Notes: generated from the sequence alone by a model not told the origin. 64,000 nt of DNA from Paractinoplanes bogorensis (GCF_018829635.1 NZ_JAHKKG010000003.1:62001-126000); one strand, 5' to 3'. Positions 1-64,000 are shown, counted from the stretch's first letter. Program-made: numbers and translations.

Positions 1-408
1 GACCGCGCTGCGGCCCTTGACCCAGTGGGGGCGGTCGCCGTTGGTCGGCATGTTGATGATGCCGTTGAAGCCGGTCCGCTCCCACAGGTCGATCAGCCGG
101 GACACCCGCAGGTAGCGCGGGTCGGCCATGTCCATGCCGCCGACGATCGGCGTGTGCCGCACGACGTTGTCGAGCTCGGGCAGCATCGCCACGGTGTGCG
201 TGTTGGAGTCGCCCAGGTCGGTGGTGGGCAGGCCCATCAGCCGGGAGCGGCCGGTGCTGTAGGCGACGATCAGGTCGGTGCCGGCCGCCTCGGCGCACTT
301 GGCGATGATGCCGGCGCTGCAGCCGGCGGCGAGGACCGGCTTGCCCGCGGCGATCTGGGCCCGCAGGTCGGCCAGGATCGAGATCCGGGTTTTCTCAGTA
401 CGTTCCAT
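1..408 (-). CDS. Phosphoenolpyruvate hydrolase-like TIM-barrel protein (Tm-1 C-terminal half), 3' end outside window
   Basis: The reading frame opens with ATG at 408 and stays open for 136 codons to the left edge, so only the N-terminal half is present. It begins MERTEKTRISILADLR and continues with a glycine/alanine-rich strand-turn (KPVLAAGCSAG), then AYSTGRSRLMG and GGMDMADPRYL. This is how I recall the family annotated as phosphoenolpyruvate hydrolase or TIM-barrel signal transduction protein, which matches the C-terminal half of the plant virus-resistance protein Tm-1. The start overlaps the stop of the UPF0261 gene by 14 nt, so the two halves of Tm-1 are adjacent, translationally coupled genes. 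The true bacterial reaction is not known to me; PEP hydrolysis is an old annotation, not evidence. Confidence 0.8.
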   Translation of the reverse strand, partial: MERTEKTRISILADLRAQIAAGKPVLAAGCSAGIIAKCAEAAGTDLIVAYSTGRSRLMGLPTTDLGDSNTHTVAMLPELDNVVRHTPIVGGMDMADPRYLRVSRLIDLWERTGFNGIINMPTNGDRPHWVKGRSAV

Positions 409-1528
409 CGGGGTTCCTCAAGGCGAGTAGGCGCTGCGCCGCATGGCGGGCGAACGCGGGATCGTTGATGTCGGCCTCCGCCACCTCGACGGCGATGTCG
501 TCGCGCAGCTTGGCGCGGAGCCGGTCGGTGAAGGCGGCGTCGGCCCCGGGGTCGTTCAGCGGGCCGCCGGGGCCGCTCAGGGCCGAGAAACCCAGCGCCG
601 GTACGAGCACGGCGACCGGGCCCCGGGCCGCGTTGAGCCGGTCGGCCAGCACCTCGGCGATGGCCTGGTTCTCGGCCACGTCGGTGCGCAGCAGGGTGGC
701 GTCGGGGGTGTGGGCATAGGTGCGGCGGCCGCGGAACCGGGCCGGCAGCGTCTCCGGGGCGGCGAAGTTCACCACGTCGAGGCCGCCCGGCACGACCAGC
801 TGGGGCAGGCCGAGCCGCCCGGCCGTGGTCAGCCGGCCCGGACCGGCGGCGCAGACCCCGCCGGCCACGTCGTCGGCGATCTCGGTCGGCGACCAGTCGA
901 GCACGGCGCCGAAGGTGGTCGTCTCGAGCTGGGCCTCCATGGTCGGGCCGCCGACCCCGTTGGCGTGGAAGCTGACCGCGGTCCAGCCCGCCTCGCCCAG
1001 TGCCTCGCGGGCGATCGCGGCCCCGGCCGAGGTGATGCCGTAGACGGTCATCGCCACCAGCCGGTCGTTCTGCGCAGCAACGGAACGGGCGCCGGCCAGC
1101 CCGTGCACCGCGAGGGCGGCGTTGTCGAGCACCTTGGTCAGCAGCGGGTTGAGCCCGGCGATGTCGGTGATGCTGAAGACGCTGAACATGTCGCTGTAGC
1201 GGGTGAACTGGCCGGCGTCGCGCCCGGCCGTGGTGACCAGCAGCCGCGGGAACCCGACGGGCAGCCGGCGGAACGCGTGCGAGGCGATCCAGCTGCCCTG
1301 CCCGCCGCCGAGCGCCACCGCGGCCGCGAAACCACCCGAGGAGATTTCCCCGTACGCCCGTTCCGCTGCGTCGGTCATCGCCGCGCCCTTGTCGGTCACC
1401 GGGGTGCTGAGCGCGGTGTCGACCAGCACCGGATCGCTACCGGCGGCAGCGATCCGGTCGGCCAGGTACCGCGCCTCGGCGCCCTTGGTGTCCAGGGTGG
1501 CCAGGACGGCGATGCGCGGGACGGTCAC
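395..1528 (-). CDS. UPF0261 / Tm-1-like ATP-binding domain protein
   Basis: 377 residues, the normal length for UPF0261. The N-terminus has the family signature AVLATLDTKG (residues 7-16), followed by a glycine-rich segment AVALGGGQGSW around residue 70 and the motif VPGGLDVVNF in the C-terminal half. The family corresponds to the N-terminal domain of plant Tm-1, for which ATP binding has been shown structurally; the bacterial role is not established. The GTG start overlaps the upstream cupin stop by 4 nt (GTGA), and the gene's own end overlaps the TIM-barrel gene, so it is translated as part of the same operon. Placement behind a sugar-type importer and an aldo/keto reductase suggests a catabolic enzyme (inference). 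Confidence 0.85.
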   Translation of the reverse strand: MTVPRIAVLATLDTKGAEARYLADRIAAAGSDPVLVDTALSTPVTDKGAAMTDAAERAYGEISSGGFAAAVALGGGQGSWIASHAFRRLPVGFPRLLVTTAGRDAGQFTRYSDMFSVFSITDIAGLNPLLTKVLDNAALAVHGLAGARSVAAQNDRLVAMTVYGITSAGAAIAREALGEAGWTAVSFHANGVGGPTMEAQLETTTFGAVLDWSPTEIADDVAGGVCAAGPGRLTTAGRLGLPQLVVPGGLDVVNFAAPETLPARFRGRRTYAHTPDATLLRTDVAENQAIAEVLADRLNAARGPVAVLVPALGFSALSGPGGPLNDPGADAAFTDRLRAKLRDDIAVEVAEADINDPAFARHAAQRLLALRNPDGTY

Positions 1529-2139
1529 AGCGCCCGGCTCGGGACGGGGTCGCCGTGCTCGTCGCGGTGCAGGTGGCCCTTGCGCTGGCCGGCGGTCAGC
1601 TCGGGTTCGAACGCGACCCCGGTGATGGCCTCGCCCGGCTTGGGCATGCCGTGCTCGTAGCCGCGGGCGGTGGCGATCAGGTCACCCGGGACGAGCTCGT
1701 GCCGGTCGCCGTCGGTGAACGCCTCGGTGTGCCCGTGGATGATGAACCAGTACTCGTCGAAGTCGTGGTAGTGCATCTCGAGCGGGGTCTCGGGCCAGGC
1801 CCAGAACACGCCGATGTGCGGGGTGCCGTCCCACTGCCCGGTGACGCGCAGGATCTGCACCTGGTCGCCGTGGGCGGTGGCACCGGTCGAGTCCAGATGC
1901 ACGCCCGACTCGGGGACGTGCAGCCAGCCGGTGCGCTCGAGCTTCTGCAACCCGTTGACGCTGCGGGCGATGACGCCGCCGCCGAGCACGAGCACGAACT
2001 GGCGCCTGCCCTCGGCGCCGGGCACGTGCACGTCGATCGGGGCGGCGTCTCCGCGCGGGTCCAGATAGAGGAACTCGAAGTCGTCGAAGGCCACCCAGTC
2101 GGGCGCGTTCTTGATGGTGTCGCGGTTGAACACGGGCAT
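1525..2139 (-). CDS. Cupin-domain protein, possible sugar-acid isomerase or dioxygenase
   Basis: The start is ATG at 2139, giving 204 residues, because AGAAGGAG lies 8 nt upstream; a longer frame exists but runs into the aldo/keto reductase gene. The protein starts MPVFNRDTIKNAPDW. The C-terminal half holds a clear metal-binding cupin motif: H-Y-H followed by DEYWFIIHGH and, later, PGDLIATARGYEHG, which supplies the usual two His, Glu and third His. The N-terminal half (LGGGVIARSVNG) looks like a second, degenerate cupin barrel. The stop overlaps the UPF0261 start by 4 nt. Substrate unknown; a sugar-derived acid is plausible from the operon. Confidence 0.8.
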   Translation of the reverse strand: MPVFNRDTIKNAPDWVAFDDFEFLYLDPRGDAAPIDVHVPGAEGRRQFVLVLGGGVIARSVNGLQKLERTGWLHVPESGVHLDSTGATAHGDQVQILRVTGQWDGTPHIGVFWAWPETPLEMHYHDFDEYWFIIHGHTEAFTDGDRHELVPGDLIATARGYEHGMPKPGEAITGVAFEPELTAGQRKGHLHRDEHGDPVPSRAL

Positions 2140-2155
2140 GAGGGGTGTGCTCCTT

Positions 2156-3124
2156 CTACTTGATTTCGATGCCGAGGTCGGCCCGCTGCCAGTGCGTGAC
2201 GAGCGGGTCGAGCCGGGTCCAGAACTCCTCGGGCAGCTCGGTGTCGCCGGCCGCGGCGTTGGCGATCGCCTCGTTCGCGTTGGCGGCACCGGGGATCGAG
2301 GCCGAGACCTGATCCGCCCGGACCAGCCACTGCAGACCGGCGGCGAGGATGCTCACCCCGTACTCGGCGCACAGCTGCTGGATCTCGGTGACCCGGGCCA
2401 GGACGGCCGGGCTGAACTTGCGGTCGGCGTACTCGCGGCCGGGCTCGACGCCGACGGCCAGCAGCCCGCGCTCGAGCGGCTCGGCGATGAGCAGGCCGAC
2501 GTTGTGCTCGCGGGCGGCCGGCAGGATCTTGTCGGCCAGGGTGAGGTTGAGCATGCTCCACGAGGCCGAGCAGACGGCGGTGTCGAACCCGCCGGTGGCG
2601 ATGTAGCGGGCGTTGAGGTCGGGGTCGTAGCAGGCCGTGCCGACGGCGCCGATCACGCCCTCGTCGCGGAGCTGGGCCAGGCCGCCGTACGCCCCCTTGT
2701 CGCTCATGATGAAGTCGGGGTCCTCGTGCACGGCGTCGTGGATGGACACCACGTCGAGGTGGTCCAGGCCGAGCCGCTCGAGGCTGCCCTCGACGTGGCG
2801 CAGCACCGCGTCGCGGGAGAAGTCGAACTCGCCGATGCCGGGCCGCCCGGCCTTGGTCATCACGGTCACCGAGGCCCGGTCGACCCCGGACGCCCGTAGC
2901 GCCTCGCCGACGATCGGCTCGGTGCGATAGAAGGGCGCCGTGTCGATCAGCGTGACCCCGGCCCGCAGCCCGGCGACGAGCGCCTCCAGGCCCAGTTGAT
3001 GGTCGATCTCGTACGCCCCGGCGGTGAGCGCGGCGGATTCGGACGGTGGCCGGCCGAGGAACGCCGTGCCCATCCCGATGACGGACACCTCGCGTCCGGT
3101 CCGCCCGAGTGGCTTGGTACGCAT
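2156..3124 (-). CDS. Aldo/keto reductase, aldose 1-dehydrogenase-like
   Basis: 322 residues with the AKR barrel: N-terminal LGRTGREVSVIGMG, catalytic Asp and Tyr in LIDTAPFYRTEP, catalytic Lys in MTKAG, and the fourth position His in VVSIHD. The long stretch between the His and FIMSDKGAYGGL, together with the short AACYD-like strand that follows, resembles the branch that contains D-threo-aldose (L-fucose/L-galactose) 1-dehydrogenases; that assignment is inference. Start ATG at 3124 has GAAAGG upstream. It lies 13 nt after the second permease and 16 nt before the cupin gene, which places an NAD(P)-dependent sugar oxidation directly downstream of sugar uptake. Confidence 0.85.
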   Translation of the reverse strand: MRTKPLGRTGREVSVIGMGTAFLGRPPSESAALTAGAYEIDHQLGLEALVAGLRAGVTLIDTAPFYRTEPIVGEALRASGVDRASVTVMTKAGRPGIGEFDFSRDAVLRHVEGSLERLGLDHLDVVSIHDAVHEDPDFIMSDKGAYGGLAQLRDEGVIGAVGTACYDPDLNARYIATGGFDTAVCSASWSMLNLTLADKILPAAREHNVGLLIAEPLERGLLAVGVEPGREYADRKFSPAVLARVTEIQQLCAEYGVSILAAGLQWLVRADQVSASIPGAANANEAIANAAAGDTELPEEFWTRLDPLVTHWQRADLGIEIK

Positions 3125-3137
3125 GGCTTTTCGCCTT

Positions 3138-4034
3138 TCAGCTCTTGACGGCGCCTTGCAGGATCCCGCCGACGATCTGGCGGCCCAGCGCGGCGAAGAC
3201 GACGATGACCGGGACGGTGCACAGCAGCGTGCCCGCCAGGATCACCGACTGGTCGTGGACGTAGCCCTGGCCGAGCTGGGAGATGGCGACCTGGGTCGTC
3301 GGGTTGTCCCCGTTGAGCACCACGATCGGCCAGAAGAACTCGTTCCAGCTGGTCATGAACGTGAGCATGGCGAGCACGGCCATGCCGGGCCGGGCGATCG
3401 GGAAGACGATCGACCAGAAGATGCGCCGGGTCGACGCGCCGTCGACCCGGCCCGCCTCCAGCAGCTCGCCCGGCATCGCGGTCACCAGGTACTGCCGCAT
3501 GAAGAACACGCAGAAGGCCGAGGCCAGGTAGGGCAGGATCACCGCGATCGGATTGCCGACCAGATCGAGCCGGGCCATCACGATGAACAGCGGGATCACG
3601 CCGAGCTGCAGCGGGACCATCATGGTGGCGACGATCCCGGCCATCCACAGCCGTTGCCCGCGGATGTGCAGGTGGCTCAGCGCGAAGCCGGCCAGGGTCG
3701 AGGTGACAACCGCCCCGAGCGCGACCGCCAGGCTGACGACCAGGCTGATCACCAGCGCCCGGCCGATGGCGGCCTGCTCGGTGGCGGCCTGGATGTTGCC
3801 GAACAGCCGGGCCCCGGGGAACAGCGGCGGGGTGGTCGAGTTGAGCTCGGCGTTGGTCCGTGAGGCCGCCACGAAGATCCAGTAGAGCGGGAACAGCGAC
3901 AGCACGACGGTGATGGTCAGCAGCGTGTAGACCATCGGGCCGCCGTGCCGGCCGGTGGTGCGGCGTGGCCTGCCGGTCGGCTTGGCCGGGGTGCCGGCGA
4001 CCGTGGACGGCCGTTGCAGGTGGGTGACGGTCAT
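3138..4034 (-). CDS. Carbohydrate ABC transporter permease, MalG/CUT1 type
   Basis: 298 residues starting MTVTHLQRP, with the ATG overlapping the stop of the first permease gene (ATGA). A cytoplasmic N-terminus rich in Arg/Pro is followed by six predicted membrane segments, beginning LLTITVVLSLFPLYWIF. The ABC-ATPase contact loop (EAA motif) reads EAGRVDGASTRRIFWSIVFP. The usual periplasmic asparagine and tryptophan residues TSWNEFFWPIVV are present. It is the second subunit of the heterodimeric channel encoded with its upstream neighbour. No ATPase gene is nearby, as is common in actinobacteria, where one shared MsiK-type ATPase drives several CUT1 importers. Confidence 0.93.
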   Translation of the reverse strand: MTVTHLQRPSTVAGTPAKPTGRPRRTTGRHGGPMVYTLLTITVVLSLFPLYWIFVAASRTNAELNSTTPPLFPGARLFGNIQAATEQAAIGRALVISLVVSLAVALGAVVTSTLAGFALSHLHIRGQRLWMAGIVATMMVPLQLGVIPLFIVMARLDLVGNPIAVILPYLASAFCVFFMRQYLVTAMPGELLEAGRVDGASTRRIFWSIVFPIARPGMAVLAMLTFMTSWNEFFWPIVVLNGDNPTTQVAISQLGQGYVHDQSVILAGTLLCTVPVIVVFAALGRQIVGGILQGAVKS

Positions 4035-4927
4035 GCCGCACCTCGCACGGTGCGGGACGCCCGGGCCAGGCCGAAGCCGATGGCCAGGGCCAGCACGATC
4101 AGGGCGAGGATGCTGAACGCGATGGCCGACGCGTAGCCGAGGTGCGAGAAGCTGAAGCCCTGCTGGTACAGGTACAGCGTCAGGGTCTGGTACTGCCGGG
4201 AGACGCCACCCTGGACGCCGGTGTTGCCGCCCTCGTAGAGCAGGGGCTCGACGAACAGCTGCATCGCGCCGATGGTCGAGACCACCGCGGTGAACAGGAT
4301 GGTGGGCCGGATGCCGGGGACGGTGATGGTCAGGAACTGCCGCCACCGGGAGGCGCCGTCGATCTCGGCCGCCTCGTACAGGTCGTTGCTGATCGACTGC
4401 ATCGAGGCCAGGTAGATCAGCGAGTTGTAGCCGACCCAGCGCCAGGTGACGATCGAGGCGATGGCGATCTGCGAGCTCCAGTGGCCGGCCTGCCAGTCCA
4501 CCGGTGGCAGCCCGATGTGGCCGAGCAGGTTGTTCACGAAGCCGTACTGCTTGCTGTAGAGCTGGGCGAAGATCAGCGTGGACGCGGCGACCGACGTCGC
4601 GTACGGAAGGAAGATCGCTACTCGCCAGAACGTGCTGAGCTTGAGCGTGTAGTTGAGCAGGTTGGCCACGCCGAGCGCGATGAACAGCTGCGGCACGATG
4701 GCCAGGAAACCCAGGGTCAGGGTGTTGCGCAGGGCGTTCCAGAAGTAGTCGTCCTGCAGGATCTTGCTGTAGTTCTCGCCGCCGACGAAGGTCAGCTGAT
4801 CCGGGGTGTAGAGGTTGGTGCTGGTCAGCGAGACGTAGCCGGAGTAGATCAGCGGGAACAGGCCGAAGATCACGAAGAGCAGGACGAACGGCCAGAGATA
4901 GCTGGTGCCCCGGAGCCGGATGAACAT
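4031..4927 (-). CDS. Carbohydrate ABC transporter permease, MalF/CUT1 type
   Basis: 298 residues. The ATG at 4927 (MFIRLRGTSYLWPF) is chosen because AAAGGAGGTG stands 6 nt upstream; a much longer frame that reads back through the binding-protein gene is a shadow. Six membrane spans are visible, the first being LWPFVLLFVIFGLFPLIYS. The EAA loop reads EAAEIDGASRWRQFLTITVP, the canonical contact site for the ATPase subunit. It is separated from the binding-protein gene by a 53-nt gap and overlaps the next permease by 4 nt, so the two channel halves are co-translated. Confidence 0.93.
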   Translation of the reverse strand: MFIRLRGTSYLWPFVLLFVIFGLFPLIYSGYVSLTSTNLYTPDQLTFVGGENYSKILQDDYFWNALRNTLTLGFLAIVPQLFIALGVANLLNYTLKLSTFWRVAIFLPYATSVAASTLIFAQLYSKQYGFVNNLLGHIGLPPVDWQAGHWSSQIAIASIVTWRWVGYNSLIYLASMQSISNDLYEAAEIDGASRWRQFLTITVPGIRPTILFTAVVSTIGAMQLFVEPLLYEGGNTGVQGGVSRQYQTLTLYLYQQGFSFSHLGYASAIAFSILALIVLALAIGFGLARASRTVRGAA

Positions 4928-4980
4928 GATGTGCACCTCCTTTCGCGGGGGCGGGGCCGTCTCCGGCCCCGCCCGTCGGA

Positions 4981-6270
4981 TCAGCCGACCGCGGACTTGA
5001 TGCTCTTGACCGCGCTGTCGTACGCGGTCGTGGGATCGGTGCCCTTCTGTGCCACCTCGTTGGCCGCGTTCATCAGCGCGGTCTCCACGTCGTTGTCGTG
5101 CGCCCCGATCACCTGGGTGGGCAGGCTCTTGGCCACGTCGCCGAGGATCTTGCCGGTGGGGGCGTCCGAGAAGTACGGGTCCTTGTAGGACGCGACGGCG
5201 TCGATGGCGGCCAGGTTGGTCGGGAAGTTGCCGGCCTTCTCGAACACCGCCTGCTGCGACTCGGCCGAGGTCAGGAACTTGATCAGCTCCCACGCGGCGG
5301 CCTTGTTCTTGCTGCTCTCCGGAATGGCCAGGTACGCCCCGCCGACGTTGCCGCTCGACGGAGCGGTGGTGACCGCCCACTGGCCGGATCCCTTGTCGCC
5401 GGCCTGGCCCTTGATGTAGGTCAGCATCCAGGCCGGGCAGGCCAGGGTGGCGTACGCGTCGGTGGTGAACGACTGGTTCCACGCGGCGGTGAACTGGGTC
5501 AGGGCCGCGGTCTCCTTGCCCTGCGCCGCCTCGGTGGCCTGCTTGTAGGCGGTGGCCACATCCGGGCTGCCGGCGTAGATCAGGTTGCCGCCCGCGTCGG
5601 TGTACTTCTGACCGGTGCCGCCCATGGCCGCCCGGAACACGCCGGCCGCGCTGTCCGTCCAGGTCGACTTGCCGCCCGCCTGGGCCACGTACTTCCTGCC
5701 CTCGGCGACGTAGGCGTCCCAGCTCGGCCAGAGCTGGGCGACCGCCTCGGGTTCGGTGGGCAGACCGGCCGCCTTGAACAGCGCCGGTTTGTAGCACATG
5801 CCCATCGGGCCGATGTCGGTGCCGACCGCGACCTGCTTGCCGTCGGTCGTCCTGGCCAGCTCGAGCTTCCAGGGCAGGAAGTCCTGGTAGTACGTGGCCG
5901 AGTCGTCGAACTGGTTGAAGTCGGCGAACTTGCCGGCCAGGTTGGTCTTCACCTGGGCCAGCCGGCCGACCTCGACCGCCTGGATGTCGGCCAGGCCGCT
6001 GTTGCCGGCCAGCCGCGTCTGCAGGGCGTTCCAGTAGTCGGTCTCGTTCTGCGGCGAGTTCTCGACGATCGTGACGTCCGGGTGCTGCTTCATGTATTCG
6101 TCGTAGAGCCCGGCCTCCTTGAAACCGAAGCTGCCGAACAGGCCGACGTCGAGGGTGACCTTGCCACCGCTCGCGCTGTCGTCCGGCGAGCCGGAGGAAC
6201 AGGCGGCCGACGAGATCGTCACGAGCCCGGCCAGGGCGGCGGCGACGATCCTCCTTCTGGTGATACGCAT
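4981..6270 (-). CDS. Extracellular solute-binding lipoprotein of sugar ABC transporter
   Basis: 429 residues from ATG 6270 (MRITRRRIVAAALAG). Arg-rich n-region, hydrophobic core and a lipobox-like SAAC put the modified cysteine at residue 24, so it should be a membrane-anchored lipoprotein. The body is a family 1 binding protein: VTLDVGLFGSFGFKEAG, then YMKQHPDVTI, and in the middle VAQLWPSWDAY and KSTWTDSAAG. The C-terminal ESSKNKAAAWELIKFLTS is typical of the class. The substrate cannot be read from sequence. It is the first gene of the transport operon after a 169-nt gap behind the ROK regulator, which is the likely promoter-operator space. Confidence 0.92.
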   Translation of the reverse strand: MRITRRRIVAAALAGLVTISSAACSSGSPDDSASGGKVTLDVGLFGSFGFKEAGLYDEYMKQHPDVTIVENSPQNETDYWNALQTRLAGNSGLADIQAVEVGRLAQVKTNLAGKFADFNQFDDSATYYQDFLPWKLELARTTDGKQVAVGTDIGPMGMCYKPALFKAAGLPTEPEAVAQLWPSWDAYVAEGRKYVAQAGGKSTWTDSAAGVFRAAMGGTGQKYTDAGGNLIYAGSPDVATAYKQATEAAQGKETAALTQFTAAWNQSFTTDAYATLACPAWMLTYIKGQAGDKGSGQWAVTTAPSSGNVGGAYLAIPESSKNKAAAWELIKFLTSAESQQAVFEKAGNFPTNLAAIDAVASYKDPYFSDAPTGKILGDVAKSLPTQVIGAHDNDVETALMNAANEVAQKGTDPTTAYDSAVKSIKSAVG

Positions 6271-6395
6271 CGTGAGGGGTCCTTCCGTGAGGGGTTGTTC
6301 CGAGGGGACGGCGACATCGCCGCAGAGGTGCACCTGGACGCCCAGGTGGGTGAAGGTGGCGGCCTTGGCCAGCAGTACCGAGGCATGGAGGGGCC

Positions 6396-6420
6396 GCCTC
6401 TCCTATGTGTTTCGAGAGGC
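6396..6420 (-). terminator. Hairpin just after the ROK gene
   Basis: GCCTCTC (6396-6402) pairs perfectly with GAGAGGC (6414-6420) across an 11-nt loop, starting 20 nt past the ROK stop codon. It could end the regulator transcript or act as an operator for the importer operon that begins at 6270. There is no clear T tract, so its role as terminator is uncertain. Confidence 0.4.
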
Positions 6421-6439
6421 TGGGCGTACGGAAATGGGG

Positions 6440-7582
6440 TCAGCGGGACTGGCGGGCGAGCGCGATGGCGCCGTGCACCTCACCGTGGCCGGGGTGGGCG
6501 CTGGGCATGATCCGGGTCGAGATGGCGATGACCGGAGGAGCGAAGGTGGTCATCTGCTCCCGGACGCCCTGCGCGATCATCTCGTCGGCGCCGCCGAGAC
6601 CGGTGTCGACGACGACCGCGCCGGGATTGATGACCGTGCAGACGTCCGCGAGGGGACGGCCGATGAGCCGGCCGACGTCGCGCAGGATGCGGGCCGGGCC
6701 GATCTCGCCTCCGGCCGCGAGTTCGAGGAGCTCGTCGAAGCTGATCGGACGGTTGTAGGCGGAGCTGACCGAGTCGAGCAGGGCCGGTCCGAGGCGGGTG
6801 GAGAGGCAGCCCCGCCCGCCGCAGGCGCAGAGCCGGCCGTTCTCCTCGACCTGCACGTGGGCCAGCTCGCCGGCGTACCCGGTCGCGCCCCGCACCAGCC
6901 GGCCGCCGAAGAACAGTCCGCACCCGATGCCGTGCGCGGACAGCTTGAGATAGAGGAAGTCGGGGAACTCGGCGCCCGCCCCGACCGACCGCTCGCCGAG
7001 CGCGGCCAGGTTGACGTCGTTCTCGATGAGCACCGGCACCCCGGCCAGCTCGACCAGCGCGCTCGTCGGGTCGGACTCGAAGTAGGTGGGGAAGCGCATC
7101 TGCTGCGGTTCGCTGCCGACCCGGTGCCCGGTCGAGCCGACCCCGGCCTGGAACGGCGTCGGCACGCCGACCACGACACAGTTCAGCCGGCCCGCCGCCG
7201 CGCGGGCGCCGGCCTGCTGCCGCAGCCACGCGATGCCGGGGGCGATCGCGTCGGGCCCGGCGTCACCCGGGTCGAGCGGCAGGCTGTCCACGGCCAGGAT
7301 CTCGCCGCCGTACGTGGCGAGCCGGGCCGTGACGTGGCCGGGCCCGGCCACCAGCACGCCGATCAGGTTGGCCGCCCCGGGAACACGGACCACGCGGGGC
7401 CGCCGGCCGACACCCCGGCGCCCCTCGGCGTCGGCCGTCTCGGTCAGCACCCCGCGCTTGACGAGGCGGGTGATCGCGCTCATCACCGTCGGCACCGGAA
7501 GCTCGAGCACCTCGGCGATCGCCGCCCGGCCGATCCCGTCGGTGTGGGTCACCAGATGGACGATGCGTTCGTCGGTCTCCAT
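6440..7582 (-). CDS. ROK-family transcriptional repressor
   Basis: 380 residues from ATG 7582 (METDERIVHLV). This start is preferred over an ATG 21 nt earlier because GGAGGTG sits at the right distance. Residues 1-65 form a winged helix-turn-helix (IAEVLELPVPTVMSAITRL); the rest is a ROK sugar-kinase-like domain with the ENDVNLAALGE motif and the structural zinc site CACGGRGCL. As for XylR/NagC-type ROK proteins, the sugar-binding domain presumably senses the inducer of the downstream importer. It lies upstream on the same strand as the binding-protein gene, so it is the probable local regulator of the operon and of itself (inference). Confidence 0.9.
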   Translation of the reverse strand: METDERIVHLVTHTDGIGRAAIAEVLELPVPTVMSAITRLVKRGVLTETADAEGRRGVGRRPRVVRVPGAANLIGVLVAGPGHVTARLATYGGEILAVDSLPLDPGDAGPDAIAPGIAWLRQQAGARAAAGRLNCVVVGVPTPFQAGVGSTGHRVGSEPQQMRFPTYFESDPTSALVELAGVPVLIENDVNLAALGERSVGAGAEFPDFLYLKLSAHGIGCGLFFGGRLVRGATGYAGELAHVQVEENGRLCACGGRGCLSTRLGPALLDSVSSAYNRPISFDELLELAAGGEIGPARILRDVGRLIGRPLADVCTVINPGAVVVDTGLGGADEMIAQGVREQMTTFAPPVIAISTRIMPSAHPGHGEVHGAIALARQSR

Positions 7583-8083
7583 CACCCACACCTCCGTTCC
7601 CATTAATCTGACTTCATATTTTTGATTGATGTCTGACTTGTATCTCAGCGATGTCGACGCGGTGACTGTAGGCACTCTTGCAGCGCGAATACAAGGGTCT
7701 GACGGGGGCGAATAGCGAATGGCGCGAACTCGAAAAAGAATGAGATCAATAAAATGATTTCATATTTTCAGGCCCGACCAGGCGTGCGTCGCCGGTGGCC
7801 GTCGATCGGCGGTGAACAGGCCCTTGATCAGGGGCTTGTCGAGGCCCGGGATTTCTGGGACGGTCGAGCGACCGCCTGCCCGCCCGCAATCGGGAGCTGT
7901 CATGCCTGCCTATGACCTGCCACAAATGAAAGCCGTCGTCGGCGACGACATCGGCAGACGCGGGACATCGCTCATCGACTCTTCACCCCGAAATCGCCGC
8001 CGCCTCACGCGTAGGGCGCATCGACTTCCCTCCATGGCGGTTGGCTTCTCGGCGTCCCGCTCGCGTGGAAGAGGAGTCTCAGC
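7583..8083. other. Gene-free AT-rich divergent promoter region
   Basis: About 500 bp separate the divergent ROK and PhoX genes. The segment 7604-7775 is strikingly A+T rich for this genome. No convincing gene is present; a 111-codon frame at 7812-8147 has atypical composition, no ribosome binding site and runs into phoX. The region should hold the promoters of both flanking genes. Confidence 0.6.
7609..7770. promoter_or_regulatory. Two near-identical AT-rich direct repeats upstream of ROK gene
   Basis: TGACTTCATATTTTTG at 7609-7624 and TGATTTCATATTTTCA at 7755-7770 agree at 13 of 16 positions and lie 146 bp apart on the same strand. The first begins 27 bp upstream of the ROK start codon. In DNA of about 70% G+C such a repeat is unlikely by chance. 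Candidate operators for the ROK protein or upstream promoter elements; no direct proof. Confidence 0.4.
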
Positions 8084-9532
8084 GTGCCTGCCTCACGTCG
8101 CACCTTTCTCGCCGGTGGTGCCGCCGCCGGTGTCGGCCTGGCCGTAGCCGGAGCCGTCCCCTCACTCGCCCAGGCCCACCCGGGCCGGCCGCACGGTCCG
8201 GCCGGCCGCACACCGTTCCCGCCGCTCGTCGACGACCCGGCCGGCGTCCTGGCCCTGCCCGCGGGCTTCCGTTACGCCGTCGTCACCCGGACCGGCACCA
8301 CCAAGCTCGACCACGGGCAGGGCGTCACTCCGTCCGATCACGACGGCATGGCCGTGTTCGACGCCGGTCGCGGGCGCTACGTGCTGATCCAGAACCACGA
8401 GAACGACCCCGGCGCCGAGTTCGGCGTGCCGCACGTCGAGGGCACCGTCTACGACCCGGGCGCGCTCGACGCCGGCGGCTGCACGGTGATCACCACCGAC
8501 CGGACCGGGCGCAACCTGGGCGAGTTCGTGGCGATCTCGGGCACCGTCTCCAACTGCGCCGGCGGCCCGACCCCGTGGGGCACCTGGCTGACCTGCGAGG
8601 AGACCGAGGACCGGGCCGGCGCCAAGTGGACCGAGGGCGGCCGCACGGGCACCTTCCAGAAGGATCACGGCTACGTGTTCGAGGTCATGGCCGACGGCAG
8701 CGCCGACCCACGGCCGATCAAGTGCCTCGGCCGGTACGCGCACGAGGCGCTCGCCATCGACCGGGACCGCACGCACATCTATCTGTCCGAGGACGCCGAC
8801 CAGCCCAACGGCCTGTTCTATCGGTGGACCGCCCCGCGCGGCGTCAAGGTCGGCCCGAAGATGCTCCCGCGCCTGGCCGCGAACGCCGGTGTGCTGGCCG
8901 CGATGCAGATCATCATGGACGACGGGTCGGTGCTGCCCGACGTCGCCTATCTGACCTCGGCCCAGCTCGGGCGGCCGTTCCCGGTCAAGTGGATCGAGGT
9001 GCCCGAGCGGGACGCGCGCACCACGCCCGTACGGGAACAATTTGCGAATGACGAGGTGACGCGCGGGCGCAAGTTCGAAGGCGTGTGGGGCACCGACGAG
9101 GGTGTCTATGTCGTCAACTCGTATGCGTGGGAAGACGGCGAACTGCCGGCCGACGCGGCCCCGCACGACGGCATGGTCTGGTTCTACCACTACCGGGAGC
9201 AGACGATCCAGCTCGTCACGTACTTCCCGCACCAGCCCACGGCCGAGGACGGCGCGCCCGCGAAATACACCGACCTGACCTTCGACGGCCCGGACAACGT
9301 GAGCGTGACGCCCTGGGGCAGCCTCGTGCTGGCCGAGGACGGTGCCGGCGCGTCGCACGTGCTGAGCTCGTTCCCGGGCGGGCCCACCTACGCCATCGCC
9401 CGCAACCAGCTCAACGATTCGGAGTTCACCGGACCTGCCTTCACCGGCGACGGCCGGGTGCTCTTCGTCAACATCCAGGACCCGGGCCTCACCCTGGCCA
9501 TCACCGGACCGTGGGAGAAATACCTGGGTTGA
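8084..9532 (+). CDS. phoX: PhoX-family alkaline phosphatase (DUF839), Tat-exported
   Basis: 482 residues from a GTG start with GGAAGAGGAG upstream. The N-terminus MPASRRTFLAGGAAAG has the twin-arginine motif SRRTFL, so the folded protein is exported by Tat, as expected for a cofactor-bearing PhoX. Family features include LPAGFRYAVVTRTG near residue 60, SDHDGMAVF, YVLIQNHEN, TPWGTWLTCEETEDR and RYAHEALAIDRDRTHIYLSED, the last two carrying metal-ligand Glu residues. PhoX enzymes are Ca/Fe-dependent phosphomonoesterases releasing phosphate outside the cell. No Pho box was identified by eye in the upstream AT-rich region. Confidence 0.9.
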   Translation: MPASRRTFLAGGAAAGVGLAVAGAVPSLAQAHPGRPHGPAGRTPFPPLVDDPAGVLALPAGFRYAVVTRTGTTKLDHGQGVTPSDHDGMAVFDAGRGRYVLIQNHENDPGAEFGVPHVEGTVYDPGALDAGGCTVITTDRTGRNLGEFVAISGTVSNCAGGPTPWGTWLTCEETEDRAGAKWTEGGRTGTFQKDHGYVFEVMADGSADPRPIKCLGRYAHEALAIDRDRTHIYLSEDADQPNGLFYRWTAPRGVKVGPKMLPRLAANAGVLAAMQIIMDDGSVLPDVAYLTSAQLGRPFPVKWIEVPERDARTTPVREQFANDEVTRGRKFEGVWGTDEGVYVVNSYAWEDGELPADAAPHDGMVWFYHYREQTIQLVTYFPHQPTAEDGAPAKYTDLTFDGPDNVSVTPWGSLVLAEDGAGASHVLSSFPGGPTYAIARNQLNDSEFTGPAFTGDGRVLFVNIQDPGLTLAITGPWEKYLG

Positions 9533-9550
9533 CCGGGACGGGCCGACGGC

Positions 9551-9586
9551 GCACGATGGTTGGCAATCGTTTGCCAACCATCGTGC
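9551..9586. promoter_or_regulatory. Perfect 36-nt inverted repeat before the AhpD-like gene
   Basis: GCACGATGGTTGGCAA (9551-9566) and its exact complement (9571-9586) flank the 4-nt loop TCGT. The structure starts 18 nt after the phoX stop and ends directly at the ribosome binding site GGAGG of the next gene. It lacks a T tract. It may be a terminator for phoX, an RNA element that hides the ribosome binding site, or an operator: the inner TTGGCAA/TTGCCAA is a dyad of the sort bound by LacI-type proteins. Confidence 0.6.
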
Positions 9587-9597
9587 CGGAGGTGCCC

Positions 9598-10182
9598 GTG
9601 CCCCGCATCAGTTACGTCGACCCGCATTCGATCACCGACCCCGAGCTGGCCGGCTACCTCGACGACTCGCGCCGCTACGGCACCCCGCGCCTGGAGAGCC
9701 AGGCCATCCGGGCGCATGTGCCGGCCGTGCTGCGCACCTTCAACCAGTCGTGGCAGCAGGTGTTCCGCTCCGGCGTGCTCGACCACAGCGTCAAGGAACT
9801 GGCCCGGCTGTTCGTGGCCAAGACGCTCGACTGCGGCTACTGCGCCGGTCAGCGTTCACACCTGGCCGACCTGAGCGAGCGCGAGGTCGATGAGATCATC
9901 GAATTCCGGACGTCGGACCGGTTCTCCCCGCGCGAGAAGGCGGCCCTGCTGCTGGCCGAGGCGATCGCCTGGGACCCGCTGATGGCCGACGACGCGGTCT
10001 GGGCCCAGCTGCACGAGCACTTCACCGAGCCCGAGATCGTCGAGCTCGGCTACTTCATCGGCCTCACCATGGGCCAGCAGAAGTTCCTCAAGACGCTCGG
10101 CATCAAGCACGGCGAACTCGACAGCACCGGCACCGCGGGCCTGGCCCCTGAGGTCGCGGCCACCCTCGGGCGTACGGCATGA
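9598..10182 (+). CDS. Carboxymuconolactone decarboxylase / AhpD-like peroxidase-related protein
   Basis: 194 residues from GTG 9598 with GGAGG 5 nt upstream. The protein has the AhpD-like redox site C79-G-Y-C82 with His at residue 88 (CGYCAGQRSHLA), inside an all-alpha domain, followed by SPREKAALLLAEAI. Members of this family either decarboxylate gamma-carboxymuconolactone or act as CxxC thiol peroxidases; the intact CxxC-x5-H favours the redox function. It overlaps the thioredoxin gene by 4 nt (ATGA), which supports a thiol-redox pair in which thioredoxin could be the electron donor (inference). Confidence 0.85.
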   Translation: MPRISYVDPHSITDPELAGYLDDSRRYGTPRLESQAIRAHVPAVLRTFNQSWQQVFRSGVLDHSVKELARLFVAKTLDCGYCAGQRSHLADLSEREVDEIIEFRTSDRFSPREKAALLLAEAIAWDPLMADDAVWAQLHEHFTEPEIVELGYFIGLTMGQQKFLKTLGIKHGELDSTGTAGLAPEVAATLGRTA

Positions 10183-10490
10183 GGGTCGTCACCGACACCG
10201 ACTTCGAGGACGTGCTGACCGGCGGTCCGGTGCTGGTCGACTTCCGCGCCGACTGGTGCGGGCCCTGCCGTCAGCTCGAGCCGGTGCTCGAGTCGCTCGC
10301 CACCCGATGGTCCGGGCGGGCCACGATCGTCCAGGTCGACGTCGACACCAACCCCAGAACCGTTTCCCGGTACGCCGTCACGGGGCTGCCCACCCTCATC
10401 CTCTTCTCCGGCGGCGAGCCGGTGCATCGGGTCCACGGTCTCCGGCCCGAGGCCGCCCTCAGGGCCGAACTGGACCCGTGGATCGCCTGA
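10179..10490 (+). CDS. Thioredoxin
   Basis: 103 residues, the usual size. The active site is W-C-G-P-C at residues 26-30 in the context VLVDFRADWCGPC, and the conserved cis-proline lies in VTGLPTLILF. The DVDTNP segment is typical of actinobacterial thioredoxins. The protein is cytoplasmic, with no signal peptide. The ATG overlaps the stop of the AhpD-like gene, so the two are translated together; its 3' end overlaps the convergent LacI gene by 32 nt. Confidence 0.94.
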   Translation: MRVVTDTDFEDVLTGGPVLVDFRADWCGPCRQLEPVLESLATRWSGRATIVQVDVDTNPRTVSRYAVTGLPTLILFSGGEPVHRVHGLRPEAALRAELDPWIA

Positions 10491-11472
10491 CCACCAGCTC
10501 GGTCGGCAGCGCGACGTCGCCGACCCGGGCCGCCGGATCGGCCAGACGGGCCAGCAGCAGGCGGGCGGCCCGGGCCCCCAGCTCCTCCTGATCGATGGCC
10601 ACCGTGGTCAGCGACGGCCGCAGCCACTCGGCCAGGGGCATGTTGTTGATGCCGACCAGCGACACGTCTTCCGGGCAGCTCAGCCCGCGGGCCGCGAACG
10701 CCGCGTAACAGCCGACGGCGATCATGTCGTTGCCGGCCAGGATCGCCGTCACCTCGCCCCGGTCGAGCAGCGTGCCGCACGCCCGCTCACCGGCCGACGC
10801 CGTGTATTGCCCCGCCCGCACCACCCACGAGCGCTCGGGGGTGAGACCGGCCGCGCGCAGCCCGGCCCGCCAGGCCGCCTCGCGGGCCCGCGTCACCGAG
10901 ATGCCGGACGGCCCGGCCAGATGCCCGATCCGGGTGTGGCCGAGTTCGGCCAGGTGCCGCACCGCCTGCCCGATGCCCCGGGCGTCGTCGCTGGTCACAC
11001 TGGGCGCGGCGGCCTCGGTGAGGCGGTTGACCAGCACCACCGGCACCCCCTCGGCGATCAGCCGGCCGACCGCGTCGTCGCGGCGGCTCGCCGAGGCGAT
11101 CACGTAGCCCTCGCAGCGGCGGCCCCGGAACACGTCGAGCAGCGCGCCCGCGCGGCCCGGGTCGTTGTCGGTGCTGGCGATCAGCGCCTCGAACCCGTGC
11201 CCGCGCAGCACCTCCTGCACGCCGCGCAGCACCGGCGGATAGAACGGGTTGAGCAGGTCGGGCACCAGCACCCCGACCGTGCCCGAGCGCTGGGTGCGCA
11301 GCGAGCGTCCGACCGGGTCGGCCACGTAGCCCAGCTCGGCCGCGGCCCGCGCCACCCGCTCGGTCGTCCCGGCACTGATCCGCCCGGGCAGCAGCGGGTT
11401 GAGCGCCCGCGAGGCGGTCGCCGGGTGCACCCCGGCCGCCCGCGCGACGTCCTTGATAGTGAGACGGCCCAC
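10459..11472 (-). CDS. LacI-family transcriptional repressor
   Basis: 337 residues from GTG 11472 (MGRLTIKDVARAAG). The N-terminal helix-turn-helix KDVARAAGVHPATASRAL and hinge GYVADPVGRSLRTQRSG are classic LacI. The sugar-binding domain follows, ending with VALPTELVVRRSTGP. It is divergent from the LacI-type sensor/GGDEF gene with only 44 bp between the start codons, so both probably share a promoter-operator region and the repressor is the natural candidate to control that gene. Ligand unknown. The 3' end runs 32 nt into the thioredoxin gene on the opposite strand. Confidence 0.93.
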   Translation of the reverse strand: MGRLTIKDVARAAGVHPATASRALNPLLPGRISAGTTERVARAAAELGYVADPVGRSLRTQRSGTVGVLVPDLLNPFYPPVLRGVQEVLRGHGFEALIASTDNDPGRAGALLDVFRGRRCEGYVIASASRRDDAVGRLIAEGVPVVLVNRLTEAAAPSVTSDDARGIGQAVRHLAELGHTRIGHLAGPSGISVTRAREAAWRAGLRAAGLTPERSWVVRAGQYTASAGERACGTLLDRGEVTAILAGNDMIAVGCYAAFAARGLSCPEDVSLVGINNMPLAEWLRPSLTTVAIDQEELGARAARLLLARLADPAARVGDVALPTELVVRRSTGPVRP

Positions 11473-11516
11473 GCGGTCACCCTAAGCCCCCGCGTCACCC
11501 GGCCGATGGTGACGGT

Positions 11517-13658
11517 GTGCACGTCGGTGAGGCAGTGGGCGTCCTGGCGCCCTTTGTCGGCGGCACCTACTACGGCACCCTGATCGCCGGGCTGACCGCC
11601 GCCGCCCACGAGCACGGCCACCCGGTGATCGCCGTGCAGACCTCGGCCGCGGCCGCCGACCTGGTCGTCTACGGCGGCGACCCGGCCTTCGACGCCCCGG
11701 TCGCGTGGGACCACATCGGCGGCTTCGCGGTCTTCGCCGACGCCACCGACCGGACCTACCTGCAGCGGGCCATCCGCTCGGGCCGCCCGGTGGTGCTGGT
11801 CGGGCACAGCCTCACCGGCCTCGACAGCCCCACCGTGCTGGCCGACAACCGGCCGGGCATGCGGGCCGCGGTCGACCACCTGGTTCGCGAGCACGGCTGC
11901 CGGCGGATCGCCTTCACCGGGTTTCTCGAGGTCACCGACGTGCGGGAGCGCTACGAGGCGTACCGGTCGGCGCTGCGCGACCACGGCCTGGAGCCCGGTC
12001 CGTTGCTGGCCGCCACCAACAACGTCGAGTCCGGCATCACCTGGACCGTGGACGACTTCCTGCGGCACGGCCGGCCGGACGCCGTCGTCGCCGCGACCGA
12101 CCTCAACGCGGTCGGCGTGCAGCGGACGCTGGGCCGGGCCGGGCTCAGCTGCCCCGGTGACTACAGTCTGACCGGGTTCGACAACATCGACATGGCCACC
12201 TTCGTCCGGCCCGAGCTGGCCACCGTCGACCAGCCGCTGGACGCCATGAGCCGGGTCGCGGTCGACCTGCTGCTGCGCCAGATGCGCGGCGAGGACGTGC
12301 CGGCCGAGCCGCGGCGGCTGTCGGCCCGGTTCGTGCCCCGCACCTCGTGCGGCTGCACCAGCTTCGCCGAGAGCCTGCAGGTTCTCGAGGCCGACGACGA
12401 ACGGCAACGGCTGTCCCGCCGGCTGGCCACGGTGGTGCCGGTGCGGGCCGGTCAGGGCGGCCGGTGGGCCGGGGCGGTCGAGCGGGCGGCCGCGGCGACC
12501 GCCCAGGGCCTGGCCGCCGCCGCGGCGGGCGATACCTCCGCGATGACCGTGGCGATCGAGCGGTTGCGCGTTCTGCTCGACGCGCAGCCGACCCCCGAGA
12601 CCCTGCGCGTGATCTGCCGCTCGGTGCAGGAGTACGCCGCCACCCTGCCGATCGACGACGTGGAACCGGCCCGCCGGGTCGGGCGGGCTGTGCTCGAGGT
12701 CGTGCTGACCCTCGGGCGCGCCAACAACCATGCCCAGCTCGGCAATCAGCTGCACCTGCGGTCCCTGATCAGCGCGAGCTACGCCCTGAGCGCGGCCCTG
12801 CTGCACCGCCGGGACGTCGACCCGCGCGACCCGTCCTGGCTGGCCCTCACCCCGGCGGTGGCGGGCTCGATCGCGCTGCGTGGCCCGGACGGCCAGTTGC
12901 ACCGCACCCCCGGCTGGCGCCGCACCCCGGGACCGGCCGTGCCCGGCGGTCCGACCACGGTCGAGGCGTTCCCGCCGGCCGAGGTGGTCCGCGCGGCCGG
13001 GCTCGACCACACCACCTTCGTCGTCCGGGCCAAGGTGGCCGACAGCGACCGCGGGTGGCTGGCCCTGGTCGACCGGGTCGAGAACCGGGTCGAGGACGGC
13101 CGCGACCTGGTCAACCAGTGCGCCGCCCTGCTCACCATCGCCCTCGACCGGCGCGACTCCGACGAACAGTTGCGCCGGGCCGCGCACTCCGACCTGCTGA
13201 CCGGGCTGCCCAACCGGTCCTCGTTCACCCTCTCGCTGCGGGCCGCCATCGAGCTGGGCCGCCCGTTCGTCGTGCTGTTCCTCGACCTGGACGGCTTCAA
13301 GCGGGTCAACGACACCCTCGGGCACCACGTCGGCGACGAACTGCTGGCCGCCGTGGCCGACCGGATCCGGCACTGCCTGCGCCACGTGGACATCGCCGCC
13401 CGGTTCGGCGGGGACGAGTTCCTCGTGCTGCTCGACGACCTGACCGAGGGGCCCGAGCTGGCCGAACTGGTCGACCGGATCCGGGTCGCCATCTCGCGGC
13501 CCTACCGCCTGGGTGGGCGCACCGCGCGGGTCGGGGTCAGCATCGGCTGGGCCTCGGGCGATGCGTCGGCCTCGCTCGAGCGCCTCCTGCAGGAGGCCGA
13601 CGCGGCCATGTACCGGGCCAAGGCGGCCGGCCGGTCGTCCCCGATCACGGCGGCGTGA
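11517..13658 (+). CDS. LacI-type ligand sensor fused to GGDEF diguanylate cyclase
   Basis: 713 residues, GTG start. Residues 1-285 are a periplasmic-binding-protein-like domain of the LacI regulator type (GVLAPFVGGTYYGTLIAG, LTGFDNIDMATFVRPEL) but without a DNA-binding head, signal peptide or membrane segment, so it should sense its ligand in the cytoplasm. Residues 290-530 are a helical/GAF-like linker starting with SCGCTSF. Residues 545-710 are GGDEF, with FGGDEF at 630-635 and the product-inhibition site RHVD five residues before it, so diguanylate cyclase activity is expected. It is divergent from a LacI repressor. The likely job is converting a small-molecule signal into c-di-GMP. Confidence 0.9.
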   Translation: MHVGEAVGVLAPFVGGTYYGTLIAGLTAAAHEHGHPVIAVQTSAAAADLVVYGGDPAFDAPVAWDHIGGFAVFADATDRTYLQRAIRSGRPVVLVGHSLTGLDSPTVLADNRPGMRAAVDHLVREHGCRRIAFTGFLEVTDVRERYEAYRSALRDHGLEPGPLLAATNNVESGITWTVDDFLRHGRPDAVVAATDLNAVGVQRTLGRAGLSCPGDYSLTGFDNIDMATFVRPELATVDQPLDAMSRVAVDLLLRQMRGEDVPAEPRRLSARFVPRTSCGCTSFAESLQVLEADDERQRLSRRLATVVPVRAGQGGRWAGAVERAAAATAQGLAAAAAGDTSAMTVAIERLRVLLDAQPTPETLRVICRSVQEYAATLPIDDVEPARRVGRAVLEVVLTLGRANNHAQLGNQLHLRSLISASYALSAALLHRRDVDPRDPSWLALTPAVAGSIALRGPDGQLHRTPGWRRTPGPAVPGGPTTVEAFPPAEVVRAAGLDHTTFVVRAKVADSDRGWLALVDRVENRVEDGRDLVNQCAALLTIALDRRDSDEQLRRAAHSDLLTGLPNRSSFTLSLRAAIELGRPFVVLFLDLDGFKRVNDTLGHHVGDELLAAVADRIRHCLRHVDIAARFGGDEFLVLLDDLTEGPELAELVDRIRVAISRPYRLGGRTARVGVSIGWASGDASASLERLLQEADAAMYRAKAAGRSSPITAA

Positions 13659-13664
13659 TCGGCC

Positions 13665-14252
13665 TCAGCACTCCGGTGGGGCCGTCGGCTCGCCGGCGGT
13701 CACCAGGTTCTGATTGAGCTCGGTCGGGGTGGCCAGGCGCTGGAAGTCCGGCCCGAGGACCAGGTTGACGATGTCGTCGCGCCGGTCGGGCTCGAAGACC
13801 ATGACGCTGTCGCCATGCAGTGCCGCTCGTAGCAGGGTGGCTGCACCGATCGCCGCCGGGCCGTAATGCACCGACACCGGAGCCGGCGGGGTGTCGACGG
13901 TGGCCCGGCCGAGCACGGTGAAGCCGCGTGCCTCCAGTTGGGTGACCGTGGTTCCGAGCCGGCCCGCCCCGCCGTCGAGCACGCGGACCTTCACGTCGGC
14001 CGGGCTGTCCGGCAGAGCAAGAGCGCAACTCATTCCCGTACGGGAAACCGGGGGTTGCTCTGTCCTTTGTGGTTGTGGCCAGGCGAGGGCGGCACCGGCC
14101 GTGGACAGCACGACGGCTCCCGCCACGGAGATCGCGGCCAGTCGGCGGCGACGGCGGCTGCGGCCCCGGGCGCGGATGTCGGCAGCGGGCGCGACCGGCA
14201 TGTCGTGGATCTCGGCCTCCAGCTCGCGCAGGCGCTCAGGAAGTCCGGACAT
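13665..14252 (-). CDS. Membrane-anchored protein with LytR C-terminal-like domain, putative sigma-factor partner
   Basis: 195 residues. A short cytoplasmic N-terminus (MSGLPERLRELEAEIHD) and the basic RGRSRRRRR precede one membrane helix (LAAISVAGAVVLSTAGAAL, about residues 38-57). The outside part, from VKVRVLDGGAGRLG to the end, looks like a LytR_C domain. The gene start lies 17 nt inside the end of the ECF sigma gene, so the two are coupled. That position is the one normally held by an anti-sigma factor, but I see no zinc-binding HxxxCxxC motif; a role as sigma regulator is inference. Confidence 0.7.
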   Translation of the reverse strand: MSGLPERLRELEAEIHDMPVAPAADIRARGRSRRRRRLAAISVAGAVVLSTAGAALAWPQPQRTEQPPVSRTGMSCALALPDSPADVKVRVLDGGAGRLGTTVTQLEARGFTVLGRATVDTPPAPVSVHYGPAAIGAATLLRAALHGDSVMVFEPDRRDDIVNLVLGPDFQRLATPTELNQNLVTAGEPTAPPEC

Positions 14253-14754
14253 CAGTGGTCTCCTCGTCGTTCAGCAGGTGGGCGAGGGTCGCGCGGGCCC
14301 TCGAGAGCTGCACCTTGACCGTCCCGGCGGGGACTCCGGTGCTCGCGGCGATGTCGTTGACCGCCATGTCCAGCAGGTAGTGCAGGGCGATCACCTGGCG
14401 TTGCGCTTTCGGCAGGCGTTGCAGCGCGGCGACGACGGCGACCCGGTCCTCCGACGGGCTGCGGGTGGTCTCGTCCGGCGGCCCCAGACGCGACCGTGCG
14501 GCCAGCCATCGCCGCATGCTGCGCCAGCGGTTGAGCATCAGGCGCCACGCCACCGACCGCACCCACCCCTCGGGGTCGTCGTAGCCGGACACCCTCGGCC
14601 AGTGCTGCCAGGCCCGTGCGAACGCCTCCTGGGCGACGTCCTGGGCCTCGGCCCGGTCGCCGCAACCGGCGTAGAGATAGAGCACGACGCGCCGGACCGT
14701 CGCGGCGTAGAACGTGTCGAAGTCGCCCGCTTGTGCTTGCACACCCTTCAACAC
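14236..14754 (-). CDS. ECF RNA polymerase sigma factor, SigE family
   Basis: 172 residues from GTG 14754, chosen because GGGGAG lies just upstream; an ATG at 14790 lacks a ribosome binding site. Sigma region 2 is FDTFYAATVRRVVLYLY through AQDVAQEAFARAW and GWVRSVAWRLMLNRW; region 4 is LQRLPKAQRQVIALHYL, with the helix-turn-helix ending GTVKVQLSRARATL. The form matches the actinobacterial SigE group. The gene overlaps the membrane protein gene downstream and is divergent from the secreted-protein gene at 14860, which is a possible target (inference). Confidence 0.92.
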   Translation of the reverse strand: MLKGVQAQAGDFDTFYAATVRRVVLYLYAGCGDRAEAQDVAQEAFARAWQHWPRVSGYDDPEGWVRSVAWRLMLNRWRSMRRWLAARSRLGPPDETTRSPSEDRVAVVAALQRLPKAQRQVIALHYLLDMAVNDIAASTGVPAGTVKVQLSRARATLAHLLNDEETTDVRTS

Positions 14755-14859
14755 ACCGCTCCCCGTCCGCCGGTTACATGCCGGGCTCATTTTTGTCGTA
14801 CGGCCTGGCTATCCTCTGCGCACGATCTCATCGAGAGATCTTGATTGACGGGGGAACAC

Positions 14860-16434
14860 ATGACTTCCTGGCGCCTGCGTGCGCTCCTCACGACCGTGGC
14901 CACCGCCGCGGTCGTCCTCTCGATCGCCCCGCCGGCCGTCGCGGCGCCGGCGCTCGAGATCAAGTCGATCGCCTTCGACCGGGCGTCGGTCGACGTCAGT
15001 CAGGGCGGCGCGACCGTCGATCTGACGTGGACGATCACCAACCGGGCGGCCCGGGCCGCCCGGATCAGTGGCGTGGTCGAGATGCGTCAGTACTCGGGTG
15101 ATGTGCAGATCGGTCAGCCGCGCGCGATCACGTACGACCTGCGGCCGGGTTCGGATGTCTACGGCTCGGGCACGCCCCAGGAGTCGACCTATGCCTACCG
15201 GTTCGAGGTGCCGCGCTATGCGGCCGAGCCCGCGACGGTCTGGCGGGTCACCAAGCTGACCGTCGCCGACGACCTGGCCCACGCGCGGACGGTGAAGGAC
15301 CCGGGCCCGGCCACGCTGACCGTGACCCAGGCCGTTGACACCAACGGACCGGTCCTCCAGCAGATCTTCCTCGACTACAACCAGAAACGCGCGGTCTACG
15401 ACGACGGCTCCGGGGTCACGCTGCGCTACCGGATGCATATCAACGACGAGACCGCCTTCAAGCGGGGCAAGCTCACTCTCGCCGGGCCGGGCGGGACGCG
15501 TCTGTCCACCACGTTCCAGCTGACCAAGTCCGGGACGCAGACGTTGTGCGGCGACGAGGCCATCTGGAGCACGGCCTTCCCGACCTGCACGGCGGCGGTC
15601 GTCGTGCCGGGTGGTTCCGCGTCGGGCGCATGGCAGGTCGCGCGGGTCGACCTGACCGACATGTATGGCAACACCCGGACCGAGACGTCGTTCGGGCTGG
15701 CCCCGATCGTGGTCAGCCGCAACGACAAGGTCAGCGCGTCCGGCTTCGCGCTCACCGAGGCGCAGGTCAACAACTGGCGTCAGAATGCGACGACCGAGCT
15801 CGTGCTGACCCCGCACGGTGCGGTCGAGGGGCTCGCCACGGTCGACGTCATCGTGCCCTCGTGCACGCAGGTGTCCCGCACACCGGTGGTGCGCGAGGAC
15901 GGCTCGGTGGCGGTCTCGATCGTCATGCCCGCCGGCTACAACGGCAGCTGTCACATCGAGGGCGTCAAGCTGACCGACGGCGCGGGCAATGTCGCGCTCT
16001 ACGGCACGGATTACGGCGCCCCCAACCTCAACCTGTTCATCCGGCCGGTGCCGGACAACAAGCCGCCGGTCGTGCTGTCGGCGCGGCTCCCCAAGTCGAC
16101 CTGGACGCAGCAGGAGACGCAGGACGGGTCGCGCATCGGCTTCGACGTCACGGTCGAACTGGACGAGTTCGCCGAGGTGTCGGGCTACTACGCGACGCTC
16201 TACGACATCGCGGGCGAGACGGTCGGCGGAGCGTCGGGCGGACTCCACGACTACGAGGGCAATGGGGTCTACCACCTGGGTGTGTACCCGACCCGCCGAC
16301 TGGAGGCCGGGGAGTACACGATCGGCTTCTCCCTCTCCGACGACGCCGAGATGTCCAGCCAGTGGGGTGACCGGAACGGCGGTGAGCGACCGATTCCCGG
16401 CGGTCCGCTCGTCGTGACCGTCGTGGCCGACTGA
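14860..16434 (+). CDS. Secreted protein of unknown function
   Basis: 524 residues from ATG 14860 with GGGGGAA upstream; an in-frame ATG 15 nt earlier has no such site. A signal peptide is clear (MTSWRLRALLTTVATAAV, cleavage near AVAAPA about residue 33). The mature part is rich in beta-strand patterns such as VDLTWTITNRAARAARISGVV and repeated segments resembling Ig-like or fibronectin-like sandwiches (VVPGGSASGAWQVARVDLTD; VSIVMPAGYNGSCHIEGVKL). No catalytic motif was recognised. Upstream and divergent lies an ECF sigma gene. The stop is 1 nt from the convergent GGDEF-EAL gene. Confidence 0.8.
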   Translation: MTSWRLRALLTTVATAAVVLSIAPPAVAAPALEIKSIAFDRASVDVSQGGATVDLTWTITNRAARAARISGVVEMRQYSGDVQIGQPRAITYDLRPGSDVYGSGTPQESTYAYRFEVPRYAAEPATVWRVTKLTVADDLAHARTVKDPGPATLTVTQAVDTNGPVLQQIFLDYNQKRAVYDDGSGVTLRYRMHINDETAFKRGKLTLAGPGGTRLSTTFQLTKSGTQTLCGDEAIWSTAFPTCTAAVVVPGGSASGAWQVARVDLTDMYGNTRTETSFGLAPIVVSRNDKVSASGFALTEAQVNNWRQNATTELVLTPHGAVEGLATVDVIVPSCTQVSRTPVVREDGSVAVSIVMPAGYNGSCHIEGVKLTDGAGNVALYGTDYGAPNLNLFIRPVPDNKPPVVLSARLPKSTWTQQETQDGSRIGFDVTVELDEFAEVSGYYATLYDIAGETVGGASGGLHDYEGNGVYHLGVYPTRRLEAGEYTIGFSLSDDAEMSSQWGDRNGGERPIPGGPLVVTVVAD

Positions 16435-16435
16435 G

Positions 16436-19078
16436 CTAGATCTGGCCGGCCGGCGCGGTCGTCTCGTTCGTGAGGCGGTCGCGCAGGTCGGCCGCGCACA
16501 TCGGCCGGGCGTAGAGGAAGCCCTGCGCCCGGTCGTAGCCCAGGCCGGTCAGGCGGGCCGCCTGCTCCTCGGTCTCCACGCCCTCGGCCACCGACTGCAG
16601 GCCGAACGCGCGGGCCATCTGGGCCACGGCGTCGGCGATCGCGTCGGAACCGCCGTCCGGCACGAACGAGCGGTCCAGCTTGATCTGGTGAACCGGGCAG
16701 GTGGCGAGCAGGCTGAGCGTGGACGCGCCGGTGCCGAAGTCGTCCAGCGACAGGCGCACGCCCAGGTCCCGCAGGCCCTGCAGATTCTCGCCGGTCGCGC
16801 CGCCGCCGACGGCCACCGACTCGGTGATCTCGACGGTCAGGCGGCGGGCCGGCAGCCCGCTGTCCCGCAGCGCCGCCGCGACCAGCAGCGGGAAGCCGGG
16901 CTCGCGCAGCTGGCGGGCCGACACGTTGACCGACACGGTCTGCTCGCCCGGCCAGGTCGCCGCCTCGCGGGTCGCCGCGCGCAGCACGTGGGTGCCGAGC
17001 GCGACGATCAGGCCGGACTGCTCGGCGTCCTCGATGAAGGCGCCCGGGCCGAGCAGGCCCTCGGTCGGGTGCTGCCAGCGGACCAGCGCCTCGGCCCCGG
17101 TGGTCCGGCCCTCGGGCAGCGTGACCACCGGCTGGTAGAAGACGACCAGCTGCTCCTCGAGGATCGCGGTGCGCAGCGCGGCGAAGCGCTTGCTGCGCTC
17201 GGCCCCGCGCGCCTCCATGCCGGGGCGGTAGCGCTCGTAGCCGCCCTCGCCGCGCCCCTTCGCCTCGTACATCGCGATGTCGGCCTGCCGCAGCAGGTCA
17301 CCGGCGTCGTCGCCGCCGCACCCGTCGACCACGCCGAAGCTGGCCCGCACGGTCATCGGCTCGCCGTCGACGAAGGCCGGCTCCAGCAGGGCGGCCGCGA
17401 TCCGGGTCAGCGTCAGCTCGACGTCGGTGGGGGAGACACCCTCGAACAGGATGGCGAACTCGTCGCCGCCGAGCCGGGCCACCACGTCGACCGGCCGCAC
17501 ACTGGCCTGCATCCGCTCGGCCACGTGCACCAGCAGGGCGTCGCCGGTGGCATGGCCGAGAGTGTCGTTGACGAGCTTGAAGTCGTCGAGGTCGACGAGC
17601 ACGATGCTCACCGGCTTGTCCGGTCCGGCCCCGGCCACCGCGGCCGCGACCCGGTCGCCGAACAGGGTCCGGTTGGCCAGCCCGGTCAGCATGTCGTGGC
17701 TGGCCTCGTAGCTGAGCCGGGCCTGCACCTGCCGGGTCTCGGTGATGTCCTTGGCGTTGCTGACGATGCCGCCCACGCTGGGCTCACCGGTCAGGTTGGC
17801 GCTGATCACGTCGAGCCACCGGTACGACCCGTCGGCGTGCCGCAGGCGGAACTGGTAGGCCGCGGTGTTGCCCGGCCCCGCCGCCACCTCGTTCCAACTC
17901 TCGTTCACCGTGGCCACGTCGTCCGGGTGCAGCCAGGGCCCCAGATCGGCGCCGATCAGATCGTCCGGGTCGATGCCGAGCACCGCCTGGGAGGCGGGGC
18001 TGATATAGGTCGTGCGGCCGTCGGGTTCGGTGATGGTGATCATGTCGGTCGAGTTCTGGACGAGCAGCCGGAACCGCTTCTCCTGCTTGCCGATCCGGGC
18101 CAGCAGGGCGTCGTTCTGCCGGAACGCGATCAGCTGGCGGATCACGACCAGTGCGGTGAGCCCGACCGCGACGCCGTCGATCAGCATGCCGTGCCGGACG
18201 TCCCAGATGTTGTGATAGATCACCAGGGCGTCGACCGCGGCGATGCCCACGTACGGCATGAGGCTGTAGCCGCGCTTCTTCCGCGCCGGGCGGCCGCCGG
18301 CCGCGGTGTCCACGACCTGCAGGCGGGCGCCGACCGCGGCGGCGAAGGCGGCCAGCGGCAGCACGATGGTGAGCAGGTTGAGACGAGGCTGGTGCGGGTG
18401 CAGGAAGGCGATCGCCGAGCCGAGCCCGCCGATCAGGGCCGACGCGCCGATGCCGTAGAGCCCGCGGCGGGCGAACGAGTCGACCCCGGACAGCACGACC
18501 TTGGCCGTCAGGTAGACCAGGTTGAGGCCAGCGCCCATGATGACGACGGCCGCGCCCACCCCGTGCAGGGTGACGTGGCCGCCGGGGAACTGCGCGGACG
18601 CGACGAAATGCCAGATCAGCAGGCCCGCAGCCGAGGTCAGGGTGCCCAGGTCGAGCCAGACACCGACCATTCTCGTACGGCTGTGGGCGCTGAACGGCAG
18701 GCCGAGCAGCGGCCCGGTGAGCACGAAGCCGCCGACGAGATGCAGCACGATCGAGACCTGCACGAGCCAGCCGGTGCCGGTCAGCGCGGACAGAATGCGC
18801 AACGCCGCGACCACCGCGAAGATCACGATGCCGATCTCGACCGAGCGCCAGTAGCGGCGTACGGCCGGGGCCGAGCCCGGGTCGGCCTGCACCCGGCGGC
18901 AGAGCACCATGGTGGGGACGATGACCGCGATCATCAGCAGCCAGTTGACCGCCGGGGGCAGCAGGTACGCGGTGAACTGCTGGGTCAGGAAGACACCGGC
19001 GTTGACGATCGACAGTGCCGTGACGGCCTGGAATGCCCGGTCGGCGAAGAGCGACGGGCGACCTGGAGTCTCGGGCAC
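16436..19078 (-). CDS. Membrane PAS-GGDEF-EAL c-di-GMP protein
   Basis: 880 residues, GTG start. Residues 1-330 contain about nine membrane helices (AVNWLLMIAVIVPTMVL and others). A PAS domain follows (RFRLLVQNSTDMITI; SPASQAVLGI). GGDEF is intact, RLGGDEFAILF, preceded by the RPVD inhibition site. The EAL domain keeps EALVRWQHP, NVSARQLREPGF, DDFGTGAST, KLDRSFV and EGVETEEQA, so both synthesis and hydrolysis of c-di-GMP are possible; which dominates cannot be told. It is a paralogue of the protein at 33037-35583, with the same domain order and similar linker wording (RFRLLVQNST). Convergent with the secreted-protein gene. Confidence 0.93.
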   Translation of the reverse strand: MPETPGRPSLFADRAFQAVTALSIVNAGVFLTQQFTAYLLPPAVNWLLMIAVIVPTMVLCRRVQADPGSAPAVRRYWRSVEIGIVIFAVVAALRILSALTGTGWLVQVSIVLHLVGGFVLTGPLLGLPFSAHSRTRMVGVWLDLGTLTSAAGLLIWHFVASAQFPGGHVTLHGVGAAVVIMGAGLNLVYLTAKVVLSGVDSFARRGLYGIGASALIGGLGSAIAFLHPHQPRLNLLTIVLPLAAFAAAVGARLQVVDTAAGGRPARKKRGYSLMPYVGIAAVDALVIYHNIWDVRHGMLIDGVAVGLTALVVIRQLIAFRQNDALLARIGKQEKRFRLLVQNSTDMITITEPDGRTTYISPASQAVLGIDPDDLIGADLGPWLHPDDVATVNESWNEVAAGPGNTAAYQFRLRHADGSYRWLDVISANLTGEPSVGGIVSNAKDITETRQVQARLSYEASHDMLTGLANRTLFGDRVAAAVAGAGPDKPVSIVLVDLDDFKLVNDTLGHATGDALLVHVAERMQASVRPVDVVARLGGDEFAILFEGVSPTDVELTLTRIAAALLEPAFVDGEPMTVRASFGVVDGCGGDDAGDLLRQADIAMYEAKGRGEGGYERYRPGMEARGAERSKRFAALRTAILEEQLVVFYQPVVTLPEGRTTGAEALVRWQHPTEGLLGPGAFIEDAEQSGLIVALGTHVLRAATREAATWPGEQTVSVNVSARQLREPGFPLLVAAALRDSGLPARRLTVEITESVAVGGGATGENLQGLRDLGVRLSLDDFGTGASTLSLLATCPVHQIKLDRSFVPDGGSDAIADAVAQMARAFGLQSVAEGVETEEQAARLTGLGYDRAQGFLYARPMCAADLRDRLTNETTAPAGQI

Positions 19079-19114
19079 GCCCTCATATCGACGCCGGCGC
19101 GCCCGAGGTGAGTT

Positions 19115-19609
19115 TTAGGACCGTTCCCAGACGGCCACGGCCTCTTTGCCGTTCTGCGGAACCCAGCCCAGCGCGCCCGGGTCGGCCGGGGTGCCGGCGA
19201 AGGTCAGCTTGAGCGAGCCCGTCCCGGTCTCGAACCGGACCGGCTTGGTCTGCACCGGGTCGTTCTCCCAGCCCTCGACGTCGTAGAGCGTGAACATCGC
19301 CGGATCGATGGTGAAGGGCCGGGCGGCCGCGACCGAGAGGACGACGGTGCCGGAGTTCTTCGTGTATCGGGCCGAGGCCAGCGTGACCTTGGCGACCGGC
19401 TTGCCCTCGCGGGTGATGGTGACGAGCTTGTCGGCCTGCACGTACTTGAGCTTGGGGTCGGAGTCCTTGATCGCCGGGGTCGGTGGCGCCTTCGTGGTCG
19501 CCGCCGGAGCCGGCGCCTTGACGGCGACATGATCATCGGCCATGGCTGCTCCGGCGCAGCCGCCCATGGTGACGGCGGCGATGCCGAGAACGGCGATGAA
19601 CTTCCGCAT
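19115..19609 (-). CDS. Small secreted lipoprotein, DUF4352-like
   Basis: 164 residues from ATG 19609 (MRKFIAVLGIAAVTMGGC) with GAGGGG upstream; a longer frame reaching 19909 is a shadow of the opposite strand. The lipobox MGGC puts the lipidated cysteine at residue 18. A Pro/Ala/Thr-rich linker (APAPAATTKAPPTPA) leads into one beta-sandwich domain (VTITREGKPVAKVTLAS, PFTIDPAMFTLYDVEG, GSLKLTFAGTPADPG). This order is as in DUF4352 exported proteins, an Ig-like fold of unknown function; that assignment is by pattern only. Confidence 0.75.
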   Translation of the reverse strand: MRKFIAVLGIAAVTMGGCAGAAMADDHVAVKAPAPAATTKAPPTPAIKDSDPKLKYVQADKLVTITREGKPVAKVTLASARYTKNSGTVVLSVAAARPFTIDPAMFTLYDVEGWENDPVQTKPVRFETGTGSLKLTFAGTPADPGALGWVPQNGKEAVAVWERS

Positions 19610-19741
19610 GCGATGGCCCCTCGGTCGGTGGTGGCGGTTTCGTCGTCCAACGCGCCGACCACCACCCAGGTTGTGCCGACCCGGACATCCTAGTCGCAAC
19701 TCGCTTGCCCCCGGCCCGGCGGATCGGCCAGGCTCGGTCCC

Positions 19742-20402
19742 CGTCGCGGCTGGATGCTCACCGCGTCCGCCTACGCCGGCTTCGCGCGGGCCGTTCCGTC
19801 GTTGCGCACCACCGCCGAGCAGTACCGCCGAGCAGTACCGCCGAGGCCACGAGCTGCCCGGGTGGTACGACGCCCTGGCCGCCTTCACCCCGTCGTCGGT
19901 GTGGACCATCGGCGACGACCGGGACGCGTTCGACCAGGCGCGGGCCGCGCTCGGCGAGGGTGCGGCCGTGCTGCGCGACTACACCAAGTCGATGAAGCAC
20001 TACTGGCACGAGGCCGCCTACATCCCCGACCTGACCGACGGCGCCGCGGCCTGGCGGGTGGCCGAGCGCATGCGCGAACTGAGGGACGACGACTTCACCG
20101 GGGGTTTCGTGCTGCGCCGGTTCGAGCCGTTCACCGGGGCCGAGGCTCGCACGTGGTGGGTCAACGGCACCTGCCGCCTGATCACGGCCCACCCCGACAC
20201 GCCCGACGACCTGCCGCCGCCCGGCCTGCCCGTGGCCGAACTGGCCGGGGCGGTGGCCGGCCTGGCCCTACCGTTCGTCACCGTCGACGTGGCCCAGCGC
20301 GCCGACGGCGTCTGGCGGGTGATCGAGCTGGGCGACGGCCAGGTCAGCGACCGCCCGGCCTCGACTTCCCCGGACGCCTTCGTCGCCGCCCTGCTGGCAT
20401 AG
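19742..20402 (+). pseudogene. ATP-grasp (R2K/DUF4343-like) gene broken by a 13-bp tandem duplication
   Basis: Two frames carry one protein. RRGWMLTASAYAGFARAV to TAEQYRR is in the frame of 19754; HELPGWYDALAAFTPSSVW to the stop at 20402 is in the next frame. Between them CCGAGCAGTACCG is present twice in tandem (19815-19827 and 19828-19840); removing one 13-bp copy joins the frames exactly (TAEQYRRGHELPGW). The rest fits the ATP-grasp family: LRDYTKSMKHYWHEAAYIPD, TGGFVLRRFEPFTG, ARTWWVNGTCRL, VIELGDGQVSDRP. The N-terminal part that precedes YRGWML in relatives, as I remember them, is also missing, with a TAG stop at 19691. Sequencing error cannot be excluded for the duplication. Confidence 0.8.
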
Positions 20403-20411
20403 CCTGGGGGT

Positions 20412-20768
20412 GTGATCACCGGTGCTGTCATCGTCGAGAGCCTGCGGCCCGGGGCGGTGCTCGACGACTCGCTCATCAGGGTCCGGCGGCTGTCGCGGTT
20501 CGAGGTGGACGATGGCTCGCCCGAGCAGCCGCTGCTGTGGACGCTGGTCGAGTTCTCCAGCGACGCCGACCCGGACGACCTGGCCGAGCTGTTCGCCGAT
20601 GCGCTGACCGGACGGGGCTGGTACGTCAGCTTCGAGACCGGCGACGAGACGTACGTGATCTTCCCGGGCCGGGTCCTGCACTACCCGACGGGGGATCGGC
20701 GGGCCCGGGCCGACGTCGAGGTCTACGCCCTGTCGGTGGGGGTGCCGGACAACCAGCTGGACTGGTGA
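20412..20768 (+). CDS. Conserved hypothetical protein, 118 residues
   Basis: Starts with GTG 20412 preceded by GGGGG and begins MITGAVIVESLRPGAVLDD. It is a small soluble protein with alternating beta strands and helices: LWTLVEFSSDADPDDLAELF, GRGWYVSFETGDETYVIFPG, and ADVEVYALSVGVPDNQLDW at the end. Similar short actinobacterial proteins exist, but no function is known to me. It stands 9 nt after the ATP-grasp pseudogene on the same strand and may be cotranscribed with its remnant. Confidence 0.75.
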   Translation: MITGAVIVESLRPGAVLDDSLIRVRRLSRFEVDDGSPEQPLLWTLVEFSSDADPDDLAELFADALTGRGWYVSFETGDETYVIFPGRVLHYPTGDRRARADVEVYALSVGVPDNQLDW

Positions 20769-20859
20769 GCCCGGGGATATCCCTGGTTCTGCCCTGGACT
20801 CGCGAATTCTGACCGAAGCCGGACAGCTCCGCGGCGGCCCGTCCCCGATTCTTCGACGC

Positions 20860-21603
20860 ATGCGAATGATTCGAGGTCTGGCCGGGGTGGTGGCGGCGGT
20901 CGGCGTCGCGGTCGCTCTGGCGCCGGCGCCCGCCTACGCCAAGGACGACGTGACCTGCGTCCGCGAGGACACCCGGCAGACGACCATCCACACCGACGAG
21001 GGCTACAACACCATCGTCGTCGGCTACTGCGCCGAGTACCGCTGGAACCCGCCGGTCGCCGGCTCGAGCGACCCGAAGGACCAGCCCGGCGGCGGTGGCG
21101 GCAAGGAGGTGCCCGAGTGCGAGGAGCTGAACGACGCGATCGAGGCCATGGGCGACCAGATCGACCTGCTCAACTCGGAGATCGACGCCGCCACCCGGGC
21201 CGCCGACGTGCTCGGCCGGGAGGCGCAGGCCGCCCGTGAGCGCAACAGCGAGTCGCTGACCCGGTGGATCGACGGGCAGCGGGAGGCTCAGCGGTTGCTG
21301 GCCGAGTACATCCGGACGAACGACATCGAGCCGATCGAGATCACGAGTTACGGGCACACCACCTACCGGGCGATCACCGTGGCCGATGTGGACCCGACGC
21401 GGCCGGGCGGGACGGCCGCGATCGACGCCGACCACGAGGCCAAGCAGCTCGGCCGCGAGCACACCGACACCCAGGACGAGTGGCTGGAGCTGCAGCACCG
21501 GGCCGACCAGACCAGCGCCTCGCTCTACGACCTGCAGGCTCGCCTGCGCGCCGCGATCGAGGCGATCCGGTCGTTGCAGGCGATAGCGAGTCACTGCCGC
21601 TGA
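20860..21603 (+). CDS. Secreted coiled-coil protein of unknown function
   Basis: 247 residues. A signal peptide (MRMIRGLAGVVAAVGVAVAL) ends at AYA-KDD near residue 27. The mature protein has four cysteines (CVRED, CAEYRW, PECEEL, SHCR), a Pro/Gly-rich hinge (KDQPGGGGGKEVPE) and two heptad-rich helices: CEELNDAIEAMGDQIDLLNS onward and the C-terminal ELQHRADQTSASLYDLQARL. Likely an extracellular structural or binding protein; no family recognised. It ends 10 nt before a strong hairpin shared with the convergent DUF4267 gene. Confidence 0.75.
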   Translation: MRMIRGLAGVVAAVGVAVALAPAPAYAKDDVTCVREDTRQTTIHTDEGYNTIVVGYCAEYRWNPPVAGSSDPKDQPGGGGGKEVPECEELNDAIEAMGDQIDLLNSEIDAATRAADVLGREAQAARERNSESLTRWIDGQREAQRLLAEYIRTNDIEPIEITSYGHTTYRAITVADVDPTRPGGTAAIDADHEAKQLGREHTDTQDEWLELQHRADQTSASLYDLQARLRAAIEAIRSLQAIASHCR

Positions 21604-21613
21604 GGAGAGAGCC

Positions 21614-21642
21614 GCCGGCGACCTTCCCCCGGGGTCGCCGGC
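21614..21642. terminator. Bidirectional terminator hairpin between convergent genes
   Basis: GCCGGCGACC (21614-21623) pairs perfectly with GGTCGCCGGC (21633-21642) around a 9-nt loop. It lies between the stop codons of the coiled-coil protein (21603, plus) and the DUF4267 protein (21645, minus). No T tract, as is usual for actinobacterial terminators. Confidence 0.7.
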
Positions 21643-21644
21643 CC

Positions 21645-22007
21645 TCACAGCGTGAACAGCAGGGCGGCACTGATCAGGACGGTCACCGCGGTGGCGAAGT
21701 GGATGCCGAACGCGGTGGCCCGGGTGCCGCCGTTGCGCAGCACGATCACCGTGTCGCCCAGCGGCGCCAGCGCGACGACCAGCATGAACCAGGCGCCGGC
21801 GGTCGCACCGGCGAAGGCCAGCAGAGCCAGACCGACCAGCCCGTACGTGGTGTCGCGCACTCCTTTCACGGTCAGGTAGGCGTTGAACGTCGACGGCACG
21901 CCGTAGCCGGCCGCGGCCACGGTCGGCGCCAGCAGGAACCGGGTGCCGATGAAGATGATGAACAGGTTGAGCACGATGGCGAGCCCGTAGGCGGCAATCT
22001 CAAGCAT
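21645..22007 (-). CDS. DUF4267 small membrane protein
   Basis: 120 residues from ATG 22007 (MLEIAAYGLAIVLNLF) with GAAGGAG at 7 nt; the longer frame to 22034 would run over the operator. Four membrane segments are visible, with the family-typical GTRFLLAPTVAAAGYGVP, KGVRDTTYGLVGLALL and ALAPLGDTVIVLRNG. DUF4267 proteins are often encoded beside a TetR regulator and are of unknown function. Here the divergent TetR gene and the CTAGC repeats in the 75-bp spacer indicate repression by that protein. Confidence 0.85.
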   Translation of the reverse strand: MLEIAAYGLAIVLNLFIIFIGTRFLLAPTVAAAGYGVPSTFNAYLTVKGVRDTTYGLVGLALLAFAGATAGAWFMLVVALAPLGDTVIVLRNGGTRATAFGIHFATAVTVLISAALLFTL

Positions 22008-22018
22008 TGCTACTCCTT

Positions 22019-22072
22019 CTAGCGTTGCTAGCATTTAACGTGACGCTAGCACGCGTTCTCTAGCGGCGCTAG
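22019..22072. promoter_or_regulatory. TetR operator region with CTAGC dyads
   Basis: CTAGCGTTGCTAG (22019-22031) and CTAGCGGCGCTAG (22060-22072) are dyads with the same half-site, 41 bp apart centre to centre, and a third GCTAGC lies at 22045-22050. They fill the spacer between the divergent DUF4267 and TetR starts, the second one ending 10 bp before the TetR start codon. CTAG is rare in high-GC genomes, so the cluster is unlikely to be chance. Confidence 0.7.
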
Positions 22073-22082
22073 GATCGCTGTC

Positions 22083-22640
22083 ATGGCTATTCAGGAACGT
22101 CGTGAGCGCGCCCGGCAGGAGCGGGAACGACTGATCGTCGACGCCGCCCGCGAGCTGGCCGAGGCCGAGGGCTGGGACGCGGTGACCACCCGGAGGCTGG
22201 CCGAGCGGATCGAATACAGCCAGCCGGTGCTCTACAGCCACTTCAAGGGCAAGGACGCCATCATGGCCGCGGTCGCCGTCGACGGCTTCGCCGAGCTGGC
22301 GGCCGAGTTGCGGGCGGCCCGGGGTGCCGCCGCCGATCCGCTGACGGGGGTGGCCACGGCCTATCTGGCGTTCGCCGAGACCCGGCCGGTGCTCTACGAG
22401 GCCATGTTCACCCACAGCGTCGACCTGGCCTTCGCGCGGCCGGACACGCCGGCCGCGCTGCAGGCGGGCTTCGGTGAACTGCGCGAGGCGGTGCGGCCCC
22501 GGGCCGGCGACGACGATCCGGCCGTACTCACCGAGGTCTTCTGGGCCGCGCTGCACGGGCTGGCCACCCTGACCCGCGGCGGCCGGCTGCCCCGCGAGAT
22601 CCAGGAGCAGCGTCTGGCCCTGCTGCTGGCCCGGTTCTAA
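22083..22640 (+). CDS. TetR-family transcriptional regulator (DUF4267 partner)
   Basis: 185 residues from ATG 22083 (MAIQERRERARQERERL). The N-terminal DNA-binding domain is complete: IVDAARELAEAEGWDAVTT, then RRLAERIEYSQPVLYSHF and KGKDAIMAAVAVDGF. The C-terminal domain is ligand-binding, ending IQEQRLALLLARF. It is divergent from the DUF4267 gene across the CTAGC operator cluster, so autorepression and repression of its neighbour are likely. Its last 4 nt overlap the convergent HD-kinase gene. Confidence 0.9.
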   Translation: MAIQERRERARQERERLIVDAARELAEAEGWDAVTTRRLAERIEYSQPVLYSHFKGKDAIMAAVAVDGFAELAAELRAARGAAADPLTGVATAYLAFAETRPVLYEAMFTHSVDLAFARPDTPAALQAGFGELREAVRPRAGDDDPAVLTEVFWAALHGLATLTRGGRLPREIQEQRLALLLARF

Positions 22641-23764
22641 CCCAGGTGGACGGCGTGGGCCTCGGTCACGTCGGGTGACTCCCACTTGCCGATCAGGCGG
22701 TGGATGACCGCGGGCGGCACCGGCGCGGGACGGCCCCCGTTCTGGCGCAGCAGCGTCTGCGGCGGCACCTCGAGCGCGACGATCTCGACCCGGGCGTGAT
22801 AGGCCGCGCCCAGCCCGATGCACAGGTCGCGATGCTGGCGCGAGATGTTGGTGGCGTTCCAGACGAAGTCGCGGCGGGCCCGCAGATGCACCCGCGCCTC
22901 CTCGTGCGCGGCGGCGGCGACCGCCCGCTGACCGTCGGACGGTTTGACGCCGAGCCGGTCGCGGATGACGTCCAGGCTGATCACCGGTTGGTCTTCGGCG
23001 TGCGCGGCCACCCAGGTGTCCTTGCCCGCGCCGGGCAGACCGGAGAGCACGGTCATCGTCAGGCGAGTGTCGTCGTAGGCGGCGTAGCGGGGGTCACGTC
23101 CCGGCGTACGGAAATATTGGAACCGGGCGTGGTCGGACGCGAAGGGCCAAGGCCGGTCGAGCACTCCGAGGTCCGCGCAGAACTCGCGGAACAACTCGAT
23201 GTTGCCCAGCACGTCGTCCCGGTCGCCGCAGATCCGGCCGGTGATGTCGGCGTCGGCCAGCATGGCCAGATCGCGGTTGCTCGCCAGCAGGCTCACCCGC
23301 AGCACGATCTGCTCGAGGTCGGGCCGTTCGAGGGCCCAGAACGGCACCTGATGATGCCGGACCAGCGCCGCCACATGCTCCCGCCAGGCCCGGGGCGCAC
23401 CGAGTTCCCACAGGATCCGGCGTACGGTCAGGTCGCCCCGCCGGGAGTGACCGTGCGCGGTGATCCGGCCGTCGTCGTCGGTGCGGGTGCAGTCCGGTTT
23501 GGCCACGTCGTGCAGCAGCACGGCCCCGAACAGCCGCACCCGCTCGGCCGGCGGAAGCGCCCGCCACGCCGGTTGCGTGGCGAGGGCCTCGGCCGCCATC
23601 CGGGTATGCGTGGCCACGTCGCCCTCGCCGTGGTGCACCGGGTCTTGCGGAACCCCGCGCAGCCGCCGGATCCACTCGAACTCCTCCTCGACCCGCGCCC
23701 ACGGCACCGTCCACGACGGACCGTCCGGGCACAGTTCGGCGAAGAGCGTCCAGTCAGATCGCAT
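22637..23764 (-). CDS. HD-Pnk: HD phosphoesterase fused to 5'-OH polynucleotide kinase
   Basis: 375 residues. The N-terminal half is an HD phosphohydrolase: VATHTRMAAEAL, LFGAVLLHDVAKPDC (the HD pair) and AHGHSRRG, then VRHHQVPFW. The C-terminal half is a P-loop kinase with Walker A GLPGAGKDTW, SLDVIRDRLG, FVWNATNISRQHRDL and the lid-like ALEVPPQTLLRQN. This order matches HD-Pnk, described for Runella slithyformis as a bifunctional end-healing enzyme that removes 2',3'-cyclic or 2'/3'-phosphates and phosphorylates 5'-OH ends. The ligase gene upstream overlaps it by 11 nt, so healing and sealing enzymes are made together. Confidence 0.88.
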   Translation of the reverse strand: MRSDWTLFAELCPDGPSWTVPWARVEEEFEWIRRLRGVPQDPVHHGEGDVATHTRMAAEALATQPAWRALPPAERVRLFGAVLLHDVAKPDCTRTDDDGRITAHGHSRRGDLTVRRILWELGAPRAWREHVAALVRHHQVPFWALERPDLEQIVLRVSLLASNRDLAMLADADITGRICGDRDDVLGNIELFREFCADLGVLDRPWPFASDHARFQYFRTPGRDPRYAAYDDTRLTMTVLSGLPGAGKDTWVAAHAEDQPVISLDVIRDRLGVKPSDGQRAVAAAAHEEARVHLRARRDFVWNATNISRQHRDLCIGLGAAYHARVEIVALEVPPQTLLRQNGGRPAPVPPAVIHRLIGKWESPDVTEAHAVHLG

Positions 23765-24536
23765 ACATCACCGCCGGGTCGGCCAGCCGGTTGGGCACGA
23801 TCGGGCGGTCGGCCCAGTGCGAGCCGGAGTCGAGGACGGCCTGGAGAAACCCGGCCCGCACCCACTTGTAGCGCCCGGCCACGCGTCCGCCGGCTTCGTC
23901 CTTGAGGTAGAGGCCTTCCATGTCGTCACCCGGGTCGGTCTCGGCGACAGCGCGATCGGGGTCGACACCGGCCCGCGAGGCACTGGCCCGCAACGTGTCG
24001 CGCCAGGCGGCCGTGCGCACGGTCGACGGCCCGACCAGTCCGGTCAGCTCCCCGAGCGTGGCCACGGGACCGGTCCGCAGCACCGGAACGCTGACCACCG
24101 GCGTGTCCGCCAGCATGGCGTGGCGGGTCGGCGTGTCGAGAAACGTGCCGCTCGACAGGTCGAGAATGTCGAACTCGCAGAAGTAGTGCGGCAGCGCGTC
24201 GTAGAACACCGTGTGCTTGGCATAGAGCCACTCGCCGTAGAGCACGAACCGCGCTCCCAGCACCGGCCACAGGATCGGCGCGACCAGGTGGGCCCACGAC
24301 TTGAACGGCGCGAACTGGCGCTCCCGCGGCCCACCGGTCAGAAAATGCCCCCGCGACTGCAGCCGCAACTCGCCCTCGTCGGTGAAGCTGATCGCCGCGT
24401 TGGCGCCGTCCAGCTTCTCCTCGACCACCAGATGCCGCCCCGCGAGCTCGGCGAACGGCGTCTGCGACAGATCCTCGTCCCCCGGCTGCAGGCGCGACCC
24501 GGCCAGATGCGGAGTCCGGGGATACTTGGTGATCAC
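23754..24536 (-). CDS. ATP-dependent RNA ligase family protein
   Basis: 260 residues, GTG start. The nucleotidyltransferase motifs are in order: motif I EEKLDGANA (the AMP-accepting Lys), SRGHFLTGG, motif III VLYGEWLYAKHT, CEFDILDL, motif IV MEGLYLKDE and motif V YKWVRAGF. The length and YGEWLYAKH fit the small RNA-ligase-type enzymes rather than LigD or LigA DNA ligases, which have extra domains. It precedes and overlaps the HD-Pnk gene, forming a complete nucleic-acid repair unit: kinase and phosphatase heal the ends and this enzyme seals them. RNA rather than DNA as substrate is inferred from the family. Confidence 0.88.
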   Translation of the reverse strand: MITKYPRTPHLAGSRLQPGDEDLSQTPFAELAGRHLVVEEKLDGANAAISFTDEGELRLQSRGHFLTGGPRERQFAPFKSWAHLVAPILWPVLGARFVLYGEWLYAKHTVFYDALPHYFCEFDILDLSSGTFLDTPTRHAMLADTPVVSVPVLRTGPVATLGELTGLVGPSTVRTAAWRDTLRASASRAGVDPDRAVAETDPGDDMEGLYLKDEAGGRVAGRYKWVRAGFLQAVLDSGSHWADRPIVPNRLADPAVMYAI

Positions 24537-24624
24537 CCGACTTTTGTACCCGCCGACGCTCGCCGGAGCGACCGATTTTGGCTCATGGTGGCCGGCTCGA
24601 ACCGGCTACGGGAGTATGGCCCGC

Positions 24625-25032
24625 ATGGCCTGGTACTGGCAGACGCTGATCAGCGTGGCGGCGGCCCTGGCGCTGCTCTGGATCGTCCTGGTCGTCGCGC
24701 TGCTGGTGCTGAAACCCGGCACCGTTCCGCTCAAGGAAGCGCTGCGGCTGCTCCCCGACCTGCTCCGACTTCTGCGCCGTCTGGCGGCCGACCCCACCCT
24801 GCCCCGAGGCGTCCGTATCCGCCTCGGCCTGCTGATGGCCTACCTGGCCATGCCGTTCGACCTGATCCCCGACTTCGTCCCCGTCCTGGGCTACGCCGAT
24901 GACGCGATCGTCGTCATCGCCGCACTGCGTTCCGTGGTGCGCCGGGCCGGCCTCGATTCTGTCCGCCGCCATTGGCCCGGCACCGACGACGGTTTCGCCG
25001 TTCTCTGCCGTGTCGCCGGCCTCAACCGCTGA
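24625..25032 (+). CDS. YkvA/DUF1232 membrane protein
   Basis: 135 residues from ATG 24625, chosen over ATG 24616 because GGGAG at 24610-24614 is at a usable distance only from the second. One N-terminal membrane helix (LISVAAALALLWIVLVVALL) is followed by an amphipathic helix and the DUF1232 core RIRLGLLMAYLAMPFDLIPD, FVPVLGYADDAIVVIAALR. The PFDLIPDFVPVLGYADD signature is diagnostic of the domain, whose function is unknown. It is divergent from the ligase gene, with 88 bp between them. Confidence 0.88.
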   Translation: MAWYWQTLISVAAALALLWIVLVVALLVLKPGTVPLKEALRLLPDLLRLLRRLAADPTLPRGVRIRLGLLMAYLAMPFDLIPDFVPVLGYADDAIVVIAALRSVVRRAGLDSVRRHWPGTDDGFAVLCRVAGLNR

Positions 25033-25042
25033 TCCCCGGAGG

Positions 25043-25879
25043 TCAGGCGGCGGGGGTGGTGCTCGGTGTGCGGGCCGCGGTGAATTCGGTGACCAGCCGG
25101 GCGAGGACGGCCGGTGCGGTCAGGGGCATCAGGTGGTTGACGTGCTCGACGGTCGCGATCGTCGAGCCGGGGACCAGTCGGGCCAGGTGCGCGATCAGCC
25201 GGTGCTCGAGCGGCAGACTCTCGGCGCCCTGCACCAGCAGGAGCGGCTGGGTGACGGCGGCCGGGTCGAAGGTCCATCCGTTCAGCGCCTGCACCTCGCC
25301 GGAGAAGAAGTGGCGACTGGACCGGGCGGCGGCGTCGACCACCTCGGTGCCGAGGACGGAGTTCAGCACGTCGCGGTAGCCCGGCCCGCAGACCAGGGAC
25401 ATGAAGGTGTCGAACGCCGCCTCCTCGTCGCCCCGGGCGAGCGCGCCCATCGCCGCGCCCATGACCGGCCCGAACGCGGCGTGCAGCGCGTCGAGGTCGG
25501 CCGGGTCGGCCAGGGGGTCGACCAGCGGTGGTTCGAGCAGGGTGAGGGTGCGGACGACGGCCGGGTCGTCGACCGCCAGCTGCAAGGCGATGGCCGAGCC
25601 CGACGAGTGCGCGACGACATGCGCCCCGGTCGCGTCCAGCCGCCGCAGCAGGGTGGCGGCGTGCCGGGCGTGATCGGCCACGCTCAGCCCGTCGGCGGCG
25701 GTGCCCAGATAGCCCGCGCGAACCATCCGGATCACGCGGAAGCGCTGCAGGGCCGGGGTGGCGGCCAGGATGGTGCACCAGTCGGCCAGGCCACCGCCGT
25801 GGATCAGCAGCAGGGGCTCACCGTCCCCGGCCGAATCCGTGTAGGCGATCCCGAAGCCGTCGATCTGTGTGTGAACCAT
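25043..25879 (-). CDS. Alpha/beta-fold hydrolase
   Basis: 278 residues. Hydrolase landmarks in order: oxyanion HGGGLADWC near residue 28, nucleophile elbow VVAHSSGSAIAL (serine near residue 94), acid-region LLLVQGAESLPLE and the catalytic histidine in EHVNHLMPLT near the end. The shape is that of the lid-bearing esterase/haloperoxidase group; substrate unknown. It lies 21 nt after the VOC gene, with GAAGGGAAC before the ATG, and is probably cotranscribed with it under the TetR repressor at 26340. Confidence 0.88.
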   Translation of the reverse strand: MVHTQIDGFGIAYTDSAGDGEPLLLIHGGGLADWCTILAATPALQRFRVIRMVRAGYLGTAADGLSVADHARHAATLLRRLDATGAHVVAHSSGSAIALQLAVDDPAVVRTLTLLEPPLVDPLADPADLDALHAAFGPVMGAAMGALARGDEEAAFDTFMSLVCGPGYRDVLNSVLGTEVVDAAARSSRHFFSGEVQALNGWTFDPAAVTQPLLLVQGAESLPLEHRLIAHLARLVPGSTIATVEHVNHLMPLTAPAVLARLVTEFTAARTPSTTPAA

Positions 25880-25900
25880 GGTCAGTGTTCCCTTCAGTAA

Positions 25901-26284
25901 TCAGACTGCGTACAGGCGGATCTCGATGCCGTCGGGGTCGTGCAGGCCGATCAGGACCGAGCCGCCCCGGTGGCCGGTCACGACACCGCCGTGGGGTTGC
26001 TCCAGGTCGTCCAGGCGGGCCCGCCACGCCTCGACGTCCTCGCGTTTCGGCACCTCGAGCGCGACCGGATCAAAACCGGCCAGGGCCTTTGCCCGTACGG
26101 GATCCAGCCGCAACGCCAGGCGCAGGCGACCGGTCGCGTCTTCGAGGGCCAGGCCCATCAGTTCGCCGTCCTCGACGAACTCGATCTCGACCCGCAGGCA
26201 GAGCACCGTGGTGTACCAGTCCCGGCTGCGTTGCAGGTCGGCGACCGGGAGTTTGACGTGATGGAAGCCCGCCAGGTCCGGCAT
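25901..26284 (-). CDS. VOC-family (glyoxalase/bleomycin resistance-like) protein
   Basis: 127 residues forming two beta-alpha-beta-beta-beta modules: FHHVKLPVADLQRSRDWYTT at the start, and LEVPKREDVEAWRARLDDL to GLHDPDGIEIRLYAV at the end. The metal-site positions are His in the first strand (HHVKL) and Glu in IEIRLY. Proteins of this type act as dioxygenases, lyases or drug-binding proteins; the reaction here cannot be assigned. It is the first gene after the operator and is divergent from a TetR gene. Confidence 0.88.
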   Translation of the reverse strand: MPDLAGFHHVKLPVADLQRSRDWYTTVLCLRVEIEFVEDGELMGLALEDATGRLRLALRLDPVRAKALAGFDPVALEVPKREDVEAWRARLDDLEQPHGGVVTGHRGGSVLIGLHDPDGIEIRLYAV

Positions 26285-26298
26285 GACTCTCCGTTCGT

Positions 26299-26336
26299 TA
26301 GAGTTGGCTCTAGTAATTGACTAAAGTAGGCTCTAG
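26299..26336. promoter_or_regulatory. Candidate TetR operator with GGCTCTAG repeats
   Basis: The dyad TAGAGTTGGCTCTA (26299-26312) has 5-bp arms, and its right half GGCTCTAG (26306-26313) is repeated at 26329-26336. They fill the 55-bp spacer between the divergent VOC and TetR start codons, the second ending 3 bp before the GTG start of the regulator. Confidence 0.6.
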
Positions 26337-26339
26337 CGA

Positions 26340-26993
26340 GTGAGCGGAGAAGTCAAGCGAAGAAAGCCGACACGAGCGGAACAGGCACGCTCGACGCGGC
26401 GCCGGATCGTCGCGGCGGCGGCGGCGCAGTTCGTGGCGGTCGGCTACGGCGCGACGCGTCTCGATCGGGTGGCCGCGGAGGCCGGCGTGGCCGTGCAGAC
26501 GGTGTATTTCCACTTCGGAAACAAGCGCACACTGCTCAAGGAGGCCCTCGATGTGGCCGCGGTCGGCGACGACGAGCCGATTCCGCTGATGGAGCGACCG
26601 TGGATCGCCGAGATCCGGGCCGAGCCCGACCCGCGGCGTGTGGTCGAGCTCTGGGTGGCGGGCGGTCGCGTCATCATCGACCGGATCGCGCCGCTCATGC
26701 GGGTCGTGCGCGGGGCCACCAGCACCGACCCCGAAGTGGCGGCGCAGTGGAACACGAATCAGGAGCAGACGCGTACGGCGCACGGGTTCCTGATCGGTCT
26801 GCTCGCCGGCCTCGGCGCGCTCAGGCCGGGCCTCGATCCCGATCGGGCGCGGGACATCGCCTTCGTGCTCGGCAACGCCGAGACCTACCTGCAGTTCGTC
26901 GACGCGTGCGGCTGGACGCCCGAGCAGTGGCAGCACCACACCGCCGACTTGCTGATCAAGGCCCTCATCGGGGGCGGGCCAGCGCGGCCTTGA
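26340..26993 (+). CDS. TetR-family transcriptional regulator (VOC/hydrolase partner)
   Basis: 217 residues from GTG 26340. The DNA-binding domain runs from RRIVAAAAAQFVAVGYGATR through LDRVAAEAGVAVQTVYFHFG to NKRTLLKEALDVA. The C-terminal domain includes VVELWVAGGRVIIDRIAPL and HGFLIGLLAGLGALRPGL. It is divergent from the VOC/hydrolase pair, and the CTCTAG repeats in between make it their likely repressor. Its 3' end overlaps the convergent siderophore-binding gene by 29 nt. Confidence 0.9.
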   Translation: MSGEVKRRKPTRAEQARSTRRRIVAAAAAQFVAVGYGATRLDRVAAEAGVAVQTVYFHFGNKRTLLKEALDVAAVGDDEPIPLMERPWIAEIRAEPDPRRVVELWVAGGRVIIDRIAPLMRVVRGATSTDPEVAAQWNTNQEQTRTAHGFLIGLLAGLGALRPGLDPDRARDIAFVLGNAETYLQFVDACGWTPEQWQHHTADLLIKALIGGGPARP

Positions 26994-27957
26994 TCTTCGG
27001 GAGGACCTGCTCGATGCCGTAGCGGACGCTCAGCGCGGACGGGAACCCGATCGCCAGTGCGGCGGGCAGGTCGAGACCGACGTAGGCACCACGGCGTACG
27101 GCGGGAATCTGCTGGAACAGCGGCGTCGCCTCGAGCTTGGTGCGGGCGGCCGGCGTGTTGAAGGTCAGCATGAGCACGTCGGCGTCGAGCACGTCGAGCC
27201 GCTCGGGGCTGATCACCGCGCGGCCCGGGATGGCCGCGTTGGGCAGGCTGGTCACCGCGGGGGAGAGCGCCAGCCCGAACTGGGCGAGGAACTCGGCCGA
27301 CGCGTCGCTGGTGCTGTTGATCGTGTTGACCGTGCCGTCGGCGGTGACCGGGCCCAGCGTGAACGTCTTGCCCGCGAACTCGGGGTTGGCCGCCTTGGCC
27401 TGGGCGATCGCGTCCTCGGTGGTCTTGATCTGCTGGGCCGCCTCGGCCTCCTTGCCCAGCGCCGCGCCGACCCGGGTCGTGGTCGTGCGCCACTCGTCCT
27501 TGTTGTAGCCCTCGTCCCACGACATGGTGGGCGCGATCTGGCTGAGCCGCGCGTACTCCTCCTCCAGGTTGAGCCGGTCGGTGGCCAGGATGAGGTCGGG
27601 CTTCAGCGCGGCGATCGCCTCGTACGGCATTTCCTCGACGTCGACCAGGTTGAGCTTGGCCGGGCCGAGCAACGGCTGCACCCACGGCGCGACTCCGCCT
27701 TCGAGGAAGAAGCTCAGGTCGGGACTGAGCAGCGGGACGACGCCGAGCGCGATCGCCGCGTCGAGGTCGCGATATTGACCGACCGCCACCACACGCTGCG
27801 GACCGGCCGGGACCTCGATGGTGCCGAGTCCTCCGGGGACGGTCCGGGTCGACGCGCTGGTGCCGATGTCGGGGGTCGACGAGCCGGACGAGCAGCCGGC
27901 CAGCATGAGGAGTGCACCTGTGAGCAGTGACCGGCGCGTGAGCGAGGCGGTGATCAT
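26965..27957 (-). CDS. Iron-siderophore ABC transporter substrate-binding lipoprotein
   Basis: 330 residues. The signal MITASLTRRSLLTGALLMLAGC has a lipobox (LAGC, cysteine 22). The FecB/FhuD-type fold shows GPQRVVAVGQYRDLDAAIAL, EEMPYEAIAALKPDLILATD and the long helix before PRRGAYVGLDLPAAL. It captures a ferric siderophore outside the membrane for the two permeases and ATPase divergent from it. The start codon lies at the edge of an iron box, so it should be repressed by a DmdR/IdeR protein in iron-replete cells; no strong ribosome binding site is seen, suggesting a leaderless or weakly translated message. Confidence 0.92.
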   Translation of the reverse strand: MITASLTRRSLLTGALLMLAGCSSGSSTPDIGTSASTRTVPGGLGTIEVPAGPQRVVAVGQYRDLDAAIALGVVPLLSPDLSFFLEGGVAPWVQPLLGPAKLNLVDVEEMPYEAIAALKPDLILATDRLNLEEEYARLSQIAPTMSWDEGYNKDEWRTTTTRVGAALGKEAEAAQQIKTTEDAIAQAKAANPEFAGKTFTLGPVTADGTVNTINSTSDASAEFLAQFGLALSPAVTSLPNAAIPGRAVISPERLDVLDADVLMLTFNTPAARTKLEATPLFQQIPAVRRGAYVGLDLPAALAIGFPSALSVRYGIEQVLPKIKAALARPR

Positions 27958-27975
27958 GAGGGTACCCTAACCTTA
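27957..27975. promoter_or_regulatory. Iron box (DmdR/IdeR-type operator)
   Basis: Read on the minus strand the 19 bases are TAAGGTTAGGGTACCCTCA, agreeing at 16 of 19 positions with the IdeR/DmdR consensus TWAGGTWAGSCTWACCTWA. The site lies between the divergent binding-protein and permease genes and touches the ATG of the former, so one operator can control both transcripts in response to iron. Confidence 0.75.
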
Positions 27976-27992
27976 CTTTTAAGGAGTGTCGA

Positions 27993-28970
27993 TTGTCCAA
28001 GACCGCCGGGCTGGTTGCCGCCCTGGTGCTGCTGGTCGTGGTGGTGCTGGCCAGCATCGCGATCGGCGCGCGGGACATCCCGCTGCCGGCCGTTCTGCAC
28101 CCGACCGACGTCACCGAGCGCCTGATCATCCGGGACCTGCGATTTCCCCGTACGGTCGTGGGCCTGATCGTCGGCATCGCCCTGGGCGTGTCCGGGGCGT
28201 TGATCCAGGCGCTGACCCGCAACCCCCTCGCCGACCCGGGCATCCTGGGCGTGGGGCCGGGCGCCGCGTTCTTCGTCGCGCTGGCGGTCGGCGTGTTCGG
28301 GATCGGCTCGATCACCGGCTACCTGTGGTTCGCGTTCGCGGGCGCGCTGGTCGTCACCGTGGTCGTCTACGTGATCGGCGCGGCCGGCCGCCGCACGGCC
28401 GATCCGGTGCGCCTGGTGCTGGCCGGGGTGGCGCTCGGGGCCGTGCTGGGTGGCATCACCGCCGCCATGACCCTGCTCGATCCGGTGGCGTTCGACGCGA
28501 TGCGGTTCTGGAGCGCGGGCACGATCGCCGACCGCGGCCTGGCCGTGGTGTGGCCGGTGCTGCCGTTCCTCGCGATCGGACTGATCCTGGCCGCGATCGC
28601 CGCCGCCCCGCTGAACGCGATAGCGCTCGGCGACGACGCCGCGTCCGCGCTGGGCGCCCACGTGACCCGTACGCGCGTCGTCGTCGTGGCCGCGGTGACC
28701 CTGCTGGCCGGTGGCGCGACCGCGATCGCCGGGCCGATCGGCTTCGTCGGGCTGATGGTGCCGCACGTCGCCCGCTGGATCACCGGGCCCGATCAGCGCT
28801 GGATCCTGGCCTACACCACCGTGCTGGCCCCGATCCTGCTGCTCACCGCCGACGTGCTGGGCCGGGTGGTGATGCGCCCGGGCGAGATCCCGGTCGGCAT
28901 CGTGACCGCGTTCGTCGGGGCGCCGGTGCTGATCGTCCTGATCCGCCGGACGAGGGTGAGCGGACTGTGA
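27993..28970 (+). CDS. FecCD-family iron-siderophore permease 1
   Basis: 325 residues. The start is TTG 27993, supported by AAGGAG 7 nt upstream. About nine membrane helices; conserved FecCD motifs RFPRTVVGLIVGIALGVSG, IQALTRNPLADPGILGVGPG, RFWSAGTIADRG and the C-terminal GPIGFVGLMVPHVARWITG. It forms the inner-membrane channel with permease 2. The stop overlaps the next start by 4 nt (GTGA). Confidence 0.94.
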   Translation: MSKTAGLVAALVLLVVVVLASIAIGARDIPLPAVLHPTDVTERLIIRDLRFPRTVVGLIVGIALGVSGALIQALTRNPLADPGILGVGPGAAFFVALAVGVFGIGSITGYLWFAFAGALVVTVVVYVIGAAGRRTADPVRLVLAGVALGAVLGGITAAMTLLDPVAFDAMRFWSAGTIADRGLAVVWPVLPFLAIGLILAAIAAAPLNAIALGDDAASALGAHVTRTRVVVVAAVTLLAGGATAIAGPIGFVGLMVPHVARWITGPDQRWILAYTTVLAPILLLTADVLGRVVMRPGEIPVGIVTAFVGAPVLIVLIRRTRVSGL

Positions 28971-30004
28971 TCGATTTCGGTCGCCGCACGCTGTGGGCGC
29001 GTCTCGGACCGGTGTCCCTGCGACTCGACGTCCGCAGTCTCGCCGTGTGCGCCGTGCTGGCCGCCCTGAGCCTGTCCGTCGCGCTGGTGGCCCTGGCCAG
29101 CGGAGACTTCCGGCTCAGCGTCTCCGAAGTGGTGTCGGCCGTCCTGGACCGGCAGAGCTTCGCGCACACCATCGTCGTCGACTGGCGGATGCCGCGGGTG
29201 CTGGCGGCACTGGTGTTCGGGGCCGCGCTCGGGGTCAGCGGGGCCATCTTCCAGTCGCTGACCCGCAATCCGCTGGCGAGCCCCGACATCATCGGGTTCT
29301 CCACCGGGGCGTACACGGGAGCCCTGCTCGTCATGGTGCTCGCCGGCGGCTCCTATCTGCGGGTGGCCGGCGGAGCACTGGCCGGCGGCCTGGCGACCGC
29401 CGCGCTGGTCTATCTGCTGGCCTACCGGCGGGGCGTGCAGGGGTTCCGGCTGATCATCGTGGGCATCGCGGTCGCGGCCACCCTCAACTCGTTCAACACG
29501 TGGCTGATGCTGACCGCCGACCTCGAGGTCGCGATGGCCGCCGCCACCTGGGGGATCGGGTCGCTGAACGACACCGGCTGGGCCCAGGCCGGCCTCGGCG
29601 GGGTGGTGATCGGCGTGCTGCTGCTGGTCGCCGTGCCGCTGGCCCGGCCGCTGCGTCAGCTCGAACTCGGCGACGACGCGGCCCGGGCCCGGGGTGTGGC
29701 GGTCGAACCGGCCCGGCTCGCGCTGGTCGCCCTCGGGGTGGCGCTGACCGCCGCCGTGTCGGCCGCGGCCGGACCGATCGTGTTCGTCGCGCTGGCCGCC
29801 GGGCAGATCAGCCGGCGTCTGACCCGGACGGCGGGCGTGGCTCTGGCCCCGGCCGCCTTCCTGGGCGCGCTGATGTTGTGCGCCTGCGACTACGTCGCCC
29901 AGCACGTGCTGCCCACCCCGCTGCCGGTCGGGGTGGTCACCGTCGTGCTCGGCGGCGGCTATCTGATCTGGTTGCTCATCCACGAGTCCCGGAGGCGACT
30001 GTGA
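28967..30004 (+). CDS. FecCD-family iron-siderophore permease 2
   Basis: 345 residues from GTG 28967, overlapping permease 1. Motifs parallel those of its partner: RMPRVLAALVFGAALGVSG, FQSLTRNPLASPDIIGFSTG, TWGIGSLNDTGW and AAGPIVFVALAAGQISRRL. A cytoplasmic N-terminal stretch of about 25 residues precedes the first helix. The last codons overlap the ATPase start by 4 nt, so the three importer genes are translationally chained. Confidence 0.94.
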   Translation: MIDFGRRTLWARLGPVSLRLDVRSLAVCAVLAALSLSVALVALASGDFRLSVSEVVSAVLDRQSFAHTIVVDWRMPRVLAALVFGAALGVSGAIFQSLTRNPLASPDIIGFSTGAYTGALLVMVLAGGSYLRVAGGALAGGLATAALVYLLAYRRGVQGFRLIIVGIAVAATLNSFNTWLMLTADLEVAMAAATWGIGSLNDTGWAQAGLGGVVIGVLLLVAVPLARPLRQLELGDDAARARGVAVEPARLALVALGVALTAAVSAAAGPIVFVALAAGQISRRLTRTAGVALAPAAFLGALMLCACDYVAQHVLPTPLPVGVVTVVLGGGYLIWLLIHESRRRL

Positions 30005-30786
30005 CCACGGAATTGCGGGCCGACAACGCCACCATCGGCTACGACCGGCGGGTCATCTCGTCCGGGCTCGACGTCGCCATCCCGCCCGGCTCGTTCACGG
30101 TCATCGTCGGGCCCAACGCGTGCGGCAAGTCGACGCTGCTGCGGGCGTTGTCCCGCCTGCTGCGGCCGTCGGCCGGGCACGTGCTGCTCGACGGGAAGGA
30201 CATCGGGTCATACCGGGCGAAGGAAGTGGCCCGGCGGCTCGGGCTGCTGCCGCAGACGTCGATCGCACCCGACGGCATCCGGGTGGCCGATCTGGTGGCG
30301 CGCGGCCGTTATCCGCACCAGAGCCTGATCCGCCAATGGACGGACGCCGACGAGCAGGCCGTACGGGAGGCCATGGTTGCCACCGGCATCGAGGAACTCT
30401 CGCCCCGCCTGGTCGACGAACTCTCCGGCGGTCAGCGTCAGCGCGTGTGGGTGGCGATGGCGCTGGCCCAGCGGACGCCGTGGCTGCTGCTCGACGAGCC
30501 GACCACGTTCCTCGACATCGCCTACCAGATCGATCTGATGGAGCTGTTCACCGATCTGCACCGCGACGGCACGACGCTGGTCGCCGTGCTGCACGACCTG
30601 AACCACGCCGCCCGCTACGCCACCCACCTGATCGCGATGCGTGACGGAGCGGTCGTGGCCGAGGGGGCGCCGGCCGACATCGTCACCACTGATCTCGTGG
30701 CCGAGGTGTTCGGGCTGGCCAGCAAGGTGATCCCGGACCCGGTCACCGGTACGCCGATGGTGGTGCCGATCGGACGCGAGCGCTAG
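30001..30786 (+). CDS. Iron-siderophore ABC transporter ATP-binding protein
   Basis: 261 residues, GTG 30001. Walker A GPNACGKSTLL, Q-loop LPQTSIAPDG, the family-typical ARGRYPHQSLIRQW, signature LSGGQRQRVW, Walker B LLLDEPTTFLD and switch VLHDLNHAARYA are all intact. The form is FepC/FecE. It energises the two permeases directly upstream. An alanine replaces the usual glycine in the Walker A (PNACGKST), a common variant in this subfamily (PNGCGKST in most). Confidence 0.95.
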   Translation: MTTELRADNATIGYDRRVISSGLDVAIPPGSFTVIVGPNACGKSTLLRALSRLLRPSAGHVLLDGKDIGSYRAKEVARRLGLLPQTSIAPDGIRVADLVARGRYPHQSLIRQWTDADEQAVREAMVATGIEELSPRLVDELSGGQRQRVWVAMALAQRTPWLLLDEPTTFLDIAYQIDLMELFTDLHRDGTTLVAVLHDLNHAARYATHLIAMRDGAVVAEGAPADIVTTDLVAEVFGLASKVIPDPVTGTPMVVPIGRER

Positions 30787-30796
30787 GTTCGGCCTC

Positions 30797-31705
30797 GTGA
30801 TCGACCACTTCCTCGCCGGTGTGCTGGTCTGCCCGGCCCTGGTGGCGGTCACGATCGGGCTCACCTCGGCCCGCATGCGGCCCGACCGGGCGGTGCCGTT
30901 CCTGGCCTGGTCGATGGCCGTCGCCGCGCTGGCGTCGCTGGCCAACCTCGCGGTGTTCGCGCTCAAGGCGGTGGCCGAGATCCCGGCCGTCGGCCGGTGG
31001 TTCGGCTGGTCCGCTCAGGCGGTACGCGACGACACCGCAGCCGTTCCCTGGGTGTCCTGGGGGTCGGCGGTGGCGCTGCTCGCCGCTGTGGCCGCCGTCG
31101 CGCTGGTGTGGCGGCGGCACCGGCGCGACCGCGCGTTCGCCGAGCAGTACGCCGACCTGCCCACCGGCGCCGACGGCGTGGTGCTGGTCGACGACCCGCG
31201 GGCGCTCGCCTTCGCGCTGCCCGTCCGCGGCGGCCGGATCGTCGTGACCACCGCGATGCGGGCCGGGCTGACCGACCGGCAGTACGCCGCCCTGCTCGCC
31301 CACGAACGCGCGCATCTCTCGGCCGGGCACCACGGCCTGGTGCGGATCGCGCGCCTGGCCGCGGCGGCCCACCCGGTGTTCCGGTGGCTCGCCCGCCGGG
31401 TCGAGTTCCTCGTCGAGCGGGCCGCCGACGAGCAGGCGGCGGCCGCGGTCGGCGACCGGCACGTGGTGGCGCGGGCGATCGGGACGGCCGCGCTGATCGG
31501 CGCGCCCCCGGTCGTGGCCGGGCTGCAGATGGCGCCGGCCCGGCCCGGCGTGCTGCCGCAACGGGTGGCCTCGCTGCTGCGCGGGCGGCCCCGCGGTTCG
31601 TGGACGCTGACCGCCGCACCGGCCCTGGTGGCCGCGTTCTCGCTGGTCTGGACCGGCGAGTGCCTCTATGACCTAGGCGAGCTCCTCGTCGCCTCGCGTC
31701 TCTGA
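30797..31705 (+). CDS. M56-family membrane metallopeptidase (BlaR1/MecR1-like)
   Basis: 302 residues, GTG start 10 nt after the ATPase. Membrane helices flank the cytosolic zinc peptidase core: LLAHERAHLSAGHHGLVRI gives HExxH as HERAH, and the third ligand Glu lies in VERAADEQAAAAVG. No penicillin-binding sensor domain follows; the protein ends with one more helix. In BlaR/MecR systems such peptidases inactivate the BlaI repressor. A BlaI gene is adjacent but convergent, overlapping by 33 nt, instead of the usual tandem order. Confidence 0.88.
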   Translation: MIDHFLAGVLVCPALVAVTIGLTSARMRPDRAVPFLAWSMAVAALASLANLAVFALKAVAEIPAVGRWFGWSAQAVRDDTAAVPWVSWGSAVALLAAVAAVALVWRRHRRDRAFAEQYADLPTGADGVVLVDDPRALAFALPVRGGRIVVTTAMRAGLTDRQYAALLAHERAHLSAGHHGLVRIARLAAAAHPVFRWLARRVEFLVERAADEQAAAAVGDRHVVARAIGTAALIGAPPVVAGLQMAPARPGVLPQRVASLLRGRPRGSWTLTAAPALVAAFSLVWTGECLYDLGELLVASRL

Positions 31706-32065
31706 CAGCAGGCGGCGCAGCACCGCCTCGTCGCCCGGCCCGAGCCCGGCCACGAAACGCTGCAGCACGGTCTCGTGGTCGGCGTCGGCGTCGAGCAGCC
31801 GGCCCATCCGTTGCGCGGTGAGCGAGGGCCCGTCGGTCAGCGGCGCGTAGCGGAACGCGCGACCGTCGCGATAGCGCGCGAGCACCCCCTTGGCGTACAT
31901 CCGGGTCAGGATCGTCACCACGGTGCTGTACGACAGGGGGTCCTCAGCGGGCAATTTCTCCCGTACGTCCCCGGGGGTCAACGGCCGATCGGCACCGACC
32001 AGCACGTCGAGCAGGGCCGACTCGAGCTCGCCGGGCCCTCGGCGCCGCTGATCCTTCCCGGACAT
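31673..32065 (-). CDS. BlaI/MecI/CopY-family transcriptional repressor
   Basis: 130 residues. The winged helix is GELESALLDVLVGADRPLTP to STVVTILTRMYAKGVLARYR and the DGRAFRYAP wing, followed by the C-terminal dimerisation helices ending EAVLRRLLSE. It is the expected partner of the M56 peptidase gene, whose 3' end it overlaps tail to tail. It follows the aldo/keto reductase gene by 16 nt on the same strand and may be cotranscribed with it. Targets unknown. Confidence 0.9.
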   Translation of the reverse strand: MSGKDQRRRGPGELESALLDVLVGADRPLTPGDVREKLPAEDPLSYSTVVTILTRMYAKGVLARYRDGRAFRYAPLTDGPSLTAQRMGRLLDADADHETVLQRFVAGLGPGDEAVLRRLLSETRGDEELA

Positions 32066-32081
32066 CGCGCCAGCTTACCCG

Positions 32082-33011
32082 CTAGTTGGCGGCGTCCAGG
32101 CGGGCCCGCGTTTCGGCGTCCAGCTTCAGGTCGCGGGCGGCCATCACCTCGTCGAGGCGCTCGGGAGTGCTGGCGCCGACGATCGGCCAGACCTGCGGGT
32201 CGCCGCCGAGCAGCCAGGCCAGCACGACCTGGTTCCGGGTAACGCCGGCTGATTCAGCCACGTCGGCCAGGGTGGTCAGGCGGCGGGTGGTACCCGGGTG
32301 GTCGTACGCCTCCTCGAGCGGGCGGTCGGCCCGGCCGTAGGCGCCGTTGATCAGCGACGAGTACGCCCACAGATCCAGGTCGGGAGTGGAGCGTACGTAA
32401 TCGAGGGTCTCCGGGAAGACCTGCCGGTGTGACCACGACTCCAGTGCGGCTCCGGGGCGGGGGAGGGCGTACGAGTGCCGCAGTTGCAACGCGTCCCAGC
32501 CCGCGCCCAGCGCCCGGGCCTGTTCCACCCGCCAGGCCGGGGTGTTCGAGGCGCCGGTCCGCGCGGCCAGGCCCGCCGTCCGCAGCTCCCCGAAGACGCC
32601 CGCCGTCTCGGCCAGGGGCACCGACCGGTCCTCGACGTGCGCCCAGTACATGTCCACGTGGTCGACGCCCAGCCGCTGCAGGCTCGCGGCCGCCGCCCGC
32701 CGGACCGTCGCCGCCGACAGGCCCTCCATCGCCTCCAGCCCGCGGGCCGGGTCGGTCGGCTCGGCCCCGCACTTGGTGCTGATCAGCACCCGGTCCCGCA
32801 TCCCGGGCCGGGCGGCCAGCCAGCGGCCGATCACCCGCTCGCTGTGCCCGCCCAGGCCGGAGGGATGCTCCCAGAACGCGTAGTTGTTCGCCGTGTCGAT
32901 CCACCGCCCGCCCCGCTCGACGAAACGGTCGAGCAGCTCGAACGACTCCTTCTCGCCGATCCTGGTTCCGAACAGCATTGCGCCCAGCACGATGTCAGCC
33001 ATGCCGAGCAT
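32082..33011 (-). CDS. Aldo/keto reductase
   Basis: 309 residues from ATG 33011 (MLGMADIVLGAML) with AAGGA 5 nt upstream. AKR catalytic residues: Asp and Tyr in WIDTANNYAFWEH, Lys in ISTKCGAEP, and the His position in MYWAHVEDRSVPL. C-terminal cofactor loop IVGASTPERLDEV. The branch is that of general NADP-dependent oxidoreductases of the Tas/YajO type. It is not closely alike to the reductase at 2156. Substrate unknown. Confidence 0.88.
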   Translation of the reverse strand: MLGMADIVLGAMLFGTRIGEKESFELLDRFVERGGRWIDTANNYAFWEHPSGLGGHSERVIGRWLAARPGMRDRVLISTKCGAEPTDPARGLEAMEGLSAATVRRAAAASLQRLGVDHVDMYWAHVEDRSVPLAETAGVFGELRTAGLAARTGASNTPAWRVEQARALGAGWDALQLRHSYALPRPGAALESWSHRQVFPETLDYVRSTPDLDLWAYSSLINGAYGRADRPLEEAYDHPGTTRRLTTLADVAESAGVTRNQVVLAWLLGGDPQVWPIVGASTPERLDEVMAARDLKLDAETRARLDAAN

Positions 33012-33019
33012 GCTGGTCC

Positions 33020-33035
33020 TTCGAGTGCTCTCGAA
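33020..33035. promoter_or_regulatory. Short perfect dyad upstream of aldo/keto reductase
   Basis: TTCGAG (33020-33025) and CTCGAA (33030-33035) flank TGCT. The dyad fills the 25-bp gap between the GGDEF-EAL stop (33037) and the reductase start (33011). It may be an operator or part of a terminator; nothing else supports a function. Confidence 0.3.
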
Positions 33036-33036
33036 G

Positions 33037-35583
33037 TCAACCCACGCGGTGCGCGAAAAGGTCTTCCGCGGGCGCGGGCCGGGCGAAGTGGTAGCCCTGC
33101 GCCCGCCGGTACCCCATCGCGGTCAGCAACTCGGCCTGCTCGGCCGTCTCGACCCCCTCGGCCACCGCCTCCACGCCCATCGCCTGGGTCAGCTGCAGCA
33201 CCGCCCGGGCGATCGCGTCACGACCGGGTCCCGGGACGAACGAGCGGTCGAGTTTCACCTGGTCGACCGGGCAGTCGACGAGCAGGCTGAGAGTGGACGC
33301 CCCGGTGCCGAAGTCGTCCAGTGCCACCCGCACCCCGAGCTCGCGCAGCGCGGCCAGGGTGGTCCAGGTGGCGCCCCCGCCGAGCGCGGTCGACTCGGTG
33401 ATCTCCAGGGTGAGACAGGTGGGCGGCAGTCCGGCCTCGTCCAGCGCGGCCGCGACCTCGGCCGCGAACTCCGGGTTCTGCAACTGCTGCGGGGAGGCGT
33501 TGACCGAGACCGTACGGGGTGCTCCGGCGCCCAGCCCGGCCCGCCACGCCGCCGCCTGCCGCACCGCCGCCCGCAGCACCCACCGGCCGAGCGGCACGAT
33601 CAGGCCGGTGTCCTCGGCCGCCGCGATGAACTCGCCCGGTGCCAGCAGGCCGCGCTCCGGGTGCTGCCAGCGCACCAGCGCCTCGACCCCGGCCAGGTCG
33701 CCGCCGGGCAGGGCCACGACCGGCTGGTAGTGCAGCACGAACTGCTCGTCGGCCAGGGCCCGGCGCAGCTCGGCGTCGCGGCGGGTGCGTTCGGCCGAGC
33801 GCGACTCCATGCCGGCCACGTACCGCTGCTGACCGCCGTCGCCGCGCGCCTTGGCCTCGTACATCGCGATGTCGGCGTGCCGCAGCAGGTCACCGGCGTC
33901 GTCCCCGGCCGTCCCCTCGGTCACCCCGAAACTGGCCCGCACGCTGAGCAGCTGGCCGTCGACCTCGACCGGGATCAGCAGCTGTTCGGCGATGCGGCGC
34001 AGCGCCCGGTCGACCGGCTCACCGCTCATCTCGTCGAACAGGATGGCGAACTCGTCGCCGCCGAGCCGGGCCACCAGGTCGACCGGCCGGACACTGGCCC
34101 GCATCCGCTCGGCCACCGCCACCAGCAGGCCGTCGCCGACGTGGTGGCCCAGGGTGTCGTTGACGGTCTTGAAGTCGTCCAGGTCGATCAGGACGAGGCT
34201 GAAATTCTTTCCCGTACGCAGGTCGGCCGCGATTCGCTCGGCGAACAGGGCCCGGTTGGCCAGTCCGGTGAGGGTGTCGTGGGTGGCGTCGTGGCTGAGC
34301 CGGTCCTGCACCGTACGGGTCTCGGTGATGTCCCGCCCGTTGGTGACCACGCCGCCGACGCTGGGTTCGTGGGTGAGGTTGGCCCCGATCGTCTCGAGCC
34401 AGCGCCACGACCCGTCCGCGTGCCGGAACCGCGCGTGCATCGTCGCCGAGGCCCCGTGCGCGGAGAGCATCGTCGCGTACGCGTCCCCGACGATCGACAG
34501 GTCGTCGGGGTGCACGAACCCGGCCAGCGGCCGTCCGACGACGTCGGCCGGGTCGAGGCCGAGCACGCGGGTCACGGACGGGCTGATGTAGCGCACGGCG
34601 GCGTCCGGGCCGGTGATCGTCACGACCTCGGTCGAGTTCTGCACGAGCAGCCGGAACCGTTCCTCGTCGCGCTGGGTGCGCTCGACCAGCCGGTCGTTCT
34701 CGCGGATGGCCAGCACCTGCCGCGCGCCGACCAGCACGGTCAGCACCAGCGAGCCGACCGCGATCGACAGCTCGTCGCCCGAGTCGGCCACGATCGTGCT
34801 GATCATCAGGGCGCCCACGGCGGCCACGGCGAGATACGGGTAGAGGGTGTGGTGGCGGCGCCGGCCGACCAGCTCGACCGGCTCGACGGCCTGGTAGCGC
34901 GCGGCCACCGCGACCACCAGGGCCCCGAACGCGCTGATCAGCACGGTGGGGTCGAGATCGGGCCAGCGGTCGAAGGCGCTGGTGAGCGCGGTGCCGAGCC
35001 CGCCGATCAGCGCGCTGGCCCCGATGAACCGGAGCGCGCCGCGGGTCAGGGTGTCGCCCCGGCCGGTGGTCAGCTTCATCACCACGCTGATGCCGACCAT
35101 GCCGCCGACGAGATAGCCGATCGTCGGGCCGAGCTCGGCCGCGGTGGCGGTGCCCCGGGACAGCGGCAGGCCGACCAGATGCCACAGGAAAAGTCCGCCC
35201 GCGGCCAGCACGGTGCTCAGGTCCAGGCACAGCGTGATCACCTCGGTGCGGGTGATCGAGCGCATCGGCAGCAGCACGGCCGCGCCGACCACCAAGAGGA
35301 CCGCGGCGACGTGGGCCACCTGGCTGACGACGGGGAGGAATTTCGTGAGCAGGGTCAGCGCGAACAGGACCTGAGCGGCGGCGTTGGCCGACCAGAACCG
35401 CCGGGCGGCCCGGCCCGGCGCGGGCGCCCGCCGGCACAGGACGGCCGTCACGATGCTCGCCCCGGCCGCCAGCAGCAACGACAGGACCCGGAGCCGTTCG
35501 CCGGTCGCGAACGCCGCGGCGGTGCCGAGGGCCAGGATCGCGGTCAGGCGCAGGAGGCGGCTGTCCCACAGCTTCTCCGACAC
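33037..35583 (-). CDS. Membrane PAS-GGDEF-EAL c-di-GMP protein (paralogue)
   Basis: 848 residues, GTG start. Eight or nine N-terminal membrane helices (VLSLLLAAGASIVTAVLC onward), then PAS (RFRLLVQNSTEVVTI; SPSVTRVLGLDPADVVG), GGDEF intact (RLGGDEFAILFDEM, preceded by RPVD), and EAL intact (EALVRWQHPERGL, DDFGTGAST, KLDRSFVPG, EGVETAEQA). The domain order, PAS wording and end motif match the protein at 16436-19078, so the two arose by duplication, although their membrane parts have diverged. Likely a bifunctional or conditionally switched c-di-GMP enzyme. Confidence 0.93.
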   Translation of the reverse strand: MSEKLWDSRLLRLTAILALGTAAAFATGERLRVLSLLLAAGASIVTAVLCRRAPAPGRAARRFWSANAAAQVLFALTLLTKFLPVVSQVAHVAAVLLVVGAAVLLPMRSITRTEVITLCLDLSTVLAAGGLFLWHLVGLPLSRGTATAAELGPTIGYLVGGMVGISVVMKLTTGRGDTLTRGALRFIGASALIGGLGTALTSAFDRWPDLDPTVLISAFGALVVAVAARYQAVEPVELVGRRRHHTLYPYLAVAAVGALMISTIVADSGDELSIAVGSLVLTVLVGARQVLAIRENDRLVERTQRDEERFRLLVQNSTEVVTITGPDAAVRYISPSVTRVLGLDPADVVGRPLAGFVHPDDLSIVGDAYATMLSAHGASATMHARFRHADGSWRWLETIGANLTHEPSVGGVVTNGRDITETRTVQDRLSHDATHDTLTGLANRALFAERIAADLRTGKNFSLVLIDLDDFKTVNDTLGHHVGDGLLVAVAERMRASVRPVDLVARLGGDEFAILFDEMSGEPVDRALRRIAEQLLIPVEVDGQLLSVRASFGVTEGTAGDDAGDLLRHADIAMYEAKARGDGGQQRYVAGMESRSAERTRRDAELRRALADEQFVLHYQPVVALPGGDLAGVEALVRWQHPERGLLAPGEFIAAAEDTGLIVPLGRWVLRAAVRQAAAWRAGLGAGAPRTVSVNASPQQLQNPEFAAEVAAALDEAGLPPTCLTLEITESTALGGGATWTTLAALRELGVRVALDDFGTGASTLSLLVDCPVDQVKLDRSFVPGPGRDAIARAVLQLTQAMGVEAVAEGVETAEQAELLTAMGYRRAQGYHFARPAPAEDLFAHRVG

Positions 35584-35708
35584 ATCTCGAAGATCGGCCC
35601 GTTTCCGCCCGACGTGAGCGTTCTCGTCGCCAGGGTCCCGAGCCTTCGATCACCGGCCTGCACACGGGCACCGTCGGCCACTACCGGATCTCGCCGTACG
35701 CTCCACGG

Positions 35709-36779
35709 GTGGCATGGGGACGGGTGCGGACCGGGCTGAGCCTGCTGACGGCGCTGGCCGCGGGCGCGGTCCTGCTGTTCGTGCCGCCGAGTGCCCAGCC
35801 GGACACCGGTCCGCTGGTGGCGGGACTCGTCTGGCCGGACGCGCAGCGGGGCAGCTTCACCGCCGACCTGCCCGACGGCAGCACCTTCACGCCGGCGTTG
35901 TTCCTCGACGCCAGGACCGCGATCGGGACGGCCCAGAGTCGCGACGGCTCGGGCCTGCGGCTGGTGCTGCGCAAGACCGAGGGAGCCGTACGGGTGTTGC
36001 GGCCCGCACCACCCGGCGACGACGCGTCGTTCCCGGCCGTCACCGCCTCGGGCGACGACGTGGTGTGGGCCGAGGGCCACGGTGACGGGCGCCCGCAACT
36101 GTGGAAGGTCAATCTCCGCGACGGCCGCCCGCCCCGGCTGATCACCGGCGACACCGGGGACGCCCGCTTCTACCAGTCCGAGTACGACCTGCTCGTCGCG
36201 GGCGGCCGGGTGCACTGGGTGGCCGCCGGCGACGACCAGTCGACCGAACTGCGCTCGGTGGCGCTGTCCGGTGGCCCGGTGCGGACGAGCACCCAGCCCG
36301 GCACGTGGCAGCAGTCGGTGTGGCCGTGGCTGGTCGACGGGGTGGCCTCGACCGCGGGCGCGACGGTGCTGCGAAACCCTTCGACCGGGCGTGACATGGC
36401 GGTGGCGGCGAACCAGCGCGCGGTCACCAACTGCACCCCGAGCTGGTGCCGGGTGGTGTCGCTGGACGACGACGGCATGCCGCGGATCGAGATGATGCGG
36501 CCGGACGGGGCTGCGCGTCTCATGGTCGCCGAAGGCGTGGTGCAGACGGCCGTGGCCGACGTCGCGGTCCTCGACCGGTTCGAGGTCTACGCCCAGGGCG
36601 GGGGCAACGCCGACCTGACCGGGAACTTCCAGCTGTTCGCGTACGACATCACCGGCCGCCGGGCGGTGCAGATCAGCCCGGACGCGGCCAACGTCGGTTA
36701 CCGGGCCGGGGTGCTGTGGTGGTCGACCGGCAACCGGGAGCTGTTCCTGTGGCACAGCCTCGACCTCCGCACCGTCTGA
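35709..36779 (+). CDS. Secreted or membrane-anchored beta-propeller-like protein
   Basis: 356 residues, GTG start. One N-terminal hydrophobic segment (LSLLTALAAGAVLLFVPPSA) acts as signal or anchor. The rest has repeated strand-turn units such as FPAVTASGDDVVWAEGHGDG, QLWKVNLRDGRPPRLITGD, VHWVAAGDDQSTELRSVAL and FQLFAYDITGRRAVQISPD, as in WD40/TolB-like propellers. Cysteines at CTPSWC could form a disulfide. No enzymatic motif. Divergent from the GGDEF-EAL gene. Confidence 0.75.
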   Translation: MAWGRVRTGLSLLTALAAGAVLLFVPPSAQPDTGPLVAGLVWPDAQRGSFTADLPDGSTFTPALFLDARTAIGTAQSRDGSGLRLVLRKTEGAVRVLRPAPPGDDASFPAVTASGDDVVWAEGHGDGRPQLWKVNLRDGRPPRLITGDTGDARFYQSEYDLLVAGGRVHWVAAGDDQSTELRSVALSGGPVRTSTQPGTWQQSVWPWLVDGVASTAGATVLRNPSTGRDMAVAANQRAVTNCTPSWCRVVSLDDDGMPRIEMMRPDGAARLMVAEGVVQTAVADVAVLDRFEVYAQGGGNADLTGNFQLFAYDITGRRAVQISPDAANVGYRAGVLWWSTGNRELFLWHSLDLRTV

Positions 36780-36781
36780 GG

Positions 36782-37789
36782 TCAGCCCGGCTCGAAGCAG
36801 GCGTCGACCAGCTCCGGCGGCACCTCGGCCAGCGTCGGCGGTGACCAGCGGGGGCGGCGGTCCTTGTCGATGATCTGGGCCCGGATGCCCTCGGCGAAGT
36901 CGGGCCAGTGCAGCATCGCGGTGCCGATCCGGAGTTCCTGCTCGAGGGCGGCGGTCAGGCTGCCGAGCCCGGGTGCCGTGCGCACCGAACGCAGCGTGAC
37001 CAGCAGCGCCGAGGGGGACTTGGTGGCGATCTCCTTGGCCGCGGCCTGGGCGCTCGCCGCCGGGTGGGCGGCCAGCCGCTCGATGATCCCGGCCACCGTC
37101 GGGGCCGAGTAGCACTCGTCGATCCACTCCCGGTCGCCGGCCAGGCTGCCCGGCGGCGGGACGGTGGCGAACGACTCCACCGCTTCGCTCGCCTCCCGGT
37201 GAGCGAGCGCGTGGACCAGGTCGGCGAGCCGGGAAGCGGGCACGAAGTGGTCGGCCAGCCCGGCCGTGATGCCGTCCGCCGCCCCGATCGCGCCACCGGT
37301 GAGGGCCAGGTGCGTGCCGAGGTGGCCGGGGGCGCGCCCGAGCAGCCAGGAACCGCCCACGTCGGGGTGGAAGCCGATGCCGACCTCGGGCATGGCGAGC
37401 CGGGACCGTTCGGTGACCAACCGCAGCGACGCGTGCCCGGAGACGCCGATGCCGCCGCCCATCACCAGGCCGTCCATCCAGGCCACGACCGGTTTGGGGT
37501 AGGCGGCGACGGCGGCGTTCAGCCGGTACTCGTCGGCCCAGAAGCCGAGCGATTCCGTACCGCCGGTGACGGCGTCGTGATGGATCGCGCGGATGTCGCC
37601 GCCCGCGCACAGCCCGCGCTCGCCGGCGCCGGTGATCAGCACGGTCCGGACCCGGTCGTCGGTGGCCCATTCGTCGAGCGTGCGGTGCAGGATCGTGACC
37701 ATCTCGGCGGTGAGCGCGTTGATCACCCGCGGCCGGTTCAGGATCAGGTGGCCGAGATGGCCGTCGAGCTGGGCGATCACGGGATTCAT
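36782..37789 (-). CDS. Enoyl-CoA hydratase/isomerase family, 3-hydroxyisobutyryl-CoA hydrolase-like
   Basis: 335 residues, longer than ordinary crotonases and typical of the ECH_2 (HIBYL-CoA hydrolase) class. Oxyanion-hole motifs are AGERGLCAGGDIRAIHHDA and MDGLVMGGGIGVSGHASLRL, followed by PEVGIGFHPDVGGSWLLGR with the catalytic Glu, and the C-terminal extension DFAEGIRAQIIDKDRRPRW. The family hydrolyses 3-hydroxyisobutyryl-CoA in valine breakdown. It is the last gene of a six-gene operon and overlaps the GNAT gene by 4 nt. Confidence 0.9.
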   Translation of the reverse strand: MNPVIAQLDGHLGHLILNRPRVINALTAEMVTILHRTLDEWATDDRVRTVLITGAGERGLCAGGDIRAIHHDAVTGGTESLGFWADEYRLNAAVAAYPKPVVAWMDGLVMGGGIGVSGHASLRLVTERSRLAMPEVGIGFHPDVGGSWLLGRAPGHLGTHLALTGGAIGAADGITAGLADHFVPASRLADLVHALAHREASEAVESFATVPPPGSLAGDREWIDECYSAPTVAGIIERLAAHPAASAQAAAKEIATKSPSALLVTLRSVRTAPGLGSLTAALEQELRIGTAMLHWPDFAEGIRAQIIDKDRRPRWSPPTLAEVPPELVDACFEPG

Positions 37790-38373
37790 AGAGTCAGCAG
37801 AGCCTTCCGTACGGCGGGATCGTCCGGCCCCAGACCGTACCGGTACTGATACACGGCCAGCACCTGATCACGGACCGAAGCCTCGTCCGACTCGAGACCG
37901 GTCGACGCCGCGAGCAGCCGCAACGGCTCGGGATGCCCACCCGGCTGCGGTGGCTCGTAGTCGGAAACGGGCAGCACCCGGGCGCCCAGCCGCTCGTAGA
38001 AGACGATCCGGCGGCGGCGCTCCGACTCCTCGGCGGCGTCGATGCCGGGCTCGTCCGGGTCCTCCACGTCGAGCAGCACCCGTGGGTGACCCGCCGCGGC
38101 CCAGTTCGCGCAGGCCAGCCGCCACATCGTGGAGCCGGCGCCGGCACCGCGCCGGAGAACGGCGAAGTAGCGCAGGAACACCCAGCCGGTCGGCCCGAGC
38201 GGGCGGGTCACGGCGAAGCCGGCCGGGCCGTCGTCGTCGATCAGCACCAGCACGTCGTCGGCCAGCAGGTCGTCGAACGGAGCCCGCAGCCCGGCCGGGA
38301 ACCGGGCCAGATAGATGGCCTCGGTGGCCGCGAGCTGCCCGGCGCTGAGCGCGCCGGCCGGGATCAGTTCCAT
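37786..38373 (-). CDS. GNAT-like N-acetyltransferase
   Basis: 195 residues from ATG 38373 (MELIPAGALSAGQL). The acetyl-CoA fold is visible in ADDVLVLIDDDGPAGFAVTR, FLRYFAVLRRGAGAGSTMWR (the pyrophosphate loop RRGAGAG) and the final strand-helix RRIVFYERLGARVLPVSDY. The substrate is unknown. It overlaps the amidohydrolase gene by 10 nt and the crotonase gene by 4 nt, so it belongs to the catabolic operon even though such an activity is not obviously needed there. Confidence 0.8.
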   Translation of the reverse strand: MELIPAGALSAGQLAATEAIYLARFPAGLRAPFDDLLADDVLVLIDDDGPAGFAVTRPLGPTGWVFLRYFAVLRRGAGAGSTMWRLACANWAAAGHPRVLLDVEDPDEPGIDAAEESERRRRIVFYERLGARVLPVSDYEPPQPGGHPEPLRLLAASTGLESDEASVRDQVLAVYQYRYGLGPDDPAVRKALLTL

Positions 38374-39947
38374 CGCCACACCCCGCCGATCATCGTGCGC
38401 AGCACCTCGATGCGGCCGATCGCCTCCGGCGCCACGTCGGCCGGGTCGTCGGAGAGCACGGCCAGGTCGGCCAGTTTGCCCACGCGCAGCGAGCCGGTGC
38501 GGTCCTCCTGGTGCGACGCGCAGGCCGAGCCGAGCGTGTACGCCCGCAGTGCCTCCCGTGCGGTGAGCTGCTCGTCCACCGCGAACGGGAATCCCGACGC
38601 GGTGACCCGCTCGACCATGGCCTGGATGCCGAGCAGGGGAGCGCCGATCGTCACCGGCCGGTCCGAGCTGCCCGGCAGCACCAGACCGGCGTCGAGCAGG
38701 GTCCGCAGCCGGTACGCGTCGGCGATCCGCCCCGGGCCGAGCGCGCGGCGCATGCCGTCGCCGATCTCGGGCACGAACCGGGCCTGCGGCACCGGCACCA
38801 CGCCGAGCGCCGCGGCCCGGCTCACCTGGTCGGGACGGGCCACGCCGAAATGCTCGATGCGGTGCCGCACGTCTTTTCTCGGCGTCACCTCCTGCGCTTC
38901 GGAATACGCATCCAGAACCAGGTCGATGGCCGCGTCCCCGATGGCGTGGGCGGCGACCCGCCAGCCACCACGGTGCGCGGCCACGATCGTCGCGATCAGT
39001 TCGTCCCGGTCGCCCTGCAGGTAGCCGGCGTTGCCCGGGGTGTCGGCGAAGTCGTGGCACATCGCCGCCGTGTGCCCGATCAGCGACCCGTCGGTGAACA
39101 CCTTGACCGGCCCGAGGCGCAGCCAGTCGTCGCCGAACCCGGTCCGGATGCCCAGATCGAGCCCCAGTGGCAGGCCGTCGTCGGCGTGCCCGGCCAGCGG
39201 GTGCAGCGCGTCGGCGGCCACCATCAGCTCGGTGCGTACGTGCAGGCGGCCCTGCTCGCGGGCGGTCTGGTAGGCGGCCAGCTCGACCGGGCTCTTGCCG
39301 ATCCAGCCGCCGCCGATGCCGGCCTCGACCACGCTGGTGATGCCCTCGCGCAGGTAGTGCCGGCCGGCCCGGTCGATCGCGTCGGCCAGCTCGCGCACCG
39401 GGTAGGGCAGCACGAGCGGGTTGACCAGGTTCTGCGCCTGTTCCTGGAGCAGGCCGGTCGGGCGCCCGGCGGTGTCGGTGACCACCCGGCCGCCGCTGAC
39501 GTCGTCGAGGGCGAGGCGGTCGAGCACCGGCGAACTGACCACGCACATGTGGCCGGAGACGTGCTTGAGCCACACGTCGCGGCCGGGGGCGACCCGGTCG
39601 AGGTCGTCGCGGGTGGGGTGGCGGCCGACCTTGTTCTCGTCGTAGCCGCTGCCGACCACCCAGCCGCTCGGGGTCGCTTCGGCCTGCCTTTTCACGGCAG
39701 CGAGCAGGTCGTCCATCGTGGACACGCGCAGGTCGGCCTCGGCCAGCGACAGCCCGAACCAGGCCATGTGGTTGTGCGCGTCGTGGAAACCGGGCACGAC
39801 GACCGCGCCGCCGAGATCGATCACCTCGCGGGCGGGCACCTCCTCGAGGGCGACGATACGGTCGCCCAGGATGGCCAGCGCGCTCGCGTCGGGGCCGTCG
39901 ACGGTGATGACGCGGCAGTTGGTGAGCAGCCGGTCGGCGATGATCAT
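38364..39947 (-). CDS. Amidohydrolase, YtcJ-like
   Basis: 527 residues from ATG 39947 (MIIADRLLTNCRVITVDG), overlapping the thioesterase stop by 4 nt; the longer frame lacks support. Metal-dependent hydrolase marks: GAVVVPGFHDAHNHMAWFG (HxH), HVSGHMCVVSS, EAGIGGGWIG, VFTDGSLIGHTA, AHAIGDAAIDLVLDAY and the late Asp in LVLPGSSDRPVTIG. YtcJ-type enzymes cleave amide or ester bonds of small molecules, sometimes N-formyl or carbamoyl groups. It could release the acid that the neighbouring ligase then activates (inference). Confidence 0.9.
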   Translation of the reverse strand: MIIADRLLTNCRVITVDGPDASALAILGDRIVALEEVPAREVIDLGGAVVVPGFHDAHNHMAWFGLSLAEADLRVSTMDDLLAAVKRQAEATPSGWVVGSGYDENKVGRHPTRDDLDRVAPGRDVWLKHVSGHMCVVSSPVLDRLALDDVSGGRVVTDTAGRPTGLLQEQAQNLVNPLVLPYPVRELADAIDRAGRHYLREGITSVVEAGIGGGWIGKSPVELAAYQTAREQGRLHVRTELMVAADALHPLAGHADDGLPLGLDLGIRTGFGDDWLRLGPVKVFTDGSLIGHTAAMCHDFADTPGNAGYLQGDRDELIATIVAAHRGGWRVAAHAIGDAAIDLVLDAYSEAQEVTPRKDVRHRIEHFGVARPDQVSRAAALGVVPVPQARFVPEIGDGMRRALGPGRIADAYRLRTLLDAGLVLPGSSDRPVTIGAPLLGIQAMVERVTASGFPFAVDEQLTAREALRAYTLGSACASHQEDRTGSLRVGKLADLAVLSDDPADVAPEAIGRIEVLRTMIGGVWRWN

Positions 39948-40354
39948 GTGGTCGCTCCGCTCAGCTCCGCGAAGATCGTGCGGTACCAGTCGCTCCACGG
40001 CGCCGGGCGGCCGGTGGCCGGGTCGACCTTGACGATGACCCGGTGGCCGCGGGCGTAGATCGTGCCGGTTCCGCAGGTGAATTCATAGGTGGCGCTGGTT
40101 CGGCCGATGCTGCGTCCGGTGAGCGTCACCGCGAGCAGGCCCGGCGTGTGCACGGGGGCAAGAAATTCACAATGCAGTTCCCGTACGACGTAGAGCAGGT
40201 CCTCGGCCCTGGCGTCAGCGGCGGCCGGGCCGTCGTACTGCTCGAACAGCGCGGTCTGGGCGCGCTCGACATGGACGGCGAAGCGCGCGTTGTGCAGGTG
40301 CCCGTTGGGGTCGAACTCGTCGAAGAAGACGGGGCTGTGATAAGTGAAAGTCAA
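39944..40354 (-). CDS. Hotdog-fold acyl-CoA thioesterase
   Basis: 136 residues from TTG 40354, preceded by GGAG and overlapping the ligase stop (TTGA). The 4-hydroxybenzoyl-CoA thioesterase pattern is clear: VFFDEFDPNGHLHNARFAV, with the Asp and the His-Asn pair, then YVVRELHCEFLAPVHTPG and SIGRTSATYEF. It probably hydrolyses a CoA ester of the pathway or recycles CoA. Long upstream frames in the same phase are shadows of the ligase gene. Confidence 0.85.
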   Translation of the reverse strand: MTFTYHSPVFFDEFDPNGHLHNARFAVHVERAQTALFEQYDGPAAADARAEDLLYVVRELHCEFLAPVHTPGLLAVTLTGRSIGRTSATYEFTCGTGTIYARGHRVIVKVDPATGRPAPWSDWYRTIFAELSGATT

Positions 40355-41745
40355 GGCGCACTCCGGTCGAGCAGCTTCTTGGCCACCCGCTCGGACGGCG
40401 TCATCGGCAGTTCGTCGGCGAACCGCCAGTAGCGCGGCACCTTGAACGCGGCCAGCCGCTCGGAACACCACTCCCGCAGGTCGTCGGCCGTTGCGCTCCC
40501 CACCACGTACGCCAAGACCTCTTCGCCCCTGATCTCGTCGGGCACACCGACCACTGCGGCCAGGCGGACCCCCGGATGCTCCATGATCACCTGCTCGACC
40601 TCGACGGCGGCGATGTTCTCGCCGCTGCGGCGGATCATGTCCTTGAGCCGGCCGAGCAGATAGATCCGGCCCTGCTCGTCCATGCGGGCCAGATCGCCGG
40701 TCGGGAACCAGCCGTCGCGCCACGGCGGCGGATGGCCGAGGTAGCCGTCGAACATGCCCGGCCCCTTCAGCATCAACTCACCGTCGTCGCTGATCATCAC
40801 GTCGCGGTGGGTCGCGGGGCGGCCGAGGCAGCCGGTGCCGACCAGTTCGTCGTGCTCGCGCGGGGTGACCCGGATGTCGGCGCCGGTCTCGGTCATGCCG
40901 AACGCCTCGTACCAGGGCACGCCCCAGCGCTCCTCGAGCTCGGCGTGCCGGGCCGGTGGGATGGCCGAGCACTGCACCACCCGTACGGAATGGTCGCGGT
41001 CCTTCTCGCCGGGCGGCATCGCCAGCAGCAGATTGGGCATGGCGCCCAGGCAGTAGAAATAGGTCACCCGGTGGCGGCGCACCTCGGCCCAGAACGTCGA
41101 CGGGTGGAAACCGTCGAGCACCACCAGTTCGGCCCCGGAGATCAGGGCGGCCACCACGTTCCACTGCGGGTCGATGTAGCTGAACGGCTGCGCGGTCAGC
41201 ATCACGTCGGTCGCCTCGAGGTGCGGGAACTCGAAGTGCAGGCTGCCGGCCAGCGTCAGCCAGTAGTTGTGCGACAGCAGGCAGCCCTTGGGGGAGCCGG
41301 TGGTGCCCGACGTGTACTGCACGTTGACGATGGCGTGCGGGTCGACCTCGCCCTGCTCGAAGCCGGGCTCGGGGGTCAGGCTTTCCAGCGGCACGATCTC
41401 GGGGAAAAGGGGCCGGAACTCCTCGGTGGTGATCACGGCGACCGCGCCCGAGTCGCTGACCACGTGGGCGGCGTCGGCGCTGCGGTACTTCACGTTGATC
41501 GGCACCAGGGCCGCGCCGAGGCGGGCCAGGGCCAGCCACAGCAGCGGGAACTCGGCCTGGTTGGGCAGCATCACGGCCACTCGGTCGCCCGCCTTGATGC
41601 CCCTTGATCGCAGCGCCTGAGCGTAGCCTTCGGTTCGCTCTTTCACCTGCGCGAAGGTCAGCGTCTGACCCGGATCGAAGCGCCAGGCGACCCGGTCGGG
41701 CCAGGTCGTGGCCGCCCTCTCGAGCAGTTCGACGAGGTCAGTCAC
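40351..41745 (-). CDS. AMP-forming acyl-CoA ligase
   Basis: 464 residues from GTG 41745 (MTDLVELLERAATTWP), with GGAG 8 nt upstream and an 8-nt overlap with the crotonase gene. ANL-superfamily motifs: P-loop VQYTSGTTGSPKGCLLSH, WYEAFGMTETG, TGDLARMDEQGRIYLLGRLK and the hinge DMIRRSGENIAAVEVEQVI; the C-terminal lysine lies in TPSERVAKKLL. It adenylates a carboxylic acid and joins it to CoA. It is shorter than typical fatty-acid ligases, close in size to crotonobetaine/aryl-acid ligases; the acid cannot be named. Confidence 0.92.
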   Translation of the reverse strand: MTDLVELLERAATTWPDRVAWRFDPGQTLTFAQVKERTEGYAQALRSRGIKAGDRVAVMLPNQAEFPLLWLALARLGAALVPINVKYRSADAAHVVSDSGAVAVITTEEFRPLFPEIVPLESLTPEPGFEQGEVDPHAIVNVQYTSGTTGSPKGCLLSHNYWLTLAGSLHFEFPHLEATDVMLTAQPFSYIDPQWNVVAALISGAELVVLDGFHPSTFWAEVRRHRVTYFYCLGAMPNLLLAMPPGEKDRDHSVRVVQCSAIPPARHAELEERWGVPWYEAFGMTETGADIRVTPREHDELVGTGCLGRPATHRDVMISDDGELMLKGPGMFDGYLGHPPPWRDGWFPTGDLARMDEQGRIYLLGRLKDMIRRSGENIAAVEVEQVIMEHPGVRLAAVVGVPDEIRGEEVLAYVVGSATADDLREWCSERLAAFKVPRYWRFADELPMTPSERVAKKLLDRSAP

Positions 41746-42484
41746 GGGCGAACTCCGTACGGGGAAGCTCATTTTCCGACGTCAGGCTGGTCAGCAGCGC
41801 GTGGTCGACCTCGGCGGCCAGGGCCAGCTCGAGCGACGAGTCGAGGCCCAGCTCGAGCACCCGCTTGGCCAGCTGGAGCGCGACCGGGGGCCGGCTCAGC
41901 AGCTTCGCCGCCCACTCGGCGGCCATCTCTTCGTGCTCGCCGGACGGCGCGACCCGGCTGATCAGGCCGATCCGGGCCGCCTCGGCGGCGGGCACCCGCT
42001 CGCCGAACAGCAGCAGCTCGCGCGACTTGGCCAGCCCGACCAGATGGGGAAGCAGCCGGGACACCCCGCCGGTGACGCTGAGACCGACGCTCACCTCGGG
42101 GAAGCCGAACTGGGCGTCCTCGTCGGCCACCACCAGGTCGCAGGCGAGCGCGAACTCGCAGCCCGCGCCCAGCGCGTAGCCGTGCACGGCGGCGATCACG
42201 ACGCCCGGATGCGAGCGGATCCGGCGGGTCACGTCCTGGATCTGCTCGAGCCGGGCCCGGGTCTGCGGCACGGTCTCGACCGCGGGCGGCTCCTTGAGGT
42301 CGTGGCCCGAGCAGAACGCCCGGCCCCGCCCGGCCAGCACGACGACCTGGGCGCCGTCGGCCCGGGCCCGGTCGAGCGCGGCCAGCAGGTCGTCGACCAG
42401 CGGCGGGACCACGGCGTTGAGCCGGGCCGGACGGTTCAGATGGATGCGGGCCAGGCCCTCGGCGAACTCGTAATCAACGACCAC
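41738..42484 (-). CDS. Enoyl-CoA hydratase/isomerase family protein
   Basis: 248 residues from GTG 42484 (MVVDYEFAEGLARIHLNRPA). Crotonase motifs: AGRGRAFCSGHDLKE, AAVHGYALGAGCEFALACDL (oxyanion loop) and FPEVSVGLSVTGGVSRLL. Normal length for a hydratase or isomerase acting on a short acyl-CoA. It is the first gene of the operon and is divergent from the TetR gene at 42542 across a palindromic spacer. GAGG lies close upstream of the GTG. Confidence 0.9.
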   Translation of the reverse strand: MVVDYEFAEGLARIHLNRPARLNAVVPPLVDDLLAALDRARADGAQVVVLAGRGRAFCSGHDLKEPPAVETVPQTRARLEQIQDVTRRIRSHPGVVIAAVHGYALGAGCEFALACDLVVADEDAQFGFPEVSVGLSVTGGVSRLLPHLVGLAKSRELLLFGERVPAAEAARIGLISRVAPSGEHEEMAAEWAAKLLSRPPVALQLAKRVLELGLDSSLELALAAEVDHALLTSLTSENELPRTEFARD

Positions 42485-42503
42485 GACCTCACCATAGCCG
42501 CTC

Positions 42504-42523
42504 CCGATCGATCGGTCGATCGA
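42504..42523. promoter_or_regulatory. Palindromic operator between TetR gene and CoA operon
   Basis: CCGATCGATCGG (42504-42515) is a perfect 12-bp palindrome, directly followed by the palindrome TCGATCGA (42516-42523). They sit midway in the 57-bp spacer between the divergent crotonase (42484) and TetR (42542) starts. This is the natural binding site for the TetR protein and can control both transcripts. Confidence 0.65.
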
Positions 42524-42541
42524 GTGCCGTAAGATGCCCTC

Positions 42542-43210
42542 ATGTCCCAGGAACCGGCCGGTCAGCGGGTCCGCGCGGCGGCGCTCGAGCTGTTCGCCGA
42601 GCGCGGCTTCCACGGCGTCGGCATCCGCGACCTGGCCCAGCGGGCCGGGCTGTCCACCTCCACGCTCTACCACTACATGGGCACCAAGGAAGACCTGCTC
42701 GCCGAGATCATGCGGGAGAGCATGGGCCTGCTGATCCGGGCCGGGGCCCGCGCGGGCGCCGACGGCACGCCGGCCGAGCGGATCAGCCGGCTGGTGCAGA
42801 TCCACGTCCTCGCCCACGCGATCCGCCCGCTGCACACCCGGGTCGCCGACGACGAACTGCGTGCCCTCTCCCCGCCGCTGCGGGCCGAGATCACCGGCCT
42901 GCGCGACGAGTACGAGCAGTTCTGGCAGTCCGCCATCGACGACGGCGTGGCCTCGGGCGAGTTCCGGGTCAGCTCACCCGCGGTGGCCCGGCTGGCGCTG
43001 CTCGAGATGTGCAGCGGCGTCGCCCGGTGGTATCGGCCCGACGGTGCGCTGACACTGCAAGAGCTTTCCCTCCGGTACGCCGAGATGGCCGTCGGACTGC
43101 TGGGCCTGCGCACCACCCCACCGGCCGTCGCCGCCGACGTGCACCGCTTGTCGGCCGAGTTGTGGCCTTCACAGGTGGAAGCCCGCGAACAACAGGGCGG
43201 CGAGCGCTAG
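42542..43210 (+). CDS. TetR-family regulator of the CoA operon
   Basis: 222 residues, ATG start. DNA-binding domain: QRVRAAALELFAERGFHGVG, IRDLAQRAGLSTSTLYHYM, GTKEDLLAEIM. The C-terminal domain resembles FadR/KstR2-like acyl-CoA sensors (HVLAHAIRPLHTRVADDEL; SALALLEMCSG-type helix LALLEMCSGVARWY). It faces the six-gene operon across a palindromic spacer and probably derepresses it when an acyl-CoA intermediate builds up. Its 3' end overlaps the convergent small membrane protein gene by 42 nt. Confidence 0.9.
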   Translation: MSQEPAGQRVRAAALELFAERGFHGVGIRDLAQRAGLSTSTLYHYMGTKEDLLAEIMRESMGLLIRAGARAGADGTPAERISRLVQIHVLAHAIRPLHTRVADDELRALSPPLRAEITGLRDEYEQFWQSAIDDGVASGEFRVSSPAVARLALLEMCSGVARWYRPDGALTLQELSLRYAEMAVGLLGLRTTPPAVAADVHRLSAELWPSQVEAREQQGGER

Positions 43211-43441
43211 CGCCGACACGATGGTGACCGAGCCGGCCGCCCGCTCCACCTTGAACGCGAAGTAGCCGGTCAGTGCCACGGCGACGATGCCGATCAGGGC
43301 GTTCCGGGTGACGTTGACAATGGTCGCGATCTTCAACGCGTCCTCGCCGGGGGTCCCGCGCTCGGCGGCCAGGGCGTCGGTCTCGTTGAGCGGGGTTTCG
43401 TTCTTGTTGGCCGGGGTGTCGTCTCGTCCGGTCGTCGTCAT
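43169..43441 (-). CDS. Small membrane protein, 90 residues
   Basis: Starts MTTTGRDDTPANKNETP at ATG 43441, with AAGGGC at 9 nt. A hydrophilic N-terminal half (residues 1-45) precedes two likely membrane segments: IVNVTRNALIGIVAVALTGY and VTIVSALALAALLFAGFHL. No family recognised. It follows a possible 31-codon leader frame with an ATGA overlap and is convergent with the TetR gene. Confidence 0.65.
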   Translation of the reverse strand: MTTTGRDDTPANKNETPLNETDALAAERGTPGEDALKIATIVNVTRNALIGIVAVALTGYFAFKVERAAGSVTIVSALALAALLFAGFHL

Positions 43442-43533
43442 TGGAGGATGCCCTTGGTGATGACGCGGGATGGGCCGACGACGGTGGCCGCCCAGTCCGC
43501 ACTGATGCGCGGCCGGGATCCGGGTTCGCTCAT
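43438..43533 (-). CDS. Possible 31-residue peptide upstream of the small membrane protein
   Basis: ATG 43533 to TGA 43438 encodes a peptide starting MSEPGSRPRISADWAATV and ending ITKGILQ. The stop overlaps the following start codon by 4 nt (ATGA), as in coupled genes of this genome, and codon use is mostly G/C-ending. No clear ribosome binding site is seen. It could be a real micro-protein, a leader for translational coupling, or chance. Confidence 0.35.
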   Translation of the reverse strand: MSEPGSRPRISADWAATVVGPSRVITKGILQ

Positions 43534-43702
43534 GGTGGTTCTGCCTAGGGTCCAAAGTCTATTAAATCTATAGTTGAACAAGAATTAGGCGAGTGGCCGG
43601 GATGAATGAATAAGGCGGTCGTCCGGTGGATATAGCAAGAGGCGGTCGACCGCCCGGCCCGGCTGGGCACTAGGGTTATCGGATCAAGGGCGAGGAGGGC
43701 TG

Positions 43703-44344
43703 ATGCGCGGCGATTTCCGTGACGAGCTCACTCGTGTCGACAGCTCTCTGGTGACCATGGCCCTGGCCGTCCGTGAGGCGATGCGCCAGGCCAGCGCCGC
43801 CCTGCTCGGGGCCGACGCCGCGCTGGCCCAGGTGGTGATCGTCCGGGACACCGAGATCGACGTGCTCCACCAGGTCGTCGAGGACCGCATCTACGAGATC
43901 GTCGGCGGCCGGGTCCCGGCGCCGGACGACTTCCGCATGATCATGACGACCCTGCGGGCGGCGGCCGACCTGCAACGGATGGGCGGCCTGTCCGCGCACA
44001 TCGCCCGGTCGGTGCTGCGCCGGCATCCGACGCCCGCGGCCGCCCCCGAGCTGGCCGTGCTGTTCCGCTCGATGAGCCTGGTGGCCGACGACCTGAGCGA
44101 AAAGGTGGTGACCGCCCTGGCCGAGCAGGACGTGGCGGTCGCGGCCCGGCTCGACAGCGACGACGACGCCATGGACGAGCTGCACCGTCAGCTGTTCGCC
44201 GTCCTGGTCAGCCCGCAATGGCCGCTCGACGTCGAGGCGGCCGTCGACGGCGCGCTGCTGGGCCGCTTCTACGAGCGGTACGCCGACCACGCGGTCAACA
44301 TCGGCCACCACGTCCTGTTCCTGGCCACCGGCGACCGTCCGTGA
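43703..44344 (+). CDS. phoU: PhoU-domain phosphate signalling protein
   Basis: 213 residues, ATG with GAGGAGG upstream. Two three-helix PhoU bundles: MRGDFRDELTRVDSSLVTMA with VIVRDTEIDVLHQVVEDRIY, and LAVLFRSMSLVADDLSEKVV with DSDDDAMDELHRQLFAVLV. The acidic metal-cluster motifs (RDTEID; DSDDDAMDE) are present. PhoU links Pst phosphate uptake to the PhoR/PhoP two-component system. No pst or phoR gene is adjacent here, so it stands alone. Confidence 0.9.
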   Translation: MRGDFRDELTRVDSSLVTMALAVREAMRQASAALLGADAALAQVVIVRDTEIDVLHQVVEDRIYEIVGGRVPAPDDFRMIMTTLRAAADLQRMGGLSAHIARSVLRRHPTPAAAPELAVLFRSMSLVADDLSEKVVTALAEQDVAVAARLDSDDDAMDELHRQLFAVLVSPQWPLDVEAAVDGALLGRFYERYADHAVNIGHHVLFLATGDRP

Positions 44345-44353
44345 TCCTGCCGA

Positions 44354-44380
44354 CGGCCGGGAGGCGCTGCGCCGCGGCCG
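44354..44380 (+). terminator. Terminator-like hairpin after phoU
   Basis: CGGCCG at 44354-44359 and again at 44375-44380 can pair, enclosing the inner stem GGCG (44363-44366)/CGCC (44370-44373) with a 3-nt loop. It begins 10 nt after the phoU stop. No T tract follows. Confidence 0.5.
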
Positions 44381-44420
44381 GTTGACCACTAGAGTCGACC
44401 GCAGGTGTGCCGGGAAGTCT

Positions 44421-44443
44421 GGTCGGCGATTCTTCCGCCGACC
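44421..44443 (+). promoter_or_regulatory. Hairpin in the leader of nhaA
   Basis: GGTCGGCG (44421-44428) pairs perfectly with CGCCGACC (44436-44443) across the loop ATTCTTC. The stem ends 14 nt before the nhaA start codon, next to the only purine-rich stretch (CGAAAG). It may influence translation or be a dyad operator. Confidence 0.4.
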
Positions 44444-44457
44444 CCGAAAGTTGACGC

Positions 44458-45714
44458 ATGCCCCACCTGTTCAGCCGCGGCACCTGGCCCGAGGCCCGCC
44501 GCATCGCCGACACCCTGCGCACCGAGACCATCGGTGGGCTGTTGTTGCTCGGCGCCGCCGTCGCCGCGCTCGTCCTGGCCAACTCGCCCTGGTCGGATTT
44601 CTACCAGGACCTGTCCGGGTTCACGTTCGGCCCGGCCGCCTGGCATCTCGACCTGAGCCTGTCCGCGTGGGCCGCCGACGGTCTGCTGGCCCTCTTCTTC
44701 TTCGTGGCCGGGCTCGAGCTCAAACGCGAGTTCGTCGCCGGTGACCTGCGGGATCCGCGTCGCGCGGCCCTGCCGGTGGCCGCCGCGGTGGGCGGCATGG
44801 CGGTGCCCGCCCTGCTCTACTTCGCGGTCAACGTCACCGCGACCGAGGGGGCACCCCGCGGCTGGGCCGTCCCGACGGCCACCGACATCGCGTTCGCGCT
44901 GGCCGTGCTGAGCGTGATCAGCACCAGCCTGCCGTCGGCGATGCGCACCTTCCTGCTGACCCTGGCCGTCGTCGACGACCTGCTCGCCATCACCATCATC
45001 GCGATCTTCTACACCAGTACGCTGCACCTGGTCCCGCTCGCCCTGGCCCTGCTGCCGCTGGCCGCGTTCGCTCTGCTCGTCCAGCGACAGGTGCGTTCCT
45101 GGTTGCTGTTGCTGCCGCTGGCCGCGCTCACCTGGGGGCTGGTGCACGCGTCCGGGGTGCACGCCACCGTGGCCGGGGTGCTGCTCGCGTTCATGGTCCC
45201 GGTGCGCACCGGGCTGGCCGAGCACTTCGAGTACCGCCTGCGGCCGCTGTCGGCCGGCTTCGCCGTGCCGGTCTTCGCGTTCTTCGCGGCCGGGGTGGCG
45301 GTCAGCGGGTCCGGTGGGTTCGGGGCCGCCCTGGCCGACCCGGTGCTGATCGGCATCGTGCTCGGTCTGGTCGTGGGCAAGGCGGCCGGCATCACCGGGG
45401 CGACCTGGCTGGTCCAGCGCTTCACCCGGGCCCGGATGGCCGAGGAGATCGGCTGGTGGGACGTGCTCGGCCTGGCCCTGCTGGGGGGCATCGGGTTCAC
45501 CGTGTCGCTGCTGATCGGTGAGCTGGCGTTCGGCGCCGGCAGCAACCGCGACGAGCACGCCAAGCTGGGCATCCTGATCGGTTCGCTGATCGCCGCGCTG
45601 CTGGCCACGGTGCTGCTGCGCATCCGGGACCGTCACTACCGCCGCATCGCCGCCGAGGAGTCGGTGGACGCCGACGCCGACGGCATCCCCGACGTCTACC
45701 AGCGCGAGGCCTGA
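44458..45714 (+). CDS. nhaA: NhaA-type Na+/H+ antiporter
   Basis: 418 residues with 12 expected membrane helices. NhaA motifs: [55 protein letters not shown] and [20 protein letters not shown], which holds the two transport aspartates (VVDDL). The late [16 protein letters not shown] is also typical. It exports Na+ in exchange for protons to control pH and salt. The hydrophilic C-terminal tail ([17 protein letters not shown]) is Asp-rich and resembles a short calcium-binding repeat. Confidence 0.95.
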
Positions 45715-45837
45715 GCACCTGAGCGTGCCGGGGTAGTGCGCCGCATCATCGAGGGTCGGCAGGGCACGCCTGAGGGCACGGTGCACCCTTTCCGCTGCGC
45801 CTTAGACTCGCGCGCACAGAGATCGTGAGGGGCACCG

Positions 45838-46782
45838 ATGCTGCATGTACGGGTGGTCGCGCCGGCGACGATCACCGAGGAAGCCGTGGCGGTGCTCCGC
45901 GACGACGAGGCGGTGACGCACCTGGTCGTCCAGCGCGGCGTGGCACTGTCGCCGCCCGGCGATCTGATCGAGTTCGACGTGGTCCGCGAGGGCGCTACCC
46001 ACGTACTCGACACGTTGCGGGAGCTCGGTCTCTCCGACGAGGGCGGCATCGTGGTCGAACGCGTCGACACCACCCTGTCGGCGTCGGCCGACCGCGCCGA
46101 GAAGAAGGTCCCCGGGCTGGGTGTCGACGCCGTGGTGTGGCAGGAGATCGAGCATCAGACCGGCGAGGAGACCGAGCTGTCGGCGTCGTTCCTGGCCTTC
46201 ATGACCATCGCGATGATCATCGCTGCCGTCGGAGTGCTTCTCGACCAGCCGATCCTCATCGTCGGATCCATGGTCGTCGGACCCGAGTTCGGCCCGCTGG
46301 CCGCCCTCTCGGTCGGCCTGGTCCAGCGCAAGGCGTACCTGATCCGCCGGTCGGTGGTGGCGCTCGCCGTCGGCTTCCCGGTCGGGATGGTTCTGACCGT
46401 GCTCGCGACCTGGGTACTCACCGGGGCCGACCTGATCAACCGGTCGATGCTGCTCGAGGAACGGCCGCTGACCGACTTCATCTGGCGGCCCGACGCCCTG
46501 TCCTGGGTCATCGGCTTCCTCGGCGGCGTGGCCGGCATCCTCTCGCTGACCTCGGCCAAGGCGGGCACACTGGTCGGCGTGCTGATCTCGGTGACCACCA
46601 TCCCGGCCGCGGCCAACGCGGCGGTCGCCCTCGCCTACGGGGTCAGGCACGAGTTCCTGGGGTCGGCGCTGCAGCTCGTCATCAACCTCGCCGCGATCGT
46701 CGTGGCCGGGGTGCTGACGCTGATCGTCCAGCAGGCGGTGTGGCGTCTGACCCGCCGGCGCGTACAGCCGTCGCGGCCTTGA
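45838..46782 (+). CDS. DUF389 membrane protein
   Basis: 314 residues. The N-terminal soluble region (MLHVRVVAPATITEEAVAVL to GGIVVERVDTTLSA) is followed by the DUF389 membrane core: FLAFMTIAMIIAAVGVLLDQ, ILIVGSMVVGPEFGPLAALS, and four further helices ending LVINLAAIVVAGVLTLIVQQ. The family is widespread and of unknown function, possibly a transporter. It shares one base with the following histidine kinase gene (TGATG), which points to a joint role. Confidence 0.9.
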   Translation: MLHVRVVAPATITEEAVAVLRDDEAVTHLVVQRGVALSPPGDLIEFDVVREGATHVLDTLRELGLSDEGGIVVERVDTTLSASADRAEKKVPGLGVDAVVWQEIEHQTGEETELSASFLAFMTIAMIIAAVGVLLDQPILIVGSMVVGPEFGPLAALSVGLVQRKAYLIRRSVVALAVGFPVGMVLTVLATWVLTGADLINRSMLLEERPLTDFIWRPDALSWVIGFLGGVAGILSLTSAKAGTLVGVLISVTTIPAAANAAVALAYGVRHEFLGSALQLVINLAAIVVAGVLTLIVQQAVWRLTRRRVQPSRP

Positions 46783-48107
46783 TGCCCGCGTTGTCGTGGC
46801 GCCGCCGGATCGCCGGGTTCGCCGCCACCGGGGCCGGGTTGCCGCTGCTGACGGCGCTGCTCGCGTGGGGTCCGCCGCTGTCGCTGACCAACCACATCCT
46901 GCTGTTCCTGGTCGCCGTGGTCGGGGTCGCGCTGCTCGGCGGGCTGGGGCCGGCGCTGCTGGCCGCGGTGGGCGGCTCGTTGCTGCTCAACTACTTCTTC
47001 ACCCCGCCGTACGGGCGGTTCGCCGTCGCCCAGAGTGAGAATCTGCTCGCCCTGGCCACCTTCGTGGTCGTCGCCATCGCGGTCAGCTGGGTCGTCGACA
47101 CCGCGGCCCGCAGGACCCGGCAGGCCGCGGCCGCCGCGGCCGACGCGCAGACGCTGGCCACCATGGCCGGCAGCGTGCTGCGGGGCGGCCGGCCGCTGAT
47201 GGCCCTGCTGGAGCAGCTGTGCGAGACCTTCACGCTGGAATCGGTGTCGCTGCTCGACCGGGGGACGGTGGTCGCGCACGTGGGGGAGCCGTCCACGACC
47301 GTGTGGGACACCGAGGTCGAGGTCGACGACAACGTGACGATGCGGTTGCGCGGCCGTCCGTTGGAGCCGTCCGACCGGCGGATCGTGGCGGCGTTCGGCG
47401 CGCAGGCGGCGATCGCGTTGCGGCACGAGGCGCTGAGCGCGGTGGCCGAGGCCGACAAGATGCGGACCGCGCTTCTGGCGGCGGTGAGCCACGATTTGCG
47501 TACGCCGTTGGCGTCGGCCAAGGCAGCGGTGGCCGGCCTGCGCAACGAGGAGATCGTCTTCGACCTCGAAGATCGCCGCGAACTGCTGGCCACCGCCGAC
47601 GAGTCGCTGGACCGCCTGGTGCGGCTGGTGACCAACCTGCTCGACATGAGCCGGCTCCAGGCCGGCGCGCTCGGCGTCAACGCGGTCGACATCGGTGCCG
47701 AGGACATCGTCCCGAGCGCGCTGGACGACCTGGGCGCGGAGGGCCGGACGGTGGCGGTGGAGATCCCGGACGATCTGCCGCCGCTGCACGCCGACCCGGG
47801 ACTGCTGCGGCAGGTGCTGGTCAACCTGGTCGCCAACGCGCTGCGGCACAGTCCGCCCGGCCGGCCGCCGACGGTCACGGCCAGTACATCCGAGCTGCGG
47901 GTCGTCGACCACGGGCCGGGCATTCCCGAGGACCGGTGGGACGACGTGTTCCTGCCCTTCCAGCGCCTCGGCGACCGCGACAACCACACCGGTGTCGGTC
48001 TCGGGCTGGCCCTCTCGCGCGGTCTGACCGAGGCCATGGGCGGCACTCTCACACCCGCACACACCCCGGGCGGGGGCCTCACGATGATCGTTACCCTGCC
48101 ATCATGA
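46782..48107 (+). CDS. KdpD-like sensor histidine kinase lacking the KdpD/USP domain, orphan
   Basis: 441 residues from ATG 46782. Residues 10-105 are the four-helix DUF4118 membrane domain of KdpD (LLLNYFFTPPYGRFAVAQSE), then a GAF-like region, a dimerisation helix with the phosphorylated His in VSHDLRTPLASAKA, and the ATPase N box VNLVANALRHSP, DHGPGIPED and GVGLGLALSRGL. The cytoplasmic N-terminal KdpD and USP domains of canonical KdpD are absent. There is no response regulator and no kdpFABC gene beside it. Cotranslated with DUF389 upstream and a TolB-like protein downstream. Confidence 0.9.
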   Translation: MPALSWRRRIAGFAATGAGLPLLTALLAWGPPLSLTNHILLFLVAVVGVALLGGLGPALLAAVGGSLLLNYFFTPPYGRFAVAQSENLLALATFVVVAIAVSWVVDTAARRTRQAAAAAADAQTLATMAGSVLRGGRPLMALLEQLCETFTLESVSLLDRGTVVAHVGEPSTTVWDTEVEVDDNVTMRLRGRPLEPSDRRIVAAFGAQAAIALRHEALSAVAEADKMRTALLAAVSHDLRTPLASAKAAVAGLRNEEIVFDLEDRRELLATADESLDRLVRLVTNLLDMSRLQAGALGVNAVDIGAEDIVPSALDDLGAEGRTVAVEIPDDLPPLHADPGLLRQVLVNLVANALRHSPPGRPPTVTASTSELRVVDHGPGIPEDRWDDVFLPFQRLGDRDNHTGVGLGLALSRGLTEAMGGTLTPAHTPGGGLTMIVTLPS

Positions 48108-48964
48108 CTTCGTACGCCCGGAAACTCGCCGCCGGTCAGATCTGCACCATTTTCTCGTACGAGGTCAGCAGTGGCCTTTCCACCGAAGTCCACACGAGCG
48201 GCGACGTGCTGTTCGAGGCGCCCAATTGGACCCGCGACGGCGACCTGATCCTCAACGGCGACGGCCTGTTGTGGCGACTGCCCGCCTCCGCGCCGCCGCG
48301 GCCGATCCCGCTCGAGGGTGTCCCCTCGCTGAACAACGACCACGTCCTGGCGCCCGACGGCGAGACCATCTTCGTGTCGGCCGACGACGGGCACATCTAT
48401 CGGGCCTCGCTGAGCGGCGGCCCGGCGCGGCGGGTGACGACCGCCGGGAACCGTCTGCACTTCCTGCACGGCGTGAGCCCGGACGGCACCACGCTGGCCT
48501 ACGTCGGCATCGACGGGCAGGACTGGGGATCGGCCGCGCTGTGGACCATCGGCGCCGAGGACGAACGGCTCACCCGGCCCGGCGGGGTGGACGACGGGCC
48601 CGAGTACTCGCCGGACGGCTCGTGGATCTACTTCAACACCGAGACGTTCTCGCCGGGACACGCGCAGATCGCCCGCATCCGGCCCGACGGCAGCGGCCTC
48701 GAGCAGCTGACCTTCGACGAGCGGGTCAACTGGTTCCCGCACCTCGCCCCGGACGGCCGACACGCCGTCTATCTGAGCTTCCCGCCCGGCACCCAGGGCC
48801 ACCCGGCCGACCTGCCGGTCGAGCTGCGCCTGGTCTCGGACGACAATTGGGGCGCGGCACGCACCGTCGTGACGCTGCCCGGTGGTCAGGGCACGATCAA
48901 CGTCAACAGCTGGTCGCCGGACAGCACCCGGTTCGCCTACGTCACCTATCCGGTCGGCGCCTGA
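48104..48964 (+). CDS. TolB-like beta-propeller protein
   Basis: 286 residues from ATG 48104, overlapping the kinase stop by 4 nt. PD40/TolB repeats are visible: WTRDGDLILNGDGLLWRLP, VLAPDGETIFVSADDGHIYR, GVSPDGTTLAYVGIDGQDWG, YSPDGSWIYFNTETFSPGHA, HLAPDGRHAVYLSFPPGTQG and WSPDSTRFAYVTYP. There is no signal peptide, so it is cytoplasmic. Such propellers often bind proteins or glycans. Its place behind the kinase may be incidental or reflect a sensing role. Confidence 0.88.
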   Translation: MTSYARKLAAGQICTIFSYEVSSGLSTEVHTSGDVLFEAPNWTRDGDLILNGDGLLWRLPASAPPRPIPLEGVPSLNNDHVLAPDGETIFVSADDGHIYRASLSGGPARRVTTAGNRLHFLHGVSPDGTTLAYVGIDGQDWGSAALWTIGAEDERLTRPGGVDDGPEYSPDGSWIYFNTETFSPGHAQIARIRPDGSGLEQLTFDERVNWFPHLAPDGRHAVYLSFPPGTQGHPADLPVELRLVSDDNWGAARTVVTLPGGQGTINVNSWSPDSTRFAYVTYPVGA

Positions 48965-48984
48965 ATGGTCGCCTTTCTCCCGCC

Positions 48985-49087
48985 GGCGCCCTCACCGTGA
49001 CGGCGCCCTCACCCTGACGGCGCCCTCACCCTGACGGCGCCCTCACCCTGACGGCGCCCTCATCTTGCTGGGCGCTCTCATCCTGCC
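48985..49087. repeat. Six-copy 17-bp tandem repeat
   Basis: The unit GGCGCCCTCACCCTGAC occurs at 49002, 49019 and 49036; a one-base variant stands at 48985, and two decayed units at 49053 (18 bp) and 49071. A further GGCGCC follows at 49088. The array lies between the convergent TolB-like and XRE genes and covers the last codons of the latter. Confidence 0.85.
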
Positions 49088-49935
49088 GGCGCCTGGATTG
49101 TCGCGGCCCACGATGCCAGCAGGGTGAGCGCGTGGGCGCTGGGGGAGTCGGGTTCGGCGGCATAGATGGTCAGCGTGAGGTCGGTCTCGGCCCGCAGGTC
49201 CATGCTCTCGTACGCGAGGGTCAGGTCACCGACCACATGATGGTGGAACCCCTTCACTCCGGTGCCGTGGATGCGCACGTTGTGGGCACCCCAGCGGCGC
49301 CGGAACTCGTCGCTGCGCGTGGACAACTCGCCGACCAGATCGTGCAGGCCCTTGTCGTGCGGGTCCTTGCCGGCCGCGGTGCGCAGGTTGGCGACCAGCA
49401 TGTCGGCCGCGAGTCCCCAGTCCGGATAGAAGCGGCGGGCGGCGCTGTCGAGAAACGTGAACCGCCCGAAGTTCGGCGCCGGGGTCGCCAGCACGTCGCT
49501 GTGCATGGCCCGGCCGAGATGGTTGGCCGCCAGCAGGTCCTGCCGGTTGTTGACCAGGATGGCCGGGTTGGTGATCGAGTCGAGCGACCACTGCAGGCTC
49601 GGCCGTACGGTCCACGGCCGGGCTCGCCGGGCCGGGCGCAGCAGCGCACTCGTGCCGTCCGCCTCGTGGGCCAGGCGCAGCAGGTGAGCGCGTTCGGCCT
49701 CGTCGAGCTGCAGCGCCCGGGCGATCGCGTCGAGCACCCCGGCCGAGACCCCGCCGAGCTGGCCGCGTTCGAGCTTGGCGTAGTACTCGACGCTCATCCC
49801 GGCCAGCGCGGCCACCTCGCTGCGGCGCAGACCCGGCACCCGGCGCTGCCCCGACACGGGGATTCCGGCCCGCTCGGGGCTGATCTTCGCGCGGCGGGTG
49901 GTCAGGAAGTCGCGCACCTCGGCTCGGTTGTCCAC
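49078..49935 (-). CDS. XRE-family regulator with MmyB-like ligand domain
   Basis: 285 residues. N-terminal helix-turn-helix: RVPGLRRSEVAALAGMSVEY, YAKLERGQLGGVSAGVLDAI, ARALQLDEAERAHLLRLA. The C-terminal half is the MmyB-like (PAS-like) ligand domain: WSLDSITNPAILVNNRQDLL, and the DLTLAYESMDLRAETDLTLT strand set. Such regulators control neighbouring oxidoreductases or cupins; the divergent cupin gene at 50022 is the likely target. Its last codons lie in a 17-bp tandem array. Confidence 0.92.
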   Translation of the reverse strand: MDNRAEVRDFLTTRRAKISPERAGIPVSGQRRVPGLRRSEVAALAGMSVEYYAKLERGQLGGVSAGVLDAIARALQLDEAERAHLLRLAHEADGTSALLRPARRARPWTVRPSLQWSLDSITNPAILVNNRQDLLAANHLGRAMHSDVLATPAPNFGRFTFLDSAARRFYPDWGLAADMLVANLRTAAGKDPHDKGLHDLVGELSTRSDEFRRRWGAHNVRIHGTGVKGFHHHVVGDLTLAYESMDLRAETDLTLTIYAAEPDSPSAHALTLLASWAATIQAPAG

Positions 49936-50021
49936 GGATTCGACGGTACGGCGTGGGCCGTCCCGCAGGGATGTACTGCTGGTACCCCCTTCGCCGTACG
50001 GAAAAGGGGTTTGCTTGGGTC

Positions 50022-50435
50022 ATGGAACTTCGACCTGTGCAACCGACCGCCCAAGCCCCCGCCGAGCGCTTCACCGGCGACGTCTACCTGACGCCGATCT
50101 ACACCGGCACCGGCCCGTCACGGATGACCGTGGCGCTGGTCCGGTTCACGCCCGGCGCCCGCACGAACTGGCACTCGCACGCGGTCGGCCAGACCCTGCA
50201 CGTCACCGAGGGCGTCGGCCTGGTCGGCACCCGCGACGGCACGGTGCTGCGCATCCACGCCGGCGAGACGGTGGTCTGCCCGCCCGGCGAGGACCACTGG
50301 CACGGCGCGACGGCCGGCACGTTCATGAGTCACCTGGCCATGCTGGAGGCCGAGCCGGACGGCGGCGATCCGACGACGTGGCTCGAACCGGTGCCGGACG
50401 AGCTCTACGCGTCGGCCTTCCACACGTCGGCCTGA
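50022..50435 (+). CDS. Cupin-domain protein
   Basis: 137 residues from ATG 50022 ([11 protein letters not shown]). Compact single cupin: [20 protein letters not shown] gives the first His pair, Gln and His; [20 protein letters not shown] gives the second motif. Proteins of this kind next to short-chain dehydrogenases are often annotated as carboxymuconolactone decarboxylase-like or quercetinase-like cupins. Divergent from the XRE regulator (86 bp apart) and overlapping the convergent SDR gene by 31 nt. Confidence 0.85.
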
Positions 50436-51310
50436 CTTGGCAGCTGCACCCCGGTGAGTCGCTCGGACTCGGCCCAGAGGCGGGCGGCGACGTCGCGGTC
50501 GAGTGCTTTCGGGGTCGGGCGGGCGGGGCGGGCCGGGCCGATCAGACCCCAGCGCGGGCCGTAATAGCCGCCCTGCACGGCGTCCGGGCTGGTCGCGGCG
50601 TAGAGCATGGGCTGCGCGCCGGCGGCCGCGCTGTGGTGCGGAACAACGCGCAACGCAACCCGGAACAGCAGGCTCGGGCGCCCGCCCATCGCCGGCCCGG
50701 AGAAGGCGAGATTGGTCGCCGCGCTGCCCGGGTGGGCGCCGGCCGAGAGCAGGTTCCAGCCGCGCTCGTCCGACACCCGGGCCAGGTGCATGGTCATGAG
50801 CAGGTTGGCGAGCTTCGAACGGGCGTACGCGGCGGTCGGGTTGTAGTGGCGCTCCCAGTTCAGATCGTCGAAATCGATGCGGCCCCGGGCGGCCATGCCG
50901 CTCGACATCGTCACCACCCGGGGCGAAGACGCGGCGAGCAGCAGCGGCAACAGCCGGACGGTGAGCGCGAACGGGCCGAGGTGGTTGCTGCCGAACTGCA
51001 GTTCGAAGCCGTCGGCGGTCTCGTGGCGTACCGGCGGGAACATCACCCCAGCGTTGTTGAGCAGCAGGTCGAGCGGCCGGCCGTCGGCGATCAGCCCGTC
51101 GGCGAACTCGCGGACGGATGCCAGATCGGCCAGATCGAGGCGGCGCACCTGCACGTTCGCGTCCGGGTGGGCGGCCAGGATCTCGGCGCGGGCCTGCTCG
51201 CCCTTGGCCGGCGTGCGTACCGCCAGCACCACGTCGGCTCCGGCCGCGGCCAAGGCCTTGGCCGCCTCTTTGCCGGTGCCGCTGTTGGCCCCGGTCACCA
51301 CGACGTTCAT
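50405..51310 (-). CDS. Short-chain dehydrogenase/reductase
   Basis: 301 residues. Rossmann motif [16 protein letters not shown], the [12 protein letters not shown] motif, the catalytic serine region [12 protein letters not shown] and Tyr-Lys in [12 protein letters not shown]. The length and HLGPFAL segment suggest the retinol dehydrogenase/oxidoreductase-like branch acting on a hydrophobic alcohol or ketone. It is divergent from a TetR gene and the three AGACCnnnGGTCT operators lie in between, the nearest 19 bp before the start codon. Confidence 0.92.
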
Positions 51311-51328
51311 GTTTGCCCCACTCCCTAA

Positions 51329-51396
51329 AGACCGGCGGTCTCTTCACTTCCGACGCTAACAGACCGCCGGTCTCTTCAGCAAGAGACCTGTGGTCT
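51329..51396. promoter_or_regulatory. Three copies of a TetR operator, AGACCnnnGGTCT
   Basis: AGACCGGCGGTCT (51329-51341), AGACCGCCGGTCT (51361-51373) and AGACCTGTGGTCT (51384-51396) are dyads with identical 5-bp arms and 3-bp spacers. Centres are 32 and 23 bp apart, on roughly the same face of the helix for the first pair. They fill the spacer between the divergent SDR and TetR genes. Confidence 0.85.
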
Positions 51397-51410
51397 ATAA
51401 GATCGCGGAC

Positions 51411-52097
51411 GTGGACTTCAAGCGTGCCAACACCGATGAGCAGCGGGCCGAGCGGCGGCAGCAGATCCTGCGCACCGCGGCGACCATGCTGACCGAGATG
51501 CCGGTGGCCCGGCTGAGCCTCAACGAGCTGAGCCGCCGCGTCGGCCTGGCCAAGTCGAACGTGCTGCGCTACTTCGAGTCCCGCGAGGCCGTCCTGCTCG
51601 ACCTGCTCGACGCGGAACTGTGGGAGTGGCTCGGCGACCTCGACCGCACCCTGCAGCCCGGCGACGGTTCCGCCCGCGACCGAGGCGACCGCCTGGCTGC
51701 GGCGCTGGCCGATTCCCTCGTACGGCGTCCGGTGCTCTGCGACCTCACCAGCGCCCACGCCGGCGTCCTCGAACACAACGTGTCGGCCGAGGTGGCGCTG
51801 CAGCACAAGCGGGCCACCGCCCGGGCCATCGCCGAGCAGTCTCGCCTGATGCGCCGCTGCCTACCCGAACTCGGCCCACACGACGCAACCTCGCTGGTTG
51901 CCCTGACGACGTTGCTGACCAGCGCCTCCTGGCCGTACAGTCAGCCGCCCGAGGCGCTCCTGACCGCCTACGCCACCGACCCCGCGGTCGCCGCGATGCG
52001 GGTCGACTTCACTGCTCTGCTGACGCAGGCTTTGGCCGTGACCATCTCGGGTCTGCTGGCCCGGCAGGAGGATCGGCCATTCGGGGCGGCGCTCTGA
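51411..52097 (+). CDS. TetR-family regulator of the SDR gene
   Basis: 228 residues from GTG 51411 (MDFKRANTDEQRAERRQQIL); an earlier in-frame GTG at 51390 lies inside the third operator and is less likely. DNA-binding domain: ILRTAATMLTEMPVARLSLN, ELSRRVGLAKSNVLRYFESR, EAVLLDLLDAELWEW. The C-terminal domain is of the YcdC-like/tetracyclin-repressor-like type. Divergent from the SDR with three shared operators, so autoregulation is expected. Seven bases after the stop an octamer array begins. Confidence 0.9.
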   Translation: MDFKRANTDEQRAERRQQILRTAATMLTEMPVARLSLNELSRRVGLAKSNVLRYFESREAVLLDLLDAELWEWLGDLDRTLQPGDGSARDRGDRLAAALADSLVRRPVLCDLTSAHAGVLEHNVSAEVALQHKRATARAIAEQSRLMRRCLPELGPHDATSLVALTTLLTSASWPYSQPPEALLTAYATDPAVAAMRVDFTALLTQALAVTISGLLARQEDRPFGAAL

Positions 52098-52104
52098 CCG
52101 CACG

Positions 52105-52216
52105 GCGTGCGGGCGTGCGGGCGTGCGGGCGTGCGGTCGTGCGGTCGTGCGGTCGTGCGGTCGTGCGGTCGTGCGGTCGTGCGGTCGTGCGGTCGTGCGG
52201 TCGTGCGGTCGTGCGG
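52105..52216. repeat. Octamer array: 4 x GCGTGCGG then 10 x TCGTGCGG
   Basis: Fourteen contiguous 8-bp units with no errors within each block: GCGTGCGG at 52105-52136 and TCGTGCGG at 52137-52216, followed by the partial unit CGTGCGGTCGG. It starts 7 bp after the TetR stop. The exact copies suggest recent growth by slipped-strand synthesis. Since 8 is not a multiple of 3, each change in copy number would shift any frame passing through it. Confidence 0.95.
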
Positions 52217-52652
52217 CGTGCGGTCGGAGGCTACCCAATTTCGTCGTTGTCGCCGTCCGGCTCCCCCAATTTTTCCGTAATCTCCTCGACCGCCCTCTGG
52301 TTCGTTTCTTGAGCATTCCTGTCTCGCGTCATGCGAGGGTGGCCCATCGAATTTCGCTGAGACGCACAGACCCCCGGTTTGATCCCGGCCGACCATTCTT
52401 GTCGAGGTTATTGATGCGACCGTTCACCGGTGCTTTGGCTGCGGCCGAACTGGCGATCGTGCCCTTCGCCTACGCCGCAGACGAGGGTCTCCGCAAGGGT
52501 CGTGTGCAGCACCTGAACGACTGGCAATCGGCACGTCCCGTCAGGGCTCGTGGTGGGTCGATCATGTTTGGTTGAGGAATTTCTTCCTGGGTTCCGGATT
52601 GGCATGATCGAATATTGGCGCGCGCTGTCCGGGGTCCAGAATAATTGTCCTC
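52217..52652. other. Gene-free stretch of lower G+C
   Basis: About 430 bp with short A/T runs (for example near 52237, 52270 and 52570-52650) and no frame with convincing codon use or ribosome binding site. Frames at 52408-52605 (minus) and 52123-52575 (plus) run through the octamer array or have mixed composition. It may hold the promoter of the frame at 52653. Confidence 0.5.
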
Positions 52653-53654
52653 ATGCGATACCAGCAGCTTTCATTCTTCACTCGGCCGGCGACTGAAGTA
52701 ATGCGGGATCGCACGAAAGCGCGCAATTATTCGCCGAGCCGGCAAGAGTTTCGTCGTGACCATGCGCGTCGCCGCGACTGGGGTCTCGCCCGGCGCCATG
52801 GCTGGAAGTTGTGCCGGTCGCGGGGTTGCTCCCGGCTGTGCGGCGAGCTGGGTCTGCATGACGAGTTCGAGGCGTTCCCGCCGTTGATCTGGCCGGAGGG
52901 CACCACCAGCGAGCGGCCGTCGCCGACCTCCGACGTCGACGAGCCGACCAACGTCACACGGCCCGACTGCGGTCCGGTTCTCGCCGGCCAGGCGTTCGTT
53001 CCGGCACGGGTGGAACCGCCCGCCCTTCGATCCAACTCGGTGTCCCAGGGCGGCTCCTCGGCTCACGACGAGCCGGCGCCTCCCATGCGAGCCGGTGTCC
53101 GGGTGCTCTCTACGCGAGGCCGTGTCCCGTTGCTCCTCCTGAGAGAGGCCCGTGTGGCTGGGGTGCGAGTGGGTGTTCCGGTGTTCTCTGCGCGAGGCGG
53201 TGTGCCGTTGCTTCTCCTGAGAGAGGCCGGTGTGGCTGGCGTGCGGGTGGGTCCTCCGGTGTCCTCTGCGCGAGGCGGTGTCTCTTTGCCTCCGACGCGA
53301 GAGGTTCCCGTGACTGCCGTGCGAGTTGGTGTTCGGGTCCCTTACGCGCGTGTTGGTGTCCCGGCGCGTTCACCGCGAGACGGTGTCCCGGATCTGGTCG
53401 CGCACCGAGGGAGCCCAATGGGCCGGGCGCACAGTGTGTTTCGGCGTCGGGAGCATCCGATGGCCGGCAACCTCAGCGGTGCGACGCTGGCGCGCCGGCC
53501 GGGACTCCATCACCGCCTCGTCGGGCGGGCAGTCTGCTCGGCTCAGGCTGGCGAGCAGTCCGAAGGCCGGAGGCCGCGGACCGGGCAACGTGCTCTTGTG
53601 CGAACTCGACTGCGGCCGTCATCAGGCCTGCCATCGCCGGCGGCACCACCCTGA
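52653..53654 (+). CDS. Doubtful hypothetical protein with repetitive C-terminal half
   Basis: A 333-codon frame beginning MRYQQLSFFTRPATEVMRDR. The first 85 residues look protein-like: basic, with RRDHARRRDWGLARRHGWKL, a CRSRGCSRLC cysteine cluster that might bind zinc, and a sensible stretch HDEFEAFPPLIWPEG. From about residue 145 the frame is built of low-complexity units of 26 residues (VAGVRVGVPVFSARGG), which could equally come from noncoding tandem repeats. Third-position G+C is lower than in neighbours. Possibly an 80-100-residue genuine gene fused to repeat DNA; function unknown. Confidence 0.35.
   Translation: MRYQQLSFFTRPATEVMRDRTKARNYSPSRQEFRRDHARRRDWGLARRHGWKLCRSRGCSRLCGELGLHDEFEAFPPLIWPEGTTSERPSPTSDVDEPTNVTRPDCGPVLAGQAFVPARVEPPALRSNSVSQGGSSAHDEPAPPMRAGVRVLSTRGRVPLLLLREARVAGVRVGVPVFSARGGVPLLLLREAGVAGVRVGPPVSSARGGVSLPPTREVPVTAVRVGVRVPYARVGVPARSPRDGVPDLVAHRGSPMGRAHSVFRRREHPMAGNLSGATLARRPGLHHRLVGRAVCSAQAGEQSEGRRPRTGQRALVRTRLRPSSGLPSPAAPP
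53129..53362. repeat. Three 78-bp tandem units, first two about 85-90% alike
   Basis: Units start at 53129, 53207 and 53285. The first two share GTTGCTYCTCCTGAGAGAGG and TCTGCGCGAGGCGGTGT; the third is much more diverged. Within each unit a 39-bp half-period (GCGAG followed by GGTGT) is discernible, and decayed copies may extend on both sides (about 53050-53400). Confidence 0.75.
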
Positions 53655-53691
53655 CCGCGTCGGGCGCCTGCTCGCGGCGGGCTCCCTGCGC

Positions 53692-53799
53692 GACCGGTCG
53701 GAGCCTGCGTCCGAGCTAATCCGGCCCGACCGGTCGGAGTCGGCGTCCGAGCTTGTCCGGCCCGACTGGTCGGCGCCGGCGGTTGAGCTCGTCCGGCAT
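53692..53799. repeat. Three 36-bp tandem units
   Basis: Units at 53692-53727, 53728-53763 and 53764-53799, each starting GACYGGTCGG and ending GTCCGGC or ATCCGGC. In one plus frame they would read as 12-residue repeats DRSEPASELIRP, DRSESASELVRP, DWSAPAVELVRH. The frame that contains them (53326-53805) has no ribosome binding site and is not otherwise convincing. Confidence 0.85.
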
Positions 53800-54020
53800 G
53801 GCTAGCGGTGACAGCCCGTGGACCGCCGCCCGATCCTTGGTCTCTCGACAGTAAGTCGAACCGGTAAGGGCCCGCCGCCGGGACGGCTTCCCGAGTGTCG
53901 AGTCCTTTGGGTATTCCGCTGCGGGGCGTGCTGGGTGTGCCCGGCGGCGCGGGTGCGTGGTGGGCGCTGACGGCGGGGTGTGGGTGTTGGCGGTGGTGCG
54001 GCGACGGCGCGCTGCGGTGG
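53800..54020. other. Spacer before the metal ATPase gene
   Basis: No gene seen. The segment is enriched in GGCGGGGTGTGGGTGTTGGCGG-like G runs near 53970-54000, just beyond the 3' end of the convergent-reading ATPase gene. No strong hairpin was found. Confidence 0.5.
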
Positions 54021-56042
54021 TCACGGCTGTTTGGAGGCTGCGCGGTGCCAGGCGCGGTTGGAGAGCAGGCGCAGGCCGTTCAGGGTGACGATGATTGTGG
54101 AGCCCTCGTGGCCGGCTACGCCCAGAGGGAGTGGGAGGTGGCCCAGCAGGTCCCAGGTTGCCAGCGTGATGATGAACGTGCCGGCGATGGTCAGGTTGGC
54201 GATCACCAGGCGGTGGGCTCGGCGGGATAGAGCGATGACGGCGGGCAGCGCGGTCAGGTCGTCGCGGACCAGGACGGCGTCGGCGGTCTGCAGAGCCAGG
54301 TCGGAGCCGTGTGTGCCCATGGCTACGCCCAGGTCGGCGGTGGCCAGGGCGGGGGCGTCGTTCACGCCGTCGCCGACCAGCAGCACCCGGTGGCCGTCGG
54401 ACTGTAAGGCGCGGACATGGTCGGCCTTCTCCGACGGGAGCAAGGCGGCGTGGACCTCGGTGATGCCGGCCTCGTCGGCCAGGTGGGCCGCGGCGCCGGG
54501 GTTGTCGCCGGTCAGCAGCACCGGGCGGGTGCCGGTGAGCGTGGTCAGCTCGGTGACGGTGTTTGTCGCGGCGGGGCGGATGCGGTCGGCCAGCGCCAGA
54601 ATTCCAGCCGGCACGCCGTCGACCAAGACGACCACAGCCGTCTGCCCGGACGCCTGCACCTCCTCGACCAGGGCGAGGGTGCGGCCTGTGACACCTTCAG
54701 CAGCGGCGGGGACGTGACCACTGAGCGCGAGTTCCGCAGTCAGGACCTGAGGGCTTCCGACCTGAACCACGTGGCCGTCCACAGTGGCTTCGACGCCGCG
54801 GCCGGGGGTGGACCTGAAGGCGGTGGCGGCCGGTACGGGGATGACGCGCTCGCGGGCGGCGGTGACGATGGCTTTGGCGATCGGGTGCTCGCTGGCCTGT
54901 TCGGCTGCGGCGGCCCACCGCAGGAGAGAGGGCGTCGGGGAAGAGAGCAGGCGCGGTGTGCCCTCGGTCAGGGTGCCGGTCTTGTCGAAGGCGACGATCG
55001 TGGTTTCGGCCAGCTTCTCCATGACTACGGCGGATTTGATCAGGACGCCGTGGCGGCCGGCCAACGCGATCGCGGACAGCAGCGGCGGCATGGTGGCCAG
55101 GACGACCGCGCACGGTGAGGCCACGATCATGAAGGTCATCGCGCGCAGCAGGGTGGGCTGCAGGTCGGCGCCGAAAGCCAACGGGATCGTGAACAGGGCG
55201 AGCGTGGCCAGGACGACGCCGGCCGAGTAGCGCTGCTCCACCTTCTCGATGAAGAGCTGTGTCTTCGCCTTGCTGGCCGAGGCCTGCTCGACCTGGAGGA
55301 CGATCCGGGCCAGCACCGAATCGGCGGGGGCGCGGTGCACGCGGGCGACCAGGGTTCCGGTGCCGTTGAGCGTGCCGGCGAAGACCTCGTCACCTTCGGT
55401 CTTGGCGGCGGGTAGCGGCTCGCCGGTGATGGTGGCCTGGTCGACATCGCTCGCCCCCTCGACGACGATCGCGTCGGCGCCGATGCGCTCGCCGGGGCGG
55501 ATCCGGATCAGGTCGCCGACCTGCAACTCGGCCGTGTCGACCTCAGTCTCCGAGCCGGCGCGGGAGAGGCGGTCGGCAAGGTCGAGGCGGTCGGCCGGGG
55601 TGAGGCGGTCGGCCGGGGTGAGGCGGCCGGGAAAGGCGGGGCGAGCAGCGTCGGGGGTCAGTCGGGTGGCGCGTTCGGGGGTGACGTCGAGCAGGGCCCG
55701 TACGGAATCGGCGGTGCGGGCGGTCGCGAATGCCTCCAGCGCGCCGGACGTGGCGAAGATGACGATCAGCAGTGCGCCGTCGAAGACCTGACCGATCGAG
55801 GCGGCGCCGATCGCGGCCACGATCATCAGCAGGTCCACGTCGAGGGTGCGGTCGCGTAACGCCCGCAGCCCGGCCCGGGCCGGCTCCCAGCCACCGGCCG
55901 CGTAGCAGGCCAGATAGAGCGCCCACCACACCGGCGAGGGGGCGCCGGCCAGCTGTGTCACGCCGCCGGCGGCGAACAGTGCGGTGGCCGTAGCGGCCCA
56001 GCGGATCTCGGTGACGGCCAGCAGGCGGCGGGTCGGGCTCAT
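54021..56042 (-). CDS. P1B-4-type heavy-metal-transporting ATPase (CtpD/CzcP-like)
   Basis: 673 residues. P-type core: phosphorylation site AFDKTGTLTEG, TGES-like actuator TITGEPLPA, nucleotide-domain EHPIAKAIVTAA, TGDNPG and GDGVNDAPALATAD. The transmembrane metal motif is SPC (IVASPCAVVLATMP), and the following helix has HEGSTIIVTLNGLRLL. SPC plus HEG defines subgroup P1B-4, exporters of Co, Ni, Zn or Fe. There is no N-terminal metal-binding domain, which is normal for the group. Divergent from an ArsR sensor, its likely repressor. An unusual repeat-like stretch (RLTPADRLTPADRLDLADRL) lies in the actuator-region insertion. Confidence 0.93.
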   Translation of the reverse strand: MSPTRRLLAVTEIRWAATATALFAAGGVTQLAGAPSPVWWALYLACYAAGGWEPARAGLRALRDRTLDVDLLMIVAAIGAASIGQVFDGALLIVIFATSGALEAFATARTADSVRALLDVTPERATRLTPDAARPAFPGRLTPADRLTPADRLDLADRLSRAGSETEVDTAELQVGDLIRIRPGERIGADAIVVEGASDVDQATITGEPLPAAKTEGDEVFAGTLNGTGTLVARVHRAPADSVLARIVLQVEQASASKAKTQLFIEKVEQRYSAGVVLATLALFTIPLAFGADLQPTLLRAMTFMIVASPCAVVLATMPPLLSAIALAGRHGVLIKSAVVMEKLAETTIVAFDKTGTLTEGTPRLLSSPTPSLLRWAAAAEQASEHPIAKAIVTAARERVIPVPAATAFRSTPGRGVEATVDGHVVQVGSPQVLTAELALSGHVPAAAEGVTGRTLALVEEVQASGQTAVVVLVDGVPAGILALADRIRPAATNTVTELTTLTGTRPVLLTGDNPGAAAHLADEAGITEVHAALLPSEKADHVRALQSDGHRVLLVGDGVNDAPALATADLGVAMGTHGSDLALQTADAVLVRDDLTALPAVIALSRRAHRLVIANLTIAGTFIITLATWDLLGHLPLPLGVAGHEGSTIIVTLNGLRLLSNRAWHRAASKQP

Positions 56043-56056
56043 GGCGAATCACCGTA

Positions 56057-56119
56057 CCTGCGCACTAACGTAGATAAGAAGGTGCGTAGGCATATGAATA
56101 GAGTGATGACCGCTACTCT
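56057..56119. promoter_or_regulatory. Candidate ArsR operator region
   Basis: Between the divergent ATPase and ArsR starts are an imperfect dyad CCTGCGCACT (56057-56066)/AGGTGCGTAGG (56080-56090) and a shorter one AGAGT (56100-56104)/ACTCT (56115-56119), in an A+T-rich 80-bp spacer. ArsR proteins bind such imperfect dyads overlapping the promoter; which one is used cannot be told. Confidence 0.45.
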
Positions 56120-56125
56120 GGGGGT

Positions 56126-56452
56126 GTGCACACGTCGCTGCCTGATTTCCGGATGCCCGACGAGGAGCAGGTCCAGCTCGCCGCCGAGGGTTTCCGGCTG
56201 CTCGCCGACCCGACGCGCATCAAGATCCTGTGGGCGCTGCTGCAGGGCGAGACGTCGGTGGCGTGCCTGGCCGAGCTGGTCGGGGCGGCCCCGACCGCGG
56301 TGAGCCAGCATCTGGCCAAGCTGCGGCTGGCCGGCCTGGTGCGGGGGCGTCGCGAGGGGACGTTCGTGCACTACTCGGCGGCTGATCCGCATGTGCGGGC
56401 GCTGCTGACCGAGGCGCTTTTCCACACGGAGCAGGCCCGAAGCGACACGTAA
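56126..56452 (+). CDS. ArsR/SmtB-family metal sensor
   Basis: 108 residues, GTG start. Winged helix: LLADPTRIKILWALLQGETS, VACLAELVGAAPTAVSQHLA, KLRLAGLVRGRREGTFVHYS. In the last helix the ligands read D-P-H then ten residues then H (ADPHVRALLTEALFHTE), the spacing of the alpha-5 metal site of SmtB and NmtR, which sense Zn, Ni or Co. This agrees with the P1B-4 exporter divergent from it. The classical alpha-3 cysteine pair is absent; only one Cys (VACLAEL) is there. Confidence 0.92.
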   Translation: MHTSLPDFRMPDEEQVQLAAEGFRLLADPTRIKILWALLQGETSVACLAELVGAAPTAVSQHLAKLRLAGLVRGRREGTFVHYSAADPHVRALLTEALFHTEQARSDT

Positions 56453-56475
56453 CAGAGCAGGCCCGAGGCGACACG
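56429..56475. repeat. 21-bp direct repeat at the arsR 3' end
   Basis: GAGCAGGCCCGAAGCGACACG (56429-56449) recurs at 56455-56475 with one change, at a 26-bp period. The first copy encodes the last residues EQARSDT; the second lies after the stop codon. A local duplication of unknown consequence. Confidence 0.8.
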
Positions 56476-56513
56476 AAAAAGGGCGCGTGACATACCCCCG
56501 TACGGTGGGAAGC

Positions 56514-56741
56514 GTGTTTTTGATTTTCGGTCTGCGCAGCAAGGACAAGTTTCTCGGATCGCGGCTCGGCCATTGCGAGGTCTGCGGGGCCACGGCCGCG
56601 CAGTCGCTGATTCGGCGGACGACCAAGTTCAGTCTGTTCTTCGTGCCGCTGTTTCCGGTTCGGCCGGCGCGCTACTTCGTTGCCTGCACGAACTGCGGGC
56701 GCCTCCGGGGCGCTGCCGCGCATGAGATGGCCGCGGCCTAG
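56514..56741 (+). CDS. Small zinc-ribbon protein
   Basis: 75 residues from GTG 56514 (MFLIFGLRSKDKFLGS), with GGGAAG just upstream. Two CxxC knuckles, CEVCGATAAQ and CTNCGRLRG, frame the hydrophobic strand TKFSLFFVPLFPVRPARYFV, as in the actinobacterial zinc-ribbon proteins with an FFIPLFP-like core. Probably binds zinc; function unknown. It ends tail to tail against a pseudogene on the other strand. Confidence 0.8.
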   Translation: MFLIFGLRSKDKFLGSRLGHCEVCGATAAQSLIRRTTKFSLFFVPLFPVRPARYFVACTNCGRLRGAAAHEMAAA

Positions 56742-57008
56742 AGGCTGCCGCCGCCCGCGGCGATCACCACCACCGAGATGACCAGGGCCGACAAGCGGAA
56801 GTCGGCCGGGCGCAGCTTGTGCCGGGGCAGATGGGTGCGGGCGACCGGGCCGCCGCGGTCCAGCTCCCAGGACGTTGGTCAGCCAGACCTGCCCGGCCGC
56901 GACGAGCTGTTCGACCGCCCGGGAACTGTCGGTGGTGACCAGCCGGCGCAGCAACAGCACCAGGGCGACCAGGGTGAGCCCATCGCTGAGGGGAGCCGCG
57001 CCTTGACG
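56738..57008 (-). pseudogene. Remnant of a small membrane-protein gene with frame change
   Basis: On the minus strand one frame reads SDGLTLVALVLLLRRLVTTD to GQVWLTNVL, then near 56870 the protein-like sequence continues in another frame as WELDRGGPVARTHLPRHKL and DFRLSALVISVVVIAAGG before TAG. In intact relatives, as I recall them, NVLVFALWYWELDRGGP is continuous, so a deletion of about six codons plus a frame change has broken the gene. No start codon with a ribosome binding site is present, and the N-terminal helices are missing. Confidence 0.6.
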
Positions 57009-57060
57009 TCACGGGAACGAACACCCGTTTGCACGGCGCCGCTCCGGAAACTCAGCAGAC

Positions 57061-57387
57061 ATGCCAGCCGGAGCGAGTCCCAAGCGCGAACGCCAGTACG
57101 AGCACATCAAGGAGAGCGCCGAGAAACGCGGCGTACCCGGGAAGGTCGCCACCGAGATCGCCGCGCGCACCGTGAACAAGGAACGCGCCCGCGCCGGGGA
57201 GTCGCGGACGGCGAGCCGGTCGTCGCTGGACGACGTGTCCTCCGGGCACCGGGGCGGCAAACGTTCGCACGCCGGCGCCCAGGGGCGTACGAAGGAACAG
57301 CTTTACAACGAGGCCAAGAAGCGCAACATCAAAGGGCGCTCGGCGATGACCAAGGCGCAGCTGGAGAAGGCTCTCACGAAGTCTTGA
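57061..57387 (+). CDS. Rho-N-domain-like small basic protein (plasmid stabilisation protein family)
   Basis: 108 residues, highly charged. N-terminal half: KRERQYEHIKESAEKRGVPG and VATEIAARTVNKERARAGES; C-terminal half has a LEM/SAP-like Rho N-terminal motif, TKEQLYNEAKKRNIKGRSAM, TKAQLEKALTKS. Proteins of this form are annotated as plasmid stabilisation or Rho termination factor N-terminal domain proteins and may bind nucleic acids; no partner toxin is visible. The last 14 nt overlap the convergent YiaA/YiaB-like gene. Confidence 0.85.
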   Translation: MPAGASPKRERQYEHIKESAEKRGVPGKVATEIAARTVNKERARAGESRTASRSSLDDVSSGHRGGKRSHAGAQGRTKEQLYNEAKKRNIKGRSAMTKAQLEKALTKS

Positions 57388-57667
57388 ACGGGTCGTGCTC
57401 GTTGAGCAGCTTGTCGATGCGGGCCTGGTCGACGCGGCGGACGGTGGTGCCGACCTCCTGTGCGTCGCGGATGGTCTTGGCCAGCGTGAACGCCGACGTG
57501 ACGACGTAGGCGAGGCCGACGCCCAGGAACGCCCGGATCCAGCCGCCCACCGGCAGGTAGAAGATGCCGGCGGCGAGGGCGATCAGCGCGATGGCGAACG
57601 AGGCCGCGGCCTGCACGTAGAAGGCGGCGGTGACTTTCGGCGAGGCAGGGATGTCCATGGCGCTCAT
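57374..57667 (-). CDS. YiaA/YiaB-type two-helix membrane protein
   Basis: 97 residues from ATG 57667, overlapping the GNAT stop (ATGA). Two paired membrane segments: VTAAFYVQAAASFAIALIAL with FYLPVGGWIRAFLGVGLAYV and VVTSAFTLAKTIRDAQE, ending in a charged tail RRVDQARIDKLLNEHDPFKT. The pattern matches the YiaA/YiaB inner-membrane family, whose function is unknown. Confidence 0.85.
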   Translation of the reverse strand: MSAMDIPASPKVTAAFYVQAAASFAIALIALAAGIFYLPVGGWIRAFLGVGLAYVVTSAFTLAKTIRDAQEVGTTVRRVDQARIDKLLNEHDPFKTS

Positions 57668-58164
57668 CGTTGCCGCGACGCGGCCGGGTCCGCTTGAGTC
57701 CCGATACTCAAACCGTGCCGGTGCTCGTCGTGCAACCGGCCGTCGCCGAAACGCTTGTTCGCGGGCAGGATGGCCTCGAGCGCGAACCCCGCCTTCTGCG
57801 CGACCCGGCACGACGCCGTGTTCTCGACGGCGTGGGTCAGTTCGATCCGCTCCAGCTCCAGCGGGCCAAAGGCCCAATCCACCACCGCCCGTACGGCCTC
57901 GGCCGCCAGCCCCCGACCACGCGCCCACGGCGCGACTCGGTAGCCCACCGCCGCGCGACGCCCGGCCCGGTCGATGTCGTGCAGCGTCACCGTTCCCGCG
58001 TAGCGGCCGTCGTCGACGATGATCGAGAAGGTGACCGCCGTCTCGTCCGGGATGCGGCTGCGCGGATTCCACATCACCACGTCGGGATCCTGGACCAGCT
58101 CCCGTACGGCCTGCAGGTCCTCATCCCGGGGCGGCCGGAGGAGAGCTTTCGGCGTACGGAGCAT
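57664..58164 (-). CDS. GNAT N-acetyltransferase, RimJ/RimL-like
   Basis: 166 residues. Starts MLRTPKALLRPPRDEDLQAV, a typical RimJ/L beginning. Acetyl-CoA-binding motif A is AAVGYRVAPWARGRGLAAEA, then ELERIELTHAVENTASCRVA and QKAGFALEAILPANKRFGD. Probably acetylates a protein N-terminus or a small amine. It is divergent from the HAD gene by 26 bp and cotranslated with the YiaA/YiaB-like gene. Confidence 0.9.
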   Translation of the reverse strand: MLRTPKALLRPPRDEDLQAVRELVQDPDVVMWNPRSRIPDETAVTFSIIVDDGRYAGTVTLHDIDRAGRRAAVGYRVAPWARGRGLAAEAVRAVVDWAFGPLELERIELTHAVENTASCRVAQKAGFALEAILPANKRFGDGRLHDEHRHGLSIGTQADPAASRQR

Positions 58165-58190
58165 GGCGCGAGTTTGGCAGGATCACGCGC

Positions 58191-58880
58191 ATGCCGCTGC
58201 CCCTGGATGTGGATGCCGTGGTCTTCGACTGCGACGGCCTGCTCGTGGACACCGAGAGCGCCTGGACCCGCGCCGAGACGAGGATCTTCGCCGAGCACGG
58301 GCACGGCTTCGGCCCCGAGCAGAAGGCGATCGTCATCGGCACCACGCTGGCCGCGGCGGGCGAGGCGATGGCCGGCTGGTTCGGGCGGCCCGGCGACGGT
58401 GAGCGGCTGGCCCGGCGCCTGCACGAGCTGGTGGCGGTCGAGCTGGCCGGCGGCGCCGACGCCCGGCCCGGTGCCCGCGAGCTGGTCGAGCGGCTGCGTG
58501 GGCGGGTGCCGATCGCGGTGGCCAGCAACAGCCCGCGGGTCTTCGTCGAGGCGGCCCTGCGCACGGCCGGTGTCGACGACCTGTTCGAGCACATCGTCAC
58601 CGCCGACGACGTGGTGCACGCCAAGCCGGCCCCCGACCTCTACCTGGCCGCGTGTGCCGCGTTGGGCGGTGCCGACCCGGCCCGCAGTGTCGCGTTCGAA
58701 GACTCGGCGACCGGCGCGCGGTCGGCCCGGGCGGCCGGCCTGTACGTGGTGGGCGTGCCCTCGCTGCCGGGGGTGACGCTCGAGGTGGACGTAGTCTTCG
58801 AGGCGCTTACCGACCCGGCCCTGACCGGCTGGGCGCCGGTGGTCAGCCGGACTCGGGACCGAAGCGCAGATGCTGGGTGA
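58191..58880 (+). CDS. HAD-superfamily phosphatase, beta-phosphoglucomutase-like
   Basis: 229 residues. Motif I VVFDCDGLLVDTE with the nucleophile Asp, an alpha-helical cap (ETRIFAEHGHGFGPEQKAIV), motif II VPIAVASNSPRVFVE, motif III Lys in VVHAKPAPDLYLAACAALG and motif IV VAFEDSATGARSARAAG. The cap and DCDGLLVDTE form are shared by beta-phosphoglucomutase and sugar-phosphate phosphatases. Its 3' end overlaps the convergent GntR gene by 38 nt. Confidence 0.92.
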   Translation: MPLPLDVDAVVFDCDGLLVDTESAWTRAETRIFAEHGHGFGPEQKAIVIGTTLAAAGEAMAGWFGRPGDGERLARRLHELVAVELAGGADARPGARELVERLRGRVPIAVASNSPRVFVEAALRTAGVDDLFEHIVTADDVVHAKPAPDLYLAACAALGGADPARSVAFEDSATGARSARAAGLYVVGVPSLPGVTLEVDVVFEALTDPALTGWAPVVSRTRDRSADAG

Positions 58881-59499
58881 GGCGGTAACGGTCGCCGCGG
58901 TAGACCGACTGGGCGTGTTCGATCACCCGGCCCGCCGCGTCGTGGGTGGTGCGCTCGAACCGCAGCGCGGGGGAGTGCACCGGTACGCCCAGCAACTCGG
59001 ACTGCGCGGCGTTGGTCACTGTGGGCTCGGTGGTCTGCACGGCCGAGGCGGGGACGACGCCGTGGTGCTCGCGCAGTCGTTGATAGAGCGGCTCGGCCAC
59101 GAAGTCCTGCTCGGTCAGTCCCGGAGCGACGGCGAGCGGCACGACGATCTCCTCGATGGCCATCGGAGCGCCGTCGACGATGCGCAGCCGCACCGCGCGG
59201 ACCAGGCCCGCCGTCGTCACGGCGTACTCCAATAATTCGCTCTGCCAATCGCCCTCGGCCGGGGGCAGGTCGGCCGACGACGGGACCTCCTGGGAGATCT
59301 TGCGGAGGTTGCGGAACGTGCCGCGGCCGTGGCGGCGCACCAGCAGGCCCTCGCGGGTCAGTTCCTCGATCGCGATCCGGACGGTCGGCCGGGACGTGCC
59401 CAGCTGGACGCTGAGATCGCGCTCGGAGGGCAGCGGATCGCCCGGCAGCACCGTGCCGACGAATGCGCGCAGCCGCTCGCTCACCTCACCCCGCCTCAT
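58843..59499 (-). CDS. GntR/HutC-family regulator with UTRA domain
   Basis: 218 residues from ATG 59499 (MRRGEVSERLRAFV). The winged helix is LPSERDLSVQLGTSRPTVRI, AIEELTREGLLVRRHGRGTF. The UTRA ligand domain follows: GLVRAVRLRIVDGAPMAIEE, LYQRLREHHGVVPASAV and YRGDRYRLTQHLRFGP at the end. HutC-type regulators sense small molecules such as GlcNAc-6-phosphate. It is divergent from the secreted glycosidase at 59649, so control of that gene by a sugar signal is plausible (inference). Confidence 0.9.
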   Translation of the reverse strand: MRRGEVSERLRAFVGTVLPGDPLPSERDLSVQLGTSRPTVRIAIEELTREGLLVRRHGRGTFRNLRKISQEVPSSADLPPAEGDWQSELLEYAVTTAGLVRAVRLRIVDGAPMAIEEIVVPLAVAPGLTEQDFVAEPLYQRLREHHGVVPASAVQTTEPTVTNAAQSELLGVPVHSPALRFERTTHDAAGRVIEHAQSVYRGDRYRLTQHLRFGPESG

Positions 59500-59648
59500 C
59501 GGCCCCACTCTGCCGGGCATCGAAGGGCAAGTCACCTGTGCCACGCCTTAAATCGCGACGAGCATATTGACGTACGCCGTTGTCGTGGAGTTGCTTTACC
59601 AGTGGTAAACATCCCCCGTCAGCCTCGTCAGCAAGGAGCCCCACCCCC

Positions 59649-60794
59649 ATGGGCCGGAAACGCAGCGCCGTCGTCGCCGTCAGTCTCGCCGTGGCCACCA
59701 CCGCCGCGGGCATCGTCGCCGCCTCCACCAGCGATGCCGCCACCGCGTGCGGCGCTCTCTTCGACGACTTCAATTACTCTTCCCGTACGGATCCAGCCCT
59801 CACCAAGCGCGGTTGGAGCATCCGCACCCAGACCGGCGGCCCGGGCGTCCCCGGTGCGGGCTGGCGCGCCGACAACGTCGCGTTCCCCACCGTCGACGGC
59901 CAACGCGTGGCGCAACTGACCGCCACCACCGACGGCACCGCGGCCGGCACCACGCACGCCGAGTTCTCGCAGAGTCAGCGCCGCTTCCTGGCCGGCACCT
60001 ACCTGGCCCGCGTCAAGTTCGCCGATGCCCCGGTCAGCGGCCCGGACGGCGACCACGTCAACCAGACCTTCTACGCGATCTCGCCGCTGGCCGCGCCGCG
60101 CGACCCCAGCTATTCCGAGCTCGACTTCTCCGAGTACCTGCCGAACGGCGGCTGGGGCGAGGCCGGGCCGATCAACTACCAGACCAGCTGGTACACGTAC
60201 GTGCCCGAACCCTGGTACGCCGACAACCAGCACGATCAGCAGGCGCGCAGCATCGCCGGCTGGCACGACGTGCAGGCCACGGTGGGCGACGGCCACGTGA
60301 AGTACTACATCGACGGCACGCTGGTCGGCGACCACTCGGGCAAGTTCTATCCCCGGCAGGCCATGTCGATCGACTTCAACCAGTGGTTCATCGACCTGGC
60401 CGGGCGGGCGGCGGGCGCTCCGGCGGTCTGGCAGCAGTCGGTCGACTACGTCTTCCACGCCAAGAACCAGGTGCTGACCCCGGCTCAGGCGACCGCGGCG
60501 GTGGCGTCCTACCGCTCGGCCGGCACCACGCACACTGACACGGTCTCCGCCGCCGGCGACTGCACCGTGACCGCCCCGCAGCCGACGACCACGACCAGCC
60601 GGCCGGCCACCGCGCCGCCGACGACCCAGCCGGCCACGCCCGCCCCGGGTGGGACCGCCTGGGCCCCCGGTGTCGCGTACGCCCGGGGTCAGGTCGTCAC
60701 CTATCAGGGCGCCCGCTACGAGTGCCGGATCGCCCACACGTCGCTGGTCAGCTGGGAGCCCCCGAACGTCCAGGCCCTCTGGCTGGCGCTGTAG
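59649..60794 (+). CDS. Secreted GH16-like glycoside hydrolase with C-terminal CBM5/12
   Basis: 381 residues from ATG 59649 (MGRKRSAVVAVSLAV), with AAGGAG 10 nt upstream. Signal peptide, cleavage near SDA-AT. The catalytic domain has a concanavalin-like fold with the family 16 signature ExDxxE in YSELDFSEYLPNGG, and WHDVQATVGDGHVKYYIDG. A Thr/Pro linker (TTTTSRPATAPPTTQPATPA) leads to a chitin-binding-type domain (WAPGVAYARGQVVTYQGARY, WEPPN). It should cleave an extracellular beta-glucan; the chitin-type binding domain would tether it to fungal or similar cell walls. Confidence 0.85.
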   Translation: MGRKRSAVVAVSLAVATTAAGIVAASTSDAATACGALFDDFNYSSRTDPALTKRGWSIRTQTGGPGVPGAGWRADNVAFPTVDGQRVAQLTATTDGTAAGTTHAEFSQSQRRFLAGTYLARVKFADAPVSGPDGDHVNQTFYAISPLAAPRDPSYSELDFSEYLPNGGWGEAGPINYQTSWYTYVPEPWYADNQHDQQARSIAGWHDVQATVGDGHVKYYIDGTLVGDHSGKFYPRQAMSIDFNQWFIDLAGRAAGAPAVWQQSVDYVFHAKNQVLTPAQATAAVASYRSAGTTHTDTVSAAGDCTVTAPQPTTTTSRPATAPPTTQPATPAPGGTAWAPGVAYARGQVVTYQGARYECRIAHTSLVSWEPPNVQALWLAL

Positions 60795-60865
60795 GGACCC
60801 GAATTGCACCCGGTTCGCAACTGACGGGTTCGAAGACCGGGCGTTCCGCCACCGATGGGCAGTTC

Positions 60866-63157
60866 ATGGCCCCCGTGCGTGCGCGTTCCTCCCGGCTGCT
60901 GACGGCGTCCGTCTGGGGGGCGGGTGCGCTTCTCGGGCTGATCCTCGTGCAGTTCTTCACCGGCTGGGGCAGTGCCGGCCAGGCCCAGCTGCTCAACGAC
61001 CTCGCCTACATCCCGATCACGCTGCTGACCGCCGCCCTCGGGCTGCGCCTGGTGGTGCGGGGCGGGCTGGAGCGGCCGGAGCGGCGGGCCTGGATCCTGC
61101 TCGAGGTGTCGTTCGTCCTGCAGGTCGTCGCGCACGCGGTGTCGCTGGCCCAGAACTTCGTGCCCACCACGCCGGTCTACCCGGCCGTGTCCGACTACCT
61201 GTACGCGGCCGGGATCCCGTTCGTCGTCGCCGGCCTGCTGGTGATGCCGGTGGCCCGCCGCAGCGGGGCCGAGCGGGTCAAGCTGCTGATCGACTCGCTG
61301 ATCGTGGTGGCCGGCGCCTGCATGGCGCTCTGGTATCTCGAGATCGGCCCGCTCATGCAGGAACGCGGCGCCGACCCGGTCGTGATCGCCTTCTCGTCGG
61401 CCGTGCCCGTGCTCGACCTGCTGCTGCTCTTCGCGCTCATCACGCTGCTGCTGCGCCGCCCGGAGGCGGGGGCGGCGATGGGGCTGCTGGCCGGCTCGAT
61501 GGCGCTCAAGGTGGTCGCCGACAGCACCTACACCATCGCGGCCGTGCAGCTCGGGGTCTATTTCCGGCCCGGCGACTGGCCATTCGTGCTGTGGGCCCTA
61601 GGCGCCGCCCTGTCGCTGTTCGCCGTGCACCATCGGCTGCGCGCGGACGAGCAGACGGCCGGCCGGCAGCACTCCCGTCGTGGCCGTCTGGCCTGGCTCC
61701 CGTACGTCGCGGTCGCCCTCGCCTACGGCCTGCTCGCCTTCGCCGCCCGGGACCAGTCGCTCTACCGGCTCGGCGGGATGGTCGTCGGGGCGGTCGCGCT
61801 GACCGGCCTGGTCATCGCCCGGCAGATGTTCGCGCAGCGGGAGAACCGCCGCCTCGCCGTCACCGACCCGCTGACCGGGCTGTCCAACCGCATGCTGATC
61901 GCCGAGCGCCTGGCCGAGGTGGTCCGTCAGCCGATGCGCGAAGGACGGCACAGCGCCGTCATCCTGATCGACCTGGACCGCTTCAAGCCGATCAACGACA
62001 CGTACGGGCACGAGGCCGGCGACGCCGTGCTCAAGGCGGTCGCGGTCGCCCTGCGTACGGTGATCCGCTCGGGCGACACCGCGGGCCGGCTCGGCGGTGA
62101 CGAGTTCGCCGTCGTGCTGCCCGCGCTGCCCAGCCGGGCCGCCGCCGAGAGCATCGCGCAGCGGCTGGTCGACGCGCTGCGCACGCCGGTGATCTTCGGG
62201 GAGCTGGTGCTGGCGGTCGAGGCGAGCATCGGGATCGCCTTCCGCGACGAGACCACCACCGAGACGCTGCATCTGATGGTGCACGCCGACGCGGCCATGT
62301 ACGCGGCCAAACGGGCCGGCCGGGGCCAGTACCGCGTCTTCACCGCCGACATGGACACCCGCGCCCAGGACGCCGAGCTGCGCCGTGCGGTCGAGAACGA
62401 CGAGCTCGTCGTGCACTTCCAGCCGGTCGTCGACCTGAGCACCGGCACCATGGTGACGGTCGAGGCCCTGGTGCGCTGGAACCACCCGGCACGCGGGCTG
62501 CTCATGCCGGGCGCCTTCATCGAGGTGGCCGAGGAGACCGGCGCGGTGATCCCGCTCGGCGAGTGGGTGCTGCGCGACGCGTGCCGGCAGGCCGCCGCCT
62601 GGCGGGCCGAGTACCCGGCCGAGGCCGACGCGCTGTGGCTCAGCGTCAACCTCTCGGCCCGGCAGGTGGTGCTGGCGAGCCTGGTCGACACCATCCGCGG
62701 CATCCTGGACGAGACCGGCTTCCCGGCCGACCGGCTGGTGCTCGAGCTGACCGAGAGCGTGGTGCTGCAACCCGACGAGCCGACCGTGGCCCGGCTCAAC
62801 ACGCTGCGCGAGATGGGCATCGGCATCTCGGTGGACGACTTCGGCACCGGGTTCGCCGCGCTCAGCTATCTGCGTCTGCTGCCGGTCAGCGTGCTCAAGA
62901 TCGACCGCTCGTTCGTCGACGGCATCGACACCGACCCGGACGCGTACGCGGTGGCCGAGGCCGTGGTGCGCCTGGCCCAGGCCTACCGGCTGCACGTGGT
63001 GGCCGAGGGCATCGAGACCGCCGAGCAGGCCCGCTGCCTGGCCGAGATGGGCTGCGGGTACGGGCAGGGCTACCACTTCGCCCGCCCGATGCCCGGCCCG
63101 GCCCTGGCGTCACTGCTGGCCGAGCGCCAGTCGTCGCCGGTGCTCACCAAGTCGTGA
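60866..63157 (+). CDS. Membrane GGDEF-EAL c-di-GMP protein
   Basis: 763 residues from ATG 60866. About ten membrane helices in residues 10-330 (LLTASVWGAGALLGLILVQF and others), no PAS domain. GGDEF intact: LTGLSNRMLIAERLAEV, FKPINDTYGHEAGD and RLGGDEFAVVLPAL, with the RSGD inhibition site. EAL intact: VEALVRWNHPARGLLMPG, VNLSARQVVL, DDFGTGFAALSYL, KIDRSFVDG and EGIETAEQA. It differs from the two PAS-bearing proteins in its membrane sensor. Either activity or both may be present. Overlaps the convergent membrane gene by 14 nt. Confidence 0.93.
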   Translation: MAPVRARSSRLLTASVWGAGALLGLILVQFFTGWGSAGQAQLLNDLAYIPITLLTAALGLRLVVRGGLERPERRAWILLEVSFVLQVVAHAVSLAQNFVPTTPVYPAVSDYLYAAGIPFVVAGLLVMPVARRSGAERVKLLIDSLIVVAGACMALWYLEIGPLMQERGADPVVIAFSSAVPVLDLLLLFALITLLLRRPEAGAAMGLLAGSMALKVVADSTYTIAAVQLGVYFRPGDWPFVLWALGAALSLFAVHHRLRADEQTAGRQHSRRGRLAWLPYVAVALAYGLLAFAARDQSLYRLGGMVVGAVALTGLVIARQMFAQRENRRLAVTDPLTGLSNRMLIAERLAEVVRQPMREGRHSAVILIDLDRFKPINDTYGHEAGDAVLKAVAVALRTVIRSGDTAGRLGGDEFAVVLPALPSRAAAESIAQRLVDALRTPVIFGELVLAVEASIGIAFRDETTTETLHLMVHADAAMYAAKRAGRGQYRVFTADMDTRAQDAELRRAVENDELVVHFQPVVDLSTGTMVTVEALVRWNHPARGLLMPGAFIEVAEETGAVIPLGEWVLRDACRQAAAWRAEYPAEADALWLSVNLSARQVVLASLVDTIRGILDETGFPADRLVLELTESVVLQPDEPTVARLNTLREMGIGISVDDFGTGFAALSYLRLLPVSVLKIDRSFVDGIDTDPDAYAVAEAVVRLAQAYRLHVVAEGIETAEQARCLAEMGCGYGQGYHFARPMPGPALASLLAERQSSPVLTKS

Positions 63158-64000
63158 GCAGCAGGTGGTTGACGGCCAGGGCGACGACGGCCTGGGCGGC
63201 CAGCCAGAAGCGCCGCCGATCGGCCGGGATCAGCGCCGCGCCGGCCGTCAGCCACCACGCGAACGGCAGCCAGATGCGTTCCACCTCGGCCTTGCTGTAG
63301 CCGGACAGGTCGGCGGCCAGGATCGCCACGGCGGCGCTCAACGGCAGCAGCCAGACCGCCCGGCGGGGACCGGTGGATGCCCGTACGGCCCGGCGCACGA
63401 TCACGGCGGCCACGGGACCAGCGCTGACCGCGAGCACCGCCAGATTCGCCCACACCCAGTAGGCGTACGGGCGGATCGAGGCGATGCCCTGGTAGTAGCG
63501 CCGGCCCACCAGGTGATAGCCGTCGAGCCACCAGAAGCCGTACGCGGTGAAGGTGACCACGACCGCTGCCACACCGGCCGTTGCCCACAGCGCCGGGCGC
63601 CAGGAGAAACCGGCCGCAATCACCACACCGGCCACGACAAAAACCATCAGGACCAGCCCGTACGAGAGATAGCAGCCCACGCCGAGCAGCAGGCCCCCGG
63701 CCAGCGCGATCGTGCCGGCGCGCCGGGTCAGTCCGTGGGCCAGCAACGCCACGCCGCTCGCGGTGACCCCGGCGAACAGGCCGTCGGCCGACACCCCGGC
63801 CCACACCGCACCCGGGAAGAGCACGGCGAACGGCACGGCGGCGCGGGCCGCGTCCTCGGCTCCCAGCAGGTGGAGCGTGTGCGGCACGGCGACGGCGGTG
63901 AGCGCGCCGGCCGCGATACAGACGAGCCCGGCCCAGCCGCCGCCGGACAGGCCGATCCGGTCGAGCGCCACGAAGGTGAGCAGCGCCCCGGGTGGATGGC
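63144..64000 (-). CDS. Polytopic membrane protein, glycosyltransferase-like, 5' end outside window
   Basis: The frame is open to the right edge, giving at least 285 residues of a multi-pass protein; an internal GTG at 63971 is not the start, since PPGALLTFVALDRIG reads on beyond it. Membrane helices include WAGLVCIAAGALTAVAV, VLMVFVVAGVVIAAGFSW and AVWLLPLSAAVAILAADL. A conserved segment YWVWANLAVLAVSAGP and YSKAEVERIWLPFAWW lies near the C-terminus, as in actinobacterial GT-C-type integral membrane glycosyltransferases. Function is inferred from this general form; the catalytic part is off-window. Confidence 0.75.
   Translation of the reverse strand, partial: HPPGALLTFVALDRIGLSGGGWAGLVCIAAGALTAVAVPHTLHLLGAEDAARAAVPFAVLFPGAVWAGVSADGLFAGVTASGVALLAHGLTRRAGTIALAGGLLLGVGCYLSYGLVLMVFVVAGVVIAAGFSWRPALWATAGVAAVVVTFTAYGFWWLDGYHLVGRRYYQGIASIRPYAYWVWANLAVLAVSAGPVAAVIVRRAVRASTGPRRAVWLLPLSAAVAILAADLSGYSKAEVERIWLPFAWWLTAGAALIPADRRRFWLAAQAVVALAVNHLLLTTW

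Follow-up and report, generated by a model that had tools for sequence, protein, structure and literature searches.

An RNA ligase and HD-Pnk gene pair behind a putative WblC/WhiB7-type promoter in Paractinoplanes bogorensis and other actinobacteria

RNA that is cut by a metal-independent RNase carries 2',3'-cyclic phosphate and 5'-OH ends. A gene pair in the soil actinobacterium Paractinoplanes bogorensis, an ATP-dependent RNA ligase gene followed by an HD-Pnk gene, raises the question of whether the two proteins mend such ends and what induces their production. The heal-and-seal chemistry via lysyl-AMP is established for these enzyme families. The pair lies in what we call the window, the whole 64,000-nucleotide stretch of DNA that was analysed (GCF_018829635.1 NZ_JAHKKG010000003.1:62001-126000), and positions are counted from its first nucleotide.

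The operon and its two enzymes

23754-24536, minus strand: ligase gene, first in the operon; ATP-dependent RNA ligase (PF09414) with a nucleotidyltransferase domain only, 260 aa
22637-23764, minus strand: HD-Pnk gene, second in the operon; N-terminal HD phosphoesterase and C-terminal P-loop 5'-OH polynucleotide kinase, 375 aa
23165-23707, minus strand: HD phosphoesterase domain, residues ~20-200, with H53, H85, D86, H106 and D173; boundaries approximate
22640-23065, minus strand: polynucleotide kinase domain, residues 234-375, with the P-loop GLPGAGKDT, D265, R268 and R345

A preliminary description of this DNA proposed a two-gene cassette with an 11-nt overlap, and the coordinates bear this out. 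Both open reading frames are intact, the upstream ligase has a GTG start codon, and the overlap spans 23754-23764. Each gene occurs in a single copy in the 10.2 Mb genome. The pair is flanked by a TetR gene (22083-22640, plus strand), a DUF4267 gene and a divergent DUF1232 gene, in agreement with the earlier statement that no toxin, RtcB or Hen1 gene is adjacent, and no methyltransferase gene adjoins the pair in the window. ARAGORN detected no tRNA in the window. Before the ligase gene (~24586-24607), a hairpin that resembles a T-arm and carries ACCA is missing in relatives and was therefore judged a chance structure.

The ligase belongs to the RNA_ligase family (PF09414, E = 3.5e-33). It had been described as having all nucleotidyltransferase motifs, and indeed I (EKLDG, K41), Ia-like (R62), III (E102), IIIa (D126), IV (E207) and V (K224) could be located. 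They are near-invariant, with K41, D43, G44, R62, E102 and D126 present in all 75 homologues and E207 and K224 in 74 of them. An AlphaFold2 model based on an alignment of the locus proteins (pLDDT 92.8) consists of a single nucleotidyltransferase domain and a short tail. Its top neighbours in the PDB are an archaeal RNA ligase, Naegleria gruberi Rnl, T4 Rnl2 and Trypanosoma editing ligase 1 (TM-scores ~0.5). Rank 29 is held by an Aquifex entry labelled 'putative DNA ligase', and DNA ligases whose function is known come lower still. The modelled fold is RNA-ligase-like.

The second gene was said to join an HD phosphoesterase to a 5'-OH kinase, and both domains are recovered by Pfam and by fold. 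The kinase matches AAA_33 (E = 2.9e-20), and the HD match is marginally below the gathering cut-off (E = 2.7e-4). The HD-Pnk model, obtained in the same way (pLDDT 95.3), aligns in its kinase part with the kinases of Clostridium thermocellum Pnkp, mammalian PNKP and T4 Pnk, and profile and fold searches both relate the HD part to the HD domain of the CCA-adding enzyme. Loss of the HD residues among orthologues, which the preliminary description had named as a finding that would speak against its reading, was not seen. H45, H53, H85 and D86 are kept in 78 of 79 homologues, and H106, D173, R177, G247, K248, D265, R268 and R345 in all 79.

Two features of the HD-Pnk family deserve mention. The kinase P-loop ends in GKD rather than GKS/T (residues 248-249, window 23018-23023), and D249 is kept in 77 of the 79 homologues; an effect on nucleotide or metal use is possible. 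Furthermore, H138 of the HD domain (23351-23353) is replaced by Gly in 15 of 79 homologues and by Ser in one, so this residue is not an essential metal ligand family-wide.

The architecture is shared with the HD-Pnk of Runella slithyformis, with the activity of the window's protein being a prediction. Munir and Shuman, writing on the Runella enzyme in 2017, reportedly noted an operon with a putative ATP-dependent ligase for the family. The Runella HD-Pnk is also said to act on DNA ends as well as on RNA ends, which would suit a function in DNA repair. The heal-and-seal reading is supported by the window's pair: no domain or catalytic residue is missing, the modelled ligase folds like an RNA ligase, and the two genes are genetically coupled; activity is predicted on this basis.

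Pairing and distribution across genomes

We surveyed 80 HD-Pnk loci of a genome collection, from Actinomycetota, Cyanobacteriota, Myxococcota, Acidobacteriota, Chloroflexota and Pseudomonadota. A ligase gene adjoins HD-Pnk in 76 of the 80 and is directly upstream on the same strand in 71 of these 76. The other five are Polyangiaceae (L074, L076, L079, L082 and L083) in which a shorter, ~29% identical ligase is encoded divergently on the opposite strand. The order ligase then HD-Pnk also occurs on megaplasmids of Pseudomonas, Variovorax, Bosea and Sphaerospermopsis. Over 69 loci, ligase and HD-Pnk distance matrices are highly correlated (0.959), and the HD-Pnks of actinobacteria group in a single supported clade. 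The closest named relative is Paractinoplanes lichenicola, with an HD-Pnk that is 88% identical. An intact adjacent pair is found in 7 of 37 genomes of the genus. This conservation within the genus and across the surveyed loci excludes a chance pairing. The pair is rare and clustered at higher ranks, occurring in 4 of 299 sampled genomes of the order and 9 of 395 of the class, with eight of the nine in one genus. The patchy occurrence and strong linkage suit an accessory stress function.

The neighbour survey that the preliminary description called for identified the ligase as the usual partner. No other gene, toxin or otherwise, consistently adjoins the pair in actinobacteria, and recurrent neighbour clusters are mostly restricted to Actinomadura or Nocardiopsis. 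The description had also implied that the coupling of HD-Pnk to a ligase is novel. We rejected this, as the pairing is near-universal in this HD-Pnk clade and on record for Deinococcus radiodurans (PMC1997131). There, DRB0100-DRB0099-DRB0098 encode a ligase, a macro-domain PARG and HD-Pnk, and were published in 2007 as a putative, radiation-induced repair operon (PMC1997131) that was discussed again in 2025 (PMC11833690). The two operons are alike in the order of ligase and HD-Pnk, in domain architecture and in having a ligase with only a nucleotidyltransferase domain. They differ in that the window lacks a macro-domain gene, and the proteins are ~30% identical. The D. radiodurans operon is induced by radiation, whereas that of the window has a WblC-like promoter.

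The Deinococcus operon was first proposed to function in DNA-break repair, and the window's unit could likewise heal and seal DNA nicks. Gamma irradiation strongly raises expression of the D. radiodurans operon, whose HD-Pnk heals and seals DNA nicks in combination with LigA; the operon's ligase homologue self-adenylated and sealed neither DNA nor RNA in vitro (PMC1997131). Because this ligase sealed nothing, a DNA substrate is the main rival on the enzymatic side. However, the domain and fold of the window's ligase are of the RNA-ligase type. Its promoter region, treated below, argues in the same direction, and we consider DNA-break repair improbable.

The pair also resembles the Pnkp1-Rnl-Hen1 system, with which it shares the logic of a kinase, a phosphatase and a ligase. 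Rnl and Pnkp1 are co-translated with Rnl first, as the ligase is first in the window. The Pnkp1-Rnl-Hen1 phosphatase is not known to be an HD domain. The system includes the Hen1 methylase, which the window lacks, although outside the actinobacteria a gene for a Hen1-like methylase comes before the pair in eight loci from Acidobacteriota, Myxococcota and Alphaproteobacteria. In these, a SAM methyltransferase gene is directly upstream of the ligase (L077:3559-4197, L107:3506-4189, L111:3565-4206 and L113:3383-4111; also L078, L080, L100 and L110). The closest PDB sequence matches of the methyltransferase include 3jwi and 3jwg, which we take to be bacterial Hen1. A unit of Hen1-like methylase, ligase and HD-Pnk would, by analogy, parallel Pnkp1-Rnl-Hen1. 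In Variovorax, a small hypothetical gene lies between ligase and HD-Pnk (L031:4576-4920) and could encode an accessory component, like the Deinococcus macro-domain gene.

HD-Pnk homologues also occur in giant phage-like genomes, namely a 597-kb viral contig (L026) and a 462-kb phage (L035, LR756500.1). The latter additionally encodes a ligase homologue (~28% identity).

The unit might serve to undo the damage of specific tRNA-cleaving toxins or of anticodon nucleases triggered by phage, as proposed for Pnkp1-Rnl-Hen1; the preliminary description had likewise suggested a possible answer to RNA-cleaving toxins. Once reconstituted, the Pnkp1-Rnl-Hen1 complex repairs tRNA that a ribotoxin has cut (PMC4411300), and both the homologues on giant phage-like contigs and the patchy distribution in actinobacteria are in keeping with such a role. 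It is opposed by the lack of any consistently adjacent toxin or defence gene and by PADLOC, which matched neither the ligase nor HD-Pnk and led us to reject a defence-system label. We view the unit as rather unlikely to serve as a counter-weapon, a role that is compatible with control by translation stress and not exclusive of it.

A conserved putative promoter block before the ligase

The gene pairing is already known, and the new element here is a conserved promoter block. It emerged when the sequences preceding the ligase start codon in actinobacterial loci were aligned, and is absent from the preliminary description. In the window, it comprises the following elements.

24575-24580, minus strand: AT-rich box CAAAAT of a putative WblC/WhiB7-type promoter; consensus GAAAWY, one mismatch
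24572-24574, minus strand: conserved CGG between the AT-rich box and the -35
24566-24571, minus strand: putative -35 TCGCTC, a weak match to TKGMNN with one mismatch in TKGM
24543-24548, minus strand: putative -10 TACAAA, separated by 17 nt from the -35 and by 6 nt from the GTG start codon

The window's promoter thus reads CAAAAT-CGG-TCGCTC-N17-TACAAA-6 nt-GTG, with a good box, a fair -10 and a poor -35. Across 46 actinobacterial loci the block is AAAWY-CGG-T(T/G)G-N17/18-TANAA (consensus GAAAAC/T-CGG-T(T/G)G-N17/18-TANAAC). The spacer between -35 and -10 is 17 or 18 nt in all 46, and in 40 of them 6-7 nt separate the -10 from the start codon. With a distance of 3-8 nt between the block and the start codon of the ligase, a leaderless transcript is predicted. 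Mean pairwise identity among the 46 loci is 0.64 for the box, 0.67 for the three following nucleotides, 0.68 for the -35 and 0.82 for the -10. These values are higher than those of the 45 nt upstream (0.32) and of the spacer (0.38), so conservation of the block exceeds what kinship alone would give.

The WblC-activated promoter of Streptomyces coelicolor is GAAAWY-N3-TKGMNN-N16-19-TANNNT, with transcription starting 7-8 nt downstream of the -10 (PMC7157823), and M. abscessus promoters have the same layout of an AT-rich box and 3 nt (PMC10727445). Judged by sequence, the cassette block broadly matches this published WblC/WhiB7-activated architecture of AT-rich box, 3 nt, -35, 16-19 nt, -10 and near-leaderless start (PMC7157823, PMC10727445). 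The GAAAWY box, 3 nt and TKGM -35 are well matched in Nocardiopsis and largely so in Actinomadura. Scored against the published consensus, 39 of 47 actinobacterial cassettes reach at least 10 of 13, versus 5 of 218 other genes in the same loci (Fisher P = 3e-33, uncorrected for kinship). The same threshold is reached by 7 of 42 non-actinobacterial cassettes. The block was also present in 8 of 8 extra genomes that were outside motif discovery, which are Nocardiopsis by sequence, a genus shared with seven discovery loci, and hence not fully independent.

No LexA or PafBC sites were detected in 48 actinobacterial upstream regions. We rejected SOS/LexA and PafBC control, and this result, along with the resemblance of the promoter to that of the translation-stress regulon, further argues against DNA-break repair.

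The match to the WblC consensus is imperfect. The cassette -10 is TANAAC or TANAAA and lacks the final T of the published TANNNT. The CGG that follows the box is conserved to the same degree as the box itself, yet stands outside the published consensus. The strict pattern including CGG has the cassette as its sole exact match in the window's genome. Among 12 other genomes it matches in four, and in each the cassette is again the sole exact site. When one mismatch is allowed, scattered sites appear across 41 genomes of the genus. A clear box was not found in these genomes upstream of hflX, a WblC target in Streptomyces. Because of the extra CGG, and because the strict pattern finds the cassette alone and no regulon, another activator may be at work. 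A different activator using the cassette box is the main rival on the regulatory side: an RNA repair unit could be driven by a non-WhiB7 activator recognising AAAAYCGGTTGG, or by a constitutive housekeeping-sigma promoter. The CGG, the uniqueness of the strict pattern in each of the four genomes and the incomplete -10 are points in its favour. Against this, the box 3 nt before the -35, the 17/18-nt spacer and the leaderless start are those of published WblC promoters, and whiB7's own promoters in the cassette genomes share the layout (AT-rich box, 3 nt, TTG, 17-18 nt, TANNNT). We regard control by another activator or by a constitutive promoter as rather unlikely.

Other upstream sequences were observed beside the actinobacterial block. 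Rhodobacteraceae/Roseobacteraceae cassettes (L094, L102, L106, L109 and L115) carry their own conserved block ~110 nt before the ligase, ..TTTTGTGCGACCAATCGATACATCGTGAGACCGTT-ATG, which is unlike the actinobacterial one. Nostocales-type cyanobacterial cassettes (L081, L086, L089, L098 and L104) have another common upstream block, TTATTTGATTGC..CAAGGTAGAAAAGTC-ATG. Genome G035, an eighth one of the genus, contains a degraded cassette (L009, C2:410434-410821) with an internal deletion that leaves one open reading frame and an intact promoter block. In this remnant, the first ~46-49 ligase residues are in frame with HD-Pnk from about residue 305, and the fusion joins EEKLDGAN of the ligase to ISRQH of HD-Pnk.

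Regulation and proposed function

A WhiB7 orthologue is encoded by all 23 genomes searched, each with a cassette or a remnant (11/11 and 12/12), including that of the window, whose WhiB7 has the AT-hook KRPRGRPRK. We infer that WhiB7 is the regulator of the cassette. In S. coelicolor, tRNA-processing enzymes, tRNAs and ribosome rescue factors already belong to the WblC regulon (PMC7157823). Rather than a toxin, the conserved promoter sequence suggests the WblC/WhiB7 response to translation stress as the trigger. We found no report in the open-licence literature that links RNA end-healing to WhiB7 or lists an RNA end-healing or RNA-ligase gene as a WblC/WhiB7 regulon member, although this does not prove that there is none. 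RtcAB/RtcR is likewise a stress-regulated RNA repair operon (PMC7790460), the regulation of the window's operon being putative, but its ligase (RtcB) is unrelated, and its sealing chemistry and regulator also differ.

We propose, with moderate confidence, that the pair constitutes a two-protein RNA heal-and-seal unit that is expressed from a leaderless WblC/WhiB7-type promoter upon translation stress and is not a dedicated antitoxin. In vivo it would presumably act on RNA breaks that leave a 5'-OH on one side and a 2',3'-cyclic phosphate or 3'-phosphate on the other. Clearing of the 3' end would fall to the HD domain, and phosphorylation of the 5' end to the kinase domain. The ligase is predicted to self-adenylate on K41, pass AMP to the 5'-phosphate and seal the break. 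The overlapping genes, ligase first, would coordinate production of the two proteins. Since the promoter appears to be of the leaderless WblC/WhiB7 type, the actinomycete operon is most probably induced together with the translation-stress regulon, in response to ribosome-targeting antibiotics or stalled translation. The targets are likely tRNA or rRNA, and their repair may keep translation going.

Little is known about what most bacterial RNA repair systems act on in vivo or what triggers them, as noted for Pnkp1-Rnl-Hen1 (PMC4411300), and a conserved, recognisable promoter suggests a concrete trigger. More broadly, RNA end-healing and sealing could form one arm of the ribosome-stress response of actinomycetes under WhiB7/WblC. 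A translation block would then induce the HD-Pnk/ligase unit, which would mend tRNA or rRNA that breaks while translation is stalled, aiding intrinsic tolerance to ribosome-targeting antibiotics. To our minds this idea has an even chance of being correct. If true, RNA repair would be linked to the intrinsic antibiotic tolerance of actinomycetes, a group in which many members themselves produce ribosome-targeting drugs.
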